A DNA stretch of 64,000 nt from Lysobacteraceae bacterium NML07-0707 (GTDB lineage Bacteria; Pseudomonadota; Gammaproteobacteria; Xanthomonadales; Xanthomonadaceae), in contig NWQT01000025.1 in assembly GCA_002798295.1 (NCBI GenBank), positions 62,001 through 126,000 of the forward strand, written 5' to 3'. Under the pieces are notes generated by a model. It saw only the letters and a list, made by a program, of their open reading frames with translations, searched no databases and was not told the origin of the DNA. How positions within the stretch are numbered: position 1 is the stretch's first letter; each line of letters begins with the position of its first letter. Both the position numbers and the translations under genes were made by a program. Below are positions 1-64,000 of the stretch, one piece after another.

Positions 1-903
1 CAGGGGCGACATCACTCCAGTTGCGACATTGTTCTTTGAGATGGGGCCTACGGGTGCGGTTGCAGATATCCTTGGGTTGTATACGTAGTCGCCTTTCTCT
101 ACGATATAGTAGTTTTCCAAGTTGCCTTGTGTGGCAATGTCTTTATCAAAGTAATCGCGCTGATCAACTACACCATATTCTGCAGAATTCGTTAGAACTC
201 GCGTTATTTCACCGTTCCGATTCCTTTGCGTGCAGCGTCTGGCGAGCTTGTTTAACGGGGTAAATTCCCACCTGCCAACATTCAAGAACCCAGGAAACTG
301 CAGGCGCGGCGCAGTTTCGCCTTTAGCAGGGAAGATCTGTTGCATCAGCCCTTTTTTGTGGCGCTTGAGGGCGTTGAGCTTTTGCGACTCCAGCGTAATG
401 AGCTCATCAATAGAGCCGAGGCAGTCGGCGATTTTTTGTTGCTCTCCTGTTTTGACGTCGGGAAAATAGATCACTCGCTTCTTCAAAATGGAGAAGTGAC
501 GCTTGTAATCTTCCATCACTAGTGGACTGTGGTTGAGTGATTGAAATAAATATGCGGCAGATATAATTGGATTTGATTTGAGTATCTTGATGCCATCGGC
601 ACCCTGTGCAAATGGCTTTTCAACAAATTTAAGAGTGCAGGTATGATCGCCAAATACTATGAGTGGTAATGGCTCAGTAATCAATGTGCTTTCATCGTTA
701 GTCCAGCCGCAAATGGTGTCCTGTGACTGATCTATGATCGGAAACTTGCCCTGCAACAGATAGCTTGATGTCTGTAGCTTCACCGGTGGGCTAACTGTAG
801 TGACGAGTTTCTCCAGTTTTTCGCCGCGCCATCCATCCGTTTTCAAAAATTCTGGAAACCGTAGCTTGGGCAGCAGTACAGATTTTTCTGTTGCCGTTGT
901 CAT
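1..903 (-). CDS. hsdS: Type I restriction-modification specificity subunit HsdS, partial (C-terminus beyond left edge)
   Basis: HsdS chooses the DNA target of the HsdR2M2S complex. Reading the minus strand gives 301 residues with no stop before the edge. They hold an N-terminal recognition domain opening with LPKLRFPEF, a helical spacer near residues 155-192 (IADCLGSIDELITLESQKLN) and the start of a second recognition domain ending in DYVYNPRISATAPVGPISKN, wording typical of HsdS. The ATG at 903 has a good AAGGA ribosome site. In-frame ATGs at 912 and 930 are possible, and the one at 930 would overlap the hsdR stop by 8 bases. The stretch 481-660 is only about 39% GC by eye, well below hsdR, as expected for exchanged recognition domains. 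About 100 residues are probably missing. Confidence 0.9.
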   Translation of the reverse strand, partial: MTTATEKSVLLPKLRFPEFLKTDGWRGEKLEKLVTTVSPPVKLQTSSYLLQGKFPIIDQSQDTICGWTNDESTLITEPLPLIVFGDHTCTLKFVEKPFAQGADGIKILKSNPIISAAYLFQSLNHSPLVMEDYKRHFSILKKRVIYFPDVKTGEQQKIADCLGSIDELITLESQKLNALKRHKKGLMQQIFPAKGETAPRLQFPGFLNVGRWEFTPLNKLARRCTQRNRNGEITRVLTNSAEYGVVDQRDYFDKDIATQGNLENYYIVEKGDYVYNPRISATAPVGPISKNNVATGVMSPL

Positions 904-922
904 GGCGGCCATTCCTTTCTTA

Positions 923-3904
923 TTACTCATACGCCCCCAATCCCGATATCTCCCGGTCTTGCGCCCGTTTTTTAAGCTCTGGCATCAAGTCTTCCATCAA
1001 GGCCAGCTCGGCCTTGGTGCGCGCTTTCCAGCCCAGTTCCAGCGGGGCAAAAAGGTCGCTTAGTTGCTCTCCGTCAAACACCATGCGGCGCAAGGTGGTT
1101 TCTACAAAGGTTTGCAGGGCAGCCACGTCGAGCGAATGTTTGGCCGCGAGGCCCGTTAAAGCCTTCGCGTTTTTTTCTGCCTTGAAGCGCTCGAAACCTT
1201 CGCGGATGGCTTTTTCGTCCAGTGCTTTGCCGATTTCCAGCGTATCGATGTATTCGGTGATGATGTCGCGGTCGTCGATGAATTTGGCGTCAGCCTGGAT
1301 GAGGCCAATGAGCTGTTCACTGCTCATTTTCTGCTTGCCTGGTGTCTGGCTGGTATAACGGGCAATCAGCGCCATGATGTAGTCGTAATCAATGATGGCG
1401 CTGGCAAACAGCACAAATTCGAAATCAAGCTGTTGCACGTCAGGGCTGGTCTCGCCGCCGCTTTTATCTTGCTGTTGCTTCAGGCGCTGGGCGGTGTCGA
1501 GGTATACGCCTTTGAAGGCCAGCAATTGATCCTTGGGCAGAATGTGTTCGATGCTGGCTTTGTTCTCTTCCGTCAGGTCGGTGTACTGGTCCAGCTGGGT
1601 ATTGAGTCGCTGCACTTCTTTGAACAGGTTGATGAATTGTGCCCGTGCTTCGTCGCCCTTGAGGTTGGCAACGGCTTCGGGCTTGTTTTCCAGCCCTTGT
1701 GACTGCATGAATTCATCCAGCTTGTGCACGGCGGTTTGCAGTTTTTCAATGACAACAGGCGCTTTGTCCACCAGCCAGATTTCCTTGGGCGGTTTGCTGG
1801 TCTCGCCAGAGAACAAGGCAATGGCGGTATCGACGGCATCCTGTTGCTGGCGGAAATCAAGGATGTTGCCGTAAGGCTTGGTGTCGTTGAGCACGCGGTT
1901 GGTGCGCGAAAAGGCTTGAATCAGGCCGTGGTATTTAAGGTTCTTGTCAACGTACAGAGTGTTGAGGTATTTGGAGTCGAAGCCGGTGAGCAGCATGTCC
2001 ACGACGATGGTGATGTCGATTTTCTGGGTGTGTGGAAAATCGGCATTGGGCCATTGCTGATCCTTGATACGCTTTTGCACATCCTGATAGTAAAGGTCGA
2101 ATTCGCCAATACTGTGGTTGCTGCCATAACGGGCGTTGTAGTCAGCAATGATGGCTTTGAGCGCGGTTTTCTTTTCCTCGGGGGCTTGTTGGTTGTCGGC
2201 CTTTTCCTGCGGCAGGTCTTCCTGAATCTGCTGTACGTCTTTGTTTCCTTCGGCAGGGGGAGAAAATACGCAGGCAATGTTCAGTGGCTGAAAGGCTTTG
2301 TTCTCGGCCAGTTTTTCAGCCTGTACGATTTTGAACAGTTCGTAGTATTCAATGGCGTCGTTGATGCTGGCCGTAGCGAATATGGCGTTGAATTTTCGGT
2401 CATTAGTTGCCGCATCATGCTTGCCCAAAATGGCTTCAACGATGGCGCGTTTGGCCAGCGGTTCGCCGGGTTTGGGGGGCTTTTTGCCGTCAGGCTTGCC
2501 ATCGGGTTTGTAGTAGTCCACGTGGAAGCGCAGCACATTGCGGTCTTCGATGGCGTGGGTGATGGTGTAGGCATGCAGCTGCTGCTGGAAGATGTCGGCC
2601 GTGGTCTTGAAGCTGGCCTGCTGCCCTTGAATTTGCTGATAGCTGGCGTTGGCTCCAAAAATGGGCGTGCCGGTAAAACCAAACAATTGGGCGTTTGGGA
2701 AGAATTCCTTGATGGCTTGGTGGTTCTCGCCAAACTGCGAGCGATGGCATTCATCGAAAATGAACACCATGCGCTGGTTGCGTAGCGGCTCCAGCCGCTC
2801 CTTGTAGTTTTTCTTGTGGCTGCCATCCAGCGCCAGGCCGAGCTTCTGGATGGTGGTGACGATCACTTTGTCGGTGTAATCGTCGGAAAGCAGGCGGCGC
2901 ACCAGGGCTTCGGTGTTAGTGTTTTCTTCCACGCAGCCTTCTTGAAACTTGTTGAATTCTTCGCGCGTTTGCCGGTCAAGGTCTTTGCGATCCACGACAA
3001 ACAGGCATTTGTCGATGTCGGGGTTGTCTTTGAGCAGGGTGGAGGCTTTGAAGGAGGTCAGCGTTTTGCCGCTGCCCGTGGTGTGCCAGATATAGCCATT
3101 GCCACAGCGCTGGTGGATGCAATCGACAAGGGCCTTGACCGCATAGATCTGATAGGGGCGCATCATCAGCAACTTTTGCTCGCTGGCAACCAGCACCATG
3201 TAGCGGCTGATCATCTGCCCCAGTGTGCATTTGGCCAGGAAGGCGTCGGCAAAGCTGTCCAGATGCGTGATTTTGCTGTTGTCTTCAGCGGCAAACTGAT
3301 AGAGCGGCAAAAAGCGCTCATCGGCATTGAAGCTGAAGTGGCGGCTGTTGTTGTTGGCGAAATACCAAGTGTCTGTTCGGTTGCTGACGATGAACAGTTG
3401 CAGGAAACACAGCAGGGTTTTGCTGTAGCCATTGCCGGGATCGTTCTTGTAATCGACGATTTGCTGCATGGCGCGGCGAGGGCTGATAGCCAGTGTCTTC
3501 AGTTCGATCTGCACCACGGGCACGCCGTTGATGAGCAAGATCACGTCATAGCGGTGGTGGCTGGTATCGGTGTTGATGCGCAGCTGGTTGATGATTTCAA
3601 AGTTGTTCTTGCACCAGTCCTTGATATTGACCAGTGTGTAGTAGAGGGGTGTGCCATCGTCCCGCTCAAAGCTGTTGCGCTCGCGCAGGTGCGTAGCCGC
3701 AGTGAAAACATCGGGTGTGATGATGGACTCCAGTAGGCGTGCGAATTCGCTATCGGTCAGCTTGACGCGGTTGAGCGCCTCGAAGTGTTGGCGAAAGTTC
3801 TGTTCCAGTGCCGTGCGGTCGCGTATGTCTGGGCGGTACCTGTACTTGAGATCTTCCAGTTTGGAGATCAGGTCTTGCTCGATTTGCTGCTCTGTTGTTG
3901 TCAT
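923..3904 (-). CDS. hsdR: Type I restriction endonuclease, motor subunit HsdR
   Basis: This is the ATP-driven translocase and nuclease subunit of a type I restriction system, 993 residues, normal for the family. An N-terminal PD-(D/E)xK nuclease core is seen as D120 followed by E134 and K136 (IELKT). The helicase part has Walker A HTTGSGKT at 274-281, the DECH box at 384-387, and a motif VI-like QAFSRTNRV later. hsdS follows directly, so the order of transcription is hsdR then hsdS. hsdM is not between them and not upstream, where the next gene is a protease, so it must lie past the left edge or elsewhere. The ATG at 3904 has a GAGG sequence about nine bases upstream. All key motifs are intact, so this subunit looks functional. 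Confidence 0.96.
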   Translation of the reverse strand: MTTTEQQIEQDLISKLEDLKYRYRPDIRDRTALEQNFRQHFEALNRVKLTDSEFARLLESIITPDVFTAATHLRERNSFERDDGTPLYYTLVNIKDWCKNNFEIINQLRINTDTSHHRYDVILLINGVPVVQIELKTLAISPRRAMQQIVDYKNDPGNGYSKTLLCFLQLFIVSNRTDTWYFANNNSRHFSFNADERFLPLYQFAAEDNSKITHLDSFADAFLAKCTLGQMISRYMVLVASEQKLLMMRPYQIYAVKALVDCIHQRCGNGYIWHTTGSGKTLTSFKASTLLKDNPDIDKCLFVVDRKDLDRQTREEFNKFQEGCVEENTNTEALVRRLLSDDYTDKVIVTTIQKLGLALDGSHKKNYKERLEPLRNQRMVFIFDECHRSQFGENHQAIKEFFPNAQLFGFTGTPIFGANASYQQIQGQQASFKTTADIFQQQLHAYTITHAIEDRNVLRFHVDYYKPDGKPDGKKPPKPGEPLAKRAIVEAILGKHDAATNDRKFNAIFATASINDAIEYYELFKIVQAEKLAENKAFQPLNIACVFSPPAEGNKDVQQIQEDLPQEKADNQQAPEEKKTALKAIIADYNARYGSNHSIGEFDLYYQDVQKRIKDQQWPNADFPHTQKIDITIVVDMLLTGFDSKYLNTLYVDKNLKYHGLIQAFSRTNRVLNDTKPYGNILDFRQQQDAVDTAIALFSGETSKPPKEIWLVDKAPVVIEKLQTAVHKLDEFMQSQGLENKPEAVANLKGDEARAQFINLFKEVQRLNTQLDQYTDLTEENKASIEHILPKDQLLAFKGVYLDTAQRLKQQQDKSGGETSPDVQQLDFEFVLFASAIIDYDYIMALIARYTSQTPGKQKMSSEQLIGLIQADAKFIDDRDIITEYIDTLEIGKALDEKAIREGFERFKAEKNAKALTGLAAKHSLDVAALQTFVETTLRRMVFDGEQLSDLFAPLELGWKARTKAELALMEDLMPELKKRAQDREISGLGAYE

Positions 3905-4132
3905 AAGTCAAGCCTCAGACGTTGGACACAGCACAGGGGGTTCTATTCTTGCTTGGATTGTGCTGCCTCATCACAGTTTTATCCTTTACTGTAAATGCCT
4001 TTAGATAACTTCAGCATTGGAATATGCGAATTATCTTGAAATCAGGTGCGCTTATTTTTGCGTGGTGGTCATCCTTGTTGGGACATGGGATTCTGGCAAG
4101 TCGGGATGTATTGGGCGCATGATTATTTTCCC
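3905..4132. other. Intergenic stretch upstream of hsdR
   Basis: About 228 bases without a convincing gene. It is AT-rich (one 60-base line at 3961 is about 38% GC) and should hold the hsdR promoter and the 3' end region of the M16 protease transcript. I see no clear terminator hairpin and no repeat. A short rightward open frame here continues into the antisense of the protease gene and is not credible. Confidence 0.5.
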
Positions 4133-6910
4133 TTATTCAGCCTTCTCGCGCGCTTTGGCAAAATCGCCGGCGACCGTCACGCTCAAGTTTTCCGGCTGGA
4201 TATGGCGGGCGATGGCGGCATTGACATCGGCCACGGTGAGTGCCCGCAGCTGCTGCTCAAACACGGCACGATCCTGCATCTTGCGGCCAAGGTATTGGTC
4301 GGAATTGAGCATTGCAGCGAGGGTGCCGTCGCTGGCACGGCTTTGCTGGCGCTGGGTCAGCAGGCTGTTCACGGTATCGGCAAGTTCCTCGGCGGTAATG
4401 CCTTCGTGCACGAAGCGTTGCAGCTCCTCACGCACGGCGCGCTCCAGTGCCGCCATGTTTTCCGGTGCGGCGCTGCCCTGGATGAAGAAGCTGCCGGCAT
4501 CATCGATGCCGGAGCGGCTGGCATCAGCCGAGAGGCTGCTGCCGATGCCGTAGCTCAAGCCATCGCGCTGGCGCACGCGGTCGGCCAGGCGTGATTTCAG
4601 GCCGCCGCTGCCAAAAATATTGTTGGCAACCAAGAGCGCCGGGTAATCCGGATGTGTATCGTTCAGGGCAAGATTCATCCGCGCCAGATAAACGGCATTG
4701 GCCTTGTCCGGCGTTTCAAAACTGTGGCGCTCGGCCGCGACCGGGTGATGGCGCGTGGTAACCGGCTGATATGGCACCGGGGCTTGCCAGTGACTGAAAA
4801 GCTGCGCCAGCAGCGGTTTGATAACGGCCGGGTCAAAGTCGCCGACGATGGCGATTTCGCCCTGTGCGCTTCCGTAGAACTGCTTATGAAAGGCGCGCAA
4901 GTCGGAAATTTTCAGCGCCCGCAACTGCGCCAGACTTTCATCCAGTGATACATAGGCCAAGGGGTGATCTTTCGGCCAGGGGTTGAAGCGGGCTGCCATC
5001 GCCTGTCCGGCAACAGTACCCGGCTCCTTGCGCGAGGCTTCTGCACCGGTGATGGCGAGCTGTCGCAATTGCTCAAATTCAGCTTCCGGTAGCGATGGGT
5101 TTTTCAGGATATCGGCGGCCAGTGTGAGCGCTTCGGCCAGACTGTCGCGGCGGGATGCAAGGCCAATGCCGGCGCTTTGCAGGCCGCCGCTGATGTTGGC
5201 GCTGGTTTTCAGCGCCTCAAAGCGTTTGTCTATTTCTTCGCGGCTCAGGCTTTGGCTGCCGCGCAGCAACATGCTGCCCAACATGCCGGAAACGCTGGCG
5301 GCCTTCGGGAAGGTTTGCAGGCTGGCCATGTCGGCAAAGCGGAAACGGGCACTGAAGTTCACGGTTTGGCCGCGATTCTTTTTGGGTAGCAGTGAAACCT
5401 GCAGGCCATCGCCCAGGCGGTAAATCTCGCTGCGCGCGGCGATGTTTTCGAGGGACGGCTCGAAACTTTCACCGGCGGCCACGGCTTCGCGGCCCTGATA
5501 GCCATCCACCAGGGGGGCGATGGCGGGCGCTGTGCCAATGTCCGCACGCACTGGGTTTTCGGTAGGGATGAAGCGTGCCAGCGTGCGGTTGCTGGCAATC
5601 AGATACTTCTGCGCCACGCGGTTGACATCTGCGGCGCTGACTTTTTCCATGGCATCGCGCAGCACGAAATACAGCCGCCAGTCTCCGGCGGCAACGTATT
5701 CGCTCATCGCAAGGCCGATGCTGTTGACATTGTTGAATGACAGCTCGTAGCCATTGGCGATGCGCTGCTTGGCGGCGTTGACCTCGGCCTCGCTGATGGG
5801 CGTTTGTGCAATGTGCTCGGCCTGCTGCAAAAGCGTGGCCTCGGTCTTGGCCAGCTCGCCGTCTTTGGGCGCAACCGCCACGAAGGTGAACAAGTCCGGC
5901 TGCTGCATGGCGCTGATGCCGGCGCCTGCAAACGGCGCGATTTGCGTTTCCACCAGCGCCTTGTGCAAGCGGCCTGCGGGGCTGTGCGAGAGCAGATTGC
6001 CCAACACCATCAGGGCGGGCATGTCCGGGTGGGTGGCTGCCGGGGTGCGATAACCCAGCATCACCAGCTGCATGTCGCCGCTGCGGCGCACGGTGATTTC
6101 GCGCTCGCCATCTTGCGTGGGCTCGTGTGTCCAGTGGCGTGGCAGCGTGCGGCCGGGGCGCGGCAATGCGCCAAAGCTCGCCTGTATCTGCTTCAGTACA
6201 TGATGGGGATCAAAATGCCCGGCAATGATGAGTGTGGCATTGTCCGGCTGATACCAGCGCCGGTAGAAGGCTTGCAGGTTGGCAATCGGCACGTTTTCCA
6301 CATCCGAGCGGTTGCCGATGGTGGAATTGCCATAGTTGTGCCAGTGATAGGCCGCCGAGCGCAGCCGCTGCGCCAGCACGCTGCCGGGGCTGTTTTCGCC
6401 GCGCTCCATTTCGTTGCGCACCACGGTCATCTCACTGTCCAGGTCTTTTTGCGCAATGAAGGCATTGACCATGCGGTCGGCCTCCAGCGCCAGCAGCCAG
6501 CGCAGGGTGTCGTCATTGGCCGGAAAGCTGCCGTAGTAATTGGTGCGGTCAAGGCTGGTGGTGCCGTTGAAGCTGATGCCGCGTTTTTTCATCTCGCCGG
6601 GGATGTCGGCAAAGCGCGGCGTGCCCTTGAACAATAAATGCTCCAGCAAATGCGCCATGCCGGTTTCGCCATAGCCTTCGTGTACCGAGCCGACGCCATA
6701 GGTGATATTCACCGTGACCGTGGGTTTGGAGTTGTCCGGGAACAACAGCACTTTCAGGCCGTTGCCAAGGCGATATTCACAGATGCCTTCCACGCAGGCG
6801 GCCGCGCTGATGCCGCGCGGCAGTGGGCTGGCGGTATCGGCCAAAGCAGGCAGGGAGGCGCTGGCCAGCGCCAGGGCGCAGGCCAGCGAGAGGGTACGGA
6901 TACGAGACAT
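4133..6910 (-). CDS. Secreted M16 family zinc metallopeptidase (pitrilysin/insulinase-like), two-repeat form
   Basis: A 925-residue zinc protease with an N-terminal signal peptide (positive start, then LACALALASASLPALA). The inverted zinc motif HxxEH is H87-L-L-E90-H91, and the third ligand is E167 in RNEME, 76 residues later, which is the family spacing. The length gives two M16 halves: an active N-terminal half and a C-terminal half (about 480-925) that lacks HxxEH. In this family such paired repeats form a clamshell that degrades short peptides. It is expected in the periplasm. The gene stands alone: the rightward truC starts 20 bases beyond its start codon, so the two promoters must overlap neighbouring coding sequence. 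The exact substrate cannot be read from sequence. Confidence 0.93.
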   Translation of the reverse strand: MSRIRTLSLACALALASASLPALADTASPLPRGISAAACVEGICEYRLGNGLKVLLFPDNSKPTVTVNITYGVGSVHEGYGETGMAHLLEHLLFKGTPRFADIPGEMKKRGISFNGTTSLDRTNYYGSFPANDDTLRWLLALEADRMVNAFIAQKDLDSEMTVVRNEMERGENSPGSVLAQRLRSAAYHWHNYGNSTIGNRSDVENVPIANLQAFYRRWYQPDNATLIIAGHFDPHHVLKQIQASFGALPRPGRTLPRHWTHEPTQDGEREITVRRSGDMQLVMLGYRTPAATHPDMPALMVLGNLLSHSPAGRLHKALVETQIAPFAGAGISAMQQPDLFTFVAVAPKDGELAKTEATLLQQAEHIAQTPISEAEVNAAKQRIANGYELSFNNVNSIGLAMSEYVAAGDWRLYFVLRDAMEKVSAADVNRVAQKYLIASNRTLARFIPTENPVRADIGTAPAIAPLVDGYQGREAVAAGESFEPSLENIAARSEIYRLGDGLQVSLLPKKNRGQTVNFSARFRFADMASLQTFPKAASVSGMLGSMLLRGSQSLSREEIDKRFEALKTSANISGGLQSAGIGLASRRDSLAEALTLAADILKNPSLPEAEFEQLRQLAITGAEASRKEPGTVAGQAMAARFNPWPKDHPLAYVSLDESLAQLRALKISDLRAFHKQFYGSAQGEIAIVGDFDPAVIKPLLAQLFSHWQAPVPYQPVTTRHHPVAAERHSFETPDKANAVYLARMNLALNDTHPDYPALLVANNIFGSGGLKSRLADRVRQRDGLSYGIGSSLSADASRSGIDDAGSFFIQGSAAPENMAALERAVREELQRFVHEGITAEELADTVNSLLTQRQQSRASDGTLAAMLNSDQYLGRKMQDRAVFEQQLRALTVADVNAAIARHIQPENLSVTVAGDFAKAREKAE

Positions 6911-6930
6911 TGCGGTTCACCCGGGGGAAA

Positions 6931-7704
6931 ATGGGCGACATGATGCAGGAAAACTCGCCCGAAAATCTCCCCGAACCGCTGCCCGTGCTGTGGCAGGACG
7001 ACTGTCTTGCCGTGGTGGACAAGCCCGCCGGGCTGATGGTGCATGACAGCGCACTGGCGCGTGGCGAGCGGGATTTTGCCGCCGACCGGCTGCGCGAGCA
7101 GTTTGCCCGTCCGGTATTTCTGGTTCACCGCCTTGACCGCGCCACCAGCGGCTGCCTGCTGCTGGCCTTTGACCGCGAAACCGCCTCAAGGCTGGGCAAA
7201 CAGTGGATGGCCGGGGAGGTGGACAAGCACTATCTGGCGGTGTGTCGCGGCTGGCCTGCGCAAAGCCATTTCCGGGTGGAGCATGCCCTTGATGGCGGCC
7301 CCGGAAAGCCGCAGAAAAAACCGGCCATCACCGATTTTGAAACCCTGGCGCGTAGTGAAATGCCCTGGCCTTCGCAGGACTTTGCCACTTCACGCTATGC
7401 CCTGCTGCGCGCCCGCCCAGTGACCGGGCGCTTCCGGCAGATTCGCCGTCATTTGAAGCATCTTTCCCATCACCTCATTGGCGATACCAGTCACGGTGAC
7501 GGTCGCCACAACCGCGCCTTCCGCATGCAGGGCATCCATCGCATGCTGCTGCATGCCGAGCGCCTTGATTTTGTCCATCCCCATGCGGGCAACATGATGC
7601 AGGTTGCGGCTGCGCCCACGGGTGAATTTGCCCGGGCGCTGGCGCTGCTGGGCATGCCTATTGGGGCGCCCGAGGTTACTTCTTGTCCTGCGTCATTTCT
7701 TTGA
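6931..7704 (+). CDS. truC: RluA-family pseudouridine synthase, probably TruC (tRNA U65)
   Basis: Converts uridine to pseudouridine in RNA. The start motif VVDKPAGLMVH, the catalytic HRLDRATSG segment (Asp in the HRLDR box) and the FRQIRRHLKHLSHHLIGDTSH segment near the C-terminus are all present. There is no N-terminal S4 domain, and the ending RRHLKHLSHHLIGD with GDGRHNR is closest to TruC, which acts on position 65 of tRNA. The ATG at 6931 is chosen because it follows a GGGGGA ribosome site. ATGs at 6940 and 6943 are also possible, and the longer open frame upstream runs into antisense of the protease gene. The product is 257 residues. The subfamily call is moderately sure; the fold is certain. 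Confidence 0.82.
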   Translation: MGDMMQENSPENLPEPLPVLWQDDCLAVVDKPAGLMVHDSALARGERDFAADRLREQFARPVFLVHRLDRATSGCLLLAFDRETASRLGKQWMAGEVDKHYLAVCRGWPAQSHFRVEHALDGGPGKPQKKPAITDFETLARSEMPWPSQDFATSRYALLRARPVTGRFRQIRRHLKHLSHHLIGDTSHGDGRHNRAFRMQGIHRMLLHAERLDFVHPHAGNMMQVAAAPTGEFARALALLGMPIGAPEVTSCPASFL

Positions 7705-7716
7705 GCTGAGGTTTTG

Positions 7717-7748
7717 GATGGCGCATGACATTGGCCTGACGCGCCATC
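7717..7748. repeat. Short inverted repeat between truC and arfB
   Basis: Arms of 8 bases (gatggcgc at 7717-7724 and gcgccatc at 7741-7748) pair perfectly around a 16-base loop. It lies just after the truC stop and 15 bases before arfB. There is no T run after it, so it is either a weak terminator or an RNA structure in the arfB leader. Confidence 0.35.
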
Positions 7749-7763
7749 ATGTAAAGTGTTCTC

Positions 7764-8183
7764 ATGTTGCAGATTGCCCCCGGTATTGAAATTGACGAAA
7801 ACGAGCTTGACGAGCGCTTTGTGCGCGCTTCCGGTGCAGGCGGGCAGAACATCAACAAGGTATCGACGGCCGTGGAACTGCGTTTTGATCTGGCCGCTTC
7901 ACCCGCATTGCCCGAGGCCGTGCGTGCGAGGCTCCTGGCGCGCCGCGACCGGCGGCTGACCGAGGCGGGGGTGCTGGTCATTCAGGCGCAGCGCTTCCGT
8001 ACCCAGGAGCGCAACCGGCAGGATGCCCGCGAGCGTCTGGCGGCTTTCATCGCACAAGGTCTGGTCGTACCAAAGCCGCGGGTGGCCACCAAGCCCACGC
8101 GCGCATCGAAAGAACGCCGCTTGCAGGACAAGCGTGGACGCGCCGAAATCAAGCGCGGTCGTGGCGGCAAGGGTTGGGATTAG
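7764..8183 (+). CDS. arfB: Alternative ribosome-rescue factor / peptidyl-tRNA hydrolase ArfB
   Basis: ArfB hydrolyses peptidyl-tRNA on ribosomes stalled without a stop codon. The 139-residue product has the release-factor GGQ motif at about residues 27-29 (ASGAGGQNINKVSTAVELRFD region) and the long basic C-terminal tail (many Arg/Lys in the last 40 residues) that enters the empty mRNA channel, as in E. coli YaeJ. The length matches the family. It is followed seven bases later by an acyltransferase gene on the same strand, so the two may share a transcript. Nothing is unusual about the sequence. Confidence 0.95.
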   Translation: MLQIAPGIEIDENELDERFVRASGAGGQNINKVSTAVELRFDLAASPALPEAVRARLLARRDRRLTEAGVLVIQAQRFRTQERNRQDARERLAAFIAQGLVVPKPRVATKPTRASKERRLQDKRGRAEIKRGRGGKGWD

Positions 8184-8190
8184 GAGCATC

Positions 8191-8814
8191 ATGCAGGTTG
8201 AACATCCACGGACTCCGGCGCGCGCTGGCCGGGTATTGCCACTGCCGGCGCTTGCCCCGCGCGTGGGGCGCAATGCCCTGCTGCGCTGGCTGGGGCGCAG
8301 CATCCTGAAGCTGGGCGGCTGGCGCATGGAAGGCGAATTTCCGAACGTGCCGAAACTGGTGCTGATTGGTGCGCCGCACTCGTCCAACTGGGACGGTATC
8401 TGGGGGTTTGCCGCGCTGCTGGCGATGGATCTGGATTTGCGTGTGCTGGGCAAAAAAGAGCTGTTCTGGGGGCCGATGGCCTGGTTGATGCGGCTGATGC
8501 GGGTGATTCCGATTGACCGCAAGGCGCCCGGCGGTTTTGTGGCGCAGAGCATCGACACCATGAATGCCGCCGAGCAACTCTGGATTGGCCTGGCGCCGGA
8601 GGGCACCCGCAAAAAAGTCAAAGACTGGAAAAACGGCTTCTGGAAATTGGCGCGCGGCGCCGATGTGCCGGTGGTGATGGCGTACTTCCACTATCCCGAC
8701 AAGGTGATTGGCATTGGCCCCACCCTTGAGATGAGTGCGGATGCCGAGGCCGACATGGCACGCATCCGTCAGTGGTATCGACCATGGCAGGGCAAGAATC
8801 GCGGCACGGTTTGA
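8191..8814 (+). CDS. PlsC-like lysophospholipid acyltransferase family protein
   Basis: A probable membrane-associated acyltransferase of the 1-acylglycerol-3-phosphate acyltransferase superfamily. Motif I is seen as H-S-S-N-W-D (HxxxxD) in GAPHSSNWDG and motif III as APEGTRKK (EGTR). At 207 residues it matches the short branch of the family found beside various lipid genes. The ATG at 8191 follows a TAGGAG ribosome site. An open frame extends upstream, but only inside arfB in another frame. The acceptor lipid is unknown. It may be co-transcribed with arfB but has no clear functional link with it. Confidence 0.88.
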   Translation: MQVEHPRTPARAGRVLPLPALAPRVGRNALLRWLGRSILKLGGWRMEGEFPNVPKLVLIGAPHSSNWDGIWGFAALLAMDLDLRVLGKKELFWGPMAWLMRLMRVIPIDRKAPGGFVAQSIDTMNAAEQLWIGLAPEGTRKKVKDWKNGFWKLARGADVPVVMAYFHYPDKVIGIGPTLEMSADAEADMARIRQWYRPWQGKNRGTV

Positions 8815-8897
8815 GTATTTGCCGCGCCCTTCGGAAAGCAGGTTAACCCGCAGCGATGTCACGTCGTTGGGGCGTCCGGGCTTGGCGTTGCCTCGAT

Positions 8898-9176
8898 TTA
8901 TGGATACTGCCGTCGACAGTGAACTACGGCCATGATTTTGATTTGTCTAGTGCCGACCCGGTACAGAATCAGGTAGTTTGGGTGTGCCAGTAGTTCACGC
9001 AAGCCGGGAATCCGGTCACTGGCGCGGTACATATAAGGATGTTCGGAAAGGGGCAATACGCTGGATTCTAGGCGCTGCTTTAGCCGTCGTGCCGCCTGTG
9101 GGTTCTCGGCTGCAATATGAGCGATGATTTCCCTAAGCTCGTTCAGGGCTTCTTTCTGCCAAACGATGGGCAGCAT
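8898..9176 (-). CDS. RelE/ParE superfamily toxin of a type II toxin-antitoxin pair
   Basis: A 92-residue protein starting MLPIVWQKEALNELREIIAHI and ending in IKIMAVVHCRRQYP, the layout of the RelE/ParE fold (N-terminal helices, then strands, with a basic C-terminal tip). Members either cleave ribosome-bound mRNA (RelE) or poison gyrase (ParE). The sequence is closer in style to ParE-like entries, but I cannot decide between them. Its start codon overlaps the antitoxin stop by one base (TGATG), so the two genes are translationally coupled, with the antitoxin first. Confidence 0.88.
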   Translation of the reverse strand: MLPIVWQKEALNELREIIAHIAAENPQAARRLKQRLESSVLPLSEHPYMYRASDRIPGLRELLAHPNYLILYRVGTRQIKIMAVVHCRRQYP

Positions 9177-9370
9177 CAGCTGACCTTGCGTTCAGATTGC
9201 CGGATGATGGCCTCAATTTCTGCCATTACCTCGTCATGGGGGATTGCAGGCGCTGTATCAGTCAGGCGAGGAGCCAGCTTGGCCTGTAGCCATGCGGTAT
9301 AGGCAGCCTCATCTTCGGCTGTCTCAAATTCGGAAATCAGCGGATCCAGGCGGTGAAGTCGGGCATTCAT
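9176..9370 (-). CDS. Antitoxin of the RelE/ParE-type pair (stability-determinant type)
   Basis: A 64-residue protein placed directly upstream of the toxin. It contains the segment ISEFETAEDEAAYTAWLQAK followed by PHDEVMAEIEAIIR, a pattern seen in small proteins usually named stability determinant or antitoxin that accompany RelE/ParE toxins. The DNA-binding part is presumably N-terminal and the C-terminal helix would wrap the toxin. A perfect 12-base inverted repeat about 50 bases upstream may be the operator for autoregulation. The pair sits between convergent-facing housekeeping genes and looks complete. Confidence 0.82.
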   Translation of the reverse strand: MNARLHRLDPLISEFETAEDEAAYTAWLQAKLAPRLTDTAPAIPHDEVMAEIEAIIRQSERKVS

Positions 9371-9420
9371 GGTCGCATCCTATCAGGAAGGCAGGCGCCG
9401 GGCTGCGCAATTGCGGTGTT

Positions 9421-9459
9421 GGAAATCCTTGCAAGGGGTTCAACCTGGCAAGGATTTCC
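9421..9459. repeat. Perfect 12-base inverted repeat between tolC-like gene and toxin-antitoxin pair
   Basis: ggaaatccttgc at 9421-9432 and gcaaggatttcc at 9448-9459 are exact reverse complements with a 15-base spacer. The element lies about 50 bases upstream of the antitoxin start and about 57 bases past the tolC-like stop (both genes read leftward). There is no T tract beyond it, which argues against a simple Rho-independent terminator. An antitoxin operator or an RNA-processing hairpin are the alternatives. Confidence 0.7.
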
Positions 9460-9516
9460 GCCTTGCATACACGATTTTTCCCGCAAGAACGGCGACACAA
9501 GAAGATGATGACAGGC

Positions 9517-10920
9517 TCAGCGCTCAATCCGCGGTGGGCGGCCTGCAGGGACGGTGAGCAGCCGGTTGATGTTTTGCAGGTCGTCCACGTCCAGTGTGCC
9601 TGCGGCCTGACGCAGGGTCAGATGGCTTTGCAGATAGTTGTATTTGGCCTCGGCATAGGCTTGCTGGGCGTTGAACAGGTTTTGCTGGTTGATCAATACG
9701 TCAATCACGGTGCGGGTGCCGACTTCCAGCCCGACCTGCGAAGCCTCATGGGCGCTTTGCGCGGCCACCAATGCCAGACGGCGGGCTTCCACGGCGCTGA
9801 TACCGGCGGCAAGGTTCTGGTAGGCGCTGCGGGTATTGCGCTCCAGGGCGCGCTTTTGTTGCTCCAGCTGTTGCTCGGAAACGTCACGCTGGGCGATGGC
9901 TTGGCGAACCTGCGACTGGGTGGCGCCGCCTGAGAAAATCGGTACCGACAGCGTCAGGCCGATGCTCGGGTTGCGGCTCCAGCCATCGGTGCTGGCCTTG
10001 CGTCCCAGCTGCTCGATGGTCGCGTCACTGCGGTTATAGCCATAACTGGCACTGGCGCTGAGGCTGGGCAGATGCCCGGCGCGGGCAGTCTGGATGTTTT
10101 GCTCGGCGGCGGCCAGCCGGGTTTTCTGCGCGGCCAGAGCCGGGTTGTTGTCGATGGCGAGCTGTACCCAGTCGGTGGCGTTGCCTTCGGCGGGCAGTTG
10201 CGGGATGAAGTCATCCGGCAGCGCCATCAGTGTGTTGATCGGCTGGCCGGTGATTTCTGTCAGTGCCTGCCGGGCATCTTCCAGCGCGTTGCGGCGCAGG
10301 ATGGTATTGGCGCGCGCGCCTTCGTACTGGGCACGGGCTTCGTGCTGGTCGGTGATTGGCGCCAGACCCACTTCCAGACGTTTGCTGGCATAGTCGAATT
10401 GCTTCTTCAGCGCTTCTTCCTGCGCTTCGGCGGCGGCCAGGGTTTCCATCGCCACCAGCACATTGAAATAAGCCTGCGAAGTGCGGGTAATCAGTTGGTC
10501 ACGGGCCGATTCCAGTTCGTGCTCACCTGCCTGGGTGTGCAGCCGCTGGGCGCGGTGACGGCTGATGGTTTGGCCGTTGTACAGCATCTGGTTCAGATTG
10601 AGGCCGACATTGCGGCTGGTGCTGTCCTGCACGCGCTCGCCGCCGGAGATGATGGCGCCGGTGGTCGGGTCGATTTGCGGCTGGCCGGACTCGCTGGTGC
10701 TGCGGCTGCGATGGATGCTGGCACTGCCGTTGATTTGCGGCAGCATCGCGGCACGGGTCTGCACCTGGCCTTCGGCCGTGGCGCGTTGGCCGGCTTCGGC
10801 GGCAGCCAGTTGCGGGTCTTGCCCGCGTGCAAGCTGATAGGTCTGCAGCAGGTCTTCGGCCTGCACGGTGACGGGCAGAAGGGCAGTGGTCAGAGCTAGA
10901 ACAAGCGGGCGGAAACGCAT
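9517..10920 (-). CDS. tolC: TolC family outer membrane efflux protein
   Basis: An outer-membrane channel of 467 residues. The signal peptide (MRFRPLVLALTTALLPVTVQA) is followed by two helical repeats typical of TolC: the first has LLQTYQLARGQDPQLAAAEA, and the second has QLAIDNNPALAAQKTRLAAAEQNI. Long coiled-coil stretches build the periplasmic tunnel. TolC partners with inner-membrane pumps for efflux or type I secretion, but no pump lies next to it. The pcm-like gene lies 57 bases upstream on the same strand, an order seen in many gammaproteobacteria. Whether it serves general efflux or a specific exporter cannot be told. Confidence 0.92.
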   Translation of the reverse strand: MRFRPLVLALTTALLPVTVQAEDLLQTYQLARGQDPQLAAAEAGQRATAEGQVQTRAAMLPQINGSASIHRSRSTSESGQPQIDPTTGAIISGGERVQDSTSRNVGLNLNQMLYNGQTISRHRAQRLHTQAGEHELESARDQLITRTSQAYFNVLVAMETLAAAEAQEEALKKQFDYASKRLEVGLAPITDQHEARAQYEGARANTILRRNALEDARQALTEITGQPINTLMALPDDFIPQLPAEGNATDWVQLAIDNNPALAAQKTRLAAAEQNIQTARAGHLPSLSASASYGYNRSDATIEQLGRKASTDGWSRNPSIGLTLSVPIFSGGATQSQVRQAIAQRDVSEQQLEQQKRALERNTRSAYQNLAAGISAVEARRLALVAAQSAHEASQVGLEVGTRTVIDVLINQQNLFNAQQAYAEAKYNYLQSHLTLRQAAGTLDVDDLQNINRLLTVPAGRPPRIER

Positions 10921-10977
10921 GGAAAGTCCTCGTCAAACACGAAAATCGCGCATCCGGCCGCTGCCGGCTGGATGCAG

Positions 10978-11631
10978 TTACAGGCTGAAGCGCGGCACGG
11001 GCGCCGCACCGGACAGATAGGGCAGGTCGGTTTCAAACAACGATTGGCGCTGTGGCTGGTTGACCGTGCCGGTGAAAATTTCGGCCTGCATCACCGGCGA
11101 GTGCCCATGAATCACGAACAGCCGGCCGCCGGGAGAGAGCCAGTCAAAGAAATGCGCCGGGACTTCGGTGACCGCGCCGGTGACGCACACCACATCGAAA
11201 CGGCTATCGCTATGCCATTGCAGCGCATCGGCCACTTCCACGGTGACATTGCCATGGCCTTGGGCGGCAAGCCGCGCCTGCGCGGCTTCGGCCAGTGCCG
11301 GCTGGATTTCCAGGCTGTGCACCGATGCGGCCAGTTGCGCAAGGCAGGCCGCAAAGTAGCCGCTGCCGGTGCCGACTTCCAGTACGCGCTCATGCGCCTG
11401 GGGCAGGAGACCTTGCAAAGTACGGCCTTCAATCACCGGCTTCATCATGAACTGGTCATGGCCAATGGGCAGGCTGAGGTCGGCATAGGCCAATTCGCGG
11501 TGCGCCTCATCGACGAACAACTCGCGCGGCGTACTGCCGATCACCGCGAGCACGCGCGGGTCGAGCACCTCCCAGGGGCGAACCTGTTGTTCGACCATGT
11601 TTTCACGGGCTTGGGCGTAGTTAATCGTCAT
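10978..11631 (-). CDS. pcm: Protein-L-isoaspartate O-methyltransferase family protein
   Basis: A 217-residue SAM-dependent methyltransferase. The pattern MVEQQVRPWEVLDPRVLAVI at the N-terminus and the SAM-binding motif EVGTGSGYFAACLAQL are those of the Pcm family, which methylates damaged isoaspartyl residues to start their repair. The variant found beside tolC often differs from classical Pcm in the substrate-side motif, so a true repair role is probable, not proven. The start ATG at 11631 is the first in the frame. It is the upstream member of the pcm-tolC pair. Confidence 0.9.
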   Translation of the reverse strand: MTINYAQARENMVEQQVRPWEVLDPRVLAVIGSTPRELFVDEAHRELAYADLSLPIGHDQFMMKPVIEGRTLQGLLPQAHERVLEVGTGSGYFAACLAQLAASVHSLEIQPALAEAAQARLAAQGHGNVTVEVADALQWHSDSRFDVVCVTGAVTEVPAHFFDWLSPGGRLFVIHGHSPVMQAEIFTGTVNQPQRQSLFETDLPYLSGAAPVPRFSL

Positions 11632-11853
11632 GGCGATGGACTGGCTTGAAAAGAGGCGGCAATTCTAGCTTGTCTTGGCTGTGGGGCGGCTGACTTACGA
11701 CAAGATTATCTTGCCTGGCCGATACAGCCTCTGGCAGTGCCAAAAGTCAGGGGTGGGGGCAGACAGGCGCGCAGCAGCCGGTCAAGATTTTCGCCCTGGG
11801 CGTACTGGGGAGTGCGTGCATGGCAGTCTAGCCGCACGCAAAATTTGCGGTGT

Positions 11854-12540
11854 TTAGCTCAGTCTGGCCAGCATTCTTGCCGAGCCAATAAGGCGTGCCC
11901 AGCGGCAGCCAAGATCCAGCAGGCAGAGATAACCGGCTTCGCCCAGAAGCCGCCACAGGGTGAGCAAATTCCATTGCAAGTGCGCCTCGGCTGCACATAG
12001 TTCTGCATCCATTCCCAGTTGCCGGGCAAACCGTGCACAGCGAGCCAGGTGGTAACGGCTGCTCAGCAGGGTGACCGGACCCCGATGCGGGGTGTCGGCA
12101 AGCAGGCTGCGGGCATTGCGCAGGTTTTGCAGGGTATCGCGTGAGCGCCGTTCCAGATGCAGTATCTGCGGGTCAATCCTGATCTTTTGTACAAGCGCGG
12201 CATGGGCGATGTCCGCCTCGGTCAAGTCGCCAGCGGCGCCGCCGCCCAGCAGGAACAGCCGCTCGGGACGGTGCTTGGGCCATAGCTCAATAACGCGTTG
12301 GATGCGGGCGGCAAAATCCGGGTCGATATGGCCGCCAGGAGCGTGCTTGCCAAATACCAGCAGGGCATTGCGGTAGCGCGGCTGGCAGCGGCTGCGCCGC
12401 GCCACTTGCACTACGTGCAGAAAATAGCCCAGATAGACAAGCCCCGCGCTCAATACGCAGGCCAGCATGGTGACGATGACCACATGCAATACATCGGGGT
12501 CGCTCATCAGGGCGGCGCGGTGGCGGGCTCGGCTGGTCAT
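11854..12540 (-). CDS. DUF218/YdcF-ElyC family membrane-anchored protein
   Basis: The 228-residue product has one N-terminal membrane segment (VVIVTMLACVLSAGLVYLGYF) and then a Rossmann-like DUF218 domain with NALLVFGKHA, LFLLGGG, ERRSRDTLQNLRNAR and VTLLSSRYHLARC, the family pattern. E. coli relatives (ElyC, SanA, YdcF) influence envelope integrity, but the reaction is not known. The ATG at 12540 is used; the open frame begins two codons earlier at TTG, and an internal ATG at 12507 is possible. It is divergent from the pigment-type ketosynthase, sharing an 84-base intergenic region that must hold both promoters. Confidence 0.85.
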   Translation of the reverse strand: MTSRARHRAALMSDPDVLHVVIVTMLACVLSAGLVYLGYFLHVVQVARRSRCQPRYRNALLVFGKHAPGGHIDPDFAARIQRVIELWPKHRPERLFLLGGGAAGDLTEADIAHAALVQKIRIDPQILHLERRSRDTLQNLRNARSLLADTPHRGPVTLLSSRYHLARCARFARQLGMDAELCAAEAHLQWNLLTLWRLLGEAGYLCLLDLGCRWARLIGSARMLARLS

Positions 12541-12591
12541 GGCCAAATTCTATGCGGGCTGCGGTTACAGCGGCAGACAAGTATGGGCGGC

Positions 12592-12597
12592 TATACT
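12592..12597 (+). promoter_or_regulatory. Possible -10 element (TATACT) for the polyene ketosynthase operon
   Basis: A TATACT hexamer lies 27 bases before the GTG start, in the short divergent gap. No good -35 is seen at 17 bases. The same hexamer in a G/C-rich setting precedes pilT and the glycosyltransferase gene, which suggests a real promoter element. Confidence 0.4.
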
Positions 12598-12624
12598 CGC
12601 TGCGATTCGAATCATGGAAAGCTC

Positions 12625-13845
12625 GTGACTTCTCATCGCCATACCCGGCCTGCGCCGATGCGCAGGCTTGCCATTAGTCACTACACCGCGACCACGGCGC
12701 TGGGGCGTGGCCGCATGGCGCAGCTTGATGCTTTGCAGGCGGGTCGCAGTGGCCTTGCCCGCAATGATTTCGGTCCGCTGCATGCCGGTGCGCCCTTGCC
12801 GACCTGGATTGGCCGGGTGGCCGGGCTGGAACAGACGCCTTTGCCGGAAGCGCTTGCAGGCTGGGAGTGCCGCAATAACCGGCTGGCCTGGCTGGCGCTG
12901 AATCAGGACGGCCTGTTGCAGGCGATCAAGGCGTTGCGCGAGAAGTACGGCGCCGAGCGGATTGCCCTGGTGATCGGTACTTCGACCTCCAGTATCGGTG
13001 CCACCGAAGAGGCCTATGCCGGTTTGCAGGACGGACATTTTCCTGCCCATTTACAGCGCCCGGAAGTGCATACCCCGCATTCGCTAGGCGGCTTCGTGCA
13101 GGCGGCGACCGGGCTGCGCGGGCCGTGCGTGACGGTGGCCACGGCCTGCTCTTCCAGTGCCAAGGTGTTTGCCCAGGCCGCGCGGCTGATGGCAGCTGGC
13201 GTGGTGGATGCGGCGCTGGTGGGCGGTGTGGATACGCTGTGCGGCAGTGTGCTGTACGGCTTCAATGCGCTGGGACTGGTATCGGGTCATCCCTGCATGC
13301 CATTTGATGTGCGCCGTGATGGCCTGTCGCTAGGCGAGGCAGGTGGTTTTGCGATTCTTGAAAAGGCGGCCGATGGCGCGCTGCTGCTATGCGGTTATGG
13401 CGAGTCCAGTGATGCCCATCATATGTCGGCGCCGCACCCGGAGGGTCTGGGTGCCCAGCTGGCGATGCGCGATGCCCTGGCGCGTGGCGGCATCGAGGCG
13501 GCTGCAGTCGGCTATCTGAATCTGCACGGCACTTCCACGCCGGCCAATGACCGGGTGGAGGCGCTGGCTGTGGCGGCGATGTTCCCGGATACGCTGCATG
13601 CCAGCTCTACCAAGGGCTGGACAGGCCACACACTGGGGGCGGCCGGAATCGTCGAATCGGTATTCGCACTTTTGGCGCTGGAGCATGGCTTTCTGCCCGG
13701 CACGCTGGGCAGTAGCGAGCCGGATCCGGTCTGTGGCGCGCAGATTCGCTTCGTATCACAACAGGCCAAAATCCATTACGCAATGAACAATTCCTTTGGC
13801 TTTGGTGGCAATAACTGCTCGCTGCTGTTCGGGAGCGTCGCATGA
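12625..13845 (+). CDS. Beta-ketoacyl-ACP synthase, aryl polyene/xanthomonadin type (ApeO-like)
   Basis: The condensing enzyme that lengthens a carrier-bound acyl chain. The whole Cys-His-His site is present: Cys in VATACSSSAK (about residue 175), His in LHGTSTPANDRVEA, and Lys/His in STKGWTGHTLGAAG. At 406 residues it is a full KS II fold. The GTG at 12625 has a GGAAAG ribosome site; an ATG at 12658 lacks one but gives the usual family N-terminus (MRRLAISHY), so either could be right. The stop overlaps the start of a chain-length-factor-like gene (ATGA), so the pair should form a KS-CLF heterodimer as in aryl polyene systems. It is first of a four-gene coupled operon. Confidence 0.88.
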   Translation: MTSHRHTRPAPMRRLAISHYTATTALGRGRMAQLDALQAGRSGLARNDFGPLHAGAPLPTWIGRVAGLEQTPLPEALAGWECRNNRLAWLALNQDGLLQAIKALREKYGAERIALVIGTSTSSIGATEEAYAGLQDGHFPAHLQRPEVHTPHSLGGFVQAATGLRGPCVTVATACSSSAKVFAQAARLMAAGVVDAALVGGVDTLCGSVLYGFNALGLVSGHPCMPFDVRRDGLSLGEAGGFAILEKAADGALLLCGYGESSDAHHMSAPHPEGLGAQLAMRDALARGGIEAAAVGYLNLHGTSTPANDRVEALAVAAMFPDTLHASSTKGWTGHTLGAAGIVESVFALLALEHGFLPGTLGSSEPDPVCGAQIRFVSQQAKIHYAMNNSFGFGGNNCSLLFGSVA

Positions 13846-14648
13846 AACAGACGCCCTTGCTGCGCGCGCATCTTGAAGGCATCGGCTTTTGGGCCAGTGG
13901 TCTGCCCAGCTGGCAAGCTGCATGTGAATGGGTGAAAAACGGCGCCATGCCGGAGCAGGCGTCTGCACGCCCTTCACCCCAGCTTCTGGCGCCCAATGAG
14001 CGTCGTCGCGCGCCCGAGTCGGTGGCCGTGGCGCTGGAAGTGGCACTGGCTGCCTGCCAGATGGCCGGACGTGATCCGGCCAGTCTGGCTTCGGTATTTA
14101 CTTCCACGCATGGCGATCTGGGCATCACCGATTACATGAGCCAGACCCTGGCCAGTGAGGATCCGGCTTCGGTTTCGCCTACCCGCTTTCACAACTCGGT
14201 ACACAATGCGGCTGCCGGTTACTGGACGATTGGTGCAGGCTGCATGCGTCCGGCCACGGCGATTTCAGCAGCCTCTGCAAGCTTTGCCCAAGGGCTTCTG
14301 GAAGCCCTGACGCAGCTGCTTGCAGGCGAGTCTGCTGTATTGTTAGCGGCCTATGATGCCCGCGCCCACGGGCCATTGGCGGAAGTTTCAAGAAGCGAGG
14401 GGCTGCTGGGCGGTGCGCTGCTGTTGAGCCAAACCGGCCAGGGCGCATGCCTTGAGGCTTGGCTTGAAGACGGCATGGCAACTGCCGCCAATGGCGCTTT
14501 GGCGCGCCATGCCAGTGGCAATGCCATGTTGCCGATGCTGCCATTGTTTGAGCTTTTGGCGCAGGGCAGTGATGGCGAAGTCCGGCTGGATGCGGGCGCG
14601 GGCCGGGTGCTGCGGGTGCGCATCCAGCATGACAAGGGCAGCGCATGA
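13842..14648 (+). CDS. Ketosynthase-like chain-length factor (ApeC-like, PF13723 type)
   Basis: A 268-residue protein matching the N-terminal half of a ketosynthase (VFTSTHGDLGITDYMSQTLA, FHNSVHNAAAGYWTIG, ISAASASFAQGLLEA). At the position of the catalytic Cys there is a Ser/Ala-rich ASAS turn and no Cys, so it cannot condense by itself. In aryl polyene and xanthomonadin clusters such proteins pair with a full ketosynthase and set chain length. The four-base ATGA overlaps at both ends show tight coupling with the ketosynthase before it and the glycosyltransferase after it. Confidence 0.85.
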   Translation: MKQTPLLRAHLEGIGFWASGLPSWQAACEWVKNGAMPEQASARPSPQLLAPNERRRAPESVAVALEVALAACQMAGRDPASLASVFTSTHGDLGITDYMSQTLASEDPASVSPTRFHNSVHNAAAGYWTIGAGCMRPATAISAASASFAQGLLEALTQLLAGESAVLLAAYDARAHGPLAEVSRSEGLLGGALLLSQTGQGACLEAWLEDGMATAANGALARHASGNAMLPMLPLFELLAQGSDGEVRLDAGAGRVLRVRIQHDKGSA

Positions 14649-15448
14649 AGCTTGACCGGCACAATACTGCGATCGTGATTCCCGCACTCAATGAGCGGCT
14701 GCGCATTCGTGAGGTGGTGGAGTCGGCGCTGCGCGAGGCCGACACCGTCATCGTCATTGATGACGGCTCCGATGACGGTACCGCAGACTGCCTGCATGGC
14801 CTGCCCATTACCCTGTTGCGCCATGCTACACGCATGGGCAAGGGCGCATCGCTACGTGATGGCTTTGCCGAGGCGCTGCGTCAGGGCAAAGCGGCCGTGG
14901 TGACCATGGATGGCGATGGCCAGCATCAGGCCAGCGATGTGCCGCGCCTGATTGCCGCGGCCAATCGTCATCCGCAATGCCTTGTCAATGGCGCGCGCCT
15001 GCGCCGCCGCGAGCAACAACCCTTGTACCGGCGCATCGGCAATGACTTCGGCGATTGGGGCATCAGCTGGGGCTGCGGCTTTCGCATCCGTGACACCCAA
15101 AGCGGGCAACGCCTGTACCGTGCCCCTGCCTGTGCGCTGGGCGATATCCCCGGCGAAGATTTCGTGTTCGAGGCGCAAATGCTGATTTCCTGTGCCCGGC
15201 AGCTGGGCTACCGGGTGGTATCGGTACCCATCGAAGCACGTTATAAGACTGTGCACAGTAACGAACAGTTTCGTCGCAGCCATTTTCGTCCGTTGCGCGA
15301 CCTGTGGCGCATTACCGCGCATGTAGTCCGGCAGGTCTGGCGCTATGGTGATGTCATTGGCCAGTACCGGCTGACGCGCGCCAACCCGCCGCTGATTGAC
15401 GATGCCGATGGCAGGCTGCAAAACACCACAGTGGAGTCATCTGCATGA
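14645..15448 (+). CDS. Family 2 glycosyltransferase of the polyene locus
   Basis: A 267-residue GT-A fold enzyme: AIVIPALNE at the N-terminus, DTVIVIDDGSDDGTADCL for nucleotide-sugar binding, VVTMDGDGQHQASDVP with the DxD metal site, and a later GEDFVFEAQML acid segment. No clear membrane helices are seen, so it is probably cytoplasmic or peripheral. GT2 genes are frequent in pigment clusters, where they may attach a sugar or a lipid-linked head to the polyene. It overlaps the preceding gene and the following flavoprotein by four bases each. The acceptor is inferred from context only. Confidence 0.88.
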   Translation: MKLDRHNTAIVIPALNERLRIREVVESALREADTVIVIDDGSDDGTADCLHGLPITLLRHATRMGKGASLRDGFAEALRQGKAAVVTMDGDGQHQASDVPRLIAAANRHPQCLVNGARLRRREQQPLYRRIGNDFGDWGISWGCGFRIRDTQSGQRLYRAPACALGDIPGEDFVFEAQMLISCARQLGYRVVSVPIEARYKTVHSNEQFRRSHFRPLRDLWRITAHVVRQVWRYGDVIGQYRLTRANPPLIDDADGRLQNTTVESSA

Positions 15449-17061
15449 GTAGCGATGTTTGCGATGTCGTCATCCTGGGCGGCGGCCTTGCCGGTCTGAC
15501 CTTGGCACTGCAACTGCGCCAGCAAGATGCCAAGATGCGCATCCGCGTATTGGAGCGCCGCCAACATCCAGTGCCGGAAGCGGCCTTCAAGGTGGGAGAA
15601 TCCACCGTGGAAATCGGCGCGCATTATTTTGCCAATGTATTGGGTCTGCTGCCGCACCTGAAAACGCAGCAGATCCGCAAGTTCGGTTTCCGGTTCTTTT
15701 TCTCCGACCGTCAGGCACATATCGAAAAATGCACCGAGCTGGGTGTCAGCATGCTGCTGCCGACGCCGTCCTGGCAGATTGATCGCGGCCGGTTCGAGAA
15801 CTTTCTGGCTGCGCATGTGCGTGAGTTGGGCATCGAATTCATTGATGGTGCCAGCGTGCGCGAAGTCGTGCTTGCAGACAACGAGGCTCCGCACCGGCTG
15901 CGCTATGCCAAGGGTGATAGCGCGCATGAAGTGGCAGCGCGCTGGGTAGTGGATGCCAGCGGACGTGCGAGTCTTCTCAAGCGCAAACTGGGGCTTGAAA
16001 AAAGTAATGCGCACGATGTCAATTCGGTCTGGTGGCGGGTTCAGGGCTTTGTCGATCCCAATGACTGGACCGATGATGCCGACTGGCTGGCGCGTTGTCA
16101 GCCACCCGAGCGCTGGCGCTCCACTAACCATCTATGCGGCCCTGGGTACTGGGTATGGATGATTCCGCTGGGCTCCAACGCACATTCCATCGGCATTGTC
16201 GCCGATCAGAGCCTGCATCCGCTCGATACCCTCAACAGCCATGAAAAAGCCATGCACTGGCTGTGCCAGCACCAGCCGCAGCTGGCCGGGCTACTTGCGC
16301 GCGAGCAGCATGCGCTACTGGACTTCCGTTTTTTGAAGCATTTCTCCTACGAATGTCAGCAGGTGTTTTCTACCCGGCGCTGGGCATTGACGGGCGAAGC
16401 AGGTTATTTTGCTGATCCGTTCTATTCGCCAGGCAGCGATTTCATTGCCATTAGCAATACCTATATCACCGAGCTGATCCGGCTTGAACGTGCCGGTGAA
16501 TCCATCGGCCTGCATGTGACCCTGTTTGAGCAGCTTTATCGCGGCTTCTACGACAACACCATGTCGCTGTATCTGGGGCAGTACCGCCTGTTTGGCAATG
16601 CCGAAGTGATGCCGGTGAAAGTCATCTGGGACTACAGTTTCTACTGGGCCTTGCTGGCGCCGTTGTTCATCTCCGGGCGCATTGCTGATATCCATGTGCT
16701 TTCGCGATTGCGTGCCGATATGGAATATGCCGCCGCACTCAATACCGCCATGCAACCGTTGCTGCGGCAATGGGGCGAGCATTCGGGCTATGGCACACCG
16801 GAGGATGGCCGCCTGCTGGATCAATACCGGATCGGCTGGTTCCACGAGCTCAACCGCGCGTTGGGTGATGTGCTCGATGATGAAGCCTTCATTGCAAAGG
16901 TGCATGCCAACTGCAAATTGCTGGCACAGCTGGCGCTGGAAATCCTCACGCAAGTAAAACAGCGCTGCCCGCATGCCGATGTGCAACCGCTGCTTGAGCT
17001 TGTGCAGGATGTGACCATGACCAACCCGCCAATGCTCGGCGCAGAGTGGTTTCCGGGCTAA
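15445..17061 (+). CDS. FAD-dependent oxidoreductase of the tryptophan-halogenase family
   Basis: A 538-residue flavoprotein. The dinucleotide motif is VVILGGGLAGLTLALQLR at residues 9-26, followed by AFKVGESTVEIG near 50 (the GES motif of the halogenase group) and PGYWVWMIPLG, a close version of the GWxWxIP signature of flavin halogenases. Length also fits halogenases. Xanthomonadins carry bromine, so a tailoring halogenase here would make sense; a monooxygenase or desaturase role is the alternative because the Trp in GW is replaced by Tyr. It is the last gene of the rightward operon and converges with the ketoreductase, leaving only eight bases between the stops. Confidence 0.82.
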   Translation: MSSDVCDVVILGGGLAGLTLALQLRQQDAKMRIRVLERRQHPVPEAAFKVGESTVEIGAHYFANVLGLLPHLKTQQIRKFGFRFFFSDRQAHIEKCTELGVSMLLPTPSWQIDRGRFENFLAAHVRELGIEFIDGASVREVVLADNEAPHRLRYAKGDSAHEVAARWVVDASGRASLLKRKLGLEKSNAHDVNSVWWRVQGFVDPNDWTDDADWLARCQPPERWRSTNHLCGPGYWVWMIPLGSNAHSIGIVADQSLHPLDTLNSHEKAMHWLCQHQPQLAGLLAREQHALLDFRFLKHFSYECQQVFSTRRWALTGEAGYFADPFYSPGSDFIAISNTYITELIRLERAGESIGLHVTLFEQLYRGFYDNTMSLYLGQYRLFGNAEVMPVKVIWDYSFYWALLAPLFISGRIADIHVLSRLRADMEYAAALNTAMQPLLRQWGEHSGYGTPEDGRLLDQYRIGWFHELNRALGDVLDDEAFIAKVHANCKLLAQLALEILTQVKQRCPHADVQPLLELVQDVTMTNPPMLGAEWFPG

Positions 17062-17069
17062 GTGTCGAC

Positions 17070-17816
17070 TCAGCTCATCCCGCCATCAATACCGATGACC
17101 TGGCCATTGATGTAGGCGGCAGCATCGCTGCACAGAAAGGCGGCAAGTGCGGCCACTTCTTCGGGCTTGCCTGGGCGAGCTGCGGGCACCATCGTTTTAA
17201 TTTGTTCCGGGGCGAACACGCCTTCGGCCATGCTGCCCTCAATCAGCCCTGGCGCAATCACATTGACGCTGATGCCACGGCTGGCCATTTCCCGCGCCAA
17301 TGATTTGCTGGCGCCATGCAGCGCCGCCTTGGCCGCAGCGTAATTGGTCTGGCCACGATTGCCCAGTACTGCGGCAACGCTGGAAATGCTGATGACCCGT
17401 CCCCAGCGGGTGCGCGCCATCGGCAGCAGCAGTGGCTGGGTGACATTGAAAAAGCCGTGCAGTGAGACATTGATCACCCGCTGCCAGCGCGCCTCATCCA
17501 TACCTGCCATCGGCGCATCGTCATGGATGCCGGCATTATTGACCACAATCTGGATTGGGCCATGTTGCAGCAGGCTGGCAATCGCCGCGCCACTGGCGTT
17601 GCTGCAACTGACATCAAACACGATGACTTCGGCGCTGCCGCCATCGGCGCAGATCGCGGCAGCGACGGCTTCAGCGCGCTCCCGGTTGCGGTTGGCGTGA
17701 ACGATGACATGGTGACCATGGCGACCAAGTTCGCGGCAAATGGCGCTACCGATATCGCCGCTGCCGCCAGTGACCAGGGCGCGTTTTGCAGGTTTGAAAG
17801 AGGCGTTTTGGCTCAT
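17070..17816 (-). CDS. 3-ketoacyl-ACP reductase (FabG-like, ApeQ type)
   Basis: A 248-residue short-chain dehydrogenase: ALVTGGSGDIGSAICREL (TGxxxGIG variant), NNAGIHDD, catalytic Ser in ISISSVAAVLG, YAAAK for the Tyr-Lys pair, and GQVIGIDGGMS at the end. It reduces the 3-keto group after each condensation, using NADPH. The ATG at 17816 is chosen because it overlaps the dehydratase stop by four bases (ATGA); a longer frame upstream is antisense noise. Its place beside a dehydratase and exporter, opposite the ketosynthase operon, supports a pigment role over general fatty-acid synthesis. Confidence 0.9.
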   Translation of the reverse strand: MSQNASFKPAKRALVTGGSGDIGSAICRELGRHGHHVIVHANRNRERAEAVAAAICADGGSAEVIVFDVSCSNASGAAIASLLQHGPIQIVVNNAGIHDDAPMAGMDEARWQRVINVSLHGFFNVTQPLLLPMARTRWGRVISISSVAAVLGNRGQTNYAAAKAALHGASKSLAREMASRGISVNVIAPGLIEGSMAEGVFAPEQIKTMVPAARPGKPEEVAALAAFLCSDAAAYINGQVIGIDGGMS

Positions 17817-18250
17817 TGCGACTCCTGTGCTTGCAGTATCACCGAGGCGCGGCCTTCGGCAACAACCTGTGCATTGCATGCAATACGAAACTGGTATTGC
17901 TGGCTGTTTTCCGCTGCCATCAGCAAGATGGCATGGCAGATCAGCTCGTCTGGCAAATCATCAATACGCGCCACATATAGCTCGACATGGCGCAGTGCCA
18001 CCAAAAAACCGTGCCGCGGGGGACTGCCTTGTTGTTGCAATAGTCCGCCATGCACGGCCATCGCCTGTGCGCCGTATTCGCACAGATGCACGGCGCGCAG
18101 CCGGCCATTGTGGCGCAGCGGGTTGTCGGCTGCGCGGTGCGATGTGGTCGCAACACGGATATGTTCGGCATCAAAATCCAGCACTTTCTGCCATAGGCAC
18201 ATGCTGCCCTGATGCGGAACCAGACGGTCGATACGGATATCAGTGGGCAT
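17813..18250 (-). CDS. ApeP-like 3-hydroxyacyl-ACP dehydratase (hotdog fold)
   Basis: A 145-residue protein with the start RIDRLVPHQGSMCLWQKVLD, where the His of PHQGSM is the expected catalytic His, and CEYGAQAMAVHGG in the central helix, the pattern of FabA/FabZ-like dehydratases named ApeP in aryl polyene clusters. It would remove water from 3-hydroxyacyl-ACP to give the trans double bonds of the polyene. It overlaps the exporter gene by 11 bases and the ketoreductase by four, so these three genes are a coupled block. Confidence 0.88.
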   Translation of the reverse strand: MPTDIRIDRLVPHQGSMCLWQKVLDFDAEHIRVATTSHRAADNPLRHNGRLRAVHLCEYGAQAMAVHGGLLQQQGSPPRHGFLVALRHVELYVARIDDLPDELICHAILLMAAENSQQYQFRIACNAQVVAEGRASVILQAQESQ

Positions 18251-20570
18251 GGCGTGCAGGTTGTCTGGAAATCAAAAGGCCGAGGATAAAGTTCAGCACT
18301 ACGCCAAGGGTGACCGGCAGGCCAATGGCGCGCAATACCGGAATCGAGGACAGCGCCAACAGAAAGAACACCAGCACGGTCATCAGGCTACATACAATCA
18401 GCGCATGCAGGGTGCGCAACTGGTCGTCGCGGTCATCGCCAGCGTGGTCAAAAAACAGGGCGTAATCCAGCCCCAGCCCGGCCGCCAGGATCAGTGCCAC
18501 CAGATGGAACAGGTTGAGCTCGATCCCCCATAGCCGCAGCAGTGCCACGATCAGCAAGCTAGTCAGCGCCATCGGCAGTAATACCCGCAGGCTGCGGCGA
18601 CGATCGCGCAGCGCCAACATCACCGTAGCGCCCAGCAGTACAGCGGCCAGCGCCAGCGACCACAGCACCCGTTTGCGGTATTGCGCCACCAGCGATTCGG
18701 ACACGTTTTTCATATCCAGTAACTGGATGCCAAGCTGGGCTGCCTGCCGGGAAAATGCAAGTTCATCCCGCATGCCGCTGACCGAAATCAAGGCGGTGCT
18801 GCTATTGCTGCCGGTGCGCAGCAAACCCGTCACCAGGGGCGCCAACGGCGTGTCGGCCAGGTCTTGCAAGCGCAGTGGCCTGGCCGTGCGCGCGGCATAG
18901 ACGTCTTCCAGAAAAGGCGTAAAGACATCGGCCTGGAAATCGCTATCGGCAAGTGCAGCAGCCAACTCCTGCTGTAATTTCCCGCCATCAGGCAGACGCG
19001 CCTGGCGCTCAAGTTGCTTCTGAACCGATGGCAGGTAACGCGCGGCCATGTCGTAGCCGGTGATGAGGCCAGTTGCACGCATCTGCTCCAGCGCCGGCAC
19101 AAGCGCCTCGCTTTTTTGCAGGGCTTCTTCAGTATCGCGGCCGCCCACGGCAATCAGATAACGCACATCCGGGGCGGCCAGCTCGCTGCGCAGGCGCAGG
19201 TCGCGTTGCAGGGTATCGGGGGGCACTGGCGTCAGGCGAGAGAGATCGTTCTCCCAGAACGGCCCCGGCGCCAGCGTGGCCATGGTGATGCTGATCAGGG
19301 CAAGCAGCGTCAGCATCCAGCCGCGCGGCCGCGGCAAGCGTTCAATAGCGTGCCAGAGCTTTTCCAGCCGTGGCGAGCGGGCAACATCGCGCGGCGCAGG
19401 GTCAATCAGCGCAGGCAGCAGCAGCCGTGTGGAAAGCGCGGCCACCAGCAAGCCGGTGATCGTAAAGACCGCCAGTTGCTGCAAGCCTTCCACCCCGGAA
19501 AGTAAAAACGTCATATAGGCAATACAGGTCGAAACCACGCCGGTCGCCAGGGTCGGCCAGATGGCGCGGGCGTTCTGCCACGGGCTGATGCCGGGACGCT
19601 GATGCGAGAACAGATGAATCGGATAGTCTTGCACCACACCGATCAGGGTGAAGCCGAAGGCCACGGTGATGCCGTGCATGCCCTCAAACAGCAGCGCCAC
19701 CGCGACCAGTCCGGCGATACCGGCGCTGGCCAGCGGCAGCACGCCCAACAATGGCTGTCGCCAGCTGCGATAGGCGATCAGCAGCAGCAGCACCAGGCCG
19801 ATGCCATCCACTGTGCCAATCCAGCTGGCTTCAGCCGCTGTCCGGCTACCAATTTCCACCGAAATAGGCCCCGGCCCGGTCATTTCCAGTTGGCTGTGCG
19901 TACCCTGGCTGGCCCTGGCAAAGGCGCGCTCGATCGCCGCCACCGCATCCACCTGCCCGGTGGGATCGAAGCCCGGCGCCTGGGTTTGGGCAAGCAGCAG
20001 CGCCGCTTTGCCATCGCGGCTGAACCAGACATCATGCAAGCGCTGCGGCGCATCTGCCGGCTCCCAGCTTTCGATCAGCTTCAGGGTTTCCAGCGTGGGA
20101 TCGGCCGGGATCAACGGCTCCAGCCAGGCGGCAGCGGGCGAGCCAAGATCGGCAATGCGGGCAGTCAGCTCTTCACGCAGATAATTGCGCTCAAGCGGCT
20201 GCGCATCCAGGCTGGGCGAGAGCAGATAGCGGTAGACGTGCAAATGCGCGGGGATGACGTCCAGCCCTTGCATGCGACCATTGCTGACCATCAGAAACTG
20301 CGGGTCGGCGGACAGGCTTTCGCTCATCGCCGCCGACTGTGCCGCCAGCGTTTGCTGATTTTCGCCCGAGAGCGCAATCAGGATCAGCCGCGATCCTGGT
20401 CCCTCGCCCAGCTCATCCATTAGCAGGCGTTGCCCGGCAGTGACCGGGCGCGGCATGAACTTGCGCAAATCGCCACTCATCTGGAGATTCTTTGACAGCC
20501 AGCCGCCTGCCAGCAGCAACAGGGCAAACCAGATCAGGGCAGCAGCAAGGCGGGCGGCGGGCGACTTCAT
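18240..20570 (-). CDS. MMPL/RND-type exporter of the polyene locus (ApeM-like)
   Basis: A 776-residue inner-membrane protein with the RND layout: one helix at 8-25, a large periplasmic domain (to about 240), helices around IGLVLLLLIAYRSW and following, a second single helix near residue 420 (MLTLLALISITMATLA), a second periplasmic domain, then a final bundle ending in LGVVLNFILGLLIS. MMPL proteins in aryl polyene clusters move the lipid product to the outer membrane. It starts 29 bases after hemE and overlaps the dehydratase gene. A partner LolA-like carrier and lipoprotein, usual in such clusters, are not in the window. Confidence 0.88.
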   Translation of the reverse strand: MKSPAARLAAALIWFALLLLAGGWLSKNLQMSGDLRKFMPRPVTAGQRLLMDELGEGPGSRLILIALSGENQQTLAAQSAAMSESLSADPQFLMVSNGRMQGLDVIPAHLHVYRYLLSPSLDAQPLERNYLREELTARIADLGSPAAAWLEPLIPADPTLETLKLIESWEPADAPQRLHDVWFSRDGKAALLLAQTQAPGFDPTGQVDAVAAIERAFARASQGTHSQLEMTGPGPISVEIGSRTAAEASWIGTVDGIGLVLLLLIAYRSWRQPLLGVLPLASAGIAGLVAVALLFEGMHGITVAFGFTLIGVVQDYPIHLFSHQRPGISPWQNARAIWPTLATGVVSTCIAYMTFLLSGVEGLQQLAVFTITGLLVAALSTRLLLPALIDPAPRDVARSPRLEKLWHAIERLPRPRGWMLTLLALISITMATLAPGPFWENDLSRLTPVPPDTLQRDLRLRSELAAPDVRYLIAVGGRDTEEALQKSEALVPALEQMRATGLITGYDMAARYLPSVQKQLERQARLPDGGKLQQELAAALADSDFQADVFTPFLEDVYAARTARPLRLQDLADTPLAPLVTGLLRTGSNSSTALISVSGMRDELAFSRQAAQLGIQLLDMKNVSESLVAQYRKRVLWSLALAAVLLGATVMLALRDRRRSLRVLLPMALTSLLIVALLRLWGIELNLFHLVALILAAGLGLDYALFFDHAGDDRDDQLRTLHALIVCSLMTVLVFFLLALSSIPVLRAIGLPVTLGVVLNFILGLLISRQPARHAH

Positions 20571-20599
20571 TCAGAATGGCAAGGGCACTGCGATGCGAG

Positions 20600-21673
20600 T
20601 CAGGCTACCCGACGGCTATAGCGATGCACTTCATCCACCAGTACCGCCACATGCTCGGGGTTCATGTCCGGCGACATGCCATGTCCAAGATTGAACACAT
20701 GACCCTCGCGTGAGCCGCCATTGGCCTGGGCGTAATCATCCAGCGCCTTGCGCACTTCGGCGCGGATTGCCTCCGGGCTGGCATACAGCGTGGTCGGGTC
20801 GAGATTGCCTTGCAGCGCGACCTGACCATGGGTGCGGTTGCGGGCATCGCCCAGCGACGTCGTCCAGTCGATACCGAGCGCATCGGTGCCGGTCGCGGCC
20901 AGTTGCTCAAGATGCTGGCCGCAGCCCTTGCCAAACAGAATCAGCGGGGTGCGCTCGGCGCCCTCGCCGCGCGGCAGTTCGCGGGCAATGCGTTGCAGAT
21001 AGCGCAGCGAAAACTCACGGTACAGCGCCGGAGAGAGCACCCCGCCCCAGGTATCGAAGACCTGTAGCGCCTGGGCGCCGGCGGCGCGTTGTGCGGCAAG
21101 GTAAGCAATCACCGCATCGGTGGTGACATCCAGCAGGCGGTGCAGCAGTGCAGGCTCGCTGTAGGCCATCGCCTTGATGCGGGCAAAGTCCTTGCTGCCG
21201 CCGCCTTCGACCATATAGCAGGCCAGCGTCCAGGGGCTTCCGGAAAAGCCGATCAGCGGCACTTGCCCGTCCAGTTCGCGGCGAATCAGCCGTACTGCAT
21301 CCATCACATAGCCAAGCTCAGCCTCCATGTCCGGCACGGCGAGTTGGGCAACCGCAGCGGCATCGCGCACCGGGCGCTCGAACTTCGGGCCTTCGCCTTC
21401 GACAAAGTACAGGCCAAGCCCCATGGCATCGGGCACGGTGAGGATGTCGGAAAACAAAATCGCCGCATCCAGCGGGAAGCGCCGCAGCGGTTGCAGGGTG
21501 ACCTCGCAGGCGATTTCCGGGTTTTTCGCCATCGCCAGGAAGCTGCCGGCCGCCTTGCGGGTGGCGCGGTATTCGGGCAGATAGCGTCCGGCCTGACGCA
21601 TCAGCCATACCGGTGTGGCATCTACGGGTTCGCGGCGCAGGGCACGCAGGAAACGGTCGTTTTTCAGGGCCAT
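20600..21673 (-). CDS. hemE: Uroporphyrinogen decarboxylase
   Basis: HemE removes four carboxyl groups from uroporphyrinogen III to give coproporphyrinogen III in heme synthesis. The 357-residue product has [19 protein letters not shown] near the N-terminus (substrate-binding Arg residues), [15 protein letters not shown] with the catalytic Asp, [20 protein letters not shown], and [16 protein letters not shown] at the end. The ATG at 21673 overlaps the WGR protein frame by 10 bases. The polyene exporter gene follows after 29 bases with no terminator between, so heme and pigment genes may share a transcript. Confidence 0.97.
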
Positions 21674-21930
21674 GGGATTTCCGTCTGGACATTTCTGCCG
21701 GGCGGCGGCAGGGGTTTGAAGCCTTTTTTGATATGGCTATCGCGCAGTTTCTTTAGTGCGGCAACGGCACTGGCACGATCTTCGAACTGGCTGCGCTTGA
21801 GCTGACTTTTACCTTCCCGGCGAGCTTCGCGCAGCAACGTCCAGCCGCCGAATAAATCCGGCTGGAGCATCAGTTGGACAAAATGTGGAGGCTCCCCGGA
21901 GTTAGGGGAGTGCTGCAACAAGACACGCAT
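21664..21930 (-). CDS. Small WGR-domain protein
   Basis: An 88-residue protein made almost wholly of one WGR domain ([19 protein letters not shown], then [20 protein letters not shown] and HIKKGF). WGR domains are found in PARPs and in stand-alone bacterial proteins and are thought to bind nucleic acid; no activity is known for the small forms. The ATG at 21930 is chosen; the longer frame upstream lacks family sequence. It overlaps the start of hemE by 10 bases and would be the first gene of the hemE transcript. Confidence 0.82.
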
Positions 21931-22006
21931 CTGCGCATTGTAGCGGCAAGGTAGGATGTGTAAGTGCGAAAAAGCGCGAGACAGAAGTTTGCTAGGGCGC
22001 TCATGA

Positions 22007-22030
22007 CAAGGGCGGCCGAAGCCGCCCTTG
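22007..22030 (-). terminator. Hairpin with UUCG tetraloop after the TonB receptor gene
   Basis: A perfect 10-base stem (caagggcggc / gccgcccttg) closed on the minus strand by a C(UUCG)G loop, 24 bases past the receptor stop. UUCG loops of this kind are extra stable. Only a short T-containing tail follows, so it is a likely terminator or an RNA-stabilising hairpin. Confidence 0.7.
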
Positions 22031-22054
22031 CTGTATTGCAATTTGCCCTCAAGC

Positions 22055-24943
22055 TCAGAATTTGTAGTTGAAGCGGGCAAAGAAGGTGCGGCCAAGCCAG
22101 TCGTACTGGGTAGCAAAAGCCGAGATGTTGCCATAACGGCTGACTGGACCAGACGAGATGGTCGGCGGAGTGGTGTCGAACACATTGCGTACCCCGAACA
22201 GTACCGACCACTTGTCAGCCGAGTACATCACCGAAGCCGTGTGGTACATGCGGGCAGCCAACGAGATGTTGCGGTTGGCATTCTTGAAGCCGTAATAATC
22301 GGCTACCGGCTTGCGGAAGATAGCATCGGTACCGCCAACGTAGTCCATGCTCCAAGTGTAGCTCCAGTCATTGCGCTTGAAGTTGGTACGGATATTGCCC
22401 ACCGTGCGCGGCCGTGCAATGTTGCCGACGTAGTCGTTGGTTTCATAGCCGCTGGCCTCGGCGCTGGAGAAAGTCTGGTAGACATCTTCCAGGAGATAGC
22501 TGACCGAGGCTTCGATATCCAGCTTGCCGAAGCTGTAATCGTTTTCGTAGCGAGCCAGGAGGTCATATCCACGCACCTGCTGACGATCGATATTGATGTA
22601 GCTGGCGTGCACAGTTTCGATCTTGTGCGGGTCGGTGGCGTGGCTTGCGGGATTGCGATTAAAGCGGCTGCAGAAATTGTTCGGATAGACTGGCGAGTTG
22701 TAGCAGCCGGACAGAATGTCGCTGGCCCCCAGCTCGGAGATCTGGTCGATGACTTCGTAATTGAAGTAGTCCAGTGCCACACTGAGCGGTGCGAAGCTCG
22801 GAGTCCAGACAAAGCCGGCAGTAAACGCCTTGGAGGTTTCCGGACGCAGCAAGCCGGCACCGCCACCGGTATAGACCGTAGCCGAGCTGCCGCCACCTGC
22901 GTAGTCATCCGGGATGCCGGCTGCGGCGCAGCTGGCACGGACGTGTTCGCTGGTGCTGTCACGCCATTCGACGCAGGGGTCGATTGCGCGCTGCCCCAGG
23001 AAGCCGCTTTGGTTGCCGAGATACAGCTCGTACAGGCCGGGAGCGCGGAACGAGGTACCCTTGGTGGCGCGCAGGCGCAGGGAGGGAATGACCTGCCAGT
23101 TGAGGCCGAGCTTCCAAACCTTGTCACTGTCCTTCAGTGTGTCGTAGTCGAAGGCGCGGGCGGAAAGGTTCAGAGTCAGCGACTCCACTGCCGGCTTGCC
23201 CTTCAGCAGCGGAATTTCGGTTTCGAAGAACAGCTCTTTCACGCTGTCCTTGCCTTTGGTGACATTCGCCGAGCTTTGACCCCAGAGGTCGGCATTGCGT
23301 GACAGAGCGCTGGGCTGGTCGTCGATGCTGTAGCGTCGGTATTCGGCACCTACGGCCGCACCGACGGCACCGGCCGGCAGCTGGAACAACTCGCCGGTGG
23401 CCACAGCATTGAAGACGAACTGGTCATAGATGGTGGAGCCTTTGTGCCAGACACCGATGGCATTGACCAGATCATCGATACGGCGACCACTGAGGAAATC
23501 AGGGTCGAAGTAATTGAGGCTGGGCGCAGTATCGCTGTATTGAGCATCACCGGTGTTGGAGGCACGGATGCCCAGCGAGCTGTAGCTGCCCTTGCTGCGC
23601 GAGTAGGAGGTATTGGCCTTCCAGGTCCAGTCAGCAAACGGCAGATCACCTTCCAGCGCGGTGTTCAGGTAGTAGTAGTCCACCTTGATGTCATTGTTGC
23701 TGCGGAATGGCATGACCGGCTGTGCCACACCACTTGGAACTGGTGCCTTGTAGCCAGGGCTGTTTGCATAGTTGCTGCCGATGCGCGGGAAAAACTGGCG
23801 GAAACCGCGTGCCTGGGTTTCGCGGCGGCTGAGCAGCACCTCGCTGGTCCAGGTCAAGCCGTTGCTGAAGTTGAAGTCGGAGGAGCCGTACACGCTGTAG
23901 CGCTTGGTCGAAGCGATGATGTCGCCCTGCTCCTGCCAGTCACCGTAGATCACTTCGTCGGTCGAAGCCTTGGGTGAGTCGGTATAGGTAGTGCGGGTGC
24001 GCGGGCGGTAGCCGGGAATCGGGCCGACCGTGCTGCCATCGGTGGAAGGGACATAACGAATGCCGGTACGGGCATCGATGACGGTGTTGTAAATCGAGCC
24101 TTGGCAACCCTCGTAAGCGGTGCCGGCATTGATCGAGGTATCAGCACGGTCAAGGCGATTGCCGTAATCGTCCCAGTACATGTCGCGCGGGCAGCGGAAG
24201 AAGTCGCGATCCTTGATCTTCAGCGGTTTCTGCTCGTAATAGCTAGCGGCCAAGGCGATATTGCCACTGCCGAGGTTCCAGCCGGCCGCACCGGAAAGGT
24301 CATAGGACTCGCCACCGCCGTGTTGCGGCGCGCGCACCATGAAAGAAACCTGCGGACGGCTGATGTTCTTGCGGGTGATCAGGTTGACAACACCGGCCAC
24401 GGCATCGGAGCCATAGATCGAGGAGGAACCGTCTTTGAGCACTTCGGCGCGCTGCAAGATGGCCTGCGGGATCACGTTGAGGTCAAAGGCACCGACTTGG
24501 CCGCGGGTACCTGCTGGGCCGGGACGGTTGCCGTTCAGCAGCACCAGGCTGCGATTGGCACCCATGCCGCGCAGCGAAACGGTCTGGGTACCGATGCCAC
24601 CCTCGGTGACAAAGCCGGAGAACTGGTTGGAGATCTGGGTGCTGCCAGCTGCCACGCTGGAGGTCTGCAGGAACTCGGCAACATCCACTTGACCCGCAGC
24701 GATATTGGTATCGGCAGTGATGACCTGGATCGGAGCCGCAGTGTCGTATTCGACGCGGCGCAGCAGCGAGCCGGTGACGGTAATGGTGCCCAGATCCTTG
24801 TCGGACTTTTCCTGGGTCTCATTGCTGACGGGCTTTTCGTCAGTGACTTCCTGAGCTTGGGCAGAAACGCCATATAGGCAGCCAAGCATCGCCACGATTA
24901 GTGGCAGGCGAGTTAGAGAGCGATGTTTACAACGGGTCTTCAC
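22055..24943 (-). CDS. TonB-dependent outer membrane receptor, large (Oar/plug-barrel type)
   Basis: A 962-residue receptor. The signal peptide (SLTRLPLIVAMLGCLYGVSAQAQ) is followed by a plug domain with GTITVTGSLLRR, TVSLRGMGANRSLVLLNGNR and AEVLKDGSSSIYGSDAVAGVVN, then a long beta-barrel ending in the aromatic C-terminus TFFARFNYKF. The start is GTG at 24943, with GAGGAC a few bases upstream; an ATG five bases earlier runs into a stop. An S9 peptidase gene lies 208 bases upstream, behind its own terminator. Receptor-peptidase pairs of this kind in Xanthomonadales and Sphingomonadales suggest uptake and breakdown of peptides or peptide-linked compounds; the ligand is unknown. Confidence 0.94.
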   Translation of the reverse strand: MKTRCKHRSLTRLPLIVAMLGCLYGVSAQAQEVTDEKPVSNETQEKSDKDLGTITVTGSLLRRVEYDTAAPIQVITADTNIAAGQVDVAEFLQTSSVAAGSTQISNQFSGFVTEGGIGTQTVSLRGMGANRSLVLLNGNRPGPAGTRGQVGAFDLNVIPQAILQRAEVLKDGSSSIYGSDAVAGVVNLITRKNISRPQVSFMVRAPQHGGGESYDLSGAAGWNLGSGNIALAASYYEQKPLKIKDRDFFRCPRDMYWDDYGNRLDRADTSINAGTAYEGCQGSIYNTVIDARTGIRYVPSTDGSTVGPIPGYRPRTRTTYTDSPKASTDEVIYGDWQEQGDIIASTKRYSVYGSSDFNFSNGLTWTSEVLLSRRETQARGFRQFFPRIGSNYANSPGYKAPVPSGVAQPVMPFRSNNDIKVDYYYLNTALEGDLPFADWTWKANTSYSRSKGSYSSLGIRASNTGDAQYSDTAPSLNYFDPDFLSGRRIDDLVNAIGVWHKGSTIYDQFVFNAVATGELFQLPAGAVGAAVGAEYRRYSIDDQPSALSRNADLWGQSSANVTKGKDSVKELFFETEIPLLKGKPAVESLTLNLSARAFDYDTLKDSDKVWKLGLNWQVIPSLRLRATKGTSFRAPGLYELYLGNQSGFLGQRAIDPCVEWRDSTSEHVRASCAAAGIPDDYAGGGSSATVYTGGGAGLLRPETSKAFTAGFVWTPSFAPLSVALDYFNYEVIDQISELGASDILSGCYNSPVYPNNFCSRFNRNPASHATDPHKIETVHASYINIDRQQVRGYDLLARYENDYSFGKLDIEASVSYLLEDVYQTFSSAEASGYETNDYVGNIARPRTVGNIRTNFKRNDWSYTWSMDYVGGTDAIFRKPVADYYGFKNANRNISLAARMYHTASVMYSADKWSVLFGVRNVFDTTPPTISSGPVSRYGNISAFATQYDWLGRTFFARFNYKF

Positions 24944-25087
24944 TGCATGTCCTCATGGATGATGGAAGATTGATTAACAATGTTTAAACGAATTTGATCA
25001 TACAGGCAAGAGTTATTTTTATGAATTTTTTATGAATACGGGAATTTGCCTTCCTTTTGTGAATTTCACCGCACTCTCATTCGTATA

Positions 25088-25119
25088 CGAAAAGCCCCGA
25101 TGGTGAGCCATCGGGGCTT
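25088..25119 (-). terminator. Rho-independent terminator of the S9 peptidase gene
   Basis: Stem aagccccgatgg paired with ccatcggggctt around a four-base loop, followed on the minus strand by TTTTCG. It lies about 33 bases past the peptidase stop and before the receptor gene, so the two are probably separately transcribed. Confidence 0.85.
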
Positions 25120-25151
25120 GGCTTGGAGCGTGTAAGTACCCTGACTATGAC

Positions 25152-27167
25152 TTACAGGCCGCCTGGACCGCACTCATTGGCAAGGAAGCTTTCGATCAGC
25201 TCCAATGTTTGCGTTTGGTGGCGCGGGTACCACGGCATGCTGTGCGGCATGTCGGCAATTAGCTGGAAGCGGGCATGTACCTTGCCTTTGACCGCATCGT
25301 AGAAGCTGCGGGCGTGGAAGGCTGGGGTTCTGACGTCGCGGTCACCGACATATAGCAATACCGGGATGTTGGCTTTGTCGGTATTGCGCATCGGATCCAT
25401 GCCGGTCACGGTGCTGCCTTGCAAGATACGCTGCAGGCGGTTGTCGCTCCAGCTGCGGCCGATTCGTGCCAGATCGGTGACTGGGGCACCGGAAATGGCG
25501 CACTGGAACGGGCCGCCGGGGCGCACCACGGCAGCAGCGGCAGAAAAGCCGCCATAGGAATAGCCGAAAATAGCGATTCGATCCGGGGCTGCGATGCCTT
25601 CCTTGATCAGCCAGGCAGCAGCATCGTCTTTGTCATCCTGCATTTTCAGACCCCATTGCGCATCACCAGCGCGCCACAGGTTGCGTCCCAGGTTGGACGA
25701 GCCGCGGTATTGCGGGCGCAGTACGGCATAGCCACGCGAGGTCAGGAACGGTACCCAGCCGGAACGATCCCAACCGGTGTAGTCGCGAGCCCAAGGGCCG
25801 CCATGTGGGTGCACAATTGCCGGCAACGGGGCATCACCGGGCTTCCAGCCTGCGGGAAGGTCGAGAATCGCCGGGATTTCCAGACCATCACGAGCTTTGT
25901 AGGTTATCCAGCGCTGCTCACCAATGTTGTTAGACTTGATCCACGGGCGCTGGCTACCCAGTGTTTTTACCTGATTGCGATCCAGCAGCAGGTGATAGGT
26001 TGGCGCATTGCGGGCACTTTCGGTGGTGAACAGCACGCGCGAGAGGTTATCGTTATAGCCATTGATGGAGACCATTTGGCCTGGATAGCTATTCTTCAGG
26101 CCATCGTGGATGGCTTTCATCTGCGGGTCGACATAGATGACTTCTTGGCTCGGGCCATCCACGACAAAGCCCAGTACCTTATTGAAATTGCTGGGTTGGT
26201 GGCCGAGCACCAGGCCCGCGATGGAATATTGCGGGTGTGCGACCAGTGGCTCAGCATCAAATTTGCGTGCGACCGGGTCGTACATCCAAGCTTGTACCCG
26301 GTCCGAGCCAGTATCTGAGAGCACGTAGTACTTGCCGCTGGCTTCATCAATACCGATGAAGGAAAGCGTGTGACGTTCGCTTAGCTTTTGGGTCAGATTT
26401 TCGTGTTGCTCGAATTCGCCATTGGCCGGATTGCGGATAAAGGTGCGCAGTTCGAAATCACCACCAGCAGGTTCAATCTGCTCGCGGGTCATGACCTCAC
26501 CATTGCGTGGATTGAACAGACCCGGCGATGTGCGACCGCTGGCCTGGAACAGCAGCTTGGTCTCATCCGTGCGCAGGTTGTAGAGGTAGTAAAAGGATTG
26601 CAGGTTGGCGTTGTTGATCTGACGGATGATGACGTTGTTAGGATCCAACGGCAGGGTATTGACCAGCGAAGCAGAGCCGCTGATTTCCAGACATTGCTGA
26701 GTTTCCTGGCTGACCCCGATGCGACGGCTGTTGTCGGCAAATGCTTCGGTGAACTTTTGTTGCTGGATGTCGGTCAGATAAGGCTTGATCACGAAGGTTT
26801 TGGTCGATCCGGTGCCACGGCCTTCACCGCAGCCAGCCAATTGCCCAGTCCATTCCTGACGGCCGATCACCAGTACCCGGTTGGCCTTCATGGCATTGGC
26901 AGCGATGAATTTCATCCGGTCACCGGATGGCGTGATATGTGGTGGCGCGGAAAGGTTGTCCAGATCCCAAGTGGCAAGTGCAGTGTCTTCACTGCCTGCT
27001 GCCGGAGACTGGATCAAAGCCACCAGATTTTTGCCATCGGCACTCATTGAAACCGACTGGATTTGCGGCGTCCGGGCAAAAGCTTCCGCAGGTATCGGCT
27101 CGCGGGCAAACAGAGATTGGGAAAGCATCAGCCCACAAGCTGTGATCAGAAGTGATCTGCGATTCAT
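25152..27167 (-). CDS. S9 family prolyl oligopeptidase-type serine peptidase (secreted)
   Basis: A 671-residue protein with signal peptide (MNRRSLLITACGLMLSQSLFA), a beta-propeller N-terminal part (about 40-400) and a C-terminal alpha/beta-hydrolase. The nucleophile Ser is in FGYSYGGFSAAA, the Asp in LLYVGDRDVRTPAFHA, and the His in DMPHSMPWYP. The oxyanion segment is PHGGPWARDYTGW. S9 enzymes cut short peptides, often after Pro or Ala. It is next to a TonB receptor reading the same way, so a role in using imported or surface peptides is inferred. Terminator at 25088-25119. Confidence 0.92.
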   Translation of the reverse strand: MNRRSLLITACGLMLSQSLFAREPIPAEAFARTPQIQSVSMSADGKNLVALIQSPAAGSEDTALATWDLDNLSAPPHITPSGDRMKFIAANAMKANRVLVIGRQEWTGQLAGCGEGRGTGSTKTFVIKPYLTDIQQQKFTEAFADNSRRIGVSQETQQCLEISGSASLVNTLPLDPNNVIIRQINNANLQSFYYLYNLRTDETKLLFQASGRTSPGLFNPRNGEVMTREQIEPAGGDFELRTFIRNPANGEFEQHENLTQKLSERHTLSFIGIDEASGKYYVLSDTGSDRVQAWMYDPVARKFDAEPLVAHPQYSIAGLVLGHQPSNFNKVLGFVVDGPSQEVIYVDPQMKAIHDGLKNSYPGQMVSINGYNDNLSRVLFTTESARNAPTYHLLLDRNQVKTLGSQRPWIKSNNIGEQRWITYKARDGLEIPAILDLPAGWKPGDAPLPAIVHPHGGPWARDYTGWDRSGWVPFLTSRGYAVLRPQYRGSSNLGRNLWRAGDAQWGLKMQDDKDDAAAWLIKEGIAAPDRIAIFGYSYGGFSAAAAVVRPGGPFQCAISGAPVTDLARIGRSWSDNRLQRILQGSTVTGMDPMRNTDKANIPVLLYVGDRDVRTPAFHARSFYDAVKGKVHARFQLIADMPHSMPWYPRHQTQTLELIESFLANECGPGGL

Positions 27168-27327
27168 AAAAAAATGTGCTCCGATTTAATCTGAAGTTAG
27201 GCTTAACAATAAATCATGATAACCGGGCTTGACTGCCCGTCAACTTGAAGGTGGATAGTTTGTAAGGCTTGATTCTTTTGTTGGGCGGAATTGTCATTTA
27301 CCTGGAGCGCTTCGGGCAGAGGCATTG

Positions 27328-28410
27328 TTATTGCAATATTGTGCGCACCGCCTGCTCATCCACGGCGCTGACCAGCTCGGCCTTGCCCGCGCCACGCCAG
27401 AGGACAAAGCGCAGGCCGTGGGCGCTGGCTTTTTTGTCCAGCCGCATGCGTGCCAGCAATGCTTCAGCATCCAAGCCCTCGGGCAGGGTGGTGGGCAGGT
27501 GTAACCGCGCCAGCAGCCGGGCAAGGCGCTCGCCGTGTGCTGGCGGCGCCAGCCCGAGCTGGGTGGAAAGCCGAGCGGCCAACACCATGCCGATGGCGAC
27601 GGCTTCGCCATGCACCAGGCCGCCGAAGCCTTGTTCGGCCTCGATGGCGTGGGCGAAGGTATGGCCGAAATTGAGCAGGGCGCGCTCGCCATGTTCAAAC
27701 GGGTCGCGCTCGACCACGGCGGCCTTGTAGCGGCAACTGGCGGCGATGGCGTATTGGAGCGCGGCTTCGTCCAGCGCCAGCAGTGCATCGGCCCGGCTTT
27801 CCAGCCAGTCCAGAAAGTCCGCATCGAAAATCGCGCCGTATTTGACCACTTCGGCCAGCCCGGCGGAGACTTCGCGCCGTGGCAAGGTCTGCAGGGTGTC
27901 GGTGTCGATGATGACCGCGCGCGGCAGATGAAAGGCGCCGACCAGGTTCTTGCCGGCGGGAATATCCACCGCAGTCTTGCCGCCGACCGAGGAATCCACC
28001 ATCGCCAGCAGTGAGGTGGGTAGTTGCACGCAGTCGATGCCACGCATCCAGCAGGCGGCAGCAAACCCGGCCAAATCTCCGACCACGCCGCCACCAAGGG
28101 CAAACACGCAGGCATCGCGGGTCGCGCCCTGCGCAGCCAGTGCATCAATCACTTCGGAGAAACCCGCCAGGGTTTTCGAGGCCTCTCCGGCGGCAATCGT
28201 GTGCAGGCGAATATCAGCCTGCGGTTTGGCGCGGGCGAGGGTATCCATCAGTTTCTGTGCATGATGCCGGGCGACATGGCGATCACTCAGTACCAGTGCA
28301 TGGCGGCCGCGCCAGTGTGCGGCCAGACGCGCCTCATCACCCAGCAGCCCTGCGCCAATATCGATGCGATAGGGGGCAGCGCCGCCCACCGCAACGCTTT
28401 CGATATTCAT
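27328..28410 (-). CDS. aroB: 3-dehydroquinate synthase
   Basis: AroB makes 3-dehydroquinate from DAHP, step two of the shikimate pathway, with NAD and a metal ion. The 360-residue product has [48 protein letters not shown] and [12 protein letters not shown] with the metal-binding His residues. The start ATG overlaps the aroK stop by four bases. Order aroK-aroB is standard. The TonB receptor/S9 pair separates it from hemE, which is often close to aroKB in related bacteria. Confidence 0.97.
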
Positions 28411-28967
28411 GTCAGTACCCCATGTTGTTGTAGCAGCCGCTGCAAAAGATGGGCGGCCTCATCCGGGCCATGACCTTCGGTATCGAAATGCAGGTCGGCC
28501 ACTTGCGCATACAGCGGGTTGCGGATTGCGGCCATTTGCGTGAGCGCCTGCTCGCGGTCGGGGCGCTGCAGCAGCGGACGGTTGCGGCAACGCGCCAGCC
28601 TGCGCAATTGCCCGGCGACACTGACATGCAGATGCACCACGAAAGCCCCTCTGGCAAGCGCCGCGCGGTTTTCCGCAGCCAGAACCACGCCACCGCCGGT
28701 GGCAACCAATAAGCGTTGATTTGCCAAAAGCTCGGCCAGAAGCTGCGATTCGCGGCGACGGAATCCCGCCTCGCCCTCGCAGTCGAAAATTTGCGCAATG
28801 CTCGCGCCCGTGCGCTGTTCCAGTTCGCGGTCGGCATCGACAAAGCGCAGCCCGAGCGGGTCAGCCAGGCGTTTGCCAATCGAGGTCTTGCCCGCACCCA
28901 TCGGGCCGATGAGCACCAGATTGGCAGGTTTGTGCAGCAAGATTGCAGGGTGCATTGCAGACTTCAT
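28407..28967 (-). CDS. aroK: Shikimate kinase
   Basis: AroK phosphorylates shikimate with ATP. Walker A is [15 protein letters not shown], the shikimate-binding part is [20 protein letters not shown] with [10 protein letters not shown], and the lid region is [13 protein letters not shown]. The ATG at 28967 gives 186 residues; the open frame begins at a TTG six codons upstream, and another ATG lies at 28955. The divergent pdxH start is only 17 bases away, so the promoters of the two genes must lie in each other's coding regions or in the upstream gene. aroB follows with four-base overlap. Confidence 0.95.
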
Positions 28968-28984
28968 CGGGAGACAATACCGCA

Positions 28985-29587
28985 ATGAATACCGAATCTC
29001 TGCTTGCCGAAGCCATCGACACCTTTGCCCGCCTGTTTGCGCGCGCCCGTGAATGCGAGCCGGAGCCCACCGGCATGACCCTGGCCACCGCCGATGCGCA
29101 CGGTCGTCCAGCAGCGCGCATCGTGCTGCTGAAAGATTTTGATGCGCGCGGCTTTGTGTTTTATAGCCATACCGATGGCCGCAAGGGTACGGAGCTGGCC
29201 GCCAACCCGCAGGCGGCGCTGCTGTTCTGGTGGCCGCATCTGGGCGAAGCCGGTATCGAAGTGCGTATCGAGGGCGATACCCAGCCAGTCAGCGCGGATG
29301 AGGCCGATGCCTATTTCGCCAGCCGCCCGCGCATGAGCCAGATTGGCGCCTGGGCTTCGCAACAATCACGCACACTGGACAGGCGCGAAACCTTTGAGGC
29401 GCGCATCAGCGACTTCGAGCGCGAATTTGCCGGCCGCGACGTGCCGCGCCCGGCCACCTGGTCGGGCACCCGCGTGGTGCCGCGCGCCATCGAATTCTGG
29501 TACGGTGCCCAATTCCGCCTGCACGAGCGCTGCTTGTACGAGCGCGATGCTGACGGCCACTGGCACAAGCGCATGCTCTATCCCTGA
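28985..29587 (+). CDS. pdxH: Pyridoxamine/pyridoxine 5'-phosphate oxidase
   Basis: PdxH oxidises PNP or PMP to pyridoxal phosphate using FMN. The 200-residue product has [42 protein letters not shown] (FMN binding), [18 protein letters not shown], and ends in [18 protein letters not shown]...KRMLYP, with the Arg-rich end that is characteristic. The ATG at 28985 has GGAGA 10-15 bases upstream. It diverges from aroK. Confidence 0.96.
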
Positions 29588-29609
29588 TGCGTGCAGGCGC
29601 TTGTCAATA

Positions 29610-30401
29610 ATGGGGCCACGGCGCATCGTCTGCCTGACCGAAGAACCCACCGAAACCCTGTACGCGCTGGGCGAGCAAGACCGGATTGTCGGCATTTCCG
29701 GCTTTACCGTGCGGCCAGCACAGGCGCGGCGCGAAAAGCCCAAGGTCAGCGCTTTTACCTGCGCCAAGACCGACGCGATTGTGGCCTTGCAGCCAGATTT
29801 GGTGATTGGCTTTTCCGACATTCAGGCCGATATCGCTGCAGACCTGGTGCGTGCCGGCGTGGAAGTCTGGATTGCCAACCACCGCAGCGTCGAGGGCATT
29901 CTCGACTACATTCGCAGGTTGGGCGCGCTGGTCGGTGCGGCCGCCAAGGCCGATGATTACGCTGCCGCCCTGCAGCGCGGTATTGACGCAGTGGCCGCCG
30001 AAGCTGCGCGTCTGCCGCGCCGCCCGAAGGTGTATTTCGAGGAATGGGACACGCCGATGATTAGCGCTATCCGTTGGGTCAGCGAACTGATTGCGATTGC
30101 CGGCGGTGATGACATATTCCCCGAGCATGCCGCCGAGGCGCTGGCCAAAAACCGCATTCTGGCCGATGGCGATGAAGTCATCCGCCGCGCACCGGACATC
30201 ATCATCGGCTCCTGGTGCGGCAAGAAATTCCGTCCGGAACAAGTCGCCGCAAGACCGGGCTGGGCGCAGATTCCGGCGGTGCTGCATGGCGAGCTGCACG
30301 AAGTGAAGTCGCCCCTGATTCTGCAACCGGGTCCTGCGGCCTTGAGCGATGGCCTGGCCGCGCTTGCGGCGATTATCAGGGCTTGGGCAAGTCGCGGCTG
30401 A
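29610..30401 (+). CDS. BtuF-like periplasmic-binding-fold protein without signal peptide
   Basis: A 263-residue protein with the two-lobe helical-hinge fold of cobalamin/iron-siderophore binding proteins: RIVCLTEEPTETLYALGEQDRIVGIS at the start, PDLVIGFSDIQADIAADLVRAG, and IIIGSWCGKKFRP at the end. The start at 29610 has no signal peptide and no lipobox, so as read it would be cytoplasmic. No btuC or btuD permease or ATPase is nearby. Such orphan proteins, usually named cobalamin-binding, exist in several proteobacteria; the role is unclear. The 3' end overlaps the DUF4426 gene end by 26 bases on the other strand. Confidence 0.75.
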   Translation: MGPRRIVCLTEEPTETLYALGEQDRIVGISGFTVRPAQARREKPKVSAFTCAKTDAIVALQPDLVIGFSDIQADIAADLVRAGVEVWIANHRSVEGILDYIRRLGALVGAAAKADDYAAALQRGIDAVAAEAARLPRRPKVYFEEWDTPMISAIRWVSELIAIAGGDDIFPEHAAEALAKNRILADGDEVIRRAPDIIIGSWCGKKFRPEQVAARPGWAQIPAVLHGELHEVKSPLILQPGPAALSDGLAALAAIIRAWASRG

Positions 30402-30849
30402 AGCGCAGCTGCGCACTGGCCGTGTCCCGGCGCGCGTCGATTTCCAGCTGCAAGGTGGTCGGCGCGCTGGCGTGGATTTCGGCAATCCAGTCGGCAAATC
30501 CGGCGCTGTCGATGCGGCGCAGTGTCAGCGGCTTCATGCTTTCGGCAAGGCTCGCCGCGCGCGCCTGCAAATGCAGACCTTCAACCGGGATGGCATCACC
30601 GGCTGCACTGCGCGGGGAAAGCAGCAGCAACCAGTTATCGGCATCGCGGTGTACACCGTACTGGCGGGTGATGGCCTCACTCAAATCACTGCTGCGCACC
30701 AGACGCGCCTCCAGCTGAATATCGCCGAGCGTGGCGCGGGCAGCCTGACTGGGCGCGTTTTGACCCACTGGCGTGGCCTGACGAAGCGCTCCTTGCCCGC
30801 AGGCAGTGAGCGATAGCGCTAATAACAGTGCGAGTGAGAGGGTTTTCAT
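30376..30849 (-). CDS. DUF4426 lipoprotein
   Basis: A 157-residue protein with a lipoprotein signal (MKTLSLALLLALSLTACGQG, Cys after LTA). The rest has the DUF4426 look, with LGDIQLEARLVRSSDLSEAI and ITRQYGVHRDADNWLLLLS. DUF4426 genes sit beside proC in many gammaproteobacteria; no function is known. It starts inside the stop of proC (TGATG), so it is translated from the proC transcript. Confidence 0.8.
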   Translation of the reverse strand: MKTLSLALLLALSLTACGQGALRQATPVGQNAPSQAARATLGDIQLEARLVRSSDLSEAITRQYGVHRDADNWLLLLSPRSAAGDAIPVEGLHLQARAASLAESMKPLTLRRIDSAGFADWIAEIHASAPTTLQLEIDARRDTASAQLRFSRDLPKP

Positions 30850-31676
30850 CAGGCATTGGCCTTGGCAAGTTCAATGCCGCGCTGGCGGGCGGCATGGATG
30901 GCGCGGGCGACGATGGCGCGGAAGTCATCGGCTTCGAAGCTCTCGATCGCTGCCTGGGTGGTGCCGCCCGGTGAGGTGACGCGGCGGCGCAGCTCGGCGG
31001 CCGGGGTGTCGTCATGGGTCAGCATTTTGGCCGCACCCAGCAGGGTCTGGATGGTCAGGCTGCGGGCGGCTTCTGCACTCAGGCCTTCGGCTTCGCCTGC
31101 GGCCTGCATGGCTTCGGCCAGCAAGAACACATAAGCCGGGCCGCTGCCGGAAACCGCGGTGACCGCATCCATCAGGTTTTCATCATCAATCCAGACGGTC
31201 GCGCCTGCGCCTTGCAGCAGCGCTTGGGCTGCTTGCTTTTGTGAGGGGGTGACTTGGTGGTTGGCGTACAGGCCCGTTACGCCTGCTCCAAGCAATGCCG
31301 GGGTATTGGGCATGGTGCGCACCACCGCCAGTCCGCCGCCCAGCCAGCTGGATATCTGCTCGCTGGTGATGCCGGCAGCGACTGATACCAGCAGCGGTTT
31401 TTGCGCCTGTGCCTGTCCGGCCAGCGATTGACAGAGGCTTTTCATGACCTGCGGCTTGACGGCCAGCAGCCAGATGGCACTGTCTTTCACCGCATCCTGG
31501 CCTTGGGCAAAGACTTGCACGGAGAAATCTGCCGCCAGGGTTTGGCGCACGGCTTCTACCGGCTCGGCCACGCGGATATTGGCCAGTGCTTTGCCCGCGG
31601 TAATCAGTCCGCCAATCAGGCTGCGTGCCATATTGCCGCCGCCGATGAAGGTGATCGAGTCAGAAACAGGGTTCAT
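30849..31676 (-). CDS. proC: Pyrroline-5-carboxylate reductase
   Basis: ProC reduces P5C to proline with NAD(P)H. The 275-residue product has ITFIGGGNMARSLIGGLITAG, VVRTMPNTPALLGAGVTGLYAN, and AVSGSGPAYVFLLAEAMQ, VTSPGGTTQAAIESFE near the C-terminus. It diverges from pilT. In Pseudomonas and Xanthomonas a yggS gene commonly lies between proC and pilT; here it is missing, leaving 131 bases. Confidence 0.97.
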   Translation of the reverse strand: MNPVSDSITFIGGGNMARSLIGGLITAGKALANIRVAEPVEAVRQTLAADFSVQVFAQGQDAVKDSAIWLLAVKPQVMKSLCQSLAGQAQAQKPLLVSVAAGITSEQISSWLGGGLAVVRTMPNTPALLGAGVTGLYANHQVTPSQKQAAQALLQGAGATVWIDDENLMDAVTAVSGSGPAYVFLLAEAMQAAGEAEGLSAEAARSLTIQTLLGAAKMLTHDDTPAAELRRRVTSPGGTTQAAIESFEADDFRAIVARAIHAARQRGIELAKANA

Positions 31677-31743
31677 GTCATTGGCTTTGAGTCAGGTCAA
31701 GGCATAGAGCATAGCAATCAGGTGATTCTGATGGCGCGGGGGT

Positions 31744-31749
31744 TATACT
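31744..31749 (+). promoter_or_regulatory. Possible -10 element (TATACT) upstream of pilT
   Basis: TATACT in a G/C-rich setting (ggttatactccgcg) 58 bases before the pilT start. No clear -35 is seen. It resembles the elements before the polyene ketosynthase and the glycosyltransferase gene. Confidence 0.4.
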
Positions 31750-31807
31750 CCGCGCGGGGCTGGGGAACCGGCATTTGATCACAGTTTCAAGAAGCCAGGG
31801 AGAGAAA

Positions 31808-32845
31808 ATGGATATTGCAGAATTATTGGCCTTTTCGGTTAAGAACAAGGCATCGGATTTGCACTTGTCAGCAGGCTTGCCGCCGATGATTCGTGTCGAT
31901 GGTGATGTGCGTCGTATCAATATCCCGCCGCTGGATCACAAGACCGTGCATGCGCTGATTTACGACATCATGTCGGACAAGCAGCGCCGTGACTACGAAG
32001 AATTTCTGGAAACCGACTTCTCCTTTGAAATCCCCGGTCTTGCGCGTTTTCGCGTCAACGCCTTCAATCAGAATCGCGGCGCTGGGGCGGTGTTCCGTAC
32101 CATTCCTTCGGAAGTGTTGACACTCGACCAGCTGGGCTGCCCGCCGTTGTTCCGCGAGCTGGTCAACCAGCCGCAAGGCTTGATTCTGGTGACCGGCCCC
32201 ACCGGCTCGGGCAAGTCCACCACGCTGGCAGCGATGCTCGACCATATCAACAAGAATGAGTACGGTCATATCCTGTCGGTGGAAGACCCCATCGAGTTTG
32301 TGCACAACTCGCAGAAATGCCTGATCAACCAGCGCGAAGTGCACCGCGATACGCATGGCTTCAACGAGGCGCTGCGCTCGGCATTGCGTGAAGACCCGGA
32401 CTATATCCTGGTGGGCGAATTGCGCGACCTGGAAACCATCCGGCTTGCGCTGACGGCCGCTGAAACCGGGCACTTGGTATTCGGCACCTTGCATACCAGT
32501 TCGGCGGCCAAAACCATCGACCGTATCATCGACGTGTTCCCCGCGGGCGAAAAGCCGATGGTGCGCTCGATGCTGTCCGAATCCTTGCGCGCAGTGATTT
32601 CGCAGGCGCTTTTGAAGAAAGTCGGTGGCGGACGTACCGCTGCCTGGGAAATCATGGTTGGCATTCCGGCGATTCGTAACCTGATCCGCGAGGACAAGGT
32701 GGCGCAGATGTATTCGGCTATCCAGACCGGCCAGCAATACGGCATGATGACCCTGGATCAGCATTTGCAGGATCTGGTGGCGCGCGGCTTGATTCTGAAG
32801 CCGCAGGCGCGCGAATACGCCAAGGACAAGCGCCTGTTTGATTAA
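31808..32845 (+). CDS. pilT: Type IV pilus retraction ATPase PilT
   Basis: PilT is the hexameric motor that pulls type IV pili back for twitching. The 345-residue product has Walker A GPTGSGKS at 130-137, the Asp box VEDPIEFVH, Walker B ILVGELRDLET, and the PilT-specific AIRNLIREDK motif near the C-terminus. The ATG at 31808 has an AGGGAGA ribosome site; 11 codons upstream in frame are not family-like. pilU follows after 33 bases. Confidence 0.97.
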   Translation: MDIAELLAFSVKNKASDLHLSAGLPPMIRVDGDVRRINIPPLDHKTVHALIYDIMSDKQRRDYEEFLETDFSFEIPGLARFRVNAFNQNRGAGAVFRTIPSEVLTLDQLGCPPLFRELVNQPQGLILVTGPTGSGKSTTLAAMLDHINKNEYGHILSVEDPIEFVHNSQKCLINQREVHRDTHGFNEALRSALREDPDYILVGELRDLETIRLALTAAETGHLVFGTLHTSSAAKTIDRIIDVFPAGEKPMVRSMLSESLRAVISQALLKKVGGGRTAAWEIMVGIPAIRNLIREDKVAQMYSAIQTGQQYGMMTLDQHLQDLVARGLILKPQAREYAKDKRLFD

Positions 32846-32878
32846 GACCTGTCGGCACCAATTTTCTGGAGTTTTCCC

Positions 32879-34012
32879 ATGACCACACCCGCCGAGTTCA
32901 CTTCCCTGCTGAAGCTGATGTCCACACAGCGTGCATCAGACTTGTTCATCACCTCCGGCATGCCGCCTTCAATGAAGGTCAACGGCAAAATCACGCCGGT
33001 AACCCAGGAGCCACTGACTTCGCAGCAGAGCCGTGACCTGGTGCTGTCCATCATGACGCCGGTGCAGCGCGAGGAGTTTGAAAAAACCCACGAATGCAAT
33101 TTCGCCATTGGCCTTGCCGGGGTGGGGCGCTTTCGTGTTTCGGCCTTCTATCAGCGTAATCAGGTCGGCATGGTGTTGCGCCGCATTGAAACCCATATCC
33201 CGACGACTGAAGAGCTGAATCTGCCGCCGATCATCAAGACGCTGGCGATGACCAAGCGCGGCATCATCATCTTTGTCGGCGCCACCGGTACCGGCAAGAC
33301 CACCTCGCTGGCAGCAATGATTGGTCATCGCAACAAGGCAGCGACCGGGCACATCATCACCATCGAAGACCCGATTGAATTCGTGCATCGCCACGAAAAC
33401 TGCATCGTCACCCAGCGCGAAGTCGGCATCGATACCGAAAGCTGGGAAGCGGCGCTGAAAAACACCCTGCGTCAGGCACCGGACGTGATCATGATTGGCG
33501 AAGTGCGTACCCGCGAAGGCATGGATCACGCCATCGCCTTTGCCGAAACCGGTCATCTGGTGCTATGCACTCTGCACGCCAACAATGCCAACCAGGCGAT
33601 GGATCGCATCATCAACTTCTTTCCTGAAGATCGCCGTCAGCAATTGCTGATGGATCTTTCGCTGAACCTCAAGGCAGTTGTCGCCCAGCAGCTGGTGCCG
33701 CGCGTGGATGGCAAGGGACGCCGCGTGGCGATGGAAATCCTGCTGGGCACGCCGCTGGTGCAGGACTATATCCGCGATGGCGAAATCCACAAGCTCAAAG
33801 AGGTGATGAAGGACTCCACCCAGCTGGGCATGAAAACCTTTGACCAGAGCCTGTTCGAGCTGTATCAGGCCGGTGAAATCAGCTATGAGGACGCACTGCG
33901 TTATGCCGACTCGCAGAATGAGGTGCGCCTGAAAATCAAGCTGGCACAGGGCGGCGATGCCCGCACCCTGGCACAAGGGCTTGATGGCGTGGAAGTGGCG
34001 GAAGTGCGCTAA
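32879..34012 (+). CDS. pilU: Type IV pilus retraction ATPase PilU
   Basis: A PilT paralogue that helps PilT retract pili under load. The 377-residue product has Walker A GATGTGKTTSLAAMIG, IEDPIEFVHRH, and IMIGEVRTREG. The region matching the PilT AIRNLIRE motif reads TPLVQDYIRDGEIHKLKEVM, the PilU form. The start ATG has a CTGGAG ribosome site. It is followed by a terminator-like hairpin. Confidence 0.96.
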   Translation: MTTPAEFTSLLKLMSTQRASDLFITSGMPPSMKVNGKITPVTQEPLTSQQSRDLVLSIMTPVQREEFEKTHECNFAIGLAGVGRFRVSAFYQRNQVGMVLRRIETHIPTTEELNLPPIIKTLAMTKRGIIIFVGATGTGKTTSLAAMIGHRNKAATGHIITIEDPIEFVHRHENCIVTQREVGIDTESWEAALKNTLRQAPDVIMIGEVRTREGMDHAIAFAETGHLVLCTLHANNANQAMDRIINFFPEDRRQQLLMDLSLNLKAVVAQQLVPRVDGKGRRVAMEILLGTPLVQDYIRDGEIHKLKEVMKDSTQLGMKTFDQSLFELYQAGEISYEDALRYADSQNEVRLKIKLAQGGDARTLAQGLDGVEVAEVR

Positions 34013-34042
34013 CCCGCGTGCCTGAAACATGGCGATGAACAG

Positions 34043-34070
34043 CGCCCGCCTTGGCGGGCGTTGTCGTTTT
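34043..34070 (+). terminator. Terminator-like hairpin after pilU
   Basis: Stem cgcccgc paired with gcgggcg around a CTTG loop, followed by ttgtcgtttt. It is 30 bases past pilU and 40 before yqgE. Confidence 0.7.
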
Positions 34071-34109
34071 CATCCCGGTAAACAGGGTGCACAGGCTACA
34101 ATCTTGTGC

Positions 34110-34676
34110 ATGACAGAATCCGCCTCATCTTTGGCCAGACAGTTGCTGATTGCCTTGCCTGCACTGGACGACCCCAATTTTTCCCGCACCGTCAGCCTGA
34201 TTTGCCAGCATGACGAGCACGGCGCGATGGGGATTGTCATCAACCGTGCCTCGGAATACAGCGTCGGCGAGCTGTTTGCGCAAATCCGCATCGAAGGCGG
34301 TGCCCCGGAGCTTTTGGCGCAGCCGGTGCTGGCCGGCGGGCCAGTACATGCCGAGCGTGGCTTCGTGTTGCACGATGGTGAGCGCGAATGGGATTCCAGC
34401 GTACGCCTGCCCGGAGGACTTGCGTTGACCACCTCGCGCGATGTGCTCGAGGCCATGGCGCGTGGCGATGGTCCGGCGCAGGCTGTGGTGGCGCTGGGCT
34501 GTGCGGGCTGGGGTGCAGGTCAGCTGGAGCAGGAAATCAGCGAAAACAGCTGGCTGCTGGCGCCCTCGGATGACGACTTGCTGTTCCGCCTGCCGCTGGA
34601 GCAGCGCTGGCAGGCCGCTGCCGGACTGGTGGGCGTGAATCTGATGAATATGACACATTACAGCGGTCGCGCATGA
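34110..34676 (+). CDS. yqgE: UPF0301 protein YqgE
   Basis: A 188-residue protein of a widely conserved family of unknown reaction: LARQLLIALPALDDPNFSRTVSLICQHDEHGAMGIVINRA, VLAGGPVHAERGFVLH, and VALGCAGWGAGQLEQEISENSWL. The ATG at 34110 is used; the frame starts earlier, but only non-family residues are added. It overlaps ruvX by four bases, the usual pairing. Confidence 0.95.
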   Translation: MTESASSLARQLLIALPALDDPNFSRTVSLICQHDEHGAMGIVINRASEYSVGELFAQIRIEGGAPELLAQPVLAGGPVHAERGFVLHDGEREWDSSVRLPGGLALTTSRDVLEAMARGDGPAQAVVALGCAGWGAGQLEQEISENSWLLAPSDDDLLFRLPLEQRWQAAAGLVGVNLMNMTHYSGRA

Positions 34677-35146
34677 GGCTCGATGGCGCCGTACTGGGCT
34701 TTGATGTCGGTGCGCGGCGCATCGGCGTGGCAGTCGGCAGTGCCATCGGTGCCGGTGCGCGCGGCATAGCCGTGGTGGAGATGCGCGATGACAAACCGGA
34801 TTGGCCGGCGATTGAAAAACTGCGCCGAGAGTGGTTACCCAGCGGTTTTATCGTCGGTGACCCGTTGACCCTGGACGGCAGCGACCAGCCAGCACGACAA
34901 CGTGCGCAGCGCTTTGCCCGGCAATTGCAGCAACGCTTCGGCCTGCCGGTATTGATGGTGGACGAGCGCCGCTCCAGCATCGAGGCGGCACAGCGCTTCG
35001 CCGCCGCACGCGCCGAAGGCCAGCGTCGCCGCCGTGATGCTGCCGAGCTGGATGCGGTCGCGGCGGCGGTTATCATCGAGCGCTGGATTGCCGCACCCGA
35101 TAGCGCCGTGCCGGTGACGCAAGCTACGCAAGAGAAGGAAAACTAA
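34673..35146 (+). CDS. ruvX: YqgF/RuvX family Holliday-junction resolvase-like nuclease
   Basis: A 157-residue RNase H-fold protein: LGFDVGARRIGVAVG with the first Asp, FIVGDPLTLDGSD, and VDERRSSIEAAQRF. It is needed for 16S rRNA end processing in E. coli. ATGA overlap with yqgE, and pyrB starts four bases after its stop, so yqgE-ruvX-pyrB is one operon. Confidence 0.94.
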   Translation: MRLDGAVLGFDVGARRIGVAVGSAIGAGARGIAVVEMRDDKPDWPAIEKLRREWLPSGFIVGDPLTLDGSDQPARQRAQRFARQLQQRFGLPVLMVDERRSSIEAAQRFAAARAEGQRRRRDAAELDAVAAAVIIERWIAAPDSAVPVTQATQEKEN

Positions 35147-35150
35147 AGCC

Positions 35151-36065
35151 ATGCCACACCATCTGCTTTCCATGCAGGCGCTCGATTTCGACGCGCTGAC
35201 TGCCATCCTTGAGCGTGCCGAGGCGTTGCGCCATGCAGGCGACTGCCGTAGCCATCTGTCCGGCCGTGCTGTTTGCACCTTGTTTTTTGAGCCTTCCACG
35301 CGCACCCGGCTCAGCTTTCAGCGCGCCGCGCAGCGGTTGGGTGCGGATATTTTGAACTTCGAGGCGGCGACCTCTTCGGCCACCAAGGGCGAAACCGCGC
35401 TCGATACGCTGAAGAACATCGAGGCGATGGGCGTGTCCGCTTTCATCATCCGCGCCCGCGAGGACGGGCTGGTGGCCGAGTTTGCGCAAAGTGCTGCGCC
35501 CGGCACCGCGCTTATCAATGCCGGTGATGGTCGCAGTCAGCACCCGACCCAGGCGTTGCTGGACATGCTCACCATCCGCGAAGCCAAGGGGCGCGATTTT
35601 TCCGCGTTGAAAGTGGCGATTGTCGGCGACATCCTGCATTCGCGGGTGGCGCGCAGTGACCTTGCCGCGCTGCACACTCTGGGTGTGCAGGACATCCGCG
35701 TCTGCGGGCCGGCCAATTTGCTGCCTGCCGACGATACCCTGGCGGGCTGTCATGTCAGCCATGATCTTGACGAGGCACTCAGCGATGCCGACGTGGTGAT
35801 GACCCTGCGCCTGCAACGCGAGCGCATGGAAGATGGCCTGATTGAGTCGCTGGATGGCTATCACCGCGACTACGGCATTACCGCTGCCCGCATGGCTGGC
35901 GCAGCCCGGGATGCCATCGTCATGCACCCCGGGCCCCTCAATCGCGGCGTGGAAATCAGCGATGAAGTGGCCGATGGCGCGCAGTCGCGCATCTTGCGGC
36001 AGGTGGAAAACGGCGTGCTGGTGCGGATGGCGGTACTGGAGCGCGCGCTGCTGAAGCTGCCTTGA
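35151..36065 (+). CDS. pyrB: Aspartate carbamoyltransferase catalytic subunit
   Basis: PyrB joins carbamoyl phosphate and aspartate in pyrimidine synthesis. The 304-residue product has the carbamoyl-phosphate motif FFEPSTRTRLSFQRAAQRLG, GDGRSQHPTQALLDM, IVGDILHSRVARSD, and VMHPGPLNRGVEI. No pyrI regulatory gene follows. HrpA starts four bases after the stop. Confidence 0.96.
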   Translation: MPHHLLSMQALDFDALTAILERAEALRHAGDCRSHLSGRAVCTLFFEPSTRTRLSFQRAAQRLGADILNFEAATSSATKGETALDTLKNIEAMGVSAFIIRAREDGLVAEFAQSAAPGTALINAGDGRSQHPTQALLDMLTIREAKGRDFSALKVAIVGDILHSRVARSDLAALHTLGVQDIRVCGPANLLPADDTLAGCHVSHDLDEALSDADVVMTLRLQRERMEDGLIESLDGYHRDYGITAARMAGAARDAIVMHPGPLNRGVEISDEVADGAQSRILRQVENGVLVRMAVLERALLKLP

Positions 36066-36068
36066 TTG

Positions 36069-39000
36069 ATGTCTGCGCCGTCGCCGGAAAACCTGGATTT
36101 GCGCCATGCCCGTCGTGCCATTGACGATGGGCTAAGCCGCGACCGTGGCCGTTTGCTGGGGCTTTTGAACAAATGCAAAGCCCGTCCGAAAGACACGGCA
36201 TTGCGTGCGGCTTTTGCTGAAAAATTGCAGGCTTCCATCGCCGCACGGCAGGCGCGCCGTGCGCAATTGCCCGCAGCCAGCATCAATCAGGAGCTGCCAC
36301 TGGCGGAAAAGGCCGACGACATCATCGCGCTGATTCGCCAGCATCAGGTGGTGGTGATTGCAGGGGAAACCGGCAGCGGCAAAACCACGCAATTGCCCAA
36401 GCTGTGCCTGATGGCCGGGCGCGGCGAGGCCGGGATGATTGGCTGTACCCAGCCGCGGCGTATCGCCGCGCGCTCGGTGGCGCGCCGGGTGGCCGAAGAA
36501 CTGCAAGTGCCGCTGGGCGAAGCGGTGGGCTTTCAGGTGCGCTTCAATGAACAAGTCGGTGAGCGCACCGCCATCAAGTTCATGACCGATGGCATCCTGC
36601 TGGCGGAAATCCAGTCTGACCGCTGGCTCTCGCGCTATGACACGCTGATTATCGACGAGGCGCACGAGCGCAGCCTCAATATCGACTTTCTGCTCGGCTA
36701 TCTGAAAGGGCTGCTGGCAAAGCGCCCGGATTTGAAGCTCATCGTCACCTCGGCCACCATCGACACCGCGCGTTTTGCCGAACATTTCGGCGGCGCGCCG
36801 GTGGTGGAAGTGGAAGGCCGTACCTATCCGGTGGAAGTGCGCTACCGGCCGCTGGCCGAAACCGAAGACGGCGAAGCGATGAGCGTGCTTGATGGCATCA
36901 TCGCCGCCTGCGATGAAATCACCCGCGAGAACCCGCTGGGCGATACCCTGATTTTTCTACCCGGCGAGCGCGAAATCCGCGATGCGCATCAGGCGCTGGA
37001 AAGGCGCAAATACCGCGCCACCGAAGTCATCCCGCTATACGCCCGGTTGTCTGCGCGCGATCAGGACAAGGTGTTCAATCCCGGCGTGAAGCGCCGCATC
37101 GTGCTCGCCACCAATGTGGCGGAAACCTCGCTGACTGTGCCGCGCATCCGCTATGTGGTCGATCCGGGCTTCGCCCGCGTCAAGCGCTACAGCCCGCGAC
37201 AGAAAATCGACCGCCTGCATATCGAGGCCATCAGCCAGGCCAGCGTCAACCAGCGCGCCGGGCGTTGTGGTCGCGTCGCCGATGGCGTCTGCATCCGCCT
37301 GTATTCCGAGGCCGAGTTTGCCGCCCGGCCAGAATTTACCGACCCGGAAATCCGGCGCTCGGCACTGGCCGGGGTGATTCTGCGCATGCTTTCCATCGGT
37401 CTTGGGCAGATTGAAGCGTTTCCGTTTCTCGAGCCGCCCGAGGCGCGTGCCATCAGCGATGGCTGGCAGCAACTATTGGAGCTGGGCGCGATTGATGGCG
37501 AGCGCCGTCTCACCGCCATTGGCCGGGAAATGGCGCGCCTGCCAGTGGACGTGAAGCTCTCGCGGATGCTGATTGCCGCGAAAAAACACGGCGTATTGCC
37601 GCAAATGCTGGCCATTGCCAGTTTCCTCGGCGTGCAAGACCCGCGCGAGCGTCCCGCCGATGCGCGCGCCGCTGCCGATGCTGCGCATGCCGAGTTTGCC
37701 GATAACAAATCCGAATTTGTCGGCATTTGGAACTTGTGGGAAGCCTTCCGCCAAGCGCATGAGGACATGAGTCAAAGCCAGCTGCGCAAATGGGCGGAGA
37801 AAAAGTTTCTCGGCTTCTTGCGGCTGCGCGAATGGCGCGAGCTGCATCGACAGCTCAAGCTGCAATGCGAGGAAATGTGGCCGCAAGAAAAGCGCGAGGC
37901 CAGCGGCGATAACGCCGTCCTGTATGCACGGCTGCATCGCGCGCTGATTGCCGGGTTGCCCACGCAAATCGGCCATCTGGATGAGCGCAACAGCTATCAA
38001 GGCCCACGTGGGCGGCGCTTCCAATTATTCCCCGGCTCGACGCTGGCCAGGAAGCCACCGGCCTGGGTGCTGAGTTCGACCTTGCTGGATACCGAAAAAG
38101 TCTGGGCCATCACCAATGCCGCGATTGAGCCGGATTGGGCGATTGCCGAACTTGCGCATCTGCTGTCACGCCGCCATCACGAGCCGCGCTGGTCGCGCGC
38201 GCAGGGGCGGGTGATTGGCAGCGAGCAGATCAGCCTGTTCGGGCTGGTGCTGGCACCGAAAAAGCCGGTGCATTACGGCGCGCTGTACCCGCAGGAAGCA
38301 CGCGCGATTTTTGCCCACGATGCGCTGGTGATGGGCGAGGTCAATACCCGCAGCGCATTCCTTGCCCGCAATCTGCGCACGCTGGAAGCGGCCCGCGAAG
38401 AAGAAGCCAAACAGCGCCGCACCGGGCTGGTCGTCGATGAGGACTGGCAGAGCCGCTGGTATCTGGATCGGCTGCCCGCGCATGTGCATAACGTGCAGGC
38501 GCTGGATGCCTGGTACAAAGGGCTGGATGCGGCAGGCAAGGCGCAGCTGGAATGGTCGCGCGATGATTTGCTGGTGGCCGAGGAAACTGATGCCGCACGC
38601 TTCCCGCCGTATATCGCGCTGGGTGATGTGCGTCTGGCGGTGCGTTATCGCTTTGAGCCGGGTGCGGCTGATGACGGCATGAACCTGCTGCTGCCACTGC
38701 ATCTTTTGAATGCCGTGGATGCGGCCATGCTCAGCTGGATGGCGCCGGGTTTTGTCGAAGAAAAAGCCGCTGCACTGATTAAAACCCTGCCCAAATCATT
38801 GCGGCGCAATTTCGTGCCCGCGCCGGATTTTGCCCGCGCCTTTGCCGAGGCGCATCGCGGCTCGCAGGCTGACAGCCTGCCGGCGGCACTGGCGCGGTTT
38901 TTGCAAAAGCTCAGCGGCGTTGAACTTTCGGCGCTGGATTTTGATGAAGAAAGCCTGCCTGCGCATCTGCATATCAATCTGCAATTGCAGGACGAAAAGG

Positions 39001-39989
39001 GCAAAACCGTGCTTGCCGTATCGCGCGACTTGGCCGCATTACGGGAGAAATTTGGCAGCCGTGCACAGCGCGCGTTTGCCAGCCGCGCTGCGCGCGACTT
39101 GCGGCAAACCGGACTGACCCGCTTTCCTGATGCGCCAGTGCCGTTGCAAATGCAGGGTGATGCCGGCATTCCGGCCTTTCCGGCACTGCATGACGATGGC
39201 GATAGCGTCTCGCTGCATGTCCACGCACAGCGCGAGCTGGCGCTGCGCCATCACGCCGAAGGCGTGCGCCGCCTGCTGCGCATCGCGCTTGCAGACAAAC
39301 TCAAACAGGCGCGCCGGCAACTGCCCATCAGCCCCAAGACCGGGTTGCTGTATGCGGCGCTGGAGCAGCCCACCAGCAAGGCCGATGTGTTCAAAAAGCC
39401 CAGTAATCGCGATAGCGAGCCGCTGCGCGAGGATTTGGTCGAGGGCGCTTTCAATGCGTTGAGCGCCGAGGGGCTTGCCGAAATCCGCGACGCAGAAAGT
39501 TTTGCCCAGCACGCCCAGCGGCTTGGCAAAAGCGTGTTTGCCGAGGCCATGTGCCGCCTGCAACAGGCCGAAACCATTCTTGAGTTGATAGCCCAGGTGC
39601 GCGCCGCACTGGAATCAAAGCTGATGGGCTGGGCCAGCGGCAACCTCGACGATATGCAGGCGCATCTGGATGCGTTGACCTTCCCCGGCTTCTTGCGCGA
39701 GCAAGGCGCCGAGATACTGGCCGAATACCCGCGCTGGCTACGCGGCCTTGCCCTGCGCGCCGAGCGTGCCCAGCGCGACCCGGGCAAAGACCAGGCGCGC
39801 ATGTTGGAAATCAAACCCTTTGTCGATGCACTCGCCAACGCTGCGAAAAACGACCCCGAAGCCAACACCCTGCGCCGCGAACTGGAAGAACTGCGTATCG
39901 CCACCTTCGCCCAGGAACTCGGCGCCAAAGGCGGCATCTCCGCCAAGAAACTCGCCGCCCGGATTCAAGCGTGGCAAGGCGGGAGTTGA
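36069..39989 (+). CDS. hrpA: ATP-dependent RNA helicase HrpA
   Basis: A 1306-residue DEAH-box helicase, the usual HrpA size. GETGSGKTTQLPKLCL is Walker A (about residues 100-115), LIIDEAHERSLNIDFLLG is the DEAH box, VTSATIDTARF motif III, and QRAGRCGRVADG motif VI; OB-fold and the long HrpA C-terminal part follow. In E. coli HrpA resolves stalled ribosomes or acts on mRNA. The first ATG in frame is 36069. Confidence 0.96.
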   Translation: MSAPSPENLDLRHARRAIDDGLSRDRGRLLGLLNKCKARPKDTALRAAFAEKLQASIAARQARRAQLPAASINQELPLAEKADDIIALIRQHQVVVIAGETGSGKTTQLPKLCLMAGRGEAGMIGCTQPRRIAARSVARRVAEELQVPLGEAVGFQVRFNEQVGERTAIKFMTDGILLAEIQSDRWLSRYDTLIIDEAHERSLNIDFLLGYLKGLLAKRPDLKLIVTSATIDTARFAEHFGGAPVVEVEGRTYPVEVRYRPLAETEDGEAMSVLDGIIAACDEITRENPLGDTLIFLPGEREIRDAHQALERRKYRATEVIPLYARLSARDQDKVFNPGVKRRIVLATNVAETSLTVPRIRYVVDPGFARVKRYSPRQKIDRLHIEAISQASVNQRAGRCGRVADGVCIRLYSEAEFAARPEFTDPEIRRSALAGVILRMLSIGLGQIEAFPFLEPPEARAISDGWQQLLELGAIDGERRLTAIGREMARLPVDVKLSRMLIAAKKHGVLPQMLAIASFLGVQDPRERPADARAAADAAHAEFADNKSEFVGIWNLWEAFRQAHEDMSQSQLRKWAEKKFLGFLRLREWRELHRQLKLQCEEMWPQEKREASGDNAVLYARLHRALIAGLPTQIGHLDERNSYQGPRGRRFQLFPGSTLARKPPAWVLSSTLLDTEKVWAITNAAIEPDWAIAELAHLLSRRHHEPRWSRAQGRVIGSEQISLFGLVLAPKKPVHYGALYPQEARAIFAHDALVMGEVNTRSAFLARNLRTLEAAREEEAKQRRTGLVVDEDWQSRWYLDRLPAHVHNVQALDAWYKGLDAAGKAQLEWSRDDLLVAEETDAARFPPYIALGDVRLAVRYRFEPGAADDGMNLLLPLHLLNAVDAAMLSWMAPGFVEEKAAALIKTLPKSLRRNFVPAPDFARAFAEAHRGSQADSLPAALARFLQKLSGVELSALDFDEESLPAHLHINLQLQDEKGKTVLAVSRDLAALREKFGSRAQRAFASRAARDLRQTGLTRFPDAPVPLQMQGDAGIPAFPALHDDGDSVSLHVHAQRELALRHHAEGVRRLLRIALADKLKQARRQLPISPKTGLLYAALEQPTSKADVFKKPSNRDSEPLREDLVEGAFNALSAEGLAEIRDAESFAQHAQRLGKSVFAEAMCRLQQAETILELIAQVRAALESKLMGWASGNLDDMQAHLDALTFPGFLREQGAEILAEYPRWLRGLALRAERAQRDPGKDQARMLEIKPFVDALANAAKNDPEANTLRRELEELRIATFAQELGAKGGISAKKLAARIQAWQGGS

Positions 39990-40031
39990 TTTAAGCTGTT
40001 TGCCAGTTCCATCTCGGGAGCGCTTTTAGCC

Positions 40032-41210
40032 ATGTTCAAGGAAGTTTTTCTTGCTGCGTTTGGCCTGTTCTCTTGCGGCAGTTTGCAGGCGATGAGTTGC
40101 ATTCAAACCAGCTACAAAGAGCTTTTTGCAGGCAACTATTTCAGCGCATACATGGCGCTTCATCGGCAGGCTTTGGCCGCCAATGACAAAAATGGCCTCG
40201 CTGCGCAGATGAAATGTCAGACAGGGGCATTCATTTCCCTGCAGGACCAAGACTGCAGGGATGAAAAAGACCCTCTTGATCTGGATGGCATTGAGTATGT
40301 CGATGCGTTAACCGAGATCGTTCAAGCGGCGCGCGGCAAGCGGATTGTGATACTCAACGAAGCACATGATCTTCCACTGCACAGAGCCTTTGCATATCAG
40401 CTCGCCATGGCGCTGAAAAATGAAGGTTATGAATATCTTGCGCTAGAGGCCCTTTCCAATAATGGAGAGAACATGTCTGAGGAAAGCAGTGCAGGGAACG
40501 TGTTTCTGCGCGACAGGGGGTACTACACCGCAGAGCCGGTGTTTGCCGATTTTCTGCGGCGTGCGGAAGAAGCCGGCTACAAGACCTTTGCCTACGAGCA
40601 GCTGCCCGAGCAAAACACATCCGGCAGCGTGGAAGAGCGTGAAGAAGCACAGGCGCTTAACTTGAGCAATATCATCAAGTCGCTGCCGAATGGTGCAAAG
40701 ATGATGGTGTATGTCGGCCATAGCCACGTCGCCAAGATGCCTTTGAAAAGAAGCTCAGGTGGAGAAACCAGGTGGATGGCGGCAAGGTTGTGGGAAAAGA
40801 CCGGGATTGAGCCGCTGGCGATTGAACAGGCAACACTGGGCGCAGGTCAGTTTCCTGTTGGCAATGGCACGGCAGGATCATTCGTTTTGAAAAAAGACGG
40901 CAGCCACCATGTGATTGGGCAGTATCACGGTACTGTGGACATGCAGGTGCTCCATTCTTATCAAAGCAGGGAGCAGTGGCTTGGCATGCTGATGGGTAGA
41001 CAGCTTTTCCGCCTGCGCCGGGCTTTGCTGCCAACATCGAGCAAGTGGAATGTGCAGGCCTTCATTGAAGGAGAGCAGGTACAAGGTGTTCCGATGGATC
41101 AAGCGATTGTTGATTCTTCAGGCGGGTTTCTCATGCTGGACAAGCGCAGAAAATACACTTTCAGGATCGAACAGGAATCGAATCTTGCGCGTTTGTGCAG
41201 CGTGGATTAG
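40032..41210 (+). CDS. Exported protein of unknown function (ChaN/erythromycin-esterase-like core)
   Basis: I do not recognise a named family with certainty. The 392-residue product has a signal peptide (MFKEVFLAAFGLFSCGSLQA), then about 75 residues with two Cys-rich spots, and then a core with RIVILNEAHDLPLHRAFAYQ, a Glu-x-x-His pattern near LNEAH, EGYEYLALEAL, and MMVYVGHSHVAKM with two His. That arrangement recalls the ChaN and EreA superfamily, where such residues form an active or heme site, but this is inference. It follows hrpA by 42 bases on the same strand. Its GC is slightly lower than the neighbours in lines counted by eye (about 52-57%). The C-terminal 90 residues look like a beta-rich domain. 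Confidence 0.7.
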   Translation: MFKEVFLAAFGLFSCGSLQAMSCIQTSYKELFAGNYFSAYMALHRQALAANDKNGLAAQMKCQTGAFISLQDQDCRDEKDPLDLDGIEYVDALTEIVQAARGKRIVILNEAHDLPLHRAFAYQLAMALKNEGYEYLALEALSNNGENMSEESSAGNVFLRDRGYYTAEPVFADFLRRAEEAGYKTFAYEQLPEQNTSGSVEEREEAQALNLSNIIKSLPNGAKMMVYVGHSHVAKMPLKRSSGGETRWMAARLWEKTGIEPLAIEQATLGAGQFPVGNGTAGSFVLKKDGSHHVIGQYHGTVDMQVLHSYQSREQWLGMLMGRQLFRLRRALLPTSSKWNVQAFIEGEQVQGVPMDQAIVDSSGGFLMLDKRRKYTFRIEQESNLARLCSVD

Positions 41211-41229
41211 TGATACACATGGGCATGCG

Positions 41230-41715
41230 TCACGCTCCCCACAACACCGGCTTGTTCACCATCAGATAGTAAATCCCCAGCATGGCGATAAAGGCGGGGT
41301 AGCCAAGGGCTTCCCAAAGCTGTGCGTAGCGGAAGTATTTTTGTGGCAGTGCTTCGCCATTTTTCAGCGCGTCATCGGTCATGCGTGACATGCGGATTTG
41401 CAGCCAGACCACCGGCAGCCAGCACAGCCCGGCAATGAGGTAGAGGATGAGGCTTGCCAATATCCACGGCGTATCCCAAGACAGCCCCCAGCCGGTGAGA
41501 TACATCAGGTAAAACCCGCTGATGGGTTGCACGATGCCGGCGGGGGTGGTGAACCACCAATCGGCACGCACTACCAGTCGGGTGACGACGGCCTGGGCGG
41601 CGAGGCTGCCGCTGCGGTTGGCAAAAAACATGTAGAACGCCGAGCCAAAGCCGGTGCCAACCAGCAGCACGCTGCTGAGGATATGCAGCCATTTGATGAT
41701 GAGATAGGTGTTCAT
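41230..41715 (-). CDS. DUF2269 family integral membrane protein
   Basis: A 161-residue protein with four likely membrane helices: LIIKWLHILSSVLLVGTGFG at the start, VQPISGFYLMYLTGWGL, WILASLILYLIAGLCWLPVV, and PAFIAMLGIYYLMV at the end. The His and Trp of IKWLHILSS are typical of DUF2269. It is the last gene of the GbsR-linked operon and starts within the stop of the DoxX-like gene (ATGA). No reaction is known. The long frame upstream (from 42030) is not family-like. Confidence 0.85.
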   Translation of the reverse strand: MNTYLIIKWLHILSSVLLVGTGFGSAFYMFFANRSGSLAAQAVVTRLVVRADWWFTTPAGIVQPISGFYLMYLTGWGLSWDTPWILASLILYLIAGLCWLPVVWLQIRMSRMTDDALKNGEALPQKYFRYAQLWEALGYPAFIAMLGIYYLMVNKPVLWGA

Positions 41716-42077
41716 GACGAGCGCCTGGCAAGGATATGCAGGATGGCGAGAATTGGCAGGTTCTTGCCCAGCGGCTGCAAGGGGTGCAGCCACAGATTTG
41801 GCGAAAGAACCGAGGCGGTGAGCGTGAGTGCGATAACGGCGACCATGGAAACTTGGTAGCTGATGCGGCGTGGCCAGAACATCAGCAGCAAGGCAAGCAG
41901 CAGATCGAGCGCAACGCCTGCGGCAATCAGGCTGTGTGCCAATGGCACGGACTGGATACCGCCTGCCTGCAGCAAGGTCAGGCTCTGTCCATTCCATTCC
42001 ACAAGGCTGGTGACGATGGTCAGCCACCACACGGCAATCAGGCTATGGCGCAACAGCTTCAGGTGTTTCTCGCTCAT
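41712..42077 (-). CDS. DoxX-like family small membrane protein
   Basis: A 121-residue membrane protein: HSLIAVWWLTIVTSLVEW, IAAGVALDLLLALLLMFWP and VSMVAVIALTLTASVLSP are its helices, with NLWLHPLQPLGKNLPILAIL the DoxX-like ending. DoxX-like partners of SDR proteins occur often and are sometimes fused with them. It overlaps the SDR gene by four bases on one side and the DUF2269 gene by four on the other. Confidence 0.8.
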   Translation of the reverse strand: MSEKHLKLLRHSLIAVWWLTIVTSLVEWNGQSLTLLQAGGIQSVPLAHSLIAAGVALDLLLALLLMFWPRRISYQVSMVAVIALTLTASVLSPNLWLHPLQPLGKNLPILAILHILARRSS

Positions 42078-42964
42078 GCGCTTGGCTCCATGGCGGCGGC
42101 CAGAAAATCATCGGGCGCACAGGGCGGGCGTTGCAGCAGACGGGCAAGATGCCCGGTCTCGCTGCAGTTGTCACGCGCCAGCAGCTGCAAGGCTTCGCTG
42201 AACAAGGGCGAGAGAGGCAGCGCATCGCCGATGCGCGCAGCGGCATAAGTCACTGCATCAGGCAATGGCAGCACCATGGCTGGTATCGTTTTGCCGAGCT
42301 GCTGGCGCAGGCAGGCGATGTATTCACCCATGCCGAGCGCCTGCGAGCCTGCCAGCTCCAGCACGCCGGTATCGTGGTTGTCTTTCAGCAAGCGGCTACA
42401 GACTTCGGCCAGCTCCCACACCGCCAATGGCTGTACCCGGGCGCGAATCACCGCCTTGGGGAGTAACAGCACCGGCAGCCGTGCCAGCTGCAGAAACAGC
42501 CGAGTGCTATCGCCATCCATGCCAAATACCAGACTGGGGCGCAGTACGACGCCATCGAGCTGCCCTTGTGCGCCAAGACCGAGCAAATGCTCATCCGCTG
42601 AGCGTTTGCTTCTGGAATAGGCGGTATCGCCCTCGGCCACGCCCAGTGCAGAGACTTGCACTACGCGGCGGATACCCAGCTGCGCACAAGCGTCGAACAG
42701 CGCACGCGGCGCGGCATCGTGAATTGCCGCCATCGGCTGGCTTGGACGGTCGCGCAAGATGCCGACCGCATTGATGACCGCATCCATGCCATGCAGTGCA
42801 TCCAGCCAGTGCCCGGCAGTGGTGGCACGGCGAAAGTCGATGCGGGCTTCCCCGTGCCGACTTGCGGTTTTTACCCGCCAGCCAGCTTGCAGCAAGCGCG
42901 CATGGATATGACGGCCAATAAAGCCATTGGCGCCACAGAGTAGTACCGTGGGGCTATGCATCAT
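42074..42964 (-). CDS. NAD(P)-binding SDR/NmrA-like protein
   Basis: A 296-residue atypical short-chain dehydrogenase with VLLCGANGFIGRHIHARLL as the dinucleotide site. It has no classical YxxxK active site, but YSRSKRSADEHLL sits in that area. The fold resembles NDUFA9-like and NmrA-like proteins that sense or act on NAD(P)H. The ATG at 42964 starts inside the upstream stop (TGATG); the frame begins with a TTG one codon earlier. The substrate is unknown. It is flanked by small membrane proteins, so a membrane redox or quinone link is a guess. Confidence 0.82.
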   Translation of the reverse strand: MMHSPTVLLCGANGFIGRHIHARLLQAGWRVKTASRHGEARIDFRRATTAGHWLDALHGMDAVINAVGILRDRPSQPMAAIHDAAPRALFDACAQLGIRRVVQVSALGVAEGDTAYSRSKRSADEHLLGLGAQGQLDGVVLRPSLVFGMDGDSTRLFLQLARLPVLLLPKAVIRARVQPLAVWELAEVCSRLLKDNHDTGVLELAGSQALGMGEYIACLRQQLGKTIPAMVLPLPDAVTYAAARIGDALPLSPLFSEALQLLARDNCSETGHLARLLQRPPCAPDDFLAAAMEPSA

Positions 42965-43323
42965 CAATGCTCCTGTGGAGCTGGGGGTGGCAAGGGTTTG
43001 GCAGGCAGACGGATGCCGAGCTGCTTCCAGATATGGTGGGCAATCGTGGCAACGCTGATGAATACGCCCCCGCAGACCAGCAGCAATGCGCGATGCAGCG
43101 CATCCAGCAGGCTGGCTTTTTCGGAGAAGTTGCCAAACAGCAGCATCAGGATGAGCGTGCCACTGGCGGCCAGCAGATAAGCGCTGCGCACCCAGAATTC
43201 GGCACCATTGGGCTCGTCATGGCAGAGTCGAGCCAGCACCCGAACAAGAATCGGGCGCAGATAGCGCACGGCAATGATGGGTACGATGATGACGATGGAT
43301 AGCAGAAAAAGCGGGAGATTCAT
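42964..43323 (-). CDS. Small membrane protein, first gene of the GbsR-linked operon
   Basis: A 119-residue protein with three likely helices: LPLFLLSIVIIVPIIAVRYL, VRSAYLLAASGTLILMLLFGNF, and LLLVCGGVFISVATIAHHIW. The tail is Pro-rich. I do not know a named family. It starts 111 bases downstream of the regulator gene stop, and one of the two paired palindromes lies in that gap, 70 bases before its start. Confidence 0.8.
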   Translation of the reverse strand: MNLPLFLLSIVIIVPIIAVRYLRPILVRVLARLCHDEPNGAEFWVRSAYLLAASGTLILMLLFGNFSEKASLLDALHRALLLVCGGVFISVATIAHHIWKQLGIRLPAKPLPPPAPQEH

Positions 43324-43392
43324 GGCAATGCTCCTGGGCGGTGGGAAACGGATTGGGAATAGATGTGTTTCATGATTGGCTGTTGCTACGGT

Positions 43393-43415
43393 AATTTCTG
43401 TTAAAAATGAAATTT
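43393..43415. promoter_or_regulatory. Palindromic operator candidate between GbsR-like gene and its operon
   Basis: AATTTC at 43393-43398 and GAAATT at 43409-43414 form a palindrome with a 10-base spacer. The 23-base site is identical at 20 of 23 positions to 43983-44005. It lies upstream of the membrane-protein operon. Confidence 0.75.
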
Positions 43416-43434
43416 ATGGGCAAAAAACAGCTTG

Positions 43435-43959
43435 TTATTTGTCGCGCACAAAACGCTGGATGCTGGCGCCCAGATGCAGCACTTTCTCCAGTGTCTGTGG
43501 TGAAAGCCGCAGCATCTCATCGCTCCAGCTGCCGATGGTTTCCATGAAACGCAGCGTCTGGTGCAGGCGGTCTTGCGCGCTGGGTGACTGTTCGGCAAAG
43601 TCCTCGCGGCTGACCAGCTCGCGCAGCAGCACGGTAGTGGGGTCGAACTCACGCTCCTTGCGGCCACGCACGATGATGCGGAACAACTCCCAGACATCGC
43701 CGGAAGTTTCAAAGTAATCGCGCCGGTCGCCGAAGATTTGCGTGGTGCGGATCAGCTTCCAGTTCAGCAGCTCCTTGAGGCTGTTGCTGACATTGGAGCG
43801 CGCCACGCCCAGGGTCTGGGTGATGGCCTCGGCATGCAGCGGCTGACCGTGAATGAACAGCAGTGCATGGATTTGCGCCACGGTACGGTTAACCCCCCAG
43901 GCGGAGCCCATCTCTCCCCAGTGGACAATAAAGCGGCGTTCGATATCAGTCAGTTGCAT
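43435..43959 (-). CDS. GbsR/MarR family transcriptional regulator
   Basis: A 174-residue winged-helix regulator: RRFIVHWGEMGSAWGVNRTVAQIHALLF, then the recognition region AEAITQTLGVARSNVSNSLK, and the wing RTTQIFGDRRDYFET, all as in the GbsR group (choline or osmotic regulators in Bacillus, others unknown). A C-terminal helical region would dimerise. Two copies of a 23-base palindrome flank the gene, one before it and one between it and the downstream operon. Autoregulation and control of that operon are inferred. Confidence 0.9.
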   Translation of the reverse strand: MQLTDIERRFIVHWGEMGSAWGVNRTVAQIHALLFIHGQPLHAEAITQTLGVARSNVSNSLKELLNWKLIRTTQIFGDRRDYFETSGDVWELFRIIVRGRKEREFDPTTVLLRELVSREDFAEQSPSAQDRLHQTLRFMETIGSWSDEMLRLSPQTLEKVLHLGASIQRFVRDK

Positions 43960-43982
43960 GGCGCAGATAATACATTTGCAGA

Positions 43983-44005
43983 AATTTCTGTCAATAGTGA
44001 AATTT
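43983..44005. promoter_or_regulatory. Palindromic operator candidate upstream of GbsR-like gene
   Basis: AATTTC at 43983-43988 and GAAATT at 43999-44004 with a 10-base spacer, 20/23 identical to 43393-43415. It lies 24-46 bases before the regulator start and also in the gap to the divergent lipoprotein gene, so it could act on both. Confidence 0.78.
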
Positions 44006-44092
44006 GCAAGTCGATTCTGCTCTGGCTATCGTCATGCAAACAGGTGAGCGTTTGGCTTGCACAAATTTTCATCCATCAAACAGGAGACAAGG

Positions 44093-44611
44093 ATGCGTGT
44101 GGTTACAGTTCCCCTGATGCTGGCAGCCACGCTGCTGCTTGCCGGTTGTCCGCTGGGCAATAAACCCGAATCCTCTGCAACCGCGGAAAAGCCATCACCC
44201 AAGGCGACGGAAGTCTCCGCGCAGGCAGACACTGAAGTGGATGCAGCAGCGCAGGCCGTAGAGCCGGCTTGCGATTGTGCAGGGCAAGCGGCCGATGCCA
44301 TCGCCGTTGCCGAAGTTCCGGCCAGGTTTCGTGGCGACTGGAGTTACAAATGCCTCAAACCCGGCGAATACGATGACAGTAGTATGACCATTTCCGCAGA
44401 TACGATTGCCTTCACCGGGAGCATGGGCAATATCAAGGCGGTGGTGCTGAACGGTGATAACGAGCTGGCCATCATTGCCGACATGCCTGATGAGGGAAAG
44501 CAGTGGCTTACTTACTGGCGCTTTGAACTATCCGCAGATGGCGAGGAGCTGATGGATGTCACCGACGATGACAATTATTTCCTGCGCCGCAGGTGCAAAG
44601 GCGTGGGCTGA
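44093..44611 (+). CDS. Hypothetical lipoprotein, divergent from the GbsR-like regulator
   Basis: A 172-residue protein with a lipobox (MLAATLLLAGCPLG), an Ala/Glu/Lys-rich spacer (residues 25-75) with low complexity, and a C-terminal domain holding ACDCAGQA, RFRGDWSYKCLKPGEYDDSS, and NYFLRRRCKG with Cys pairs that may form disulfides. I know no named family. The ATG at 44093 follows AGGAGACAAGG; the longer frame upstream ends with the same lipobox. Facing the regulator across a shared operator, it may belong to the same regulon. Confidence 0.75.
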   Translation: MRVVTVPLMLAATLLLAGCPLGNKPESSATAEKPSPKATEVSAQADTEVDAAAQAVEPACDCAGQAADAIAVAEVPARFRGDWSYKCLKPGEYDDSSMTISADTIAFTGSMGNIKAVVLNGDNELAIIADMPDEGKQWLTYWRFELSADGEELMDVTDDDNYFLRRRCKGVG

Positions 44612-44629
44612 AGCCAATCCCCAGATGCA

Positions 44630-44668
44630 AATCAAGCCACGGCGTAAACCGGGGCTTGATTGTTTTCA
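44630..44668 (+). terminator. Rho-independent terminator after the lipoprotein gene
   Basis: Stem aatcaagcc paired with ggcttgatt, extended inward past one mismatch by CGG/CCG, then gttttc. It is 18 bases past the stop. Confidence 0.8.
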
Positions 44669-44768
44669 GGGCAAGGTTATGGCTAGCTTCTAGCCCGGCA
44701 GACATGGATTGATCAGCATGCAGATCCAGAACATGCCTTGAAACAAGTGCTTGCGACTTTTGTAGCCA

Positions 44769-45260
44769 TTACTTCACCCGTTTGACTTTGGCTTGCACGG
44801 CGTTATTGCCCACCCGCAGCCACCAGGCGCCAAGCGCACCGGGGCGGATGCGCACTTCCGGGTTTTGTGCGCGCACGCCGTACAGGGTGGCATCGTCGGT
44901 TTGCTGCCACACTTGACCGTTTTCCAGGGTGTATTCGCGGTTGCGGGCAAAACCACGGAACTCACCTTGCAAGCGGCTGACGATAGGCTCGCTGGAGCCA
45001 AAATCAAAAAAGCCGCGGTTTTTGCGCACCACTTCCTGCCGGCCTTGTTCGCGCGCCGCTTCCAGTGCCGCCTGATCTGGCGCATTGCCCTGCAGCCAGG
45101 CATTGAGGTGGGCAAGCTCTGCTGCGCTCAACTTGTCCAGACCGGCGGCCTTGAACGCCTCGGCGCTCATGCGTTTTTCAATTGGCTCAAATTCCTGCGC
45201 CTGCAAGGGCAGGGCAAACAGCATGACCGCAAGGAAAAGACAGTGGCGGATTGGCTTCAT
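44769..45260 (-). CDS. Hypothetical secreted protein
   Basis: A 163-residue protein with signal peptide (MKPIRHCLFLAVMLFALPLQAQ), a helical region (KLSAAELAHLNAWL, coiled-coil-like) and a beta-rich C-terminal part with RLQGEFRGFARNREYTLENG and VWQQTDDATLYG. I do not recognise a family name, but the layout recalls small envelope proteins of Xanthomonadales. The ATG at 45260 is the start; the frame upstream is out of family. It diverges from relA by 64 bases. Confidence 0.75.
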   Translation of the reverse strand: MKPIRHCLFLAVMLFALPLQAQEFEPIEKRMSAEAFKAAGLDKLSAAELAHLNAWLQGNAPDQAALEAAREQGRQEVVRKNRGFFDFGSSEPIVSRLQGEFRGFARNREYTLENGQVWQQTDDATLYGVRAQNPEVRIRPGALGAWWLRVGNNAVQAKVKRVK

Positions 45261-45324
45261 GGGGCTTCCAATTGCGTAAGTTGCCGCTAGTGTAGTCGCA
45301 AGTGAGAGTCCAGCAGATGCCGCC

Positions 45325-47451
45325 ATGTCCCTGATGCTTGATGAAGTGCTTGCCCTGCCTGCTGTATCGGTTTTGCGCGATACCGACCGACAACGTCTTG
45401 AGCGCAGCTTGCCGACGCTGCCGCAAGGCGCGGACTGGCGATGGCTGGAAAACACGCTGGCGCTTTTGGCAACACTGGGCGCGGATGCGCAGATGCTGGT
45501 GGCCGCGATTTTCGATGCCGCAGGCCTGACAGCGGATACCTTGAAAGCCTTGCCGCTGGAAGCGGGAGAAGCGACCTTGCTGGAAGGCTTGGCCGCCGAG
45601 CAGCAGGTGCGCGCCCTGCATACCGAGCAGCGTCAGGGCAGCAACCCGGAGGGCTTGCGCCGCCTGTTGCTGGCCATGACCCAGGACCTGCGCGTGGTGC
45701 CGATTTTGCTGGCACGACATTTGGCCAGGCTGCGCCATGCCGTGGCCGAAGGCAGCGATGAGGCACTGGCGCTGGCGAAGTTGACCCGCGATATCCATGC
45801 ACCGCTGGCCAACCGTCTGGGCATCTGGCAGCTGAAGTGGGAGCTGGAAGACCTGGCCTTCCGCGTACTGGAGCCGGATGCCTATCGCCGCATCGCCCGG
45901 CTGCTGGATGACAAACGCCGTGACCGCGAAGATTACATTGCCCAGTTCAAGCACGAACTGAGCGAGGCGGTGGCGGCTGCCGGCATCCAGGCCGATGTCG
46001 CAGGGCGACCGAAGCATATCTACAGCATCTGGCGAAAGATGCAGAAGAAAAACTTGCCGTTCGAGGGCTTGTACGACCTGCGTGCGGTACGCGTATTGGT
46101 GGATGAAACCGCCCAGTGCTATGCGGTGCTGGGTTTGGTGCATGCGCGCTGGCTGCCGGTACCGGGCGAGTTTGATGATTACATCGCCCGTCCCAAAGCC
46201 AACGACTACCGTTCGCTGCATACCTGCGTGGTCGGGTCGGGCGGCAAAATAGTGGAAGTGCAAATCCGCACCCGCGAAATGCACGCCCATGCCGAGCTCG
46301 GGGTGGCCGCACACTGGCGCTATAAAGAAGGCGGCGCAGGCGATGCGGCGCTGGAGCGCAAAGTGGCATGGATGCGCAAATTGCTTGATGCCAGCCATGA
46401 GGAGGGCGGCGCCGACCTGCAAGCCGGGCTTGACCATGAGCTAGTCGAAGACCGCATCTATGCGCTCTCGCCCAAGGGCGAAGTCATCGACCTCCCGCAG
46501 GGTGCCACGCCCCTGGACTTTGCCTACCGCGTGCATACCGAAGTCGGTCATCGTTGCCGCGGCGCGAAAGTCGATGGCCGCATCGTGCCCCTGGATTACA
46601 GGCTCAATACCGGCGAGCGCGTGGAAATCATGACCGGCAAGGTCAGCGAGCCGCGCCGCGACTGGCTGCTGCCCGGCAACCGCTTTTTGGTCAGCGCGCG
46701 CTCACGTGAAAAAGTGCGTGCCTGGTTCCGCAAGCTCGACCGGGAGCGCAACCAGCAGGCCGGACGCGAAATTCTGGAGCGTGAATTGAAGCGCCTGGGG
46801 CAGGCCGATGGCGCACTGGATGACATCCTGCCGCGCTTCCATGTCAGCTCGATAGAAGCCCTATGGGTACAACTGGCGCTGGGCGAAATCGGCCCGCATC
46901 AGGTCGTTCGCGCACTGGGCGATGCGCGCAAGGCGGCGCAAGCGGCGGCGGCCGAACCAGCGCAAGCCGCCGTCATCACCCACAAAACGGCAGATGATGG
47001 CGCCGCCCGCCCCGGAGTTTCGGTGGCCGGGGTGGATAACCTGCTGGTGCATATCGCCCGCTGCTGCCAGCCGGTGCCGGGCGAGCCGGTAGCCGGTTAC
47101 CTCAGCAAGCGCCGCGGGCTTGCCATGCATCGCGCCAATTGCCCGGCATTGCAGCGCATGGTGGCCGCCGACCCGGCGCGCTGGATGCCGGTGAGCTGGG
47201 AGGATGCCGGTAGCCGGCAGCGCGTGGAAATTGCCATGACCGCCATCGACCGGCGCTACCTGCTGCGCGATGTCAGCAACCTGATCGCGCAGGAAAACCT
47301 GCATGTGGGCAATATTCAAGGCAACAGCAATACACGCGATGGCCGCACCCGGCTGACCATCCAGGTACAGGTGCGCGATTTTGACCAGCTCTCGCAGCTT
47401 ATCGGCAAACTCGCCGCCCTTCCCGGCGTGGAGGAAGTGCGGCGAGGCTGA
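45325..47451 (+). CDS. relA: GTP pyrophosphokinase RelA (monofunctional (p)ppGpp synthetase)
   Basis: A 708-residue stringent-response enzyme that makes (p)ppGpp on starved ribosomes. The hydrolase-like HD region lacks the His-Asp pair, so it cannot hydrolyse ppGpp. The synthetase region has KHIYSIWRKMQKK and EFDDYIARPKANDYRSLHT; the EFDD (282-285) is the ExDD motif of RelA, in contrast to RxKD of SpoT. Then a TGS domain (about 395-455), a helical and zinc-finger region (HIARCCQPVPGEP), and a C-terminal ACT domain (about 635-708). It begins at 45325, with 45334 as an alternative. Confidence 0.96.
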   Translation: MSLMLDEVLALPAVSVLRDTDRQRLERSLPTLPQGADWRWLENTLALLATLGADAQMLVAAIFDAAGLTADTLKALPLEAGEATLLEGLAAEQQVRALHTEQRQGSNPEGLRRLLLAMTQDLRVVPILLARHLARLRHAVAEGSDEALALAKLTRDIHAPLANRLGIWQLKWELEDLAFRVLEPDAYRRIARLLDDKRRDREDYIAQFKHELSEAVAAAGIQADVAGRPKHIYSIWRKMQKKNLPFEGLYDLRAVRVLVDETAQCYAVLGLVHARWLPVPGEFDDYIARPKANDYRSLHTCVVGSGGKIVEVQIRTREMHAHAELGVAAHWRYKEGGAGDAALERKVAWMRKLLDASHEEGGADLQAGLDHELVEDRIYALSPKGEVIDLPQGATPLDFAYRVHTEVGHRCRGAKVDGRIVPLDYRLNTGERVEIMTGKVSEPRRDWLLPGNRFLVSARSREKVRAWFRKLDRERNQQAGREILERELKRLGQADGALDDILPRFHVSSIEALWVQLALGEIGPHQVVRALGDARKAAQAAAAEPAQAAVITHKTADDGAARPGVSVAGVDNLLVHIARCCQPVPGEPVAGYLSKRRGLAMHRANCPALQRMVAADPARWMPVSWEDAGSRQRVEIAMTAIDRRYLLRDVSNLIAQENLHVGNIQGNSNTRDGRTRLTIQVQVRDFDQLSQLIGKLAALPGVEEVRRG

Positions 47452-47621
47452 GCAGCCTCTGAGAGGCTCCCCGTTGGTCATGGATGCCCTGCCACGAGTC
47501 AATCGTGCAATTGACTGATTTGTGTGAGCCAGGTGCGGACATGTGCCGGACTTGGCGTGGGCTGGTAACGCCGGGAGGACGTTGTTCAGACCTTCCCTGA
47601 GTGGGCAGGGCGCATGCCCGC

Positions 47622-47627
47622 TATACT
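47622..47627 (+). promoter_or_regulatory. Possible -10 element (TATACT) for the glycosyltransferase gene
   Basis: TATACT 33 bases before the start of the two-domain glycosyltransferase, in the 209-base gap after relA. A weak hairpin (agtcaat/attgact at 47497-47516) lies earlier in the gap and could be the relA end. No strong -35 is visible. Confidence 0.35.
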
Positions 47628-47660
47628 GCGCAGCCCCGTATTTGACGGCTTGCATAAAGG

Positions 47661-49844
47661 ATGTCGGCTTCATCACGTTCGCGCCTGTATCGGCTGGCAC
47701 GGCAGTTGTACTGGCAGCTGCCGCTCCCGCGTGATGCCAAGGACAAGGCCGTGGCCTGTGCTTACCGGCACCTGGGGCGCTGCTTTGCCGGAATGCCGCA
47801 CTATGAATCCTGGCTGCGCGGGCAAAGGGTTGAGGCGTCACTGCCGGAAGTACGCGGGCCCGTGGCGCCGGATGATTTTGATGCGGTGATTGCGCGCTTG
47901 AAATTTGCAGAGTGCAGCGCGCCTGAAATCAGCATCGTGATTCCTGCCTATGGCGACCTGCCGCATGTGCTGGCCTGCCTGCAATCCATTGCCGATAACC
48001 CGCCAGGTTGCAGTTATGAGGTCATCGTCGCAGAGGATGCCTCCGGGCAGGCCGAGATGGCGTATCTGGCGCGCATCCCTGGCCTGCGTTATCTGCCGTT
48101 TGCTGAAAACTTAGGTTTCTTGCGCGCCAGTAATCGTGCGGTAGCTACAGCGCGCGGGCATTTTCTAGCTCTGCTTAATAGTGATGCGGAAGTCGGTGAA
48201 GGCGCATTCGATGCGCTCTGGCGAACCTTCCAGATGTACCCGGAGTGCGGCCTGGTGGGTGCCAAGCTGTGCTATCCCGATGGTCGCCTGCAAGAAGCCG
48301 GCGGCATCCTGTGGCGCGATGGCACCGCCTGGAATTGGGGGCGCTTTGATGATGCCCGGCATTCACGCTACAACTTTGTGCGCGAGGTGGACTATGTATC
48401 GGCAGCTGCGGTGATGATGCCGATGGCCTTGTTCCGCACGCTGGGCGGCTTTGACGAATACTTTGCGCCCGCGTACTGCGAGGACTCGGATCTGGCGATG
48501 CGCGTGCGCGCAGCAGGCAGGCGCGTGCTGTACCAGCCTGCGGCGCGCATCATTCACCATGAAGGCATCAGCCATGGCCGCGATACCGGCACCGGTATCA
48601 AGGCGATGCAACTGCACAATCAAGTCAAATTTCGCAAGCGTTGGGCAAAAGAGCTCGATGCCGGGCATTACGCCAATGGCGAGCAACCCTTGCTGGCTTG
48701 CGAGCGCGATCGCCGTCCGCTGCTGCTGCTGGTGGATAGCGCCTTGCCCGAGCCCGAGCGCGATGCCGGTTCACGTACCTTGCTGGCCTTTATCGAAGCG
48801 TTGCTGGCGCTGGGCTGGCGCATCAAATACTGGCCGCAAAATCTGGATGAGAGCCCCGCTCATGCCGCCTTTTTACAACAGCGCGGTATTGAGGTGATGC
48901 AGGGCGAGCGTTATCGCGGCCGCTTTAATGACTGGCTGCGCGACCATGCGCCGGCGCTGGATGCGGTCTTGCTCTCGCGCCCGTTGGTAGCGGCCAATGC
49001 CATCGCCAGCATACGCCGCTGTGCGCCAGCTGCCCGTATCCTGTATTACGGTCACGACTTGCATTACCGCCGTCTGGCCGAGCAGGCCGAAGTTAGCCGG
49101 GACAAGTCGGTATTGCGGGAGAGCCGCGCGATGCAGCGTCTTGAGCAGCGCATTTGGCGTGATGTGGATGCAGTGCTGTATCCCTCCGAACAAGAAGCCA
49201 GGCAGGTGCGTCGCCAGACGCATACCCCGGTATCGGCCATCCCGGCATATCGCTTTCATGCCAGTGCCCGCACACCGCCTTTAGCCCAGGGACGCGAAGG
49301 CGTGCTGTTTGTGGCCGGGTTTGCGCATGCGCCCAATATTGATGCGGCGCTCTGGTGCGTGAACGCTATCTTGCCGCATCTGCATGCGCGGCACCCGGAG
49401 CTGCGGCTGACGCTGGCAGGCTCCAACCCCGATGCGCGGGTGCAGGCGTTGGCAGGCCAGATGGTGCGCGTGACCGGGCAAGTGAGCGAGGCGCAGTTGC
49501 AGGCCTTGTATGCCAAGACGCGGGTGGTAGTGGTGCCACTGCGTTTTGGCGCCGGGGTCAAGCACAAGGTGGTCGAGGCGATGCATCTGGGCGTGCCAGT
49601 GGTGACTACCGATGTGGGTGCACAGGGTTTGGAAGATATTGGCCATGCACTGGCCATCGCCCAGACGCCCGAAGCATTGGCGGCACATATCGACCGGCTT
49701 TTGCTGGACGATGCCCTCTGGCTGGAGCAGGCCCGTGCCGGGCAAGCCTGGGTGGATGCGCATTATTCAAAAGCGCGCATCCAGGCGGTGCTGGCGGCGG
49801 CTTTGTCAGGCGAGGGCACTTTTGCCCATCCAGCCCGCGTATAG
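47661..49844 (+). CDS. Two-domain glycosyltransferase (GT2 fused to GT4-type)
   Basis: A 727-residue protein. A GT2 domain occupies about 90-310: EISIVIPAYGDLPHVLACLQS, HFLALLNSDAEVGEGAFDAL, and YCEDSDLAMRVRAAGRRVLY. A C-terminal GT4-like domain at about 375-715 has LPEPERDAGSRTLLAFIEAL and the donor-site segment RFGAGVKHKVVEAMHLGVPVV. Such fusions build two sugar steps of a surface glycan, O antigen or similar, but no polysaccharide cluster lies here. A stop codon just before the ATG fixes the start, although the ribosome site is poor. mrcB follows after 70 bases. Confidence 0.9.
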   Translation: MSASSRSRLYRLARQLYWQLPLPRDAKDKAVACAYRHLGRCFAGMPHYESWLRGQRVEASLPEVRGPVAPDDFDAVIARLKFAECSAPEISIVIPAYGDLPHVLACLQSIADNPPGCSYEVIVAEDASGQAEMAYLARIPGLRYLPFAENLGFLRASNRAVATARGHFLALLNSDAEVGEGAFDALWRTFQMYPECGLVGAKLCYPDGRLQEAGGILWRDGTAWNWGRFDDARHSRYNFVREVDYVSAAAVMMPMALFRTLGGFDEYFAPAYCEDSDLAMRVRAAGRRVLYQPAARIIHHEGISHGRDTGTGIKAMQLHNQVKFRKRWAKELDAGHYANGEQPLLACERDRRPLLLLVDSALPEPERDAGSRTLLAFIEALLALGWRIKYWPQNLDESPAHAAFLQQRGIEVMQGERYRGRFNDWLRDHAPALDAVLLSRPLVAANAIASIRRCAPAARILYYGHDLHYRRLAEQAEVSRDKSVLRESRAMQRLEQRIWRDVDAVLYPSEQEARQVRRQTHTPVSAIPAYRFHASARTPPLAQGREGVLFVAGFAHAPNIDAALWCVNAILPHLHARHPELRLTLAGSNPDARVQALAGQMVRVTGQVSEAQLQALYAKTRVVVVPLRFGAGVKHKVVEAMHLGVPVVTTDVGAQGLEDIGHALAIAQTPEALAAHIDRLLLDDALWLEQARAGQAWVDAHYSKARIQAVLAAALSGEGTFAHPARV

Positions 49845-49914
49845 GTTATGCCGCAGTTGGAGCGCTAGACTTGCGCCCTGATGATTTTGATCCCATTGCC
49901 CCGCTGCACATCGC

Positions 49915-52302
49915 ATGGCCCGATACGATTACGACGACCCTGACTACGACGATACGCTGGATGAGGCCGATACCCGACCGGGTTTTGTCGCGCGCTGGCT
50001 GCGCCGGTTTCTGGTTCTGGGATTGGCGCTGGCCGGTATTGGCCTGGGTTTTTTGATTCCCTACATGGTGTATCTGAACAACCAGGTCAGTGAGCGCTTT
50101 GGCCAGTTGCAGTGGCAGTTGCCGACCCGTATCTATGCCCGTCCCTTGCAGCTGGAGCCGGGGATCGCCATGAATGCGGCCACGCTCAAGATTGAGCTGG
50201 ATGCGGCTGCCTATCTCAATGACGGGCAGGGCATCCGCCCCGGCACCTATGCGCAGAAAGATGGCCGCTTCATCATTTCCAGCCGGGGTTATTTTGATGT
50301 GGAAGGCCGCATCGCTGCGCAGCGCGTCCAGGTGCAGGTTTCCGGCGGGCGCGTGGCCAGCCTGCAAAAAGCCGACGGCAGTCAGCTGCGCGCAGCGCGG
50401 CTGGATCCGGCGCGTATCGCCACCTTGCATGGCAAGAGCCAGGAAGAGCGCCGTCTGGTCAGTTTGCGTGAAGTGCCGGAAAAACTGGTGACCGGCTTGC
50501 AGGCGGTGGAAGACCGCGACTTTGCCCGCCACCATGGCATCGACCCGACCGGCATTGTTCGTGCAGTCTGGGTGTCGCTGCGCTCCGGCGGCAAGAGCCT
50601 GCAAGGCGGCAGCACCCTGACCCAGCAGGTGGCGCGTAGCGGCCTGCTCGATATCGGCAAGGAAGTCACCGCCTCGCGCAAGTTCAAGGAAATCCTCTAC
50701 GCGCTGATTCTGGATGCGCGCTATGACAAGCGCACCATTTTGGAAACCTATTTCAACCAGGTGTATTGGGGACAGCGCGGCGCGCAGGCGATTCACGGCG
50801 TGGCCTCGGCATCGGAATTCTGGTTCAACCGCAGCCTTGACCAGTTGAGCGACGAGCAAATCGCGCTGCTGATTGCCATCGTCAACGGGCCGTCTTATTA
50901 CGACCCGCGCCGCAACCCCGAGCGTGCGCTTGAGCGGCGCAATTTCGTGTTGCAAAAGATGCTGGAAAACCGCGTGCTGACCCAGGGCGAATACGAGGCC
51001 GCACTGAAAGCACCGCTGGGTGTAAGCAAAGTGCCGGGCGGCGCGGCGCCCAACCGCTTCCCGGCCTATATCGACCTGGTGCGCAGACAGCTGATACGCG
51101 ACTATCCGGCCGACTCCTTGCAAGGCGCCGGGCTTGCGGTGATGAGCACGATGTCGCCGTCCGCCCAGGGCTATGCCGAAGGCGCGGTGACGCGCACCAT
51201 GAAGGCGCTGGGCGAGCGCCGCAAGGTGCCGCTGGAAACGGGCCTGGTGCTCACCGATGTGCATAACGGCCAGGTACTGGCAATGGTGGGCAGCAAGGAT
51301 TTTGGCATGCCGGGTTTCAATCGCGCACTGGAGGCGCAGCGCCCGGTCGGCTCCATCATCAAGCCCTTCGTCTATATGCTGGCGCTGGCGCAGCCACAGC
51401 GATGGTCATTGGCCAGCGCGCTGGATGATTCGCCGCTGAGCGTGCGGCTTGCCAATGGCCGCAGCTGGACGCCGGGCAATGCCGATGGGCGTAGCCACGG
51501 TGTTGTGCCGATGCTGGATGCACTGGCGATGAGCTATAACCTGGCCACGGTGCGGCTCGGCATGGAGGTGGGCCCCGAGCGCGTGGCCGAGCTTGCCCGC
51601 ACCCTGGCGGGCGTGCAGATGCCGCCCAATCCGTCACTGCTGCTGGGCGCGACCGAGCAAAGCCCATATGCAATGACGCAGATGTATCAATTCCTGGCTT
51701 CGGGCGGTGAAGTGCAGCCACTGCGCGCAGTGCGCGGCGTACTCGATGCCAGGGGGCAGGCGCTCAACCGCTACGACAGCGCACCGCCTCCCGCACAGCA
51801 GGGCGACGCGGTGGCCACCCGGCTGATCACCATCGCCCTGCAACAAGCGGTCAGTAACGGCACTGGCCGGCGGCTGCTGGCCGATGGCCTTGGCAGGCTC
51901 AAGCCCGCAGGCAAAACCGGCACCTCCAATGACGGACGTGATAGCTGGTTTGCGGGCTGGACCGGTGACCATCTGGCGGTGGTATGGATGGGCAATGACC
52001 AGAATCAGGCCACCGGCCTGTATGGCTCGACCGGCGCGATGCGGGTGTGGTCGGGCATCTTCCAGCACCTGCCAAGCCGCGCGCTGGAAGTGGGCGATGA
52101 AGGCATCGAATGGCACTGGGTCAGCGGCAGTCATGGCAGCGATGCCAGCTGCCCCGGCGCACGCCGCTTCCCGTTCGTGGCCGGCTATGCGCCCGAATAT
52201 CAGCCCTGTATCCAGTGGTCGCCGGCCATCGAAAGCGGCATTGAACAAACCGAGGCAGAAAAACCTGCAAAAAGCTGGCTGGACAGGCTGCTGGGGCGGT
52301 AG
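49915..52302 (+). CDS. mrcB: Penicillin-binding protein 1B
   Basis: A 795-residue bifunctional peptidoglycan synthase. A cytoplasmic Asp/Tyr-rich tail (YDYDDPDYDDT) and one membrane helix (about 32-55) precede a UvrB2-like region, the glycosyltransferase with EDRDFARHHGIDP catalytic Glu and QGGSTLTQQVAR, and the transpeptidase with active Ser in PVGSIIKPF (SxxK), SYN (SxN), and AGKTGTSND (KTG). It is the class A PBP that LpoB-type proteins activate in enterics. An insertion-sequence pocket follows the stop within 200 bases. Confidence 0.95.
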   Translation: MARYDYDDPDYDDTLDEADTRPGFVARWLRRFLVLGLALAGIGLGFLIPYMVYLNNQVSERFGQLQWQLPTRIYARPLQLEPGIAMNAATLKIELDAAAYLNDGQGIRPGTYAQKDGRFIISSRGYFDVEGRIAAQRVQVQVSGGRVASLQKADGSQLRAARLDPARIATLHGKSQEERRLVSLREVPEKLVTGLQAVEDRDFARHHGIDPTGIVRAVWVSLRSGGKSLQGGSTLTQQVARSGLLDIGKEVTASRKFKEILYALILDARYDKRTILETYFNQVYWGQRGAQAIHGVASASEFWFNRSLDQLSDEQIALLIAIVNGPSYYDPRRNPERALERRNFVLQKMLENRVLTQGEYEAALKAPLGVSKVPGGAAPNRFPAYIDLVRRQLIRDYPADSLQGAGLAVMSTMSPSAQGYAEGAVTRTMKALGERRKVPLETGLVLTDVHNGQVLAMVGSKDFGMPGFNRALEAQRPVGSIIKPFVYMLALAQPQRWSLASALDDSPLSVRLANGRSWTPGNADGRSHGVVPMLDALAMSYNLATVRLGMEVGPERVAELARTLAGVQMPPNPSLLLGATEQSPYAMTQMYQFLASGGEVQPLRAVRGVLDARGQALNRYDSAPPPAQQGDAVATRLITIALQQAVSNGTGRRLLADGLGRLKPAGKTGTSNDGRDSWFAGWTGDHLAVVWMGNDQNQATGLYGSTGAMRVWSGIFQHLPSRALEVGDEGIEWHWVSGSHGSDASCPGARRFPFVAGYAPEYQPCIQWSPAIESGIEQTEAEKPAKSWLDRLLGR

Positions 52303-52497
52303 TTTCAGGGGTGTCCAGCTGTGTGCTGGGCTGGTATTCCACTTCCAGAAGCCCGTTGGAACCGGTGGCAAAGTAACTGGCCTGTGTGCTTGTTTGTTTG
52401 AAATTGCGCTCGCCCAGTGCGTAGCCTTCCCCTCAATTGAGACAGTTCTAAAGGAGAACTTTTGGCAGTCTATGAAGATGACTGAAGGAGCGTTCTG
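52303..52497. other. Gene-free sequence between mrcB and the IS3 remnant
   Basis: About 195 bases with no gene, hairpin or repeat I can support. It contains the presumed left boundary of the IS3-type remnant, but I could not identify terminal inverted repeats or a target duplication. Confidence 0.4.
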
Positions 52498-52822
52498 ATG
52501 CGCAAGAGCAAGTTCACTGAATCCCAGATTGTGGGGATCCTGAAGGAGGGCGATGCAGGCATTCCCATCAAGTCTGGTGCGCTGCCACGGGATCAGCGTG
52601 GCGACGTATGAGATTGACACCCGCCTGCCAGCCGAACGGGTGATTCGTGCACTGGAGCAGCTGAAGCAATGGCGCGGTTTGCCCAAGGCCATTCGTTGTG
52701 ACAACGGCCCTGAATACACCGCACAAAGCCTGGTCGACTGGTGTCGCAAGCATCACATTGAGCTGCGCTACATCCAACCGGGCAAGCCGAACCAAAACGC
52801 TTAAATTGAACGATTCAACAAG
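52498..52822 (+). pseudogene. IS3-family transposase remnant, internally deleted
   Basis: The N-terminal part of OrfA is present (MRKSKFTESQIVGILKEGDAG from 52498) and joins, with nearly all of OrfA and the first half of OrfB missing, to the end of the integrase core in another frame (RVIRALEQLKQWRGLPKAIR, then CDNGPEYTAQSLVDW and YIQPGKPNQNA). A TAA replaces the expected Tyr codon of NAYIERFN at 52802, and IERFNK follows in frame until 52822, after which the match ends. So it is a dead IS3 copy with a deletion, a frame change and a nonsense codon. Confidence 0.88.
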
Positions 52823-52902
52823 GTAATTCCTAGCCTTTCCGGACCAGAACAGTTCTGATGCTCTGGATAGAAGTCTGCCTCAAAAGCTTGTGTAGCAAGG
52901 GT

Positions 52903-53931
52903 TTAAGGTCTTGCCCACGATGCTTGAAGCGATAGCAAACTTCGGCCAGGTAAAGGTGAAAGTATTGACGTTTTCAGTCTCATCATTAGATGGCTCGGGG
53001 CAATCCTAAAGCGTTCAGGCTGTGCGTCCCACTGTTTGCAGATGAATTCGTAGGGCGTGAGCCCTTTCAAGGTCTTGAGTCTGCGGGCGAAGTTGTAGGC
53101 GTCCATGAAGCCGGCCAGGTGTTGTTGCAGCTGTGCGTGATCGTCGTAATGGAAGCGTTTGACGGTGGCCTCCTTGATGGTTCGGTTCATCCGTTCGACC
53201 TGTCCATTCGTCCAGGGATGCTTGAGCTGGGTCAGACGGTGCTCGATGCCATGCTCTTTACACACCCGGGTGAAGATGTGCTCCAGGCAATACCGGTCAC
53301 GACGGCGGTTGGTGAATTGGATGCCGTTGTCGGTCAGCACCGTGTGGATGTGGTAGGGCGCGGTATCCATCAAATTGCGCAGAAACTGCGCTGCTACCAT
53401 CTTGGTGGCGCGGCGATGCAGCCCGGCGTAAGCGAACTTCGACGTTCTGTCGATGGCAACAAACAGGTAGAGCCTGCCTTCAGCGGTATGCACCTCGGCA
53501 ATATCGACATGGAAGTAGCCGATGGGATAACGCTTGAAGGTTTTTTTGACGGGCTTATCGCCTTCAGGTTCAGGCAGCCGAGAGATGCCATGGCGCTGCA
53601 AACAGCGATGCAGCGAGGAGCGCGTCAGATGCGGGATGGTTGCTTGCAAGGCATACAGACAGTCATCCAGCGGCAGCAGGGTGTGCTTGCGGAAAGCAAC
53701 GATGGCGGCCTCTTCCTCAATGGACAACACGGTAGAGCGCGGCTGCCTGGGTCCGGTAGGCAGGTCGGCCACCGAGGTGCGTTTCTTCCACTTGGCCACC
53801 GTTTTGATGTTGATGCCATAACGCTTGGCCAGCACTCTCAAGCTCTCTTGACTATGTTGTATCGCTCGGCGGGTTGCCTCTGTCGTCGTGGCGCTTGCAT
53901 GAAGAACTTGTCCCATAGTGCTTGCTTCCAT
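52903..53931 (-). CDS. IS481 family transposase
   Basis: A 342-residue transposase: an N-terminal HTH (LRVLAKRYGINIKTVAKWK) and a DDE integrase core (GYFHVDIAEVHTAEGRLYLF, TVLTDNGIQFTNR, TNGQVERMNRTIKEAT). After PERFRIAPSHLMMRLK, where IS481 proteins usually end, there are about 27 extra residues without a family match, so the native stop seems lost by a small change or truncation at the element end. I could not find convincing terminal repeats. The ATG is 53931, or 53916 for a shorter form. Confidence 0.9.
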   Translation of the reverse strand: MEASTMGQVLHASATTTEATRRAIQHSQESLRVLAKRYGINIKTVAKWKKRTSVADLPTGPRQPRSTVLSIEEEAAIVAFRKHTLLPLDDCLYALQATIPHLTRSSLHRCLQRHGISRLPEPEGDKPVKKTFKRYPIGYFHVDIAEVHTAEGRLYLFVAIDRTSKFAYAGLHRRATKMVAAQFLRNLMDTAPYHIHTVLTDNGIQFTNRRRDRYCLEHIFTRVCKEHGIEHRLTQLKHPWTNGQVERMNRTIKEATVKRFHYDDHAQLQQHLAGFMDAYNFARRLKTLKGLTPYEFICKQWDAQPERFRIAPSHLMMRLKTSILSPLPGRSLLSLQASWARP

Positions 53932-54058
53932 TCGGGGGAGAAGATTGAACCATCAAAGTCTGGGATCAAACAGGTATTGGGTGTTAAGGAATTAGATGGG
54001 CTGTTCACGTGCGGAAGGCCTGTCAAAACCCGGGACAGATTTTTCACGGCAGCCGTGT

Positions 54059-55687
54059 TTATTTGCGGCAATCGTGGCTGATGTCCAGTGCTGCGTGCTG
54101 GGCATTGCTGCTGACATCGGCCAGACCCAGCAGGGTATCGAAGAAGTGGTCGTGGGCGTATTGGCCGTTGCGTTTAGCCTTAAGGCACTGCATGTCCAGC
54201 CCTATGCGGGCGGCATAGCGGGGTGATGCCCAGGCAATCATCGGCACGCGGGTTTGCTGCTCAGGCGCAAAGGCATACGGGGCGCCATGCAGGTACAGCC
54301 CCTTCTCGCCGGTGGATTCACCGTGGTCGCTGATATATAGCAGCGCCGCATCAATGCCGGGGCTGCCATCCAGGGTTTGAATCATCGCCGCCAGCACATG
54401 GTCGGTATAGGCGATGGTGTTGTCATAGCTATTGAGAATGGCCTCGCGGCTACAGCTTTGCAGCTGGGTGCTGCGGCATTCGGGCAGGAAGCGGGCAAAG
54501 TCCTGTGGATAGCGCTCGTGGTAGGCCGGGCCATGACTGCCCAGCATGTGCAGCACGATGACGGTATCGCGCTCGATACGGCCGATGCGCTCGGCCAGAT
54601 AGTGCTGCAACAGGCCATCGTGACAGCCGTTTGCGCCGCACCAGCGCGGGTCGGGACGCGACTGCCAGCCGGATTCGGCTACGCGGCTGGCGACCTTCTT
54701 GCTGCCGGTATTGTTGTCGAACCACTCCACCTGCCAGCCTGCGCGTTGCAGCAGATCCAGAGCATTGTCACGGTGATTGGCGATGTGCTGGTCGTAGTCC
54801 TTGCGCCCCAGGTCGGAGAACATGCACGGCAGCGAGGTGGCGGTATTGGTGCCGCAGCTTTGTACCCTGCCAAAGAACACCACCGGCAGTTTTGCCAGCG
54901 CCGGATTGGTGTCGCGTGCGTAGCCGTCGAATGCAAAACTTTCCGAGCGTGCCGACTCGCCGACCACCACCACCAGCACGCGCGGCTTGTTGCCCGTGTT
55001 CGCCGGATGCAGCATGTGCGCATCTTCACCAATAACCTGATGCGGAGGCGTGGTTTTGAAGGTATGCCGCAGATGGCCGCGAATCGCGCTCAAAACCGAG
55101 AACGGCAGGGTCAGATAACGCGCCTCGGGGTGGTTGCGCACAAACGGAATCACTTGCTGCCCGGCCAGGGTGATGGCCAGGGTGATGGGCGCAATCACCA
55201 GCAGTAACGGCTTCCAGCGCGCGCGCAGCTCTTGCCTGAAGGGCTGCCATTCAAGACGCGCCAGCGCAACAAAGAGGGCGGGCAATACGCCCAGCAGGAA
55301 AATCCGGGTCAATACCCAGGCCGACATCATTTCGCCTGCTTCACGCTGGTCGGTTTCAAACACGCTGGCGATGGCATGGCGGTCGGCCACCGCGCCAAAA
55401 TCCACGGTCAGCACATTGGCCGAGGCCGACATCAGCAGCAGGGCTATCAGCCAGGGTTTGAGCACGCCGCGGAACGACAAGGGCAGCATCAGCCCCAATG
55501 CGAAGGCGAAAATCAGCGCAGCCATCAGTGCCCGGAACAGCCAGAGTGCAAGCACCCCCTCCATGGGGACGACCCAAATCAAGCCCCATAGGCGCTGATT
55601 GCAAAGCACGGTGAGCCACAACGCAGTAATGAATATCAAGGCGTTGGCAGAAAGGCGTGGACGCAGAAAGGCAGGCAGGGCAGGCAT
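54059..55687 (-). CDS. eptA: Phosphoethanolamine transferase, EptA family (lipid A modification type)
   Basis: A 542-residue protein with an N-terminal bundle of about five membrane helices and a sulfatase-fold domain in the periplasm. Metal and active-site parts are VVVVGESARSESFAFDGY, the nucleophile Thr in CGTNTATSLPCMFS, HMLGSHGPAYHERYP and YISDHGEST. EptA adds phosphoethanolamine to lipid A from phosphatidylethanolamine, lowering the charge seen by cationic peptides; other substrates such as LPS core are possible. Its 3' end lies about 127 bases from the IS481 transposase, and oleC is upstream behind a terminator. Confidence 0.9.
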   Translation of the reverse strand: MPALPAFLRPRLSANALIFITALWLTVLCNQRLWGLIWVVPMEGVLALWLFRALMAALIFAFALGLMLPLSFRGVLKPWLIALLLMSASANVLTVDFGAVADRHAIASVFETDQREAGEMMSAWVLTRIFLLGVLPALFVALARLEWQPFRQELRARWKPLLLVIAPITLAITLAGQQVIPFVRNHPEARYLTLPFSVLSAIRGHLRHTFKTTPPHQVIGEDAHMLHPANTGNKPRVLVVVVGESARSESFAFDGYARDTNPALAKLPVVFFGRVQSCGTNTATSLPCMFSDLGRKDYDQHIANHRDNALDLLQRAGWQVEWFDNNTGSKKVASRVAESGWQSRPDPRWCGANGCHDGLLQHYLAERIGRIERDTVIVLHMLGSHGPAYHERYPQDFARFLPECRSTQLQSCSREAILNSYDNTIAYTDHVLAAMIQTLDGSPGIDAALLYISDHGESTGEKGLYLHGAPYAFAPEQQTRVPMIAWASPRYAARIGLDMQCLKAKRNGQYAHDHFFDTLLGLADVSSNAQHAALDISHDCRK

Positions 55688-55710
55688 GAGTCGGACAGTT
55701 TCTGATGAAG

Positions 55711-55733
55711 AAAGCCCCGGTCAGAGCCGGGGC
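55711..55733 (-). terminator. Rho-independent terminator of oleC
   Basis: Stem gccccgg/ccggggc with a six-base loop, followed on the minus strand by TTTCTTC. It lies between the oleC stop and the eptA start. Confidence 0.8.
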
Positions 55734-55862
55734 GGTGGTTGGACGATGAAGCTTACTTGATGCAGCCCGGAGATGGACAAGGACCAGGGCTTTTCATAGT
55801 TTGTATTGTCTATAAGGTAAGTGCATTTGTGGCTGTATATTGATGCGCTGCGGCAAGACCCC

Positions 55863-57605
55863 TCATTCCCTATCTTTTGCTCCCGGCAGTTGTCTTTGCG
55901 CCCATTGGCCGAGTTTTTCCCGGCCAATTTTGGCGTTGTGGCGGATGTCCACCGGAAAACTGCCGGGATAGTGCAAGAAATGCGAGATGCGGGCGGTATG
56001 CACCATGCCTTCGGCCAGATGGCGCAGTTCGGCCTCGATGCGTGGCCACTCCTGGGGATTGACGCCTGCGCGCAGCTCCACGCACAGGCAGGCGGCATTG
56101 CCTGCGGGCGTGTCGCTCTGCTGGCGCAGCTGTCCGGCATCGCCCTGGCTTAAGGTAAGCCCCCCTGATGTCGCCGGGGCGGGCACGGCCACCAAGGCGG
56201 TGCGTGCCACGTCCGGGTGGGTATTGAAGACCGGCTCAATCTGTTCGGTGCATAGCGTGCTGCCTGTGGCCAGCACCACGCGCTGCGATTTGCGTCCGCA
56301 GAACCAGAGGCGGCCTTCGCCATCGAAATACCCCAAATCGCCCATGCGGTGCACGATGCGGCTTGTGCCATCGCTCAGGGTTTCGTGAATTTTGGCCAGC
56401 CGGGTTTGCGCATCACGGTTGAAATAGGCATCGGTGGCGACTGGTCCTGCCACAGTGATTTCACCTACCACGCCTTGCGGGACTTCTTGCACATCGCGCC
56501 AGTCGCCGATGGCATCATCGCTGATGGCGATGATGCGTACCTGATTGCCCGGCACCGGGCGACCGACGCAGGTGCCGGCGCCCGCTTCGGTGCGCTCACG
56601 CAAGGTGATGAGCTCGCGGCCTTCAATCACCGCCACCGGCAGGCATTCGGTGGCGCCATAGGGCGTCCAGAGCTGCCCGCCTTCGGGCATCAGTTGCAAC
56701 AGTTTGGCCACCACCTCCGGCGGCACCGGGGCGCCGGCGCTGGTGGCTCGCATCACGCCGGGCAATGGCGCGCCATGTTCGGCCAGTACGCGCATCAGGG
56801 CGGGCGAGCCGAACATCTGGCTGACGCCAAAGCGGCGGATGGCCGCATGCAGCTTGCGCGGGTCGGCCTGGGCAGGCCGGGTCGGGTCCATGTCCGGAAT
56901 GATGGAGGTCAGCCCCAGCGCCGGGGCAAACAGGGCAAATGGCGGGAAGGTGGGCAGGTCAACGCCGCCCGGCTCGATGCCAAAGGCCTGGCGCAGCATG
57001 TCGATTTGCGCCAGAAAATGCCGGTGCCGATACACCACGCCCTTGGGCACGCCGGTAGAGCCGCTGGTGAACAAGATGGCGGCGATGTCATCGGCGCAGG
57101 TTGTACCAAAATCCACCGGATTGGTTTTGCCGTCACTTTCGATGGCGGCCAGCGTGGTGTCGGCAAACCAGGCGCTGCGGCCGGTGGTGATGCGATATTT
57201 CACCCCGCGCGCCCAGCCCAGCACGAGGCGTGCGAGCATGGCCAGCGGGATGCCGATGAATGCATCGGGTTTGGCTTCTGCCAGACATTGCCTGAGCGCA
57301 CGTTTGTCGATACCCGGGTCCACCAGTACCGGCACTGCGCCCAGCCGGAACAGGGCAAACATCGCCAGGAAAAATTCCGGAGTGGGACGCACCATCACCA
57401 CGCAGCGCATGCCGCGGCGAAGCCCCAGCCGGTGCAAGCCGGCGGCGATGTCGGTACTGCGGCTATCGAGTTCGCCAGTGGTCAGGGCAACCGGATAGTC
57501 GCCTCTCTTGCCGGGGCAGCGCATGGCGATGCGCTCGGGGTTTTGCTGCGCGCGCTGGCGCAGGGTGTCGGCGATATTGGTGAAGCCCGAATCTTGCGTA
57601 TTCAT
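55863..57605 (-). CDS. oleC: OleC-like AMP-dependent ligase (beta-lactone synthetase of olefin biosynthesis)
   Basis: A 580-residue ANL-superfamily enzyme. ILFTSGSTGVPKGVVYRHRH is the nucleotide core, LWTPYGATECLP the substrate loop, and GDLGYFDGEGRLWFCGRKSQRVV the hinge. LGAVPVLVDPGIDKRALRQCLAEAKPDAFIGIPLAMLARLVLGWARG is a strong OleC hallmark. OleC turns 2-alkyl-3-hydroxyacids into beta-lactones with ATP. OleA, OleB and OleD, normally clustered with it, are not next to it here. Confidence 0.88.
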   Translation of the reverse strand: MNTQDSGFTNIADTLRQRAQQNPERIAMRCPGKRGDYPVALTTGELDSRSTDIAAGLHRLGLRRGMRCVVMVRPTPEFFLAMFALFRLGAVPVLVDPGIDKRALRQCLAEAKPDAFIGIPLAMLARLVLGWARGVKYRITTGRSAWFADTTLAAIESDGKTNPVDFGTTCADDIAAILFTSGSTGVPKGVVYRHRHFLAQIDMLRQAFGIEPGGVDLPTFPPFALFAPALGLTSIIPDMDPTRPAQADPRKLHAAIRRFGVSQMFGSPALMRVLAEHGAPLPGVMRATSAGAPVPPEVVAKLLQLMPEGGQLWTPYGATECLPVAVIEGRELITLRERTEAGAGTCVGRPVPGNQVRIIAISDDAIGDWRDVQEVPQGVVGEITVAGPVATDAYFNRDAQTRLAKIHETLSDGTSRIVHRMGDLGYFDGEGRLWFCGRKSQRVVLATGSTLCTEQIEPVFNTHPDVARTALVAVPAPATSGGLTLSQGDAGQLRQQSDTPAGNAACLCVELRAGVNPQEWPRIEAELRHLAEGMVHTARISHFLHYPGSFPVDIRHNAKIGREKLGQWAQRQLPGAKDRE

Positions 57606-57658
57606 GCGACTATTGTCGCAACCCTTGCGTTGTTCTGCCCGATTCGCACAATGCGCGC

Positions 57659-58033
57659 ATGACGACAGCCTCCACTTTTACTCATCCCTGCCTGACTTGC
57701 GGCGCCTGCTGTGCGCATTACCGCGTCGGCATGCACTGGTCGGAAACCGAGCCGGAACTGGGTGGACGTGTGCCTGTGGCATTGACCGAGTCATTGCGCC
57801 TGCACGAGCGCGCCATGCGTGGCACATGCAGCAACACGCCGCGTTGCATTGCGCTGGATGCCGAGATTGGCCGTTATTCGCGCTGCACCATCCATCCGCA
57901 GCGCCCCAGTGCTTGCGAAGCGCTGCCGGCCTCCTGGGAGTTTGGCGCGCCCAGCCGTCAGTGCGATATCGCCCGTGCGGCATACGGCCTGCCGGTTTTG
58001 ACCGCTGAAGACTGGCCGCCGTCCGCTCAATAA
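57659..58033 (+). CDS. YkgJ-type cysteine-cluster protein
   Basis: A 124-residue protein with the N-terminal CLTCGACCAHYRVGMHW and later CIALDAE and RCTIHPQRPSACEALPASW, the Cys pattern of the CxxCxxCC zinc/iron-sulfur cluster family (PF03692). The function is unknown. Its last 7 bases overlap the end of the rhomboid gene on the other strand. Confidence 0.88.
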   Translation: MTTASTFTHPCLTCGACCAHYRVGMHWSETEPELGGRVPVALTESLRLHERAMRGTCSNTPRCIALDAEIGRYSRCTIHPQRPSACEALPASWEFGAPSRQCDIARAAYGLPVLTAEDWPPSAQ

Positions 58034-58707
58034 CCGGCACGCTTGCGCATTCGCTTGGCGATGGCGCTGCGCGAAAGCAGGGCGTAGAGGCCGCCAAAGA
58101 CGAACCCGGCCAGATGCGCAACCCAGGCCACTTGCCCGTAGCTGGGGCCGATATAGGCAAAGATGGCCTGCAGCAGCACCCACAGGCCAATCAATACCGT
58201 GGCCGGTGCACGGATAAATTCCAGAAACAGGCCCAGCGGCACAACGACGCCCAGGCGCGCGCGCGGGAACAGCATCAGCCATGCGCCCAGTGTGGCCGAT
58301 ACCGCGCCACTGGCGCCAATCAGCACATTGCCATGTACCAGCGAAATGCCGGCGGCAAGATTGGCAGCTGCGCCGCCCAGCAGAAACAGCCCGAGAAAGC
58401 GCCAGGCGCCCATCATCCGCTCTGCGGGCAGGCCAAAAATCATCAGGAACACCAGATTGCCAATCAGATGTGCCCAGTCGCTGTGCAAAAACAGCGCGGT
58501 GAACAATTTCAGCCACTGGCTGGCGGAAGGCCAGTCCTGCCCCAGATTCAGCGGGATGCCGACCGTGCCCCAGTTCAGCAACCATTCGAGCTGCGCGCCC
58601 TTGGGTAGACTGAGCGTCCAGACAAAGCTGCCGCACATCAGCAATACCAGCAGGGGGGTGACCCAGTGGGTTTGATGGCGCTTGCGTGGCGGGATGGCAA
58701 CAAACAC
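58027..58707 (-). CDS. Rhomboid family intramembrane serine protease
   Basis: A 226-residue membrane protein with six or so helices. The catalytic Ser is in LIGASGAVSATLGAWL (GxSG), and the His in AWVAHLAGFVFGGLYALL. HSDWAHLIGNLVFLMIFG is the N-terminal loop/helix with conserved HxxxN. The start is GTG at 58707 with ACGGAAA upstream. Rhomboids cut membrane proteins within the bilayer; the substrate is unknown. Confidence 0.9.
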   Translation of the reverse strand: MFVAIPPRKRHQTHWVTPLLVLLMCGSFVWTLSLPKGAQLEWLLNWGTVGIPLNLGQDWPSASQWLKLFTALFLHSDWAHLIGNLVFLMIFGLPAERMMGAWRFLGLFLLGGAAANLAAGISLVHGNVLIGASGAVSATLGAWLMLFPRARLGVVVPLGLFLEFIRAPATVLIGLWVLLQAIFAYIGPSYGQVAWVAHLAGFVFGGLYALLSRSAIAKRMRKRAGY

Positions 58708-58859
58708 GGGAATTTCCGTTGCAAACGGGGCGATCGGGCGGCTTGCGCTGCACTGCCAGATGTTAGCCCAAGGTTAATGCCAGTATAGTAAGGGATGGCG
58801 TACGGCAAGCCTTTATGCCAGCCTGTAAGCAAATTTTGAGAAATCTTAGGAGAAAATCC

Positions 58860-60281
58860 ATGCAGCGTTGTTCCACTCAAGCCCGGCTGTCTGCGCTGGC
58901 TGTTGCCGTTGTCGGCATTCTGGCCGTCGGCAGCGCCGCCGCCTCGGGCTTCCAGGTGCGCGAAACCAGCGCCAAAGTCGGTGGCCGTGCCTATTCCGGC
59001 ACCGCAGTCGCCAGCAACGATACCTCGGTGGTGGCGGCCAATCCGGCGGCCATGGTCAATGCCGATGGCGTGGTGATTCAGGGCAGTGTCGGTGTGATTG
59101 ACCTCAAGGCCGACTTTGTCGGCAGCGGCGCAACTGCGCTTGGCACGGCCATCAGCGGCGGCAATGGCGGCGACCCCGGCAGCCCCAAGCCGGTGCCCTC
59201 GCTGGGCGTCATCGTGCCGATGCAGGGTGCACTGGAGGGCCTGACCCTGGGCGCCAGCATCACCGCACCGTTTGGCTCGGGTACCGAATATGAAAACGGT
59301 TGGGTGGGGCGCTACAACGCCACCGAAACCAGCCTGAAAATGGCCGACCTGACCCTGTCGGCTGCAGTGCAGGTGACCCCGGCATTTTCCGCAGGTCTTG
59401 GCGTGGTGTTCGAGCGTGCTGAAGTCACCCTGGGCAAGGACATCCCGCTGGGCGTGATGCTGGCCGCCGGCCTCAAGAATCCGGCGCTGGCCGCCACCCC
59501 GGACGGCAATGTCACGGTTGAAGCGGGCAATAACGCTTTTGGCTGGGTGGCAGGCTTCCAGTTCCGCCCGAATGACAAGTTCGCCATTGGCTATTCGCAC
59601 CGCTCCGAGCTCAAGCACGACTTCAAGGGTGAAGCCGTGTTCACCACGCCGGCCGCCTTCCAGGCCATGCAGCCGGGTTTTGTCGCAATGGCGCAGAACC
59701 CTGGCGCGCCACTGAATGCGGCGCAACGCCAGCAGCTGATGGTGCTGGGCAAGGGTTTTGTCAACACTACCGGCAGTGCACGTCTGGTAACCCCGACCCT
59801 GGACACCCTGAGCGTGATGGTCGGCGTGGGTGAGCGCGTCAAGCTGTATGCCGATGCCCAGCGCACCGGCTGGAGCAGCTTGCAGAATGTGCATATCGAG
59901 TTCGGCAACCCGTTCCAGCCGGCCAGCCAGGAAAACTTCCACTGGAAGGACACCATGTTCTATTCGCTGGGCGCGGAATTCCAGTTGAACGATGCCTTCA
60001 CCCTGCGTGGCGGTATCGCCCATGATGAGTCGCCGACCAACAATATCGACCGCACTCCGCGTCTGCCTGACAACAACCGCAACCTGTATTCGTTGGGGAT
60101 GAGCTGGCAGATGAGCGAAAAGCTGTCGCTGGATGGCTCATTCACCTGGGTGACCATCAAGGACTCCACCACTCACCTGCCAATCAACCCGAACCCGCCG
60201 CAAAGCCGCTATACCAGCCTCAATGGCAAGTACAACGGCCATGCCGCCGTGGTTGGCCTGGGGCTGACCTACAAGCTCTGA
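58860..60281 (+). CDS. FadL/OMPP1/TodX family outer membrane channel
   Basis: A 473-residue barrel protein. The signal peptide (ARLSALAVAVVGILAVGSAAA) precedes the FadL N-terminus SGFQVRETSAKVGGRAYSGTAV and NPAAMVN. GLTLGASITAPFGSGTEYENGWVGRYNATE and FRPNDKFAIGYSHRSELKHDFKG are barrel parts. The C-terminus ends in the aromatic-less LGLTYKL, a usual outer-membrane ending. It carries long-chain fatty acids or other hydrophobic compounds in. The ATG at 58860 has TAGGAGA upstream. A bidirectional terminator follows. Confidence 0.92.
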   Translation: MQRCSTQARLSALAVAVVGILAVGSAAASGFQVRETSAKVGGRAYSGTAVASNDTSVVAANPAAMVNADGVVIQGSVGVIDLKADFVGSGATALGTAISGGNGGDPGSPKPVPSLGVIVPMQGALEGLTLGASITAPFGSGTEYENGWVGRYNATETSLKMADLTLSAAVQVTPAFSAGLGVVFERAEVTLGKDIPLGVMLAAGLKNPALAATPDGNVTVEAGNNAFGWVAGFQFRPNDKFAIGYSHRSELKHDFKGEAVFTTPAAFQAMQPGFVAMAQNPGAPLNAAQRQQLMVLGKGFVNTTGSARLVTPTLDTLSVMVGVGERVKLYADAQRTGWSSLQNVHIEFGNPFQPASQENFHWKDTMFYSLGAEFQLNDAFTLRGGIAHDESPTNNIDRTPRLPDNNRNLYSLGMSWQMSEKLSLDGSFTWVTIKDSTTHLPINPNPPQSRYTSLNGKYNGHAAVVGLGLTYKL

Positions 60282-60300
60282 TGCTTTGGCGTTGAGTGAC

Positions 60301-60330
60301 AAGAAACCCCGGCTTTTGCCGGGGTTTCTT
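60301..60330. terminator. Bidirectional terminator between the FadL-type gene and DUF4198 gene
   Basis: Perfect 13-base stem (aagaaaccccggc/gccggggtttctt) with a TTTT loop. It serves both convergent genes. Confidence 0.9.
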
Positions 60331-60346
60331 TGTGAGGGATGCTGAC

Positions 60347-61174
60347 TTAGTGGTGATGGCCGTGGCCGTCGGCATGTTCGGGGAGCAGCACTTCCAGGGT
60401 CAGGGCGGCGTTATGGCTGTCCCACTGGCCGGGCGCGGTATTGATATGCAGGGTGGTGAACAGGAAATACAGTCCGCCGTGCTCGGGGCGGAAAGTAAAC
60501 ATGCCTTCGTGATCGGTATGGAGATGGCCGGGGCGGGTGTTTTCCACGTCGTAGAAATCTTCTTTGAAATGATGCCGGTAATGCTCATTGTCATGCCCCA
60601 CCACGATGCGGGCATTGGCTACGGGCTTGCCTTGATGCAGCACTTGCAGGCGCAGCTGGCCGCCGACAATCAGGCGGTTGGGCGAGGTCAGCGGCAGGAT
60701 TTCGATACCCTCGCCGCTGGCGCGCATTTGATAGTTCGGCTCGCCCTTGGCCAGATAGACATCGGCGCGGCTGTAATACTGCATATGAGCCGGTTTGCCG
60801 GGCGTGCGCGGGATGTCATCGGCGAAATACAGCTTGCCGTTGCGCTCGGCTTCAACGGCGCGATACAGCGGGCCTTTGCGCACGCCAGTGGTGATGCGGT
60901 AGCTGCCATCGACGCTCAGCACGGGTTGCAGATAGACCGCCGCGACGGTCTTGGCAGCCGCTTGCAATGGCTGCCGGCTGCCATCGGGGGCAATCAGGGC
61001 AAAATGCGGCGAGTCCATGGCAAAGTCGGCCTGGAACGGGGTTTCGGTAAAAGCCGATTCCACTTGCAGGCGCGGGTGCAGCACATTGAACTGGTTGGGC
61101 TTTAAAAACGGCACATGCGCCTGGGCGGCGCCGGCAAGGCAGGCCAGGGCGAGTGCAAGCAGCGGGATGCGCAT
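60347..61174 (-). CDS. DUF4198 family periplasmic protein with histidine-rich tail
   Basis: A 275-residue protein: signal peptide (MRIPLLALALACLAGAAQA) then HVPFLKPNQF at the mature start, the first-His trait of DUF4198. VGHDNEHYRHHFKEDFYDVE and HLHTDHEGMFTFRPEHGGLYF are the His-rich parts, and the C-terminus is HADGHGHHH. Metal binding (Ni, Co or Cu) is inferred from these His residues. It lies between the FadL-type gene and putA, with a terminator on each side. Confidence 0.85.
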   Translation of the reverse strand: MRIPLLALALACLAGAAQAHVPFLKPNQFNVLHPRLQVESAFTETPFQADFAMDSPHFALIAPDGSRQPLQAAAKTVAAVYLQPVLSVDGSYRITTGVRKGPLYRAVEAERNGKLYFADDIPRTPGKPAHMQYYSRADVYLAKGEPNYQMRASGEGIEILPLTSPNRLIVGGQLRLQVLHQGKPVANARIVVGHDNEHYRHHFKEDFYDVENTRPGHLHTDHEGMFTFRPEHGGLYFLFTTLHINTAPGQWDSHNAALTLEVLLPEHADGHGHHH

Positions 61175-61196
61175 TAAGTTTTCCTTGAATGAAAAA

Positions 61197-61224
61197 GCAA
61201 AACGCCGGTTGCCCGGCGTTTTGC
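61197..61224 (-). terminator. Terminator of putA
   Basis: Stem gcaaaacgccgg/ccggcgttttgc with a four-base loop, in the gap between the putA stop and the DUF4198 start. Its AT part supplies the T tail on the minus strand. Confidence 0.8.
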
Positions 61225-61239
61225 GTGTGGCAGGCGGAA

Positions 61240-64000
61240 TTATTCGCCCAGGGTCAGCAGGCTGGCATTGCCGCCTGCGGCGGTGGTGTTGATGGTTACG
61301 GTTTTTTCGGTGGCAAAGCGTGGCAGGTAGTGCGGGCCGCCGGCTTTGGGGCCGGTGCCGGACAGCCCCTGGCCGCCGAAGGGCTGCACGCCGACCACGG
61401 CGCCAATCTGGTTGCGGTTGACATAGATATTGCCGACCTTGGCGCGGTTGACGATGCGCTCGACGGTGGCGTCGATGCGCGAGTGGATGCCGAGGGTGAG
61501 GCCATAGCCGCTGGCATTGATGGCATCGACCACCTGGTCAAGTTCATCGGCCTTCCAGCGCACCACATGCAGTGCCGGGCCGAATTTTTCTTCGCTCAGC
61601 TGCGCCATCGAGCGCAGTTCCCAGGCGCGCGGGGCAAAGAAAGTGCCATGCTCGGCTTCCGCGCCCAGCGGTGCGCTGGCAATCAGGCGGGCTTCACTGT
61701 CCATGCGCTGGGCATGGGCATCGAGTACCGCCTTGGCATCGGCATCAATCAGCGGGCCGACATCGGTGGACAGCTCACCGGGGTTGCCGACTTTCAGCTC
61801 GGCCATGGCGCCGGCCAGCATCTGGATCACCTTGTCGGCGATATCGTCCTGCACCAGCAAGACGCGCGCGGCCGAGCAACGCTGGCCTGCGGAAGTGAAG
61901 GCGCTGCCGATGGCGTCTTTCACCACTTGCTCGGGCAGCGAGGAGCTGTCGGCAATCATCGCGTTCTGGCCGCCGGTTTCGGCAATCAGGGTGGCAATCG
62001 GGCCGGCCTCGCGGTTTGCCAGGGCGCGGTTGATGAGGCGGGCGGTTTCAGTGGAGCCGGTAAAACACACCCCGGCCACGCGCTCATCGCGGGTCAGGGC
62101 AGCACCGACGCTGGCGCCATCGCCGGGGACAAATTGCAGCACTTTCTCCGGGATGCCAGCTTCGTGCATCAGCTTGACGGCGGCATGGCCAATCAGATTG
62201 GTTTGTTCGGCAGGCTTGGCGATAACGGTATTGCCCGCTGCCAGTGCAGCCGCAATCTGGCCAATAAAAATCGCCAGCGGGAAGTTCCACGGGCTGATGC
62301 ACACGAATACGCCGCGGCCGGCCAGTTGCAGGCTATTGCTCTCGCCGGTGGGGCCGGGCAGGGCGTCAACACGGAATTGCTTGCGTGCTTCCAGCGCGTA
62401 ATAGCGCAGGAAGTCCACCGCCTCGCGCACTTCGGCCACGCCATCGGGCAGGGTCTTGCCCGCTTCCTTGGTGCACATCGCCATGTACGGGGCGATGCGC
62501 GCTTCCAGCAGGTCGGCGGCCTTTTCCAGCATGGCGGCGCGGCTATCGACCGGCGTTGCGTCCCAACCAGGTTGGGCGGCGACGGCGTTCTCCAGCGCCT
62601 TTTCCACGGCGGCGCTATCGGCAGGCAGCCAGTGACCGACCACTTCGCGGCGGTCGGCCGGGTTGGTCACCGGGATTTTTGCGCCACTGGCGCTGTATCC
62701 GGGCACCAGTGGGGCGGCTTCCCAGTTGCCGCTGCCGGCGTTGTTGAGTTCGGCGGCCAGTGCGCGCAGTTGTTCGTCGTTGGCGAGATTGATGCCCATG
62801 GAATTGTCTCGTGGCTGGTTCTGGCTGCGGTACAGGTCAACCGGCAGCGGGATACGGGGATGCGGGATTTGCTCGAAGGCGGCGACCACTTCAACCGGGT
62901 CGCGCACCAGATCGTCGATATTCACCGACTCGTCGGTGATGCGGTTGACGAAGCTGGAATTGGCGCCGTTTTCCAGCAGACGGCGCACCAGATAGGGCAG
63001 CAGGTCCTCGTGGCTGCCCACCGGCGCATACACGCGGCAGGGCACATCAAGGCGATTTTGCGGGATCACTTCGGCATACAGGTCATCGCCCATGCCGTGC
63101 AGTTTCTGGAATTCGTAGTGGAAGCCATCACCCTGGCGCGCACCGCCACCCAGCTCGGTTCTGGCCATCTGGTGGATGGCAGCGATGGTCTGTGCGTTGT
63201 GGGTGGCGAACATCGGATAGATGACATCGATGTTCTTCAGCAGCCGCCGCGCATTGGCCTGATAGCTGACATCGGTATTGGGCTTGCGGGTGTACAGCGG
63301 ATAGCCCGGCTGGCCTTCCACCTGGGCGCGCTTGACCTCGGCATCCCAGTACGCGCCTTTCACCAGACGTACCGGGATGCGGCGGCCGAGTTCACGCGCC
63401 TTGGCGGCGATATAGTCAATCACGAACGGTGCGCGGCGCTGGTAGGCCTGCACCACGATGCCAAAGCCTTCCCAGCCTTGCAGCGAGGCATCGGCCAGCA
63501 CCTTGAAGATCAGGTCGAGCGAAATCTCCAGCCGGTCGGTTTCTTCAGCGTCGATGGTGAGGCCAATATTGTATTGCTTGGCCAGCTGCGACAGCTCCAG
63601 CAGTGCCGGAGCCAGCTCGCGCATGACGCGCGCATGCTTGGCGTGCTCATAGCGCGGGTGCAGGGCGGAAATCTTCACCGAGATGCTGGGTGCGGCAAAC
63701 ACGTCACGGAACGGCCCGGTCTTGCCAATGGCATGAATCGCCTGACGATAGGCTTCCAGATAGCGCGCGGCATCGGCCGCAGTCAGCGCGCCTTCGCCGA
63801 GCATGTCGAAGGAATACCGGAACTTGGCGTTTTCGCCCTTTTGCGAGCGCTCCAGTGCTTCGCTGATAGTGCGCCCCATCACGAACTGATGACCCATGAT
63901 TTTCATCGCCTGACGTACCGCAGCGCGGATCACCGGCTCGCCCAACTTGCCAATCAACCGGCCAAAGGCGCCGTGGGCATCGCGTTGGGTGGCATCGGAG
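61240..64000 (-). CDS. putA: Bifunctional proline dehydrogenase / P5C dehydrogenase PutA, partial (N-terminus beyond right edge)
   Basis: PutA oxidises proline to glutamate in two steps with FAD and NAD. The frame is open to the right edge; 919 residues are seen. The proline-dehydrogenase part includes VSVKISALHPRYEHAK-like KISALHPRYEHAKHAR, VRLVKGAYWDAEVKRAQVE and MFATHNAQT. The aldehyde-dehydrogenase part has FISPWNFPLAIFIGQ-like ISPWNFPLAIFIGQ, ETGGQNAMIADSS and catalytic Cys in AGQRCSAARVLL. The usual PutA is about 1050 residues, so about 130, with any N-terminal regulatory domain, are off the window. proC is about 30 kb away. Confidence 0.96.
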   Translation of the reverse strand, partial: SDATQRDAHGAFGRLIGKLGEPVIRAAVRQAMKIMGHQFVMGRTISEALERSQKGENAKFRYSFDMLGEGALTAADAARYLEAYRQAIHAIGKTGPFRDVFAAPSISVKISALHPRYEHAKHARVMRELAPALLELSQLAKQYNIGLTIDAEETDRLEISLDLIFKVLADASLQGWEGFGIVVQAYQRRAPFVIDYIAAKARELGRRIPVRLVKGAYWDAEVKRAQVEGQPGYPLYTRKPNTDVSYQANARRLLKNIDVIYPMFATHNAQTIAAIHQMARTELGGGARQGDGFHYEFQKLHGMGDDLYAEVIPQNRLDVPCRVYAPVGSHEDLLPYLVRRLLENGANSSFVNRITDESVNIDDLVRDPVEVVAAFEQIPHPRIPLPVDLYRSQNQPRDNSMGINLANDEQLRALAAELNNAGSGNWEAAPLVPGYSASGAKIPVTNPADRREVVGHWLPADSAAVEKALENAVAAQPGWDATPVDSRAAMLEKAADLLEARIAPYMAMCTKEAGKTLPDGVAEVREAVDFLRYYALEARKQFRVDALPGPTGESNSLQLAGRGVFVCISPWNFPLAIFIGQIAAALAAGNTVIAKPAEQTNLIGHAAVKLMHEAGIPEKVLQFVPGDGASVGAALTRDERVAGVCFTGSTETARLINRALANREAGPIATLIAETGGQNAMIADSSSLPEQVVKDAIGSAFTSAGQRCSAARVLLVQDDIADKVIQMLAGAMAELKVGNPGELSTDVGPLIDADAKAVLDAHAQRMDSEARLIASAPLGAEAEHGTFFAPRAWELRSMAQLSEEKFGPALHVVRWKADELDQVVDAINASGYGLTLGIHSRIDATVERIVNRAKVGNIYVNRNQIGAVVGVQPFGGQGLSGTGPKAGGPHYLPRFATEKTVTINTTAAGGNASLLTLGE

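Follow-up and report, generated by a model that had tools for sequence, protein, structure and literature searches.

Two nearly identical palindromes lie on either side of a gene for a GbsR-type regulator in a stretch of 64,000 nucleotides (the window) from Lysobacteraceae bacterium NML07-0707 (contig NWQT01000025.1, positions 62,001 to 126,000). The question raised by this locus is whether the two sites are operators through which the regulator controls its own gene and the genes that follow it. Judged from sequence comparison, the palindromes are almost certainly operators of the regulator encoded between them. This reading builds on observed features, namely the two sites, how rare and how conserved they are, how they are linked to the regulator gene, and a promoter match. 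The full model, to which a probability of about 0.86 is assigned, is that a dimer of the regulator at both sites represses both the regulator gene and the operon and that a signal induces the two together. Binding, repression, and transcript starts at the two sites (Table 1) are inferred, and the releasing signal would be a small molecule or a redox change.

Table 1. Positions of the features discussed, numbered from the first base of the window
Feature	Position	Strand	Basis
Upstream operator (UP), putatively autoregulatory; minus strand AAATTTCACTATTGACAGAAATT	43983-44005	-	Sequence, rarity, conservation, layout of CydE footprint
-35 hexamer TTGACA of regulator promoter, inside UP operator	43989-43994	-	Promoter scan; conservation
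-10 hexamer TATTAT of regulator promoter, 7 nt before ATG	43967-43972	-	Promoter scan
GbsR-type MarR-family regulator gene, 174 aa	43435-43959	-	Pfam MarR_2; phmmer to 1ku9
T6G tract (TTTTTTG on minus strand) preceding DN operator	43421-43427	-	T run kept before 80 downstream sites
Candidate -35 TTGCCC of operon promoter; TTG from T6G tract	43418-43423	-	Sequence; conservation
Downstream operator (DN) before membrane operon; minus strand AAATTTCATTTTTAACAGAAATT	43393-43415	-	Sequence, rarity, conservation
Candidate -10 AGAAAT of operon promoter, within DN operator	43394-43399	-	Read from sequence; conservation
mem119, gene for a small putative membrane protein (by eye) of 119 aa without Pfam match, first operon gene here	42964-43323	-	At some loci, homologues lie between regulator and SDR
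NAD(P)-binding SDR/epimerase-like gene	42074-42967	-	Pfam Epimerase, NAD_binding_10; synteny
DoxX_3 membrane protein gene	41712-42077	-	PF13781, 6.5e-16
DUF2269 four-helix membrane protein gene	41230-41718	-	PF10027, 2.5e-61; AlphaFold model
Divergent gene for a putative lipoprotein (labelled by eye; without Pfam match)	44093-44611	+	Linked to cassette in window genus
Candidate -35 TTGCAA of lipoprotein gene, 2 bp overlap with UP operator	44004-44009	+	Read by eye
Candidate -10 TATCGT of lipoprotein gene, spacer 17	44027-44032	+	Read by eye

Two palindromes and their rarity in the genome

The initial annotation had described twin 23-base palindromes, and the sequence confirmed this. The downstream site is AATTTCTGTTAAAAATGAAATTT and the upstream site AATTTCTGTCAATAGTGAAATTT; they are identical at 20 of 23 bases, differ at three positions, and share the layout AATTTC-10-GAAATT. 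Base 43982 is also an A, which extends the upstream palindrome to a 24-base AAATTTC-10-GAAATTT. On the minus strand, the upstream site precedes the regulator gene, with 23 bases separating it from the ATG, and the downstream site lies just beyond the regulator stop codon and ahead of the next minus-strand gene (ATG at 43323). The order on this strand is the upstream site, regulator, downstream site, mem119, SDR/epimerase-like gene, DoxX_3, and DUF2269.

A genome-wide search for the palindrome had been proposed as a check, and its random occurrence throughout the genome as grounds for giving up the claim. The search was carried out over 2,392,057 bases in 54 contigs with the degenerate 22-base pattern AATTTCTGTYAAWARTGAAATT at up to three mismatches and with a reversed control. 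It returned two matches, which are the two palindromes of the window, and the control returned none. The bare core ATTTC-N10-GAAAT occurs exactly five times in the genome, and at up to one mismatch it occurs 52 times versus 12 for the control. Thus, the core by itself is not rare, but the core combined with the inner bases of the operator is. With a weight matrix derived from 149 sites at 78 loci outside the genus of the window, the two window sites scored 30.95 and 27.5 and the other three exact cores scored 15.2, 10.1, and -12.1; the lowest-scoring site of the training set scored 17.5. By eye, one of these three cores falls within a long frame of coding-like appearance, another in open frames whose status is unclear, and the third shortly 5' of a start codon. 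None of them was accepted as part of a wider regulon in this genome, as their scores are far lower. The core near the start codon (contig 27 of the genome, positions 16314-16333), whose inner bases are unlike those of the operator and which has the score of -12.1, is followed by a run of bases resembling restriction sites (XbaI, EcoRI, and NotI, by eye).

Conservation of the site pair at related loci

A comparison of the same interval in related genomes had likewise been proposed, and it was made at 84 loci encoding a regulator of more than 66% identity, six of them rows of the window genus (including the window itself) and 78 from elsewhere, mostly Burkholderiales. A scan of a species-genome collection for the regulator supplied the best 80 of 171 relatives. 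The effective number of loci is smaller than 84, as at least two pairs (L004 and L066, L006 and L029) represent the same contig and L073 and L077 look like one strain. The loci share descent, duplicates included, and no probability was assigned to the co-occurrence.

The pair recurs. The upstream site was found in 81 of the 84 loci, in 59 of them with TTTC exactly at -43 from the ATG, and the three misses (L042, L043, and L048) carry a version with one mismatch at the same place. The downstream site was found in 80 of the 84 loci, at no more than 250 bp from the regulator stop codon in 74 and farther away in six (L030-L034 and L039), where it lies 332-526 bp beyond the stop. In five of these six, one open frame fills nearly all of the intervening stretch. 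The site and its T tract still stand ahead of the next operon genes in all six loci, which suggests that the downstream site goes with the operon rather than with the 3' end of the regulator gene. The downstream site is missing in L043, L054, L064, and L108, and the L054 locus ends soon past the regulator. Outside these two places, only two matches were found in the 598,403 bases of the loci.

The regulator and its relatives

The regulator is placed among the GbsR-type members of the MarR family through its Pfam match and its resemblance to MJ223. The MarR_2 match (residues 24-80, 5.8e-9) marks a winged helix-turn-helix in the N-terminal half, and the best relative of solved structure by sequence is MJ223 (1ku9; phmmer, E 1.6e-9), an archaeal protein of Methanocaldococcus jannaschii that has served as a template for GbsR models (PMC6207618). 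An identity as CudC was ruled out: its score against the CudC model, 29.7 bits, is weak and falls far below the curated cut-off of 218. Three residues of the putative recognition helix, R54, S55, and N56, do not vary among the 43 aligned regulators, which fits half-sites common to them.

Compared to known members of the family, the locus shares some features and lacks others. CydE of Alishewanella sp. WH16-1 is a GbsR-type repressor of cytochrome bd genes that acts at its own promoter; its DNase footprint includes TATTTCAGAAATTTCTGAAAGTTCA, which is TTTC-N10-GAAA, and a second site footprinted with CydE has another sequence (PMC6096048). Both window sites have the footprinted TTTC-N10-GAAA layout, and in both systems the regulator gene adjoins an operon of membrane proteins, with a redox task suggested here. 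The two differ in the target, cytochrome bd for CydE, and in the inner bases of the site, AGAAATTTCT in CydE and TGTNTTGACA in the window. CioR of Chromobacterium violaceum represses its own operon, in which it is co-transcribed with cioAB and which is induced by cyanide (PMC11837568). Its target thus differs from that of the window locus, and no second CioR operator is described in the available part of PMC11837568. The window regulator is unlike GbsR and OpcR of Bacillus subtilis in its target as well, as those proteins govern choline and betaine genes (PMC7396694, PMC6207618).

Membership in the subgroup of CydE and CioR finds support in the operator layout and not in the genes nearby or in the tree. 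The regulator is flanked by mem119, SDR, DoxX_3, DUF2269, and lipoprotein genes instead of cydAB or cioAB, and in a tree of 79 distinct rows (midpoint root, with long-branch warnings) it does not group with the cydA-linked regulators. Fourteen rows of regulators of 38-48% identity, several of them cydA-linked, form a separate clade there with support of 100/100. Among the 38-48% regulators (L014-L028), TTTC-N10-GAAA occurs within 250 bp upstream in 12 of 15, and it was not found in that interval in L015, L027, and L028; a cydA frame lies downstream in all four loci tested by Pfam (L014, L022, L026, and L027). At the loci of regulators of 54-61% identity (L007-L012), the stretch that separates the regulator from a divergent SDR gene (34-36% identity) contains the motif of the upstream site, 77-96 bp upstream of the regulator. 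Among the matches listed from the open-licence literature, no description was found of the regulator branch, its target operon, or the double-operator layout; the branch is apparently undescribed within a known family.

The upstream operator and the regulator promoter

The right half of the upstream site, TTGACAGAAAT, includes the -35 hexamer of a promoter-like sequence. A promoter scan of 42950-44150 gave a single match, TTGACA-16-TATTAT on the minus strand, which agrees with the promoter consensus at 11 of 12 bases and is located at the upstream site. Shuffled sequences average 0.7 matches at the scan threshold, so the weight of this match rests on its conservation. TTGACA is present in all 81 upstream sites found, and the spacer between -35 and -10 is 16 nt in 72 of them. 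The best -10 hexamers have A2 and T6 in all 81 cases, a count that is favored by choosing among three spacings. An operator thus overlaps the promoter of the gene for its own regulator, as expected for autoregulation. A dimer bound here would cover the -35 hexamer and turn the regulator gene off. OpcR of B. subtilis, a member of the same subfamily, likewise overlaps the -35 of its targets (PMC7396694).

The gap between the -10 and the ATG is 7 nt in 59 of the 81 loci. With transcription taken to start about 7 nt past the -10, the regulator mRNA would begin at the ATG, and it is predicted to be leaderless in much of the branch.

The downstream operator and its possible modes of action

At the downstream site, the dimer is proposed to cover the spacer and the -10 of TTGCCC-18-AGAAAT, a promoter for mem119-SDR-DoxX_3-DUF2269, and a signal that frees the repressor would then induce the regulator and the operon together. 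The candidate hexamers agree with the consensus at three of six bases each and were not reported by the promoter scan. The T run ahead of the site is followed by G in 93%, a TTG is present at -11 to -9 in 65 of the 80 downstream sites, and the hexamer 18 nt beyond it is TGAAAT (47) or AGAAAT (25). These conserved elements are presumed to form a weak operon promoter that a dimer could cover.

The T tract ahead of the site points to another possible role. A polymerase coming from the regulator promoter could be halted by the bound dimer with its active centre in the T tract, the transcript would be released, and derepression would permit read-through into the operon. B. subtilis GbsR acts as a roadblock downstream of the transcription start, with half-sites 4 bp apart (PMC7396694); together with the different operator spacing, this indicates that the layout is not uniform in the family. 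Several features of the downstream sites agree with such a role. First, in 73 of the 80 loci the longest T run stops 9 or 10 nt short of the operator core, and in 68 it has at least six T. Second, a perfect hairpin precedes the T run in only 19 of 80 loci by a strict rule (7% of shuffles), and 52 of 80 have a run of at least six T without one. Third, the scan found no strong promoter in the gap between the regulator and the operon. Against this role, the hairpin and T run of the 19 loci would end the regulator transcript, so that the operon would need its own promoter there. Furthermore, 11 of the 80 loci have an ATG 8 nt past the operator core, which would fit transcription beginning immediately beyond the operator; this ATG lies 7 nt past the proposed -10, the gap seen most often at the regulator promoter. 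The conserved TTG and the six loci with an extra 332-526 bp between the regulator and the site also argue against it. Overall, a role confined to halting the polymerase appears unlikely. A combined form is rated as less probable still, in which a two-operator switch would act on DCC1-like/SDR/DoxX_3/DUF2269 as a membrane redox operon, the upstream operator hiding the -35 of a leaderless promoter and the downstream operator being a repressor-dependent release point that stops read-through. Repression of a separate promoter at each site is the preferred reading.

The idea that a terminator fully accounts for the T tract was rejected as a general explanation, given the hairpin counts above and a mean fold z-score of -0.03. 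In the window, the scan of 42950-44150 gave one terminator-like match, which lies inside the regulator gene and is no more than shuffles give, and no known RNA element reached the gathering threshold in 42900-44200. The T run is longer than a -35 element alone requires, and most runs come without a perfect terminator hairpin. A 17-codon minus-strand frame (43320-43373) begins in the leader, and its stop codon overlaps the ATG of the 119-aa gene; its ATG is missing in L006, and the frame is probably a remnant or due to chance.

Linkage of the sites to the regulator

Many transcription factors bind AT-rich palindromes, and the two sites could in principle serve another factor, with their adjacency to the regulator gene being unrelated. 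This reading draws on the fact that binding by the window regulator is deduced from sequence. It was set against the distribution of the motif and the regulator in whole genomes. Among 60 related genomes searched for the regulator, 24 have a homologue. The pattern ATTTCNNTNTTGACAGAAAT was found in 10 of the 60, with one match each, and these are exactly the genomes with a regulator of at least 55% identity. It was not found in the other 50, which include 14 with distant homologues (38-52% at best), and the control gave no match. Motif and regulator therefore co-occur exactly in this set.

A second search covered 32 whole genomes (about 161 Mb), reached through 32 of the 80 loci, with ATTTCNNTNNNNACWGAAAT, a pattern that would miss sites not fitting it. 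It matched in 31 of the 32 genomes, against a single control match in a single genome. The 50 distinct places are all sites of the regulator locus, 28 upstream and 22 downstream, and the regulon thus looks strictly local. Twelve DUF2269 loci were also compared, and for the four cassette genomes the stretches stop short of the operators. At the eight of these loci that come from genomes without the regulator, no TTTC-N10-GAAA was found near DUF2269 in stretches of 2.6-3.5 kb, not all of which reach the operon start. These results, together with the CydE footprint of the same layout (PMC6096048), make a different binding factor very improbable. A chance origin, or one in repeated low-complexity AT-rich sequence, can practically be dismissed: the AT-rich core does recur in the genome, but the full pattern is unique, the held-out matrix sets both sites apart from the remaining exact cores, and loci of other genera have conserved the sites in the same two positions.

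Collectively, the claim of an autoregulated operator pair made by the initial annotation is supported by the recurrence of the sites at orthologous loci, by exact co-occurrence in the 60 genomes, by the absence of other sites in the 32 genomes, and by the CydE footprint.

The proposed target operon

The four genes mem119, SDR, DoxX_3, and DUF2269 are presumed to form one operon. Outside the window genus, 67 of 74 loci have their first ATG or GTG that opens a frame of at least 90 aa at 8-31 nt past the site core (recounted by eye). The first frame after the downstream site has a YYDxxCxxC-like start in 65 of these 74 loci (L030-L108), and two examples are DCC1-like thiol-disulfide oxidoreductases by Pfam (PF04134). 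On the basis of this start and the two examples, a DCC1-like frame appears to head the operon in the 65 loci. No DCC1-like gene follows the downstream site in the window genus, where mem119 comes first instead.

By analogy with CydE and CioR and their cytochrome bd targets, the operon genes may have a redox task in the membrane; this is the weakest step of the explanation. The AlphaFold model of the DUF2269 protein (pLDDT 89.5) has four helices; its fold was discarded as a clue to function, as the best PDB match (E 0.61) amounts to no match. A distant HMM similarity has been described between DUF2269 and DUF989 of the membrane urate oxidase PuuD, and at E 0.15 it is too weak to use (PMC4562309). 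DUF2269 also appears in a transcriptome table (PMC11267869).

The divergent lipoprotein gene and the history of the cassette

The initial annotation had also proposed that the site upstream of the regulator faces the divergent lipoprotein gene. In favor of this proposal, a promoter-like pair abuts the operator, is kept in the genus, and belongs to a gene linked to the cassette. By eye, all six rows of the window genus, from four genomes, have TTGCAA (TTGAAA in one)-17-TATCGT or TATTGT; the DNA past the pair has changed in L006 and L029. Against it, a homologue of the lipoprotein adjoins the regulator only in loci of the window genus. The pair is weak and under the threshold of the promoter scan. 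The lipoprotein gene is a possible third target, weaker than the other two.

The regulators of the window genus nest inside those of Comamonadaceae in the tree (branch 97/86). The nearest are those of Ottowia sp. oral taxon 894, Vandammella, and isolate COT-014, with a weak closer grouping (89/67). The nearest rows of the tree include isolates with oral names. In the genus of the window, a DUF2269 gene scored above the cut-off in 4 of 17 genomes, and these are the same four that have the regulator at no less than 95% identity. The genes from DUF2269 through to the lipoprotein gene (about 41237-44611) form a block that has stayed together in the three relatives compared, with differing neighbours on one side or the other. 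These sequence comparisons suggest that the cassette (41230-44611) was gained as a unit from a Comamonadaceae-like donor. A regulator form of 57-61% identity is found in one genome of the genus and in some other Lysobacteraceae. A search for a mobile element carrying the cassette found no tRNA gene in the stretches of the three relatives. A gene resembling a zeta-toxin-type kinase (label by eye) lies near the cassette in one genome (G012, L163:5111-6037).

Significance

Autorepression is in itself ordinary, and what the locus offers is a well-supported local circuit in an apparently undescribed branch of regulators. For this GbsR-type branch, found in Burkholderiales and some Lysobacteraceae, the analysis supplies an operator that can be tested, a regulon confined to one locus, and a target operon. 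The TTTC-N10-GAAA half-sites are common to this branch and the CydE group, and the inner bases differ between them. The inducing signal would give a handle on what DUF2269 does.
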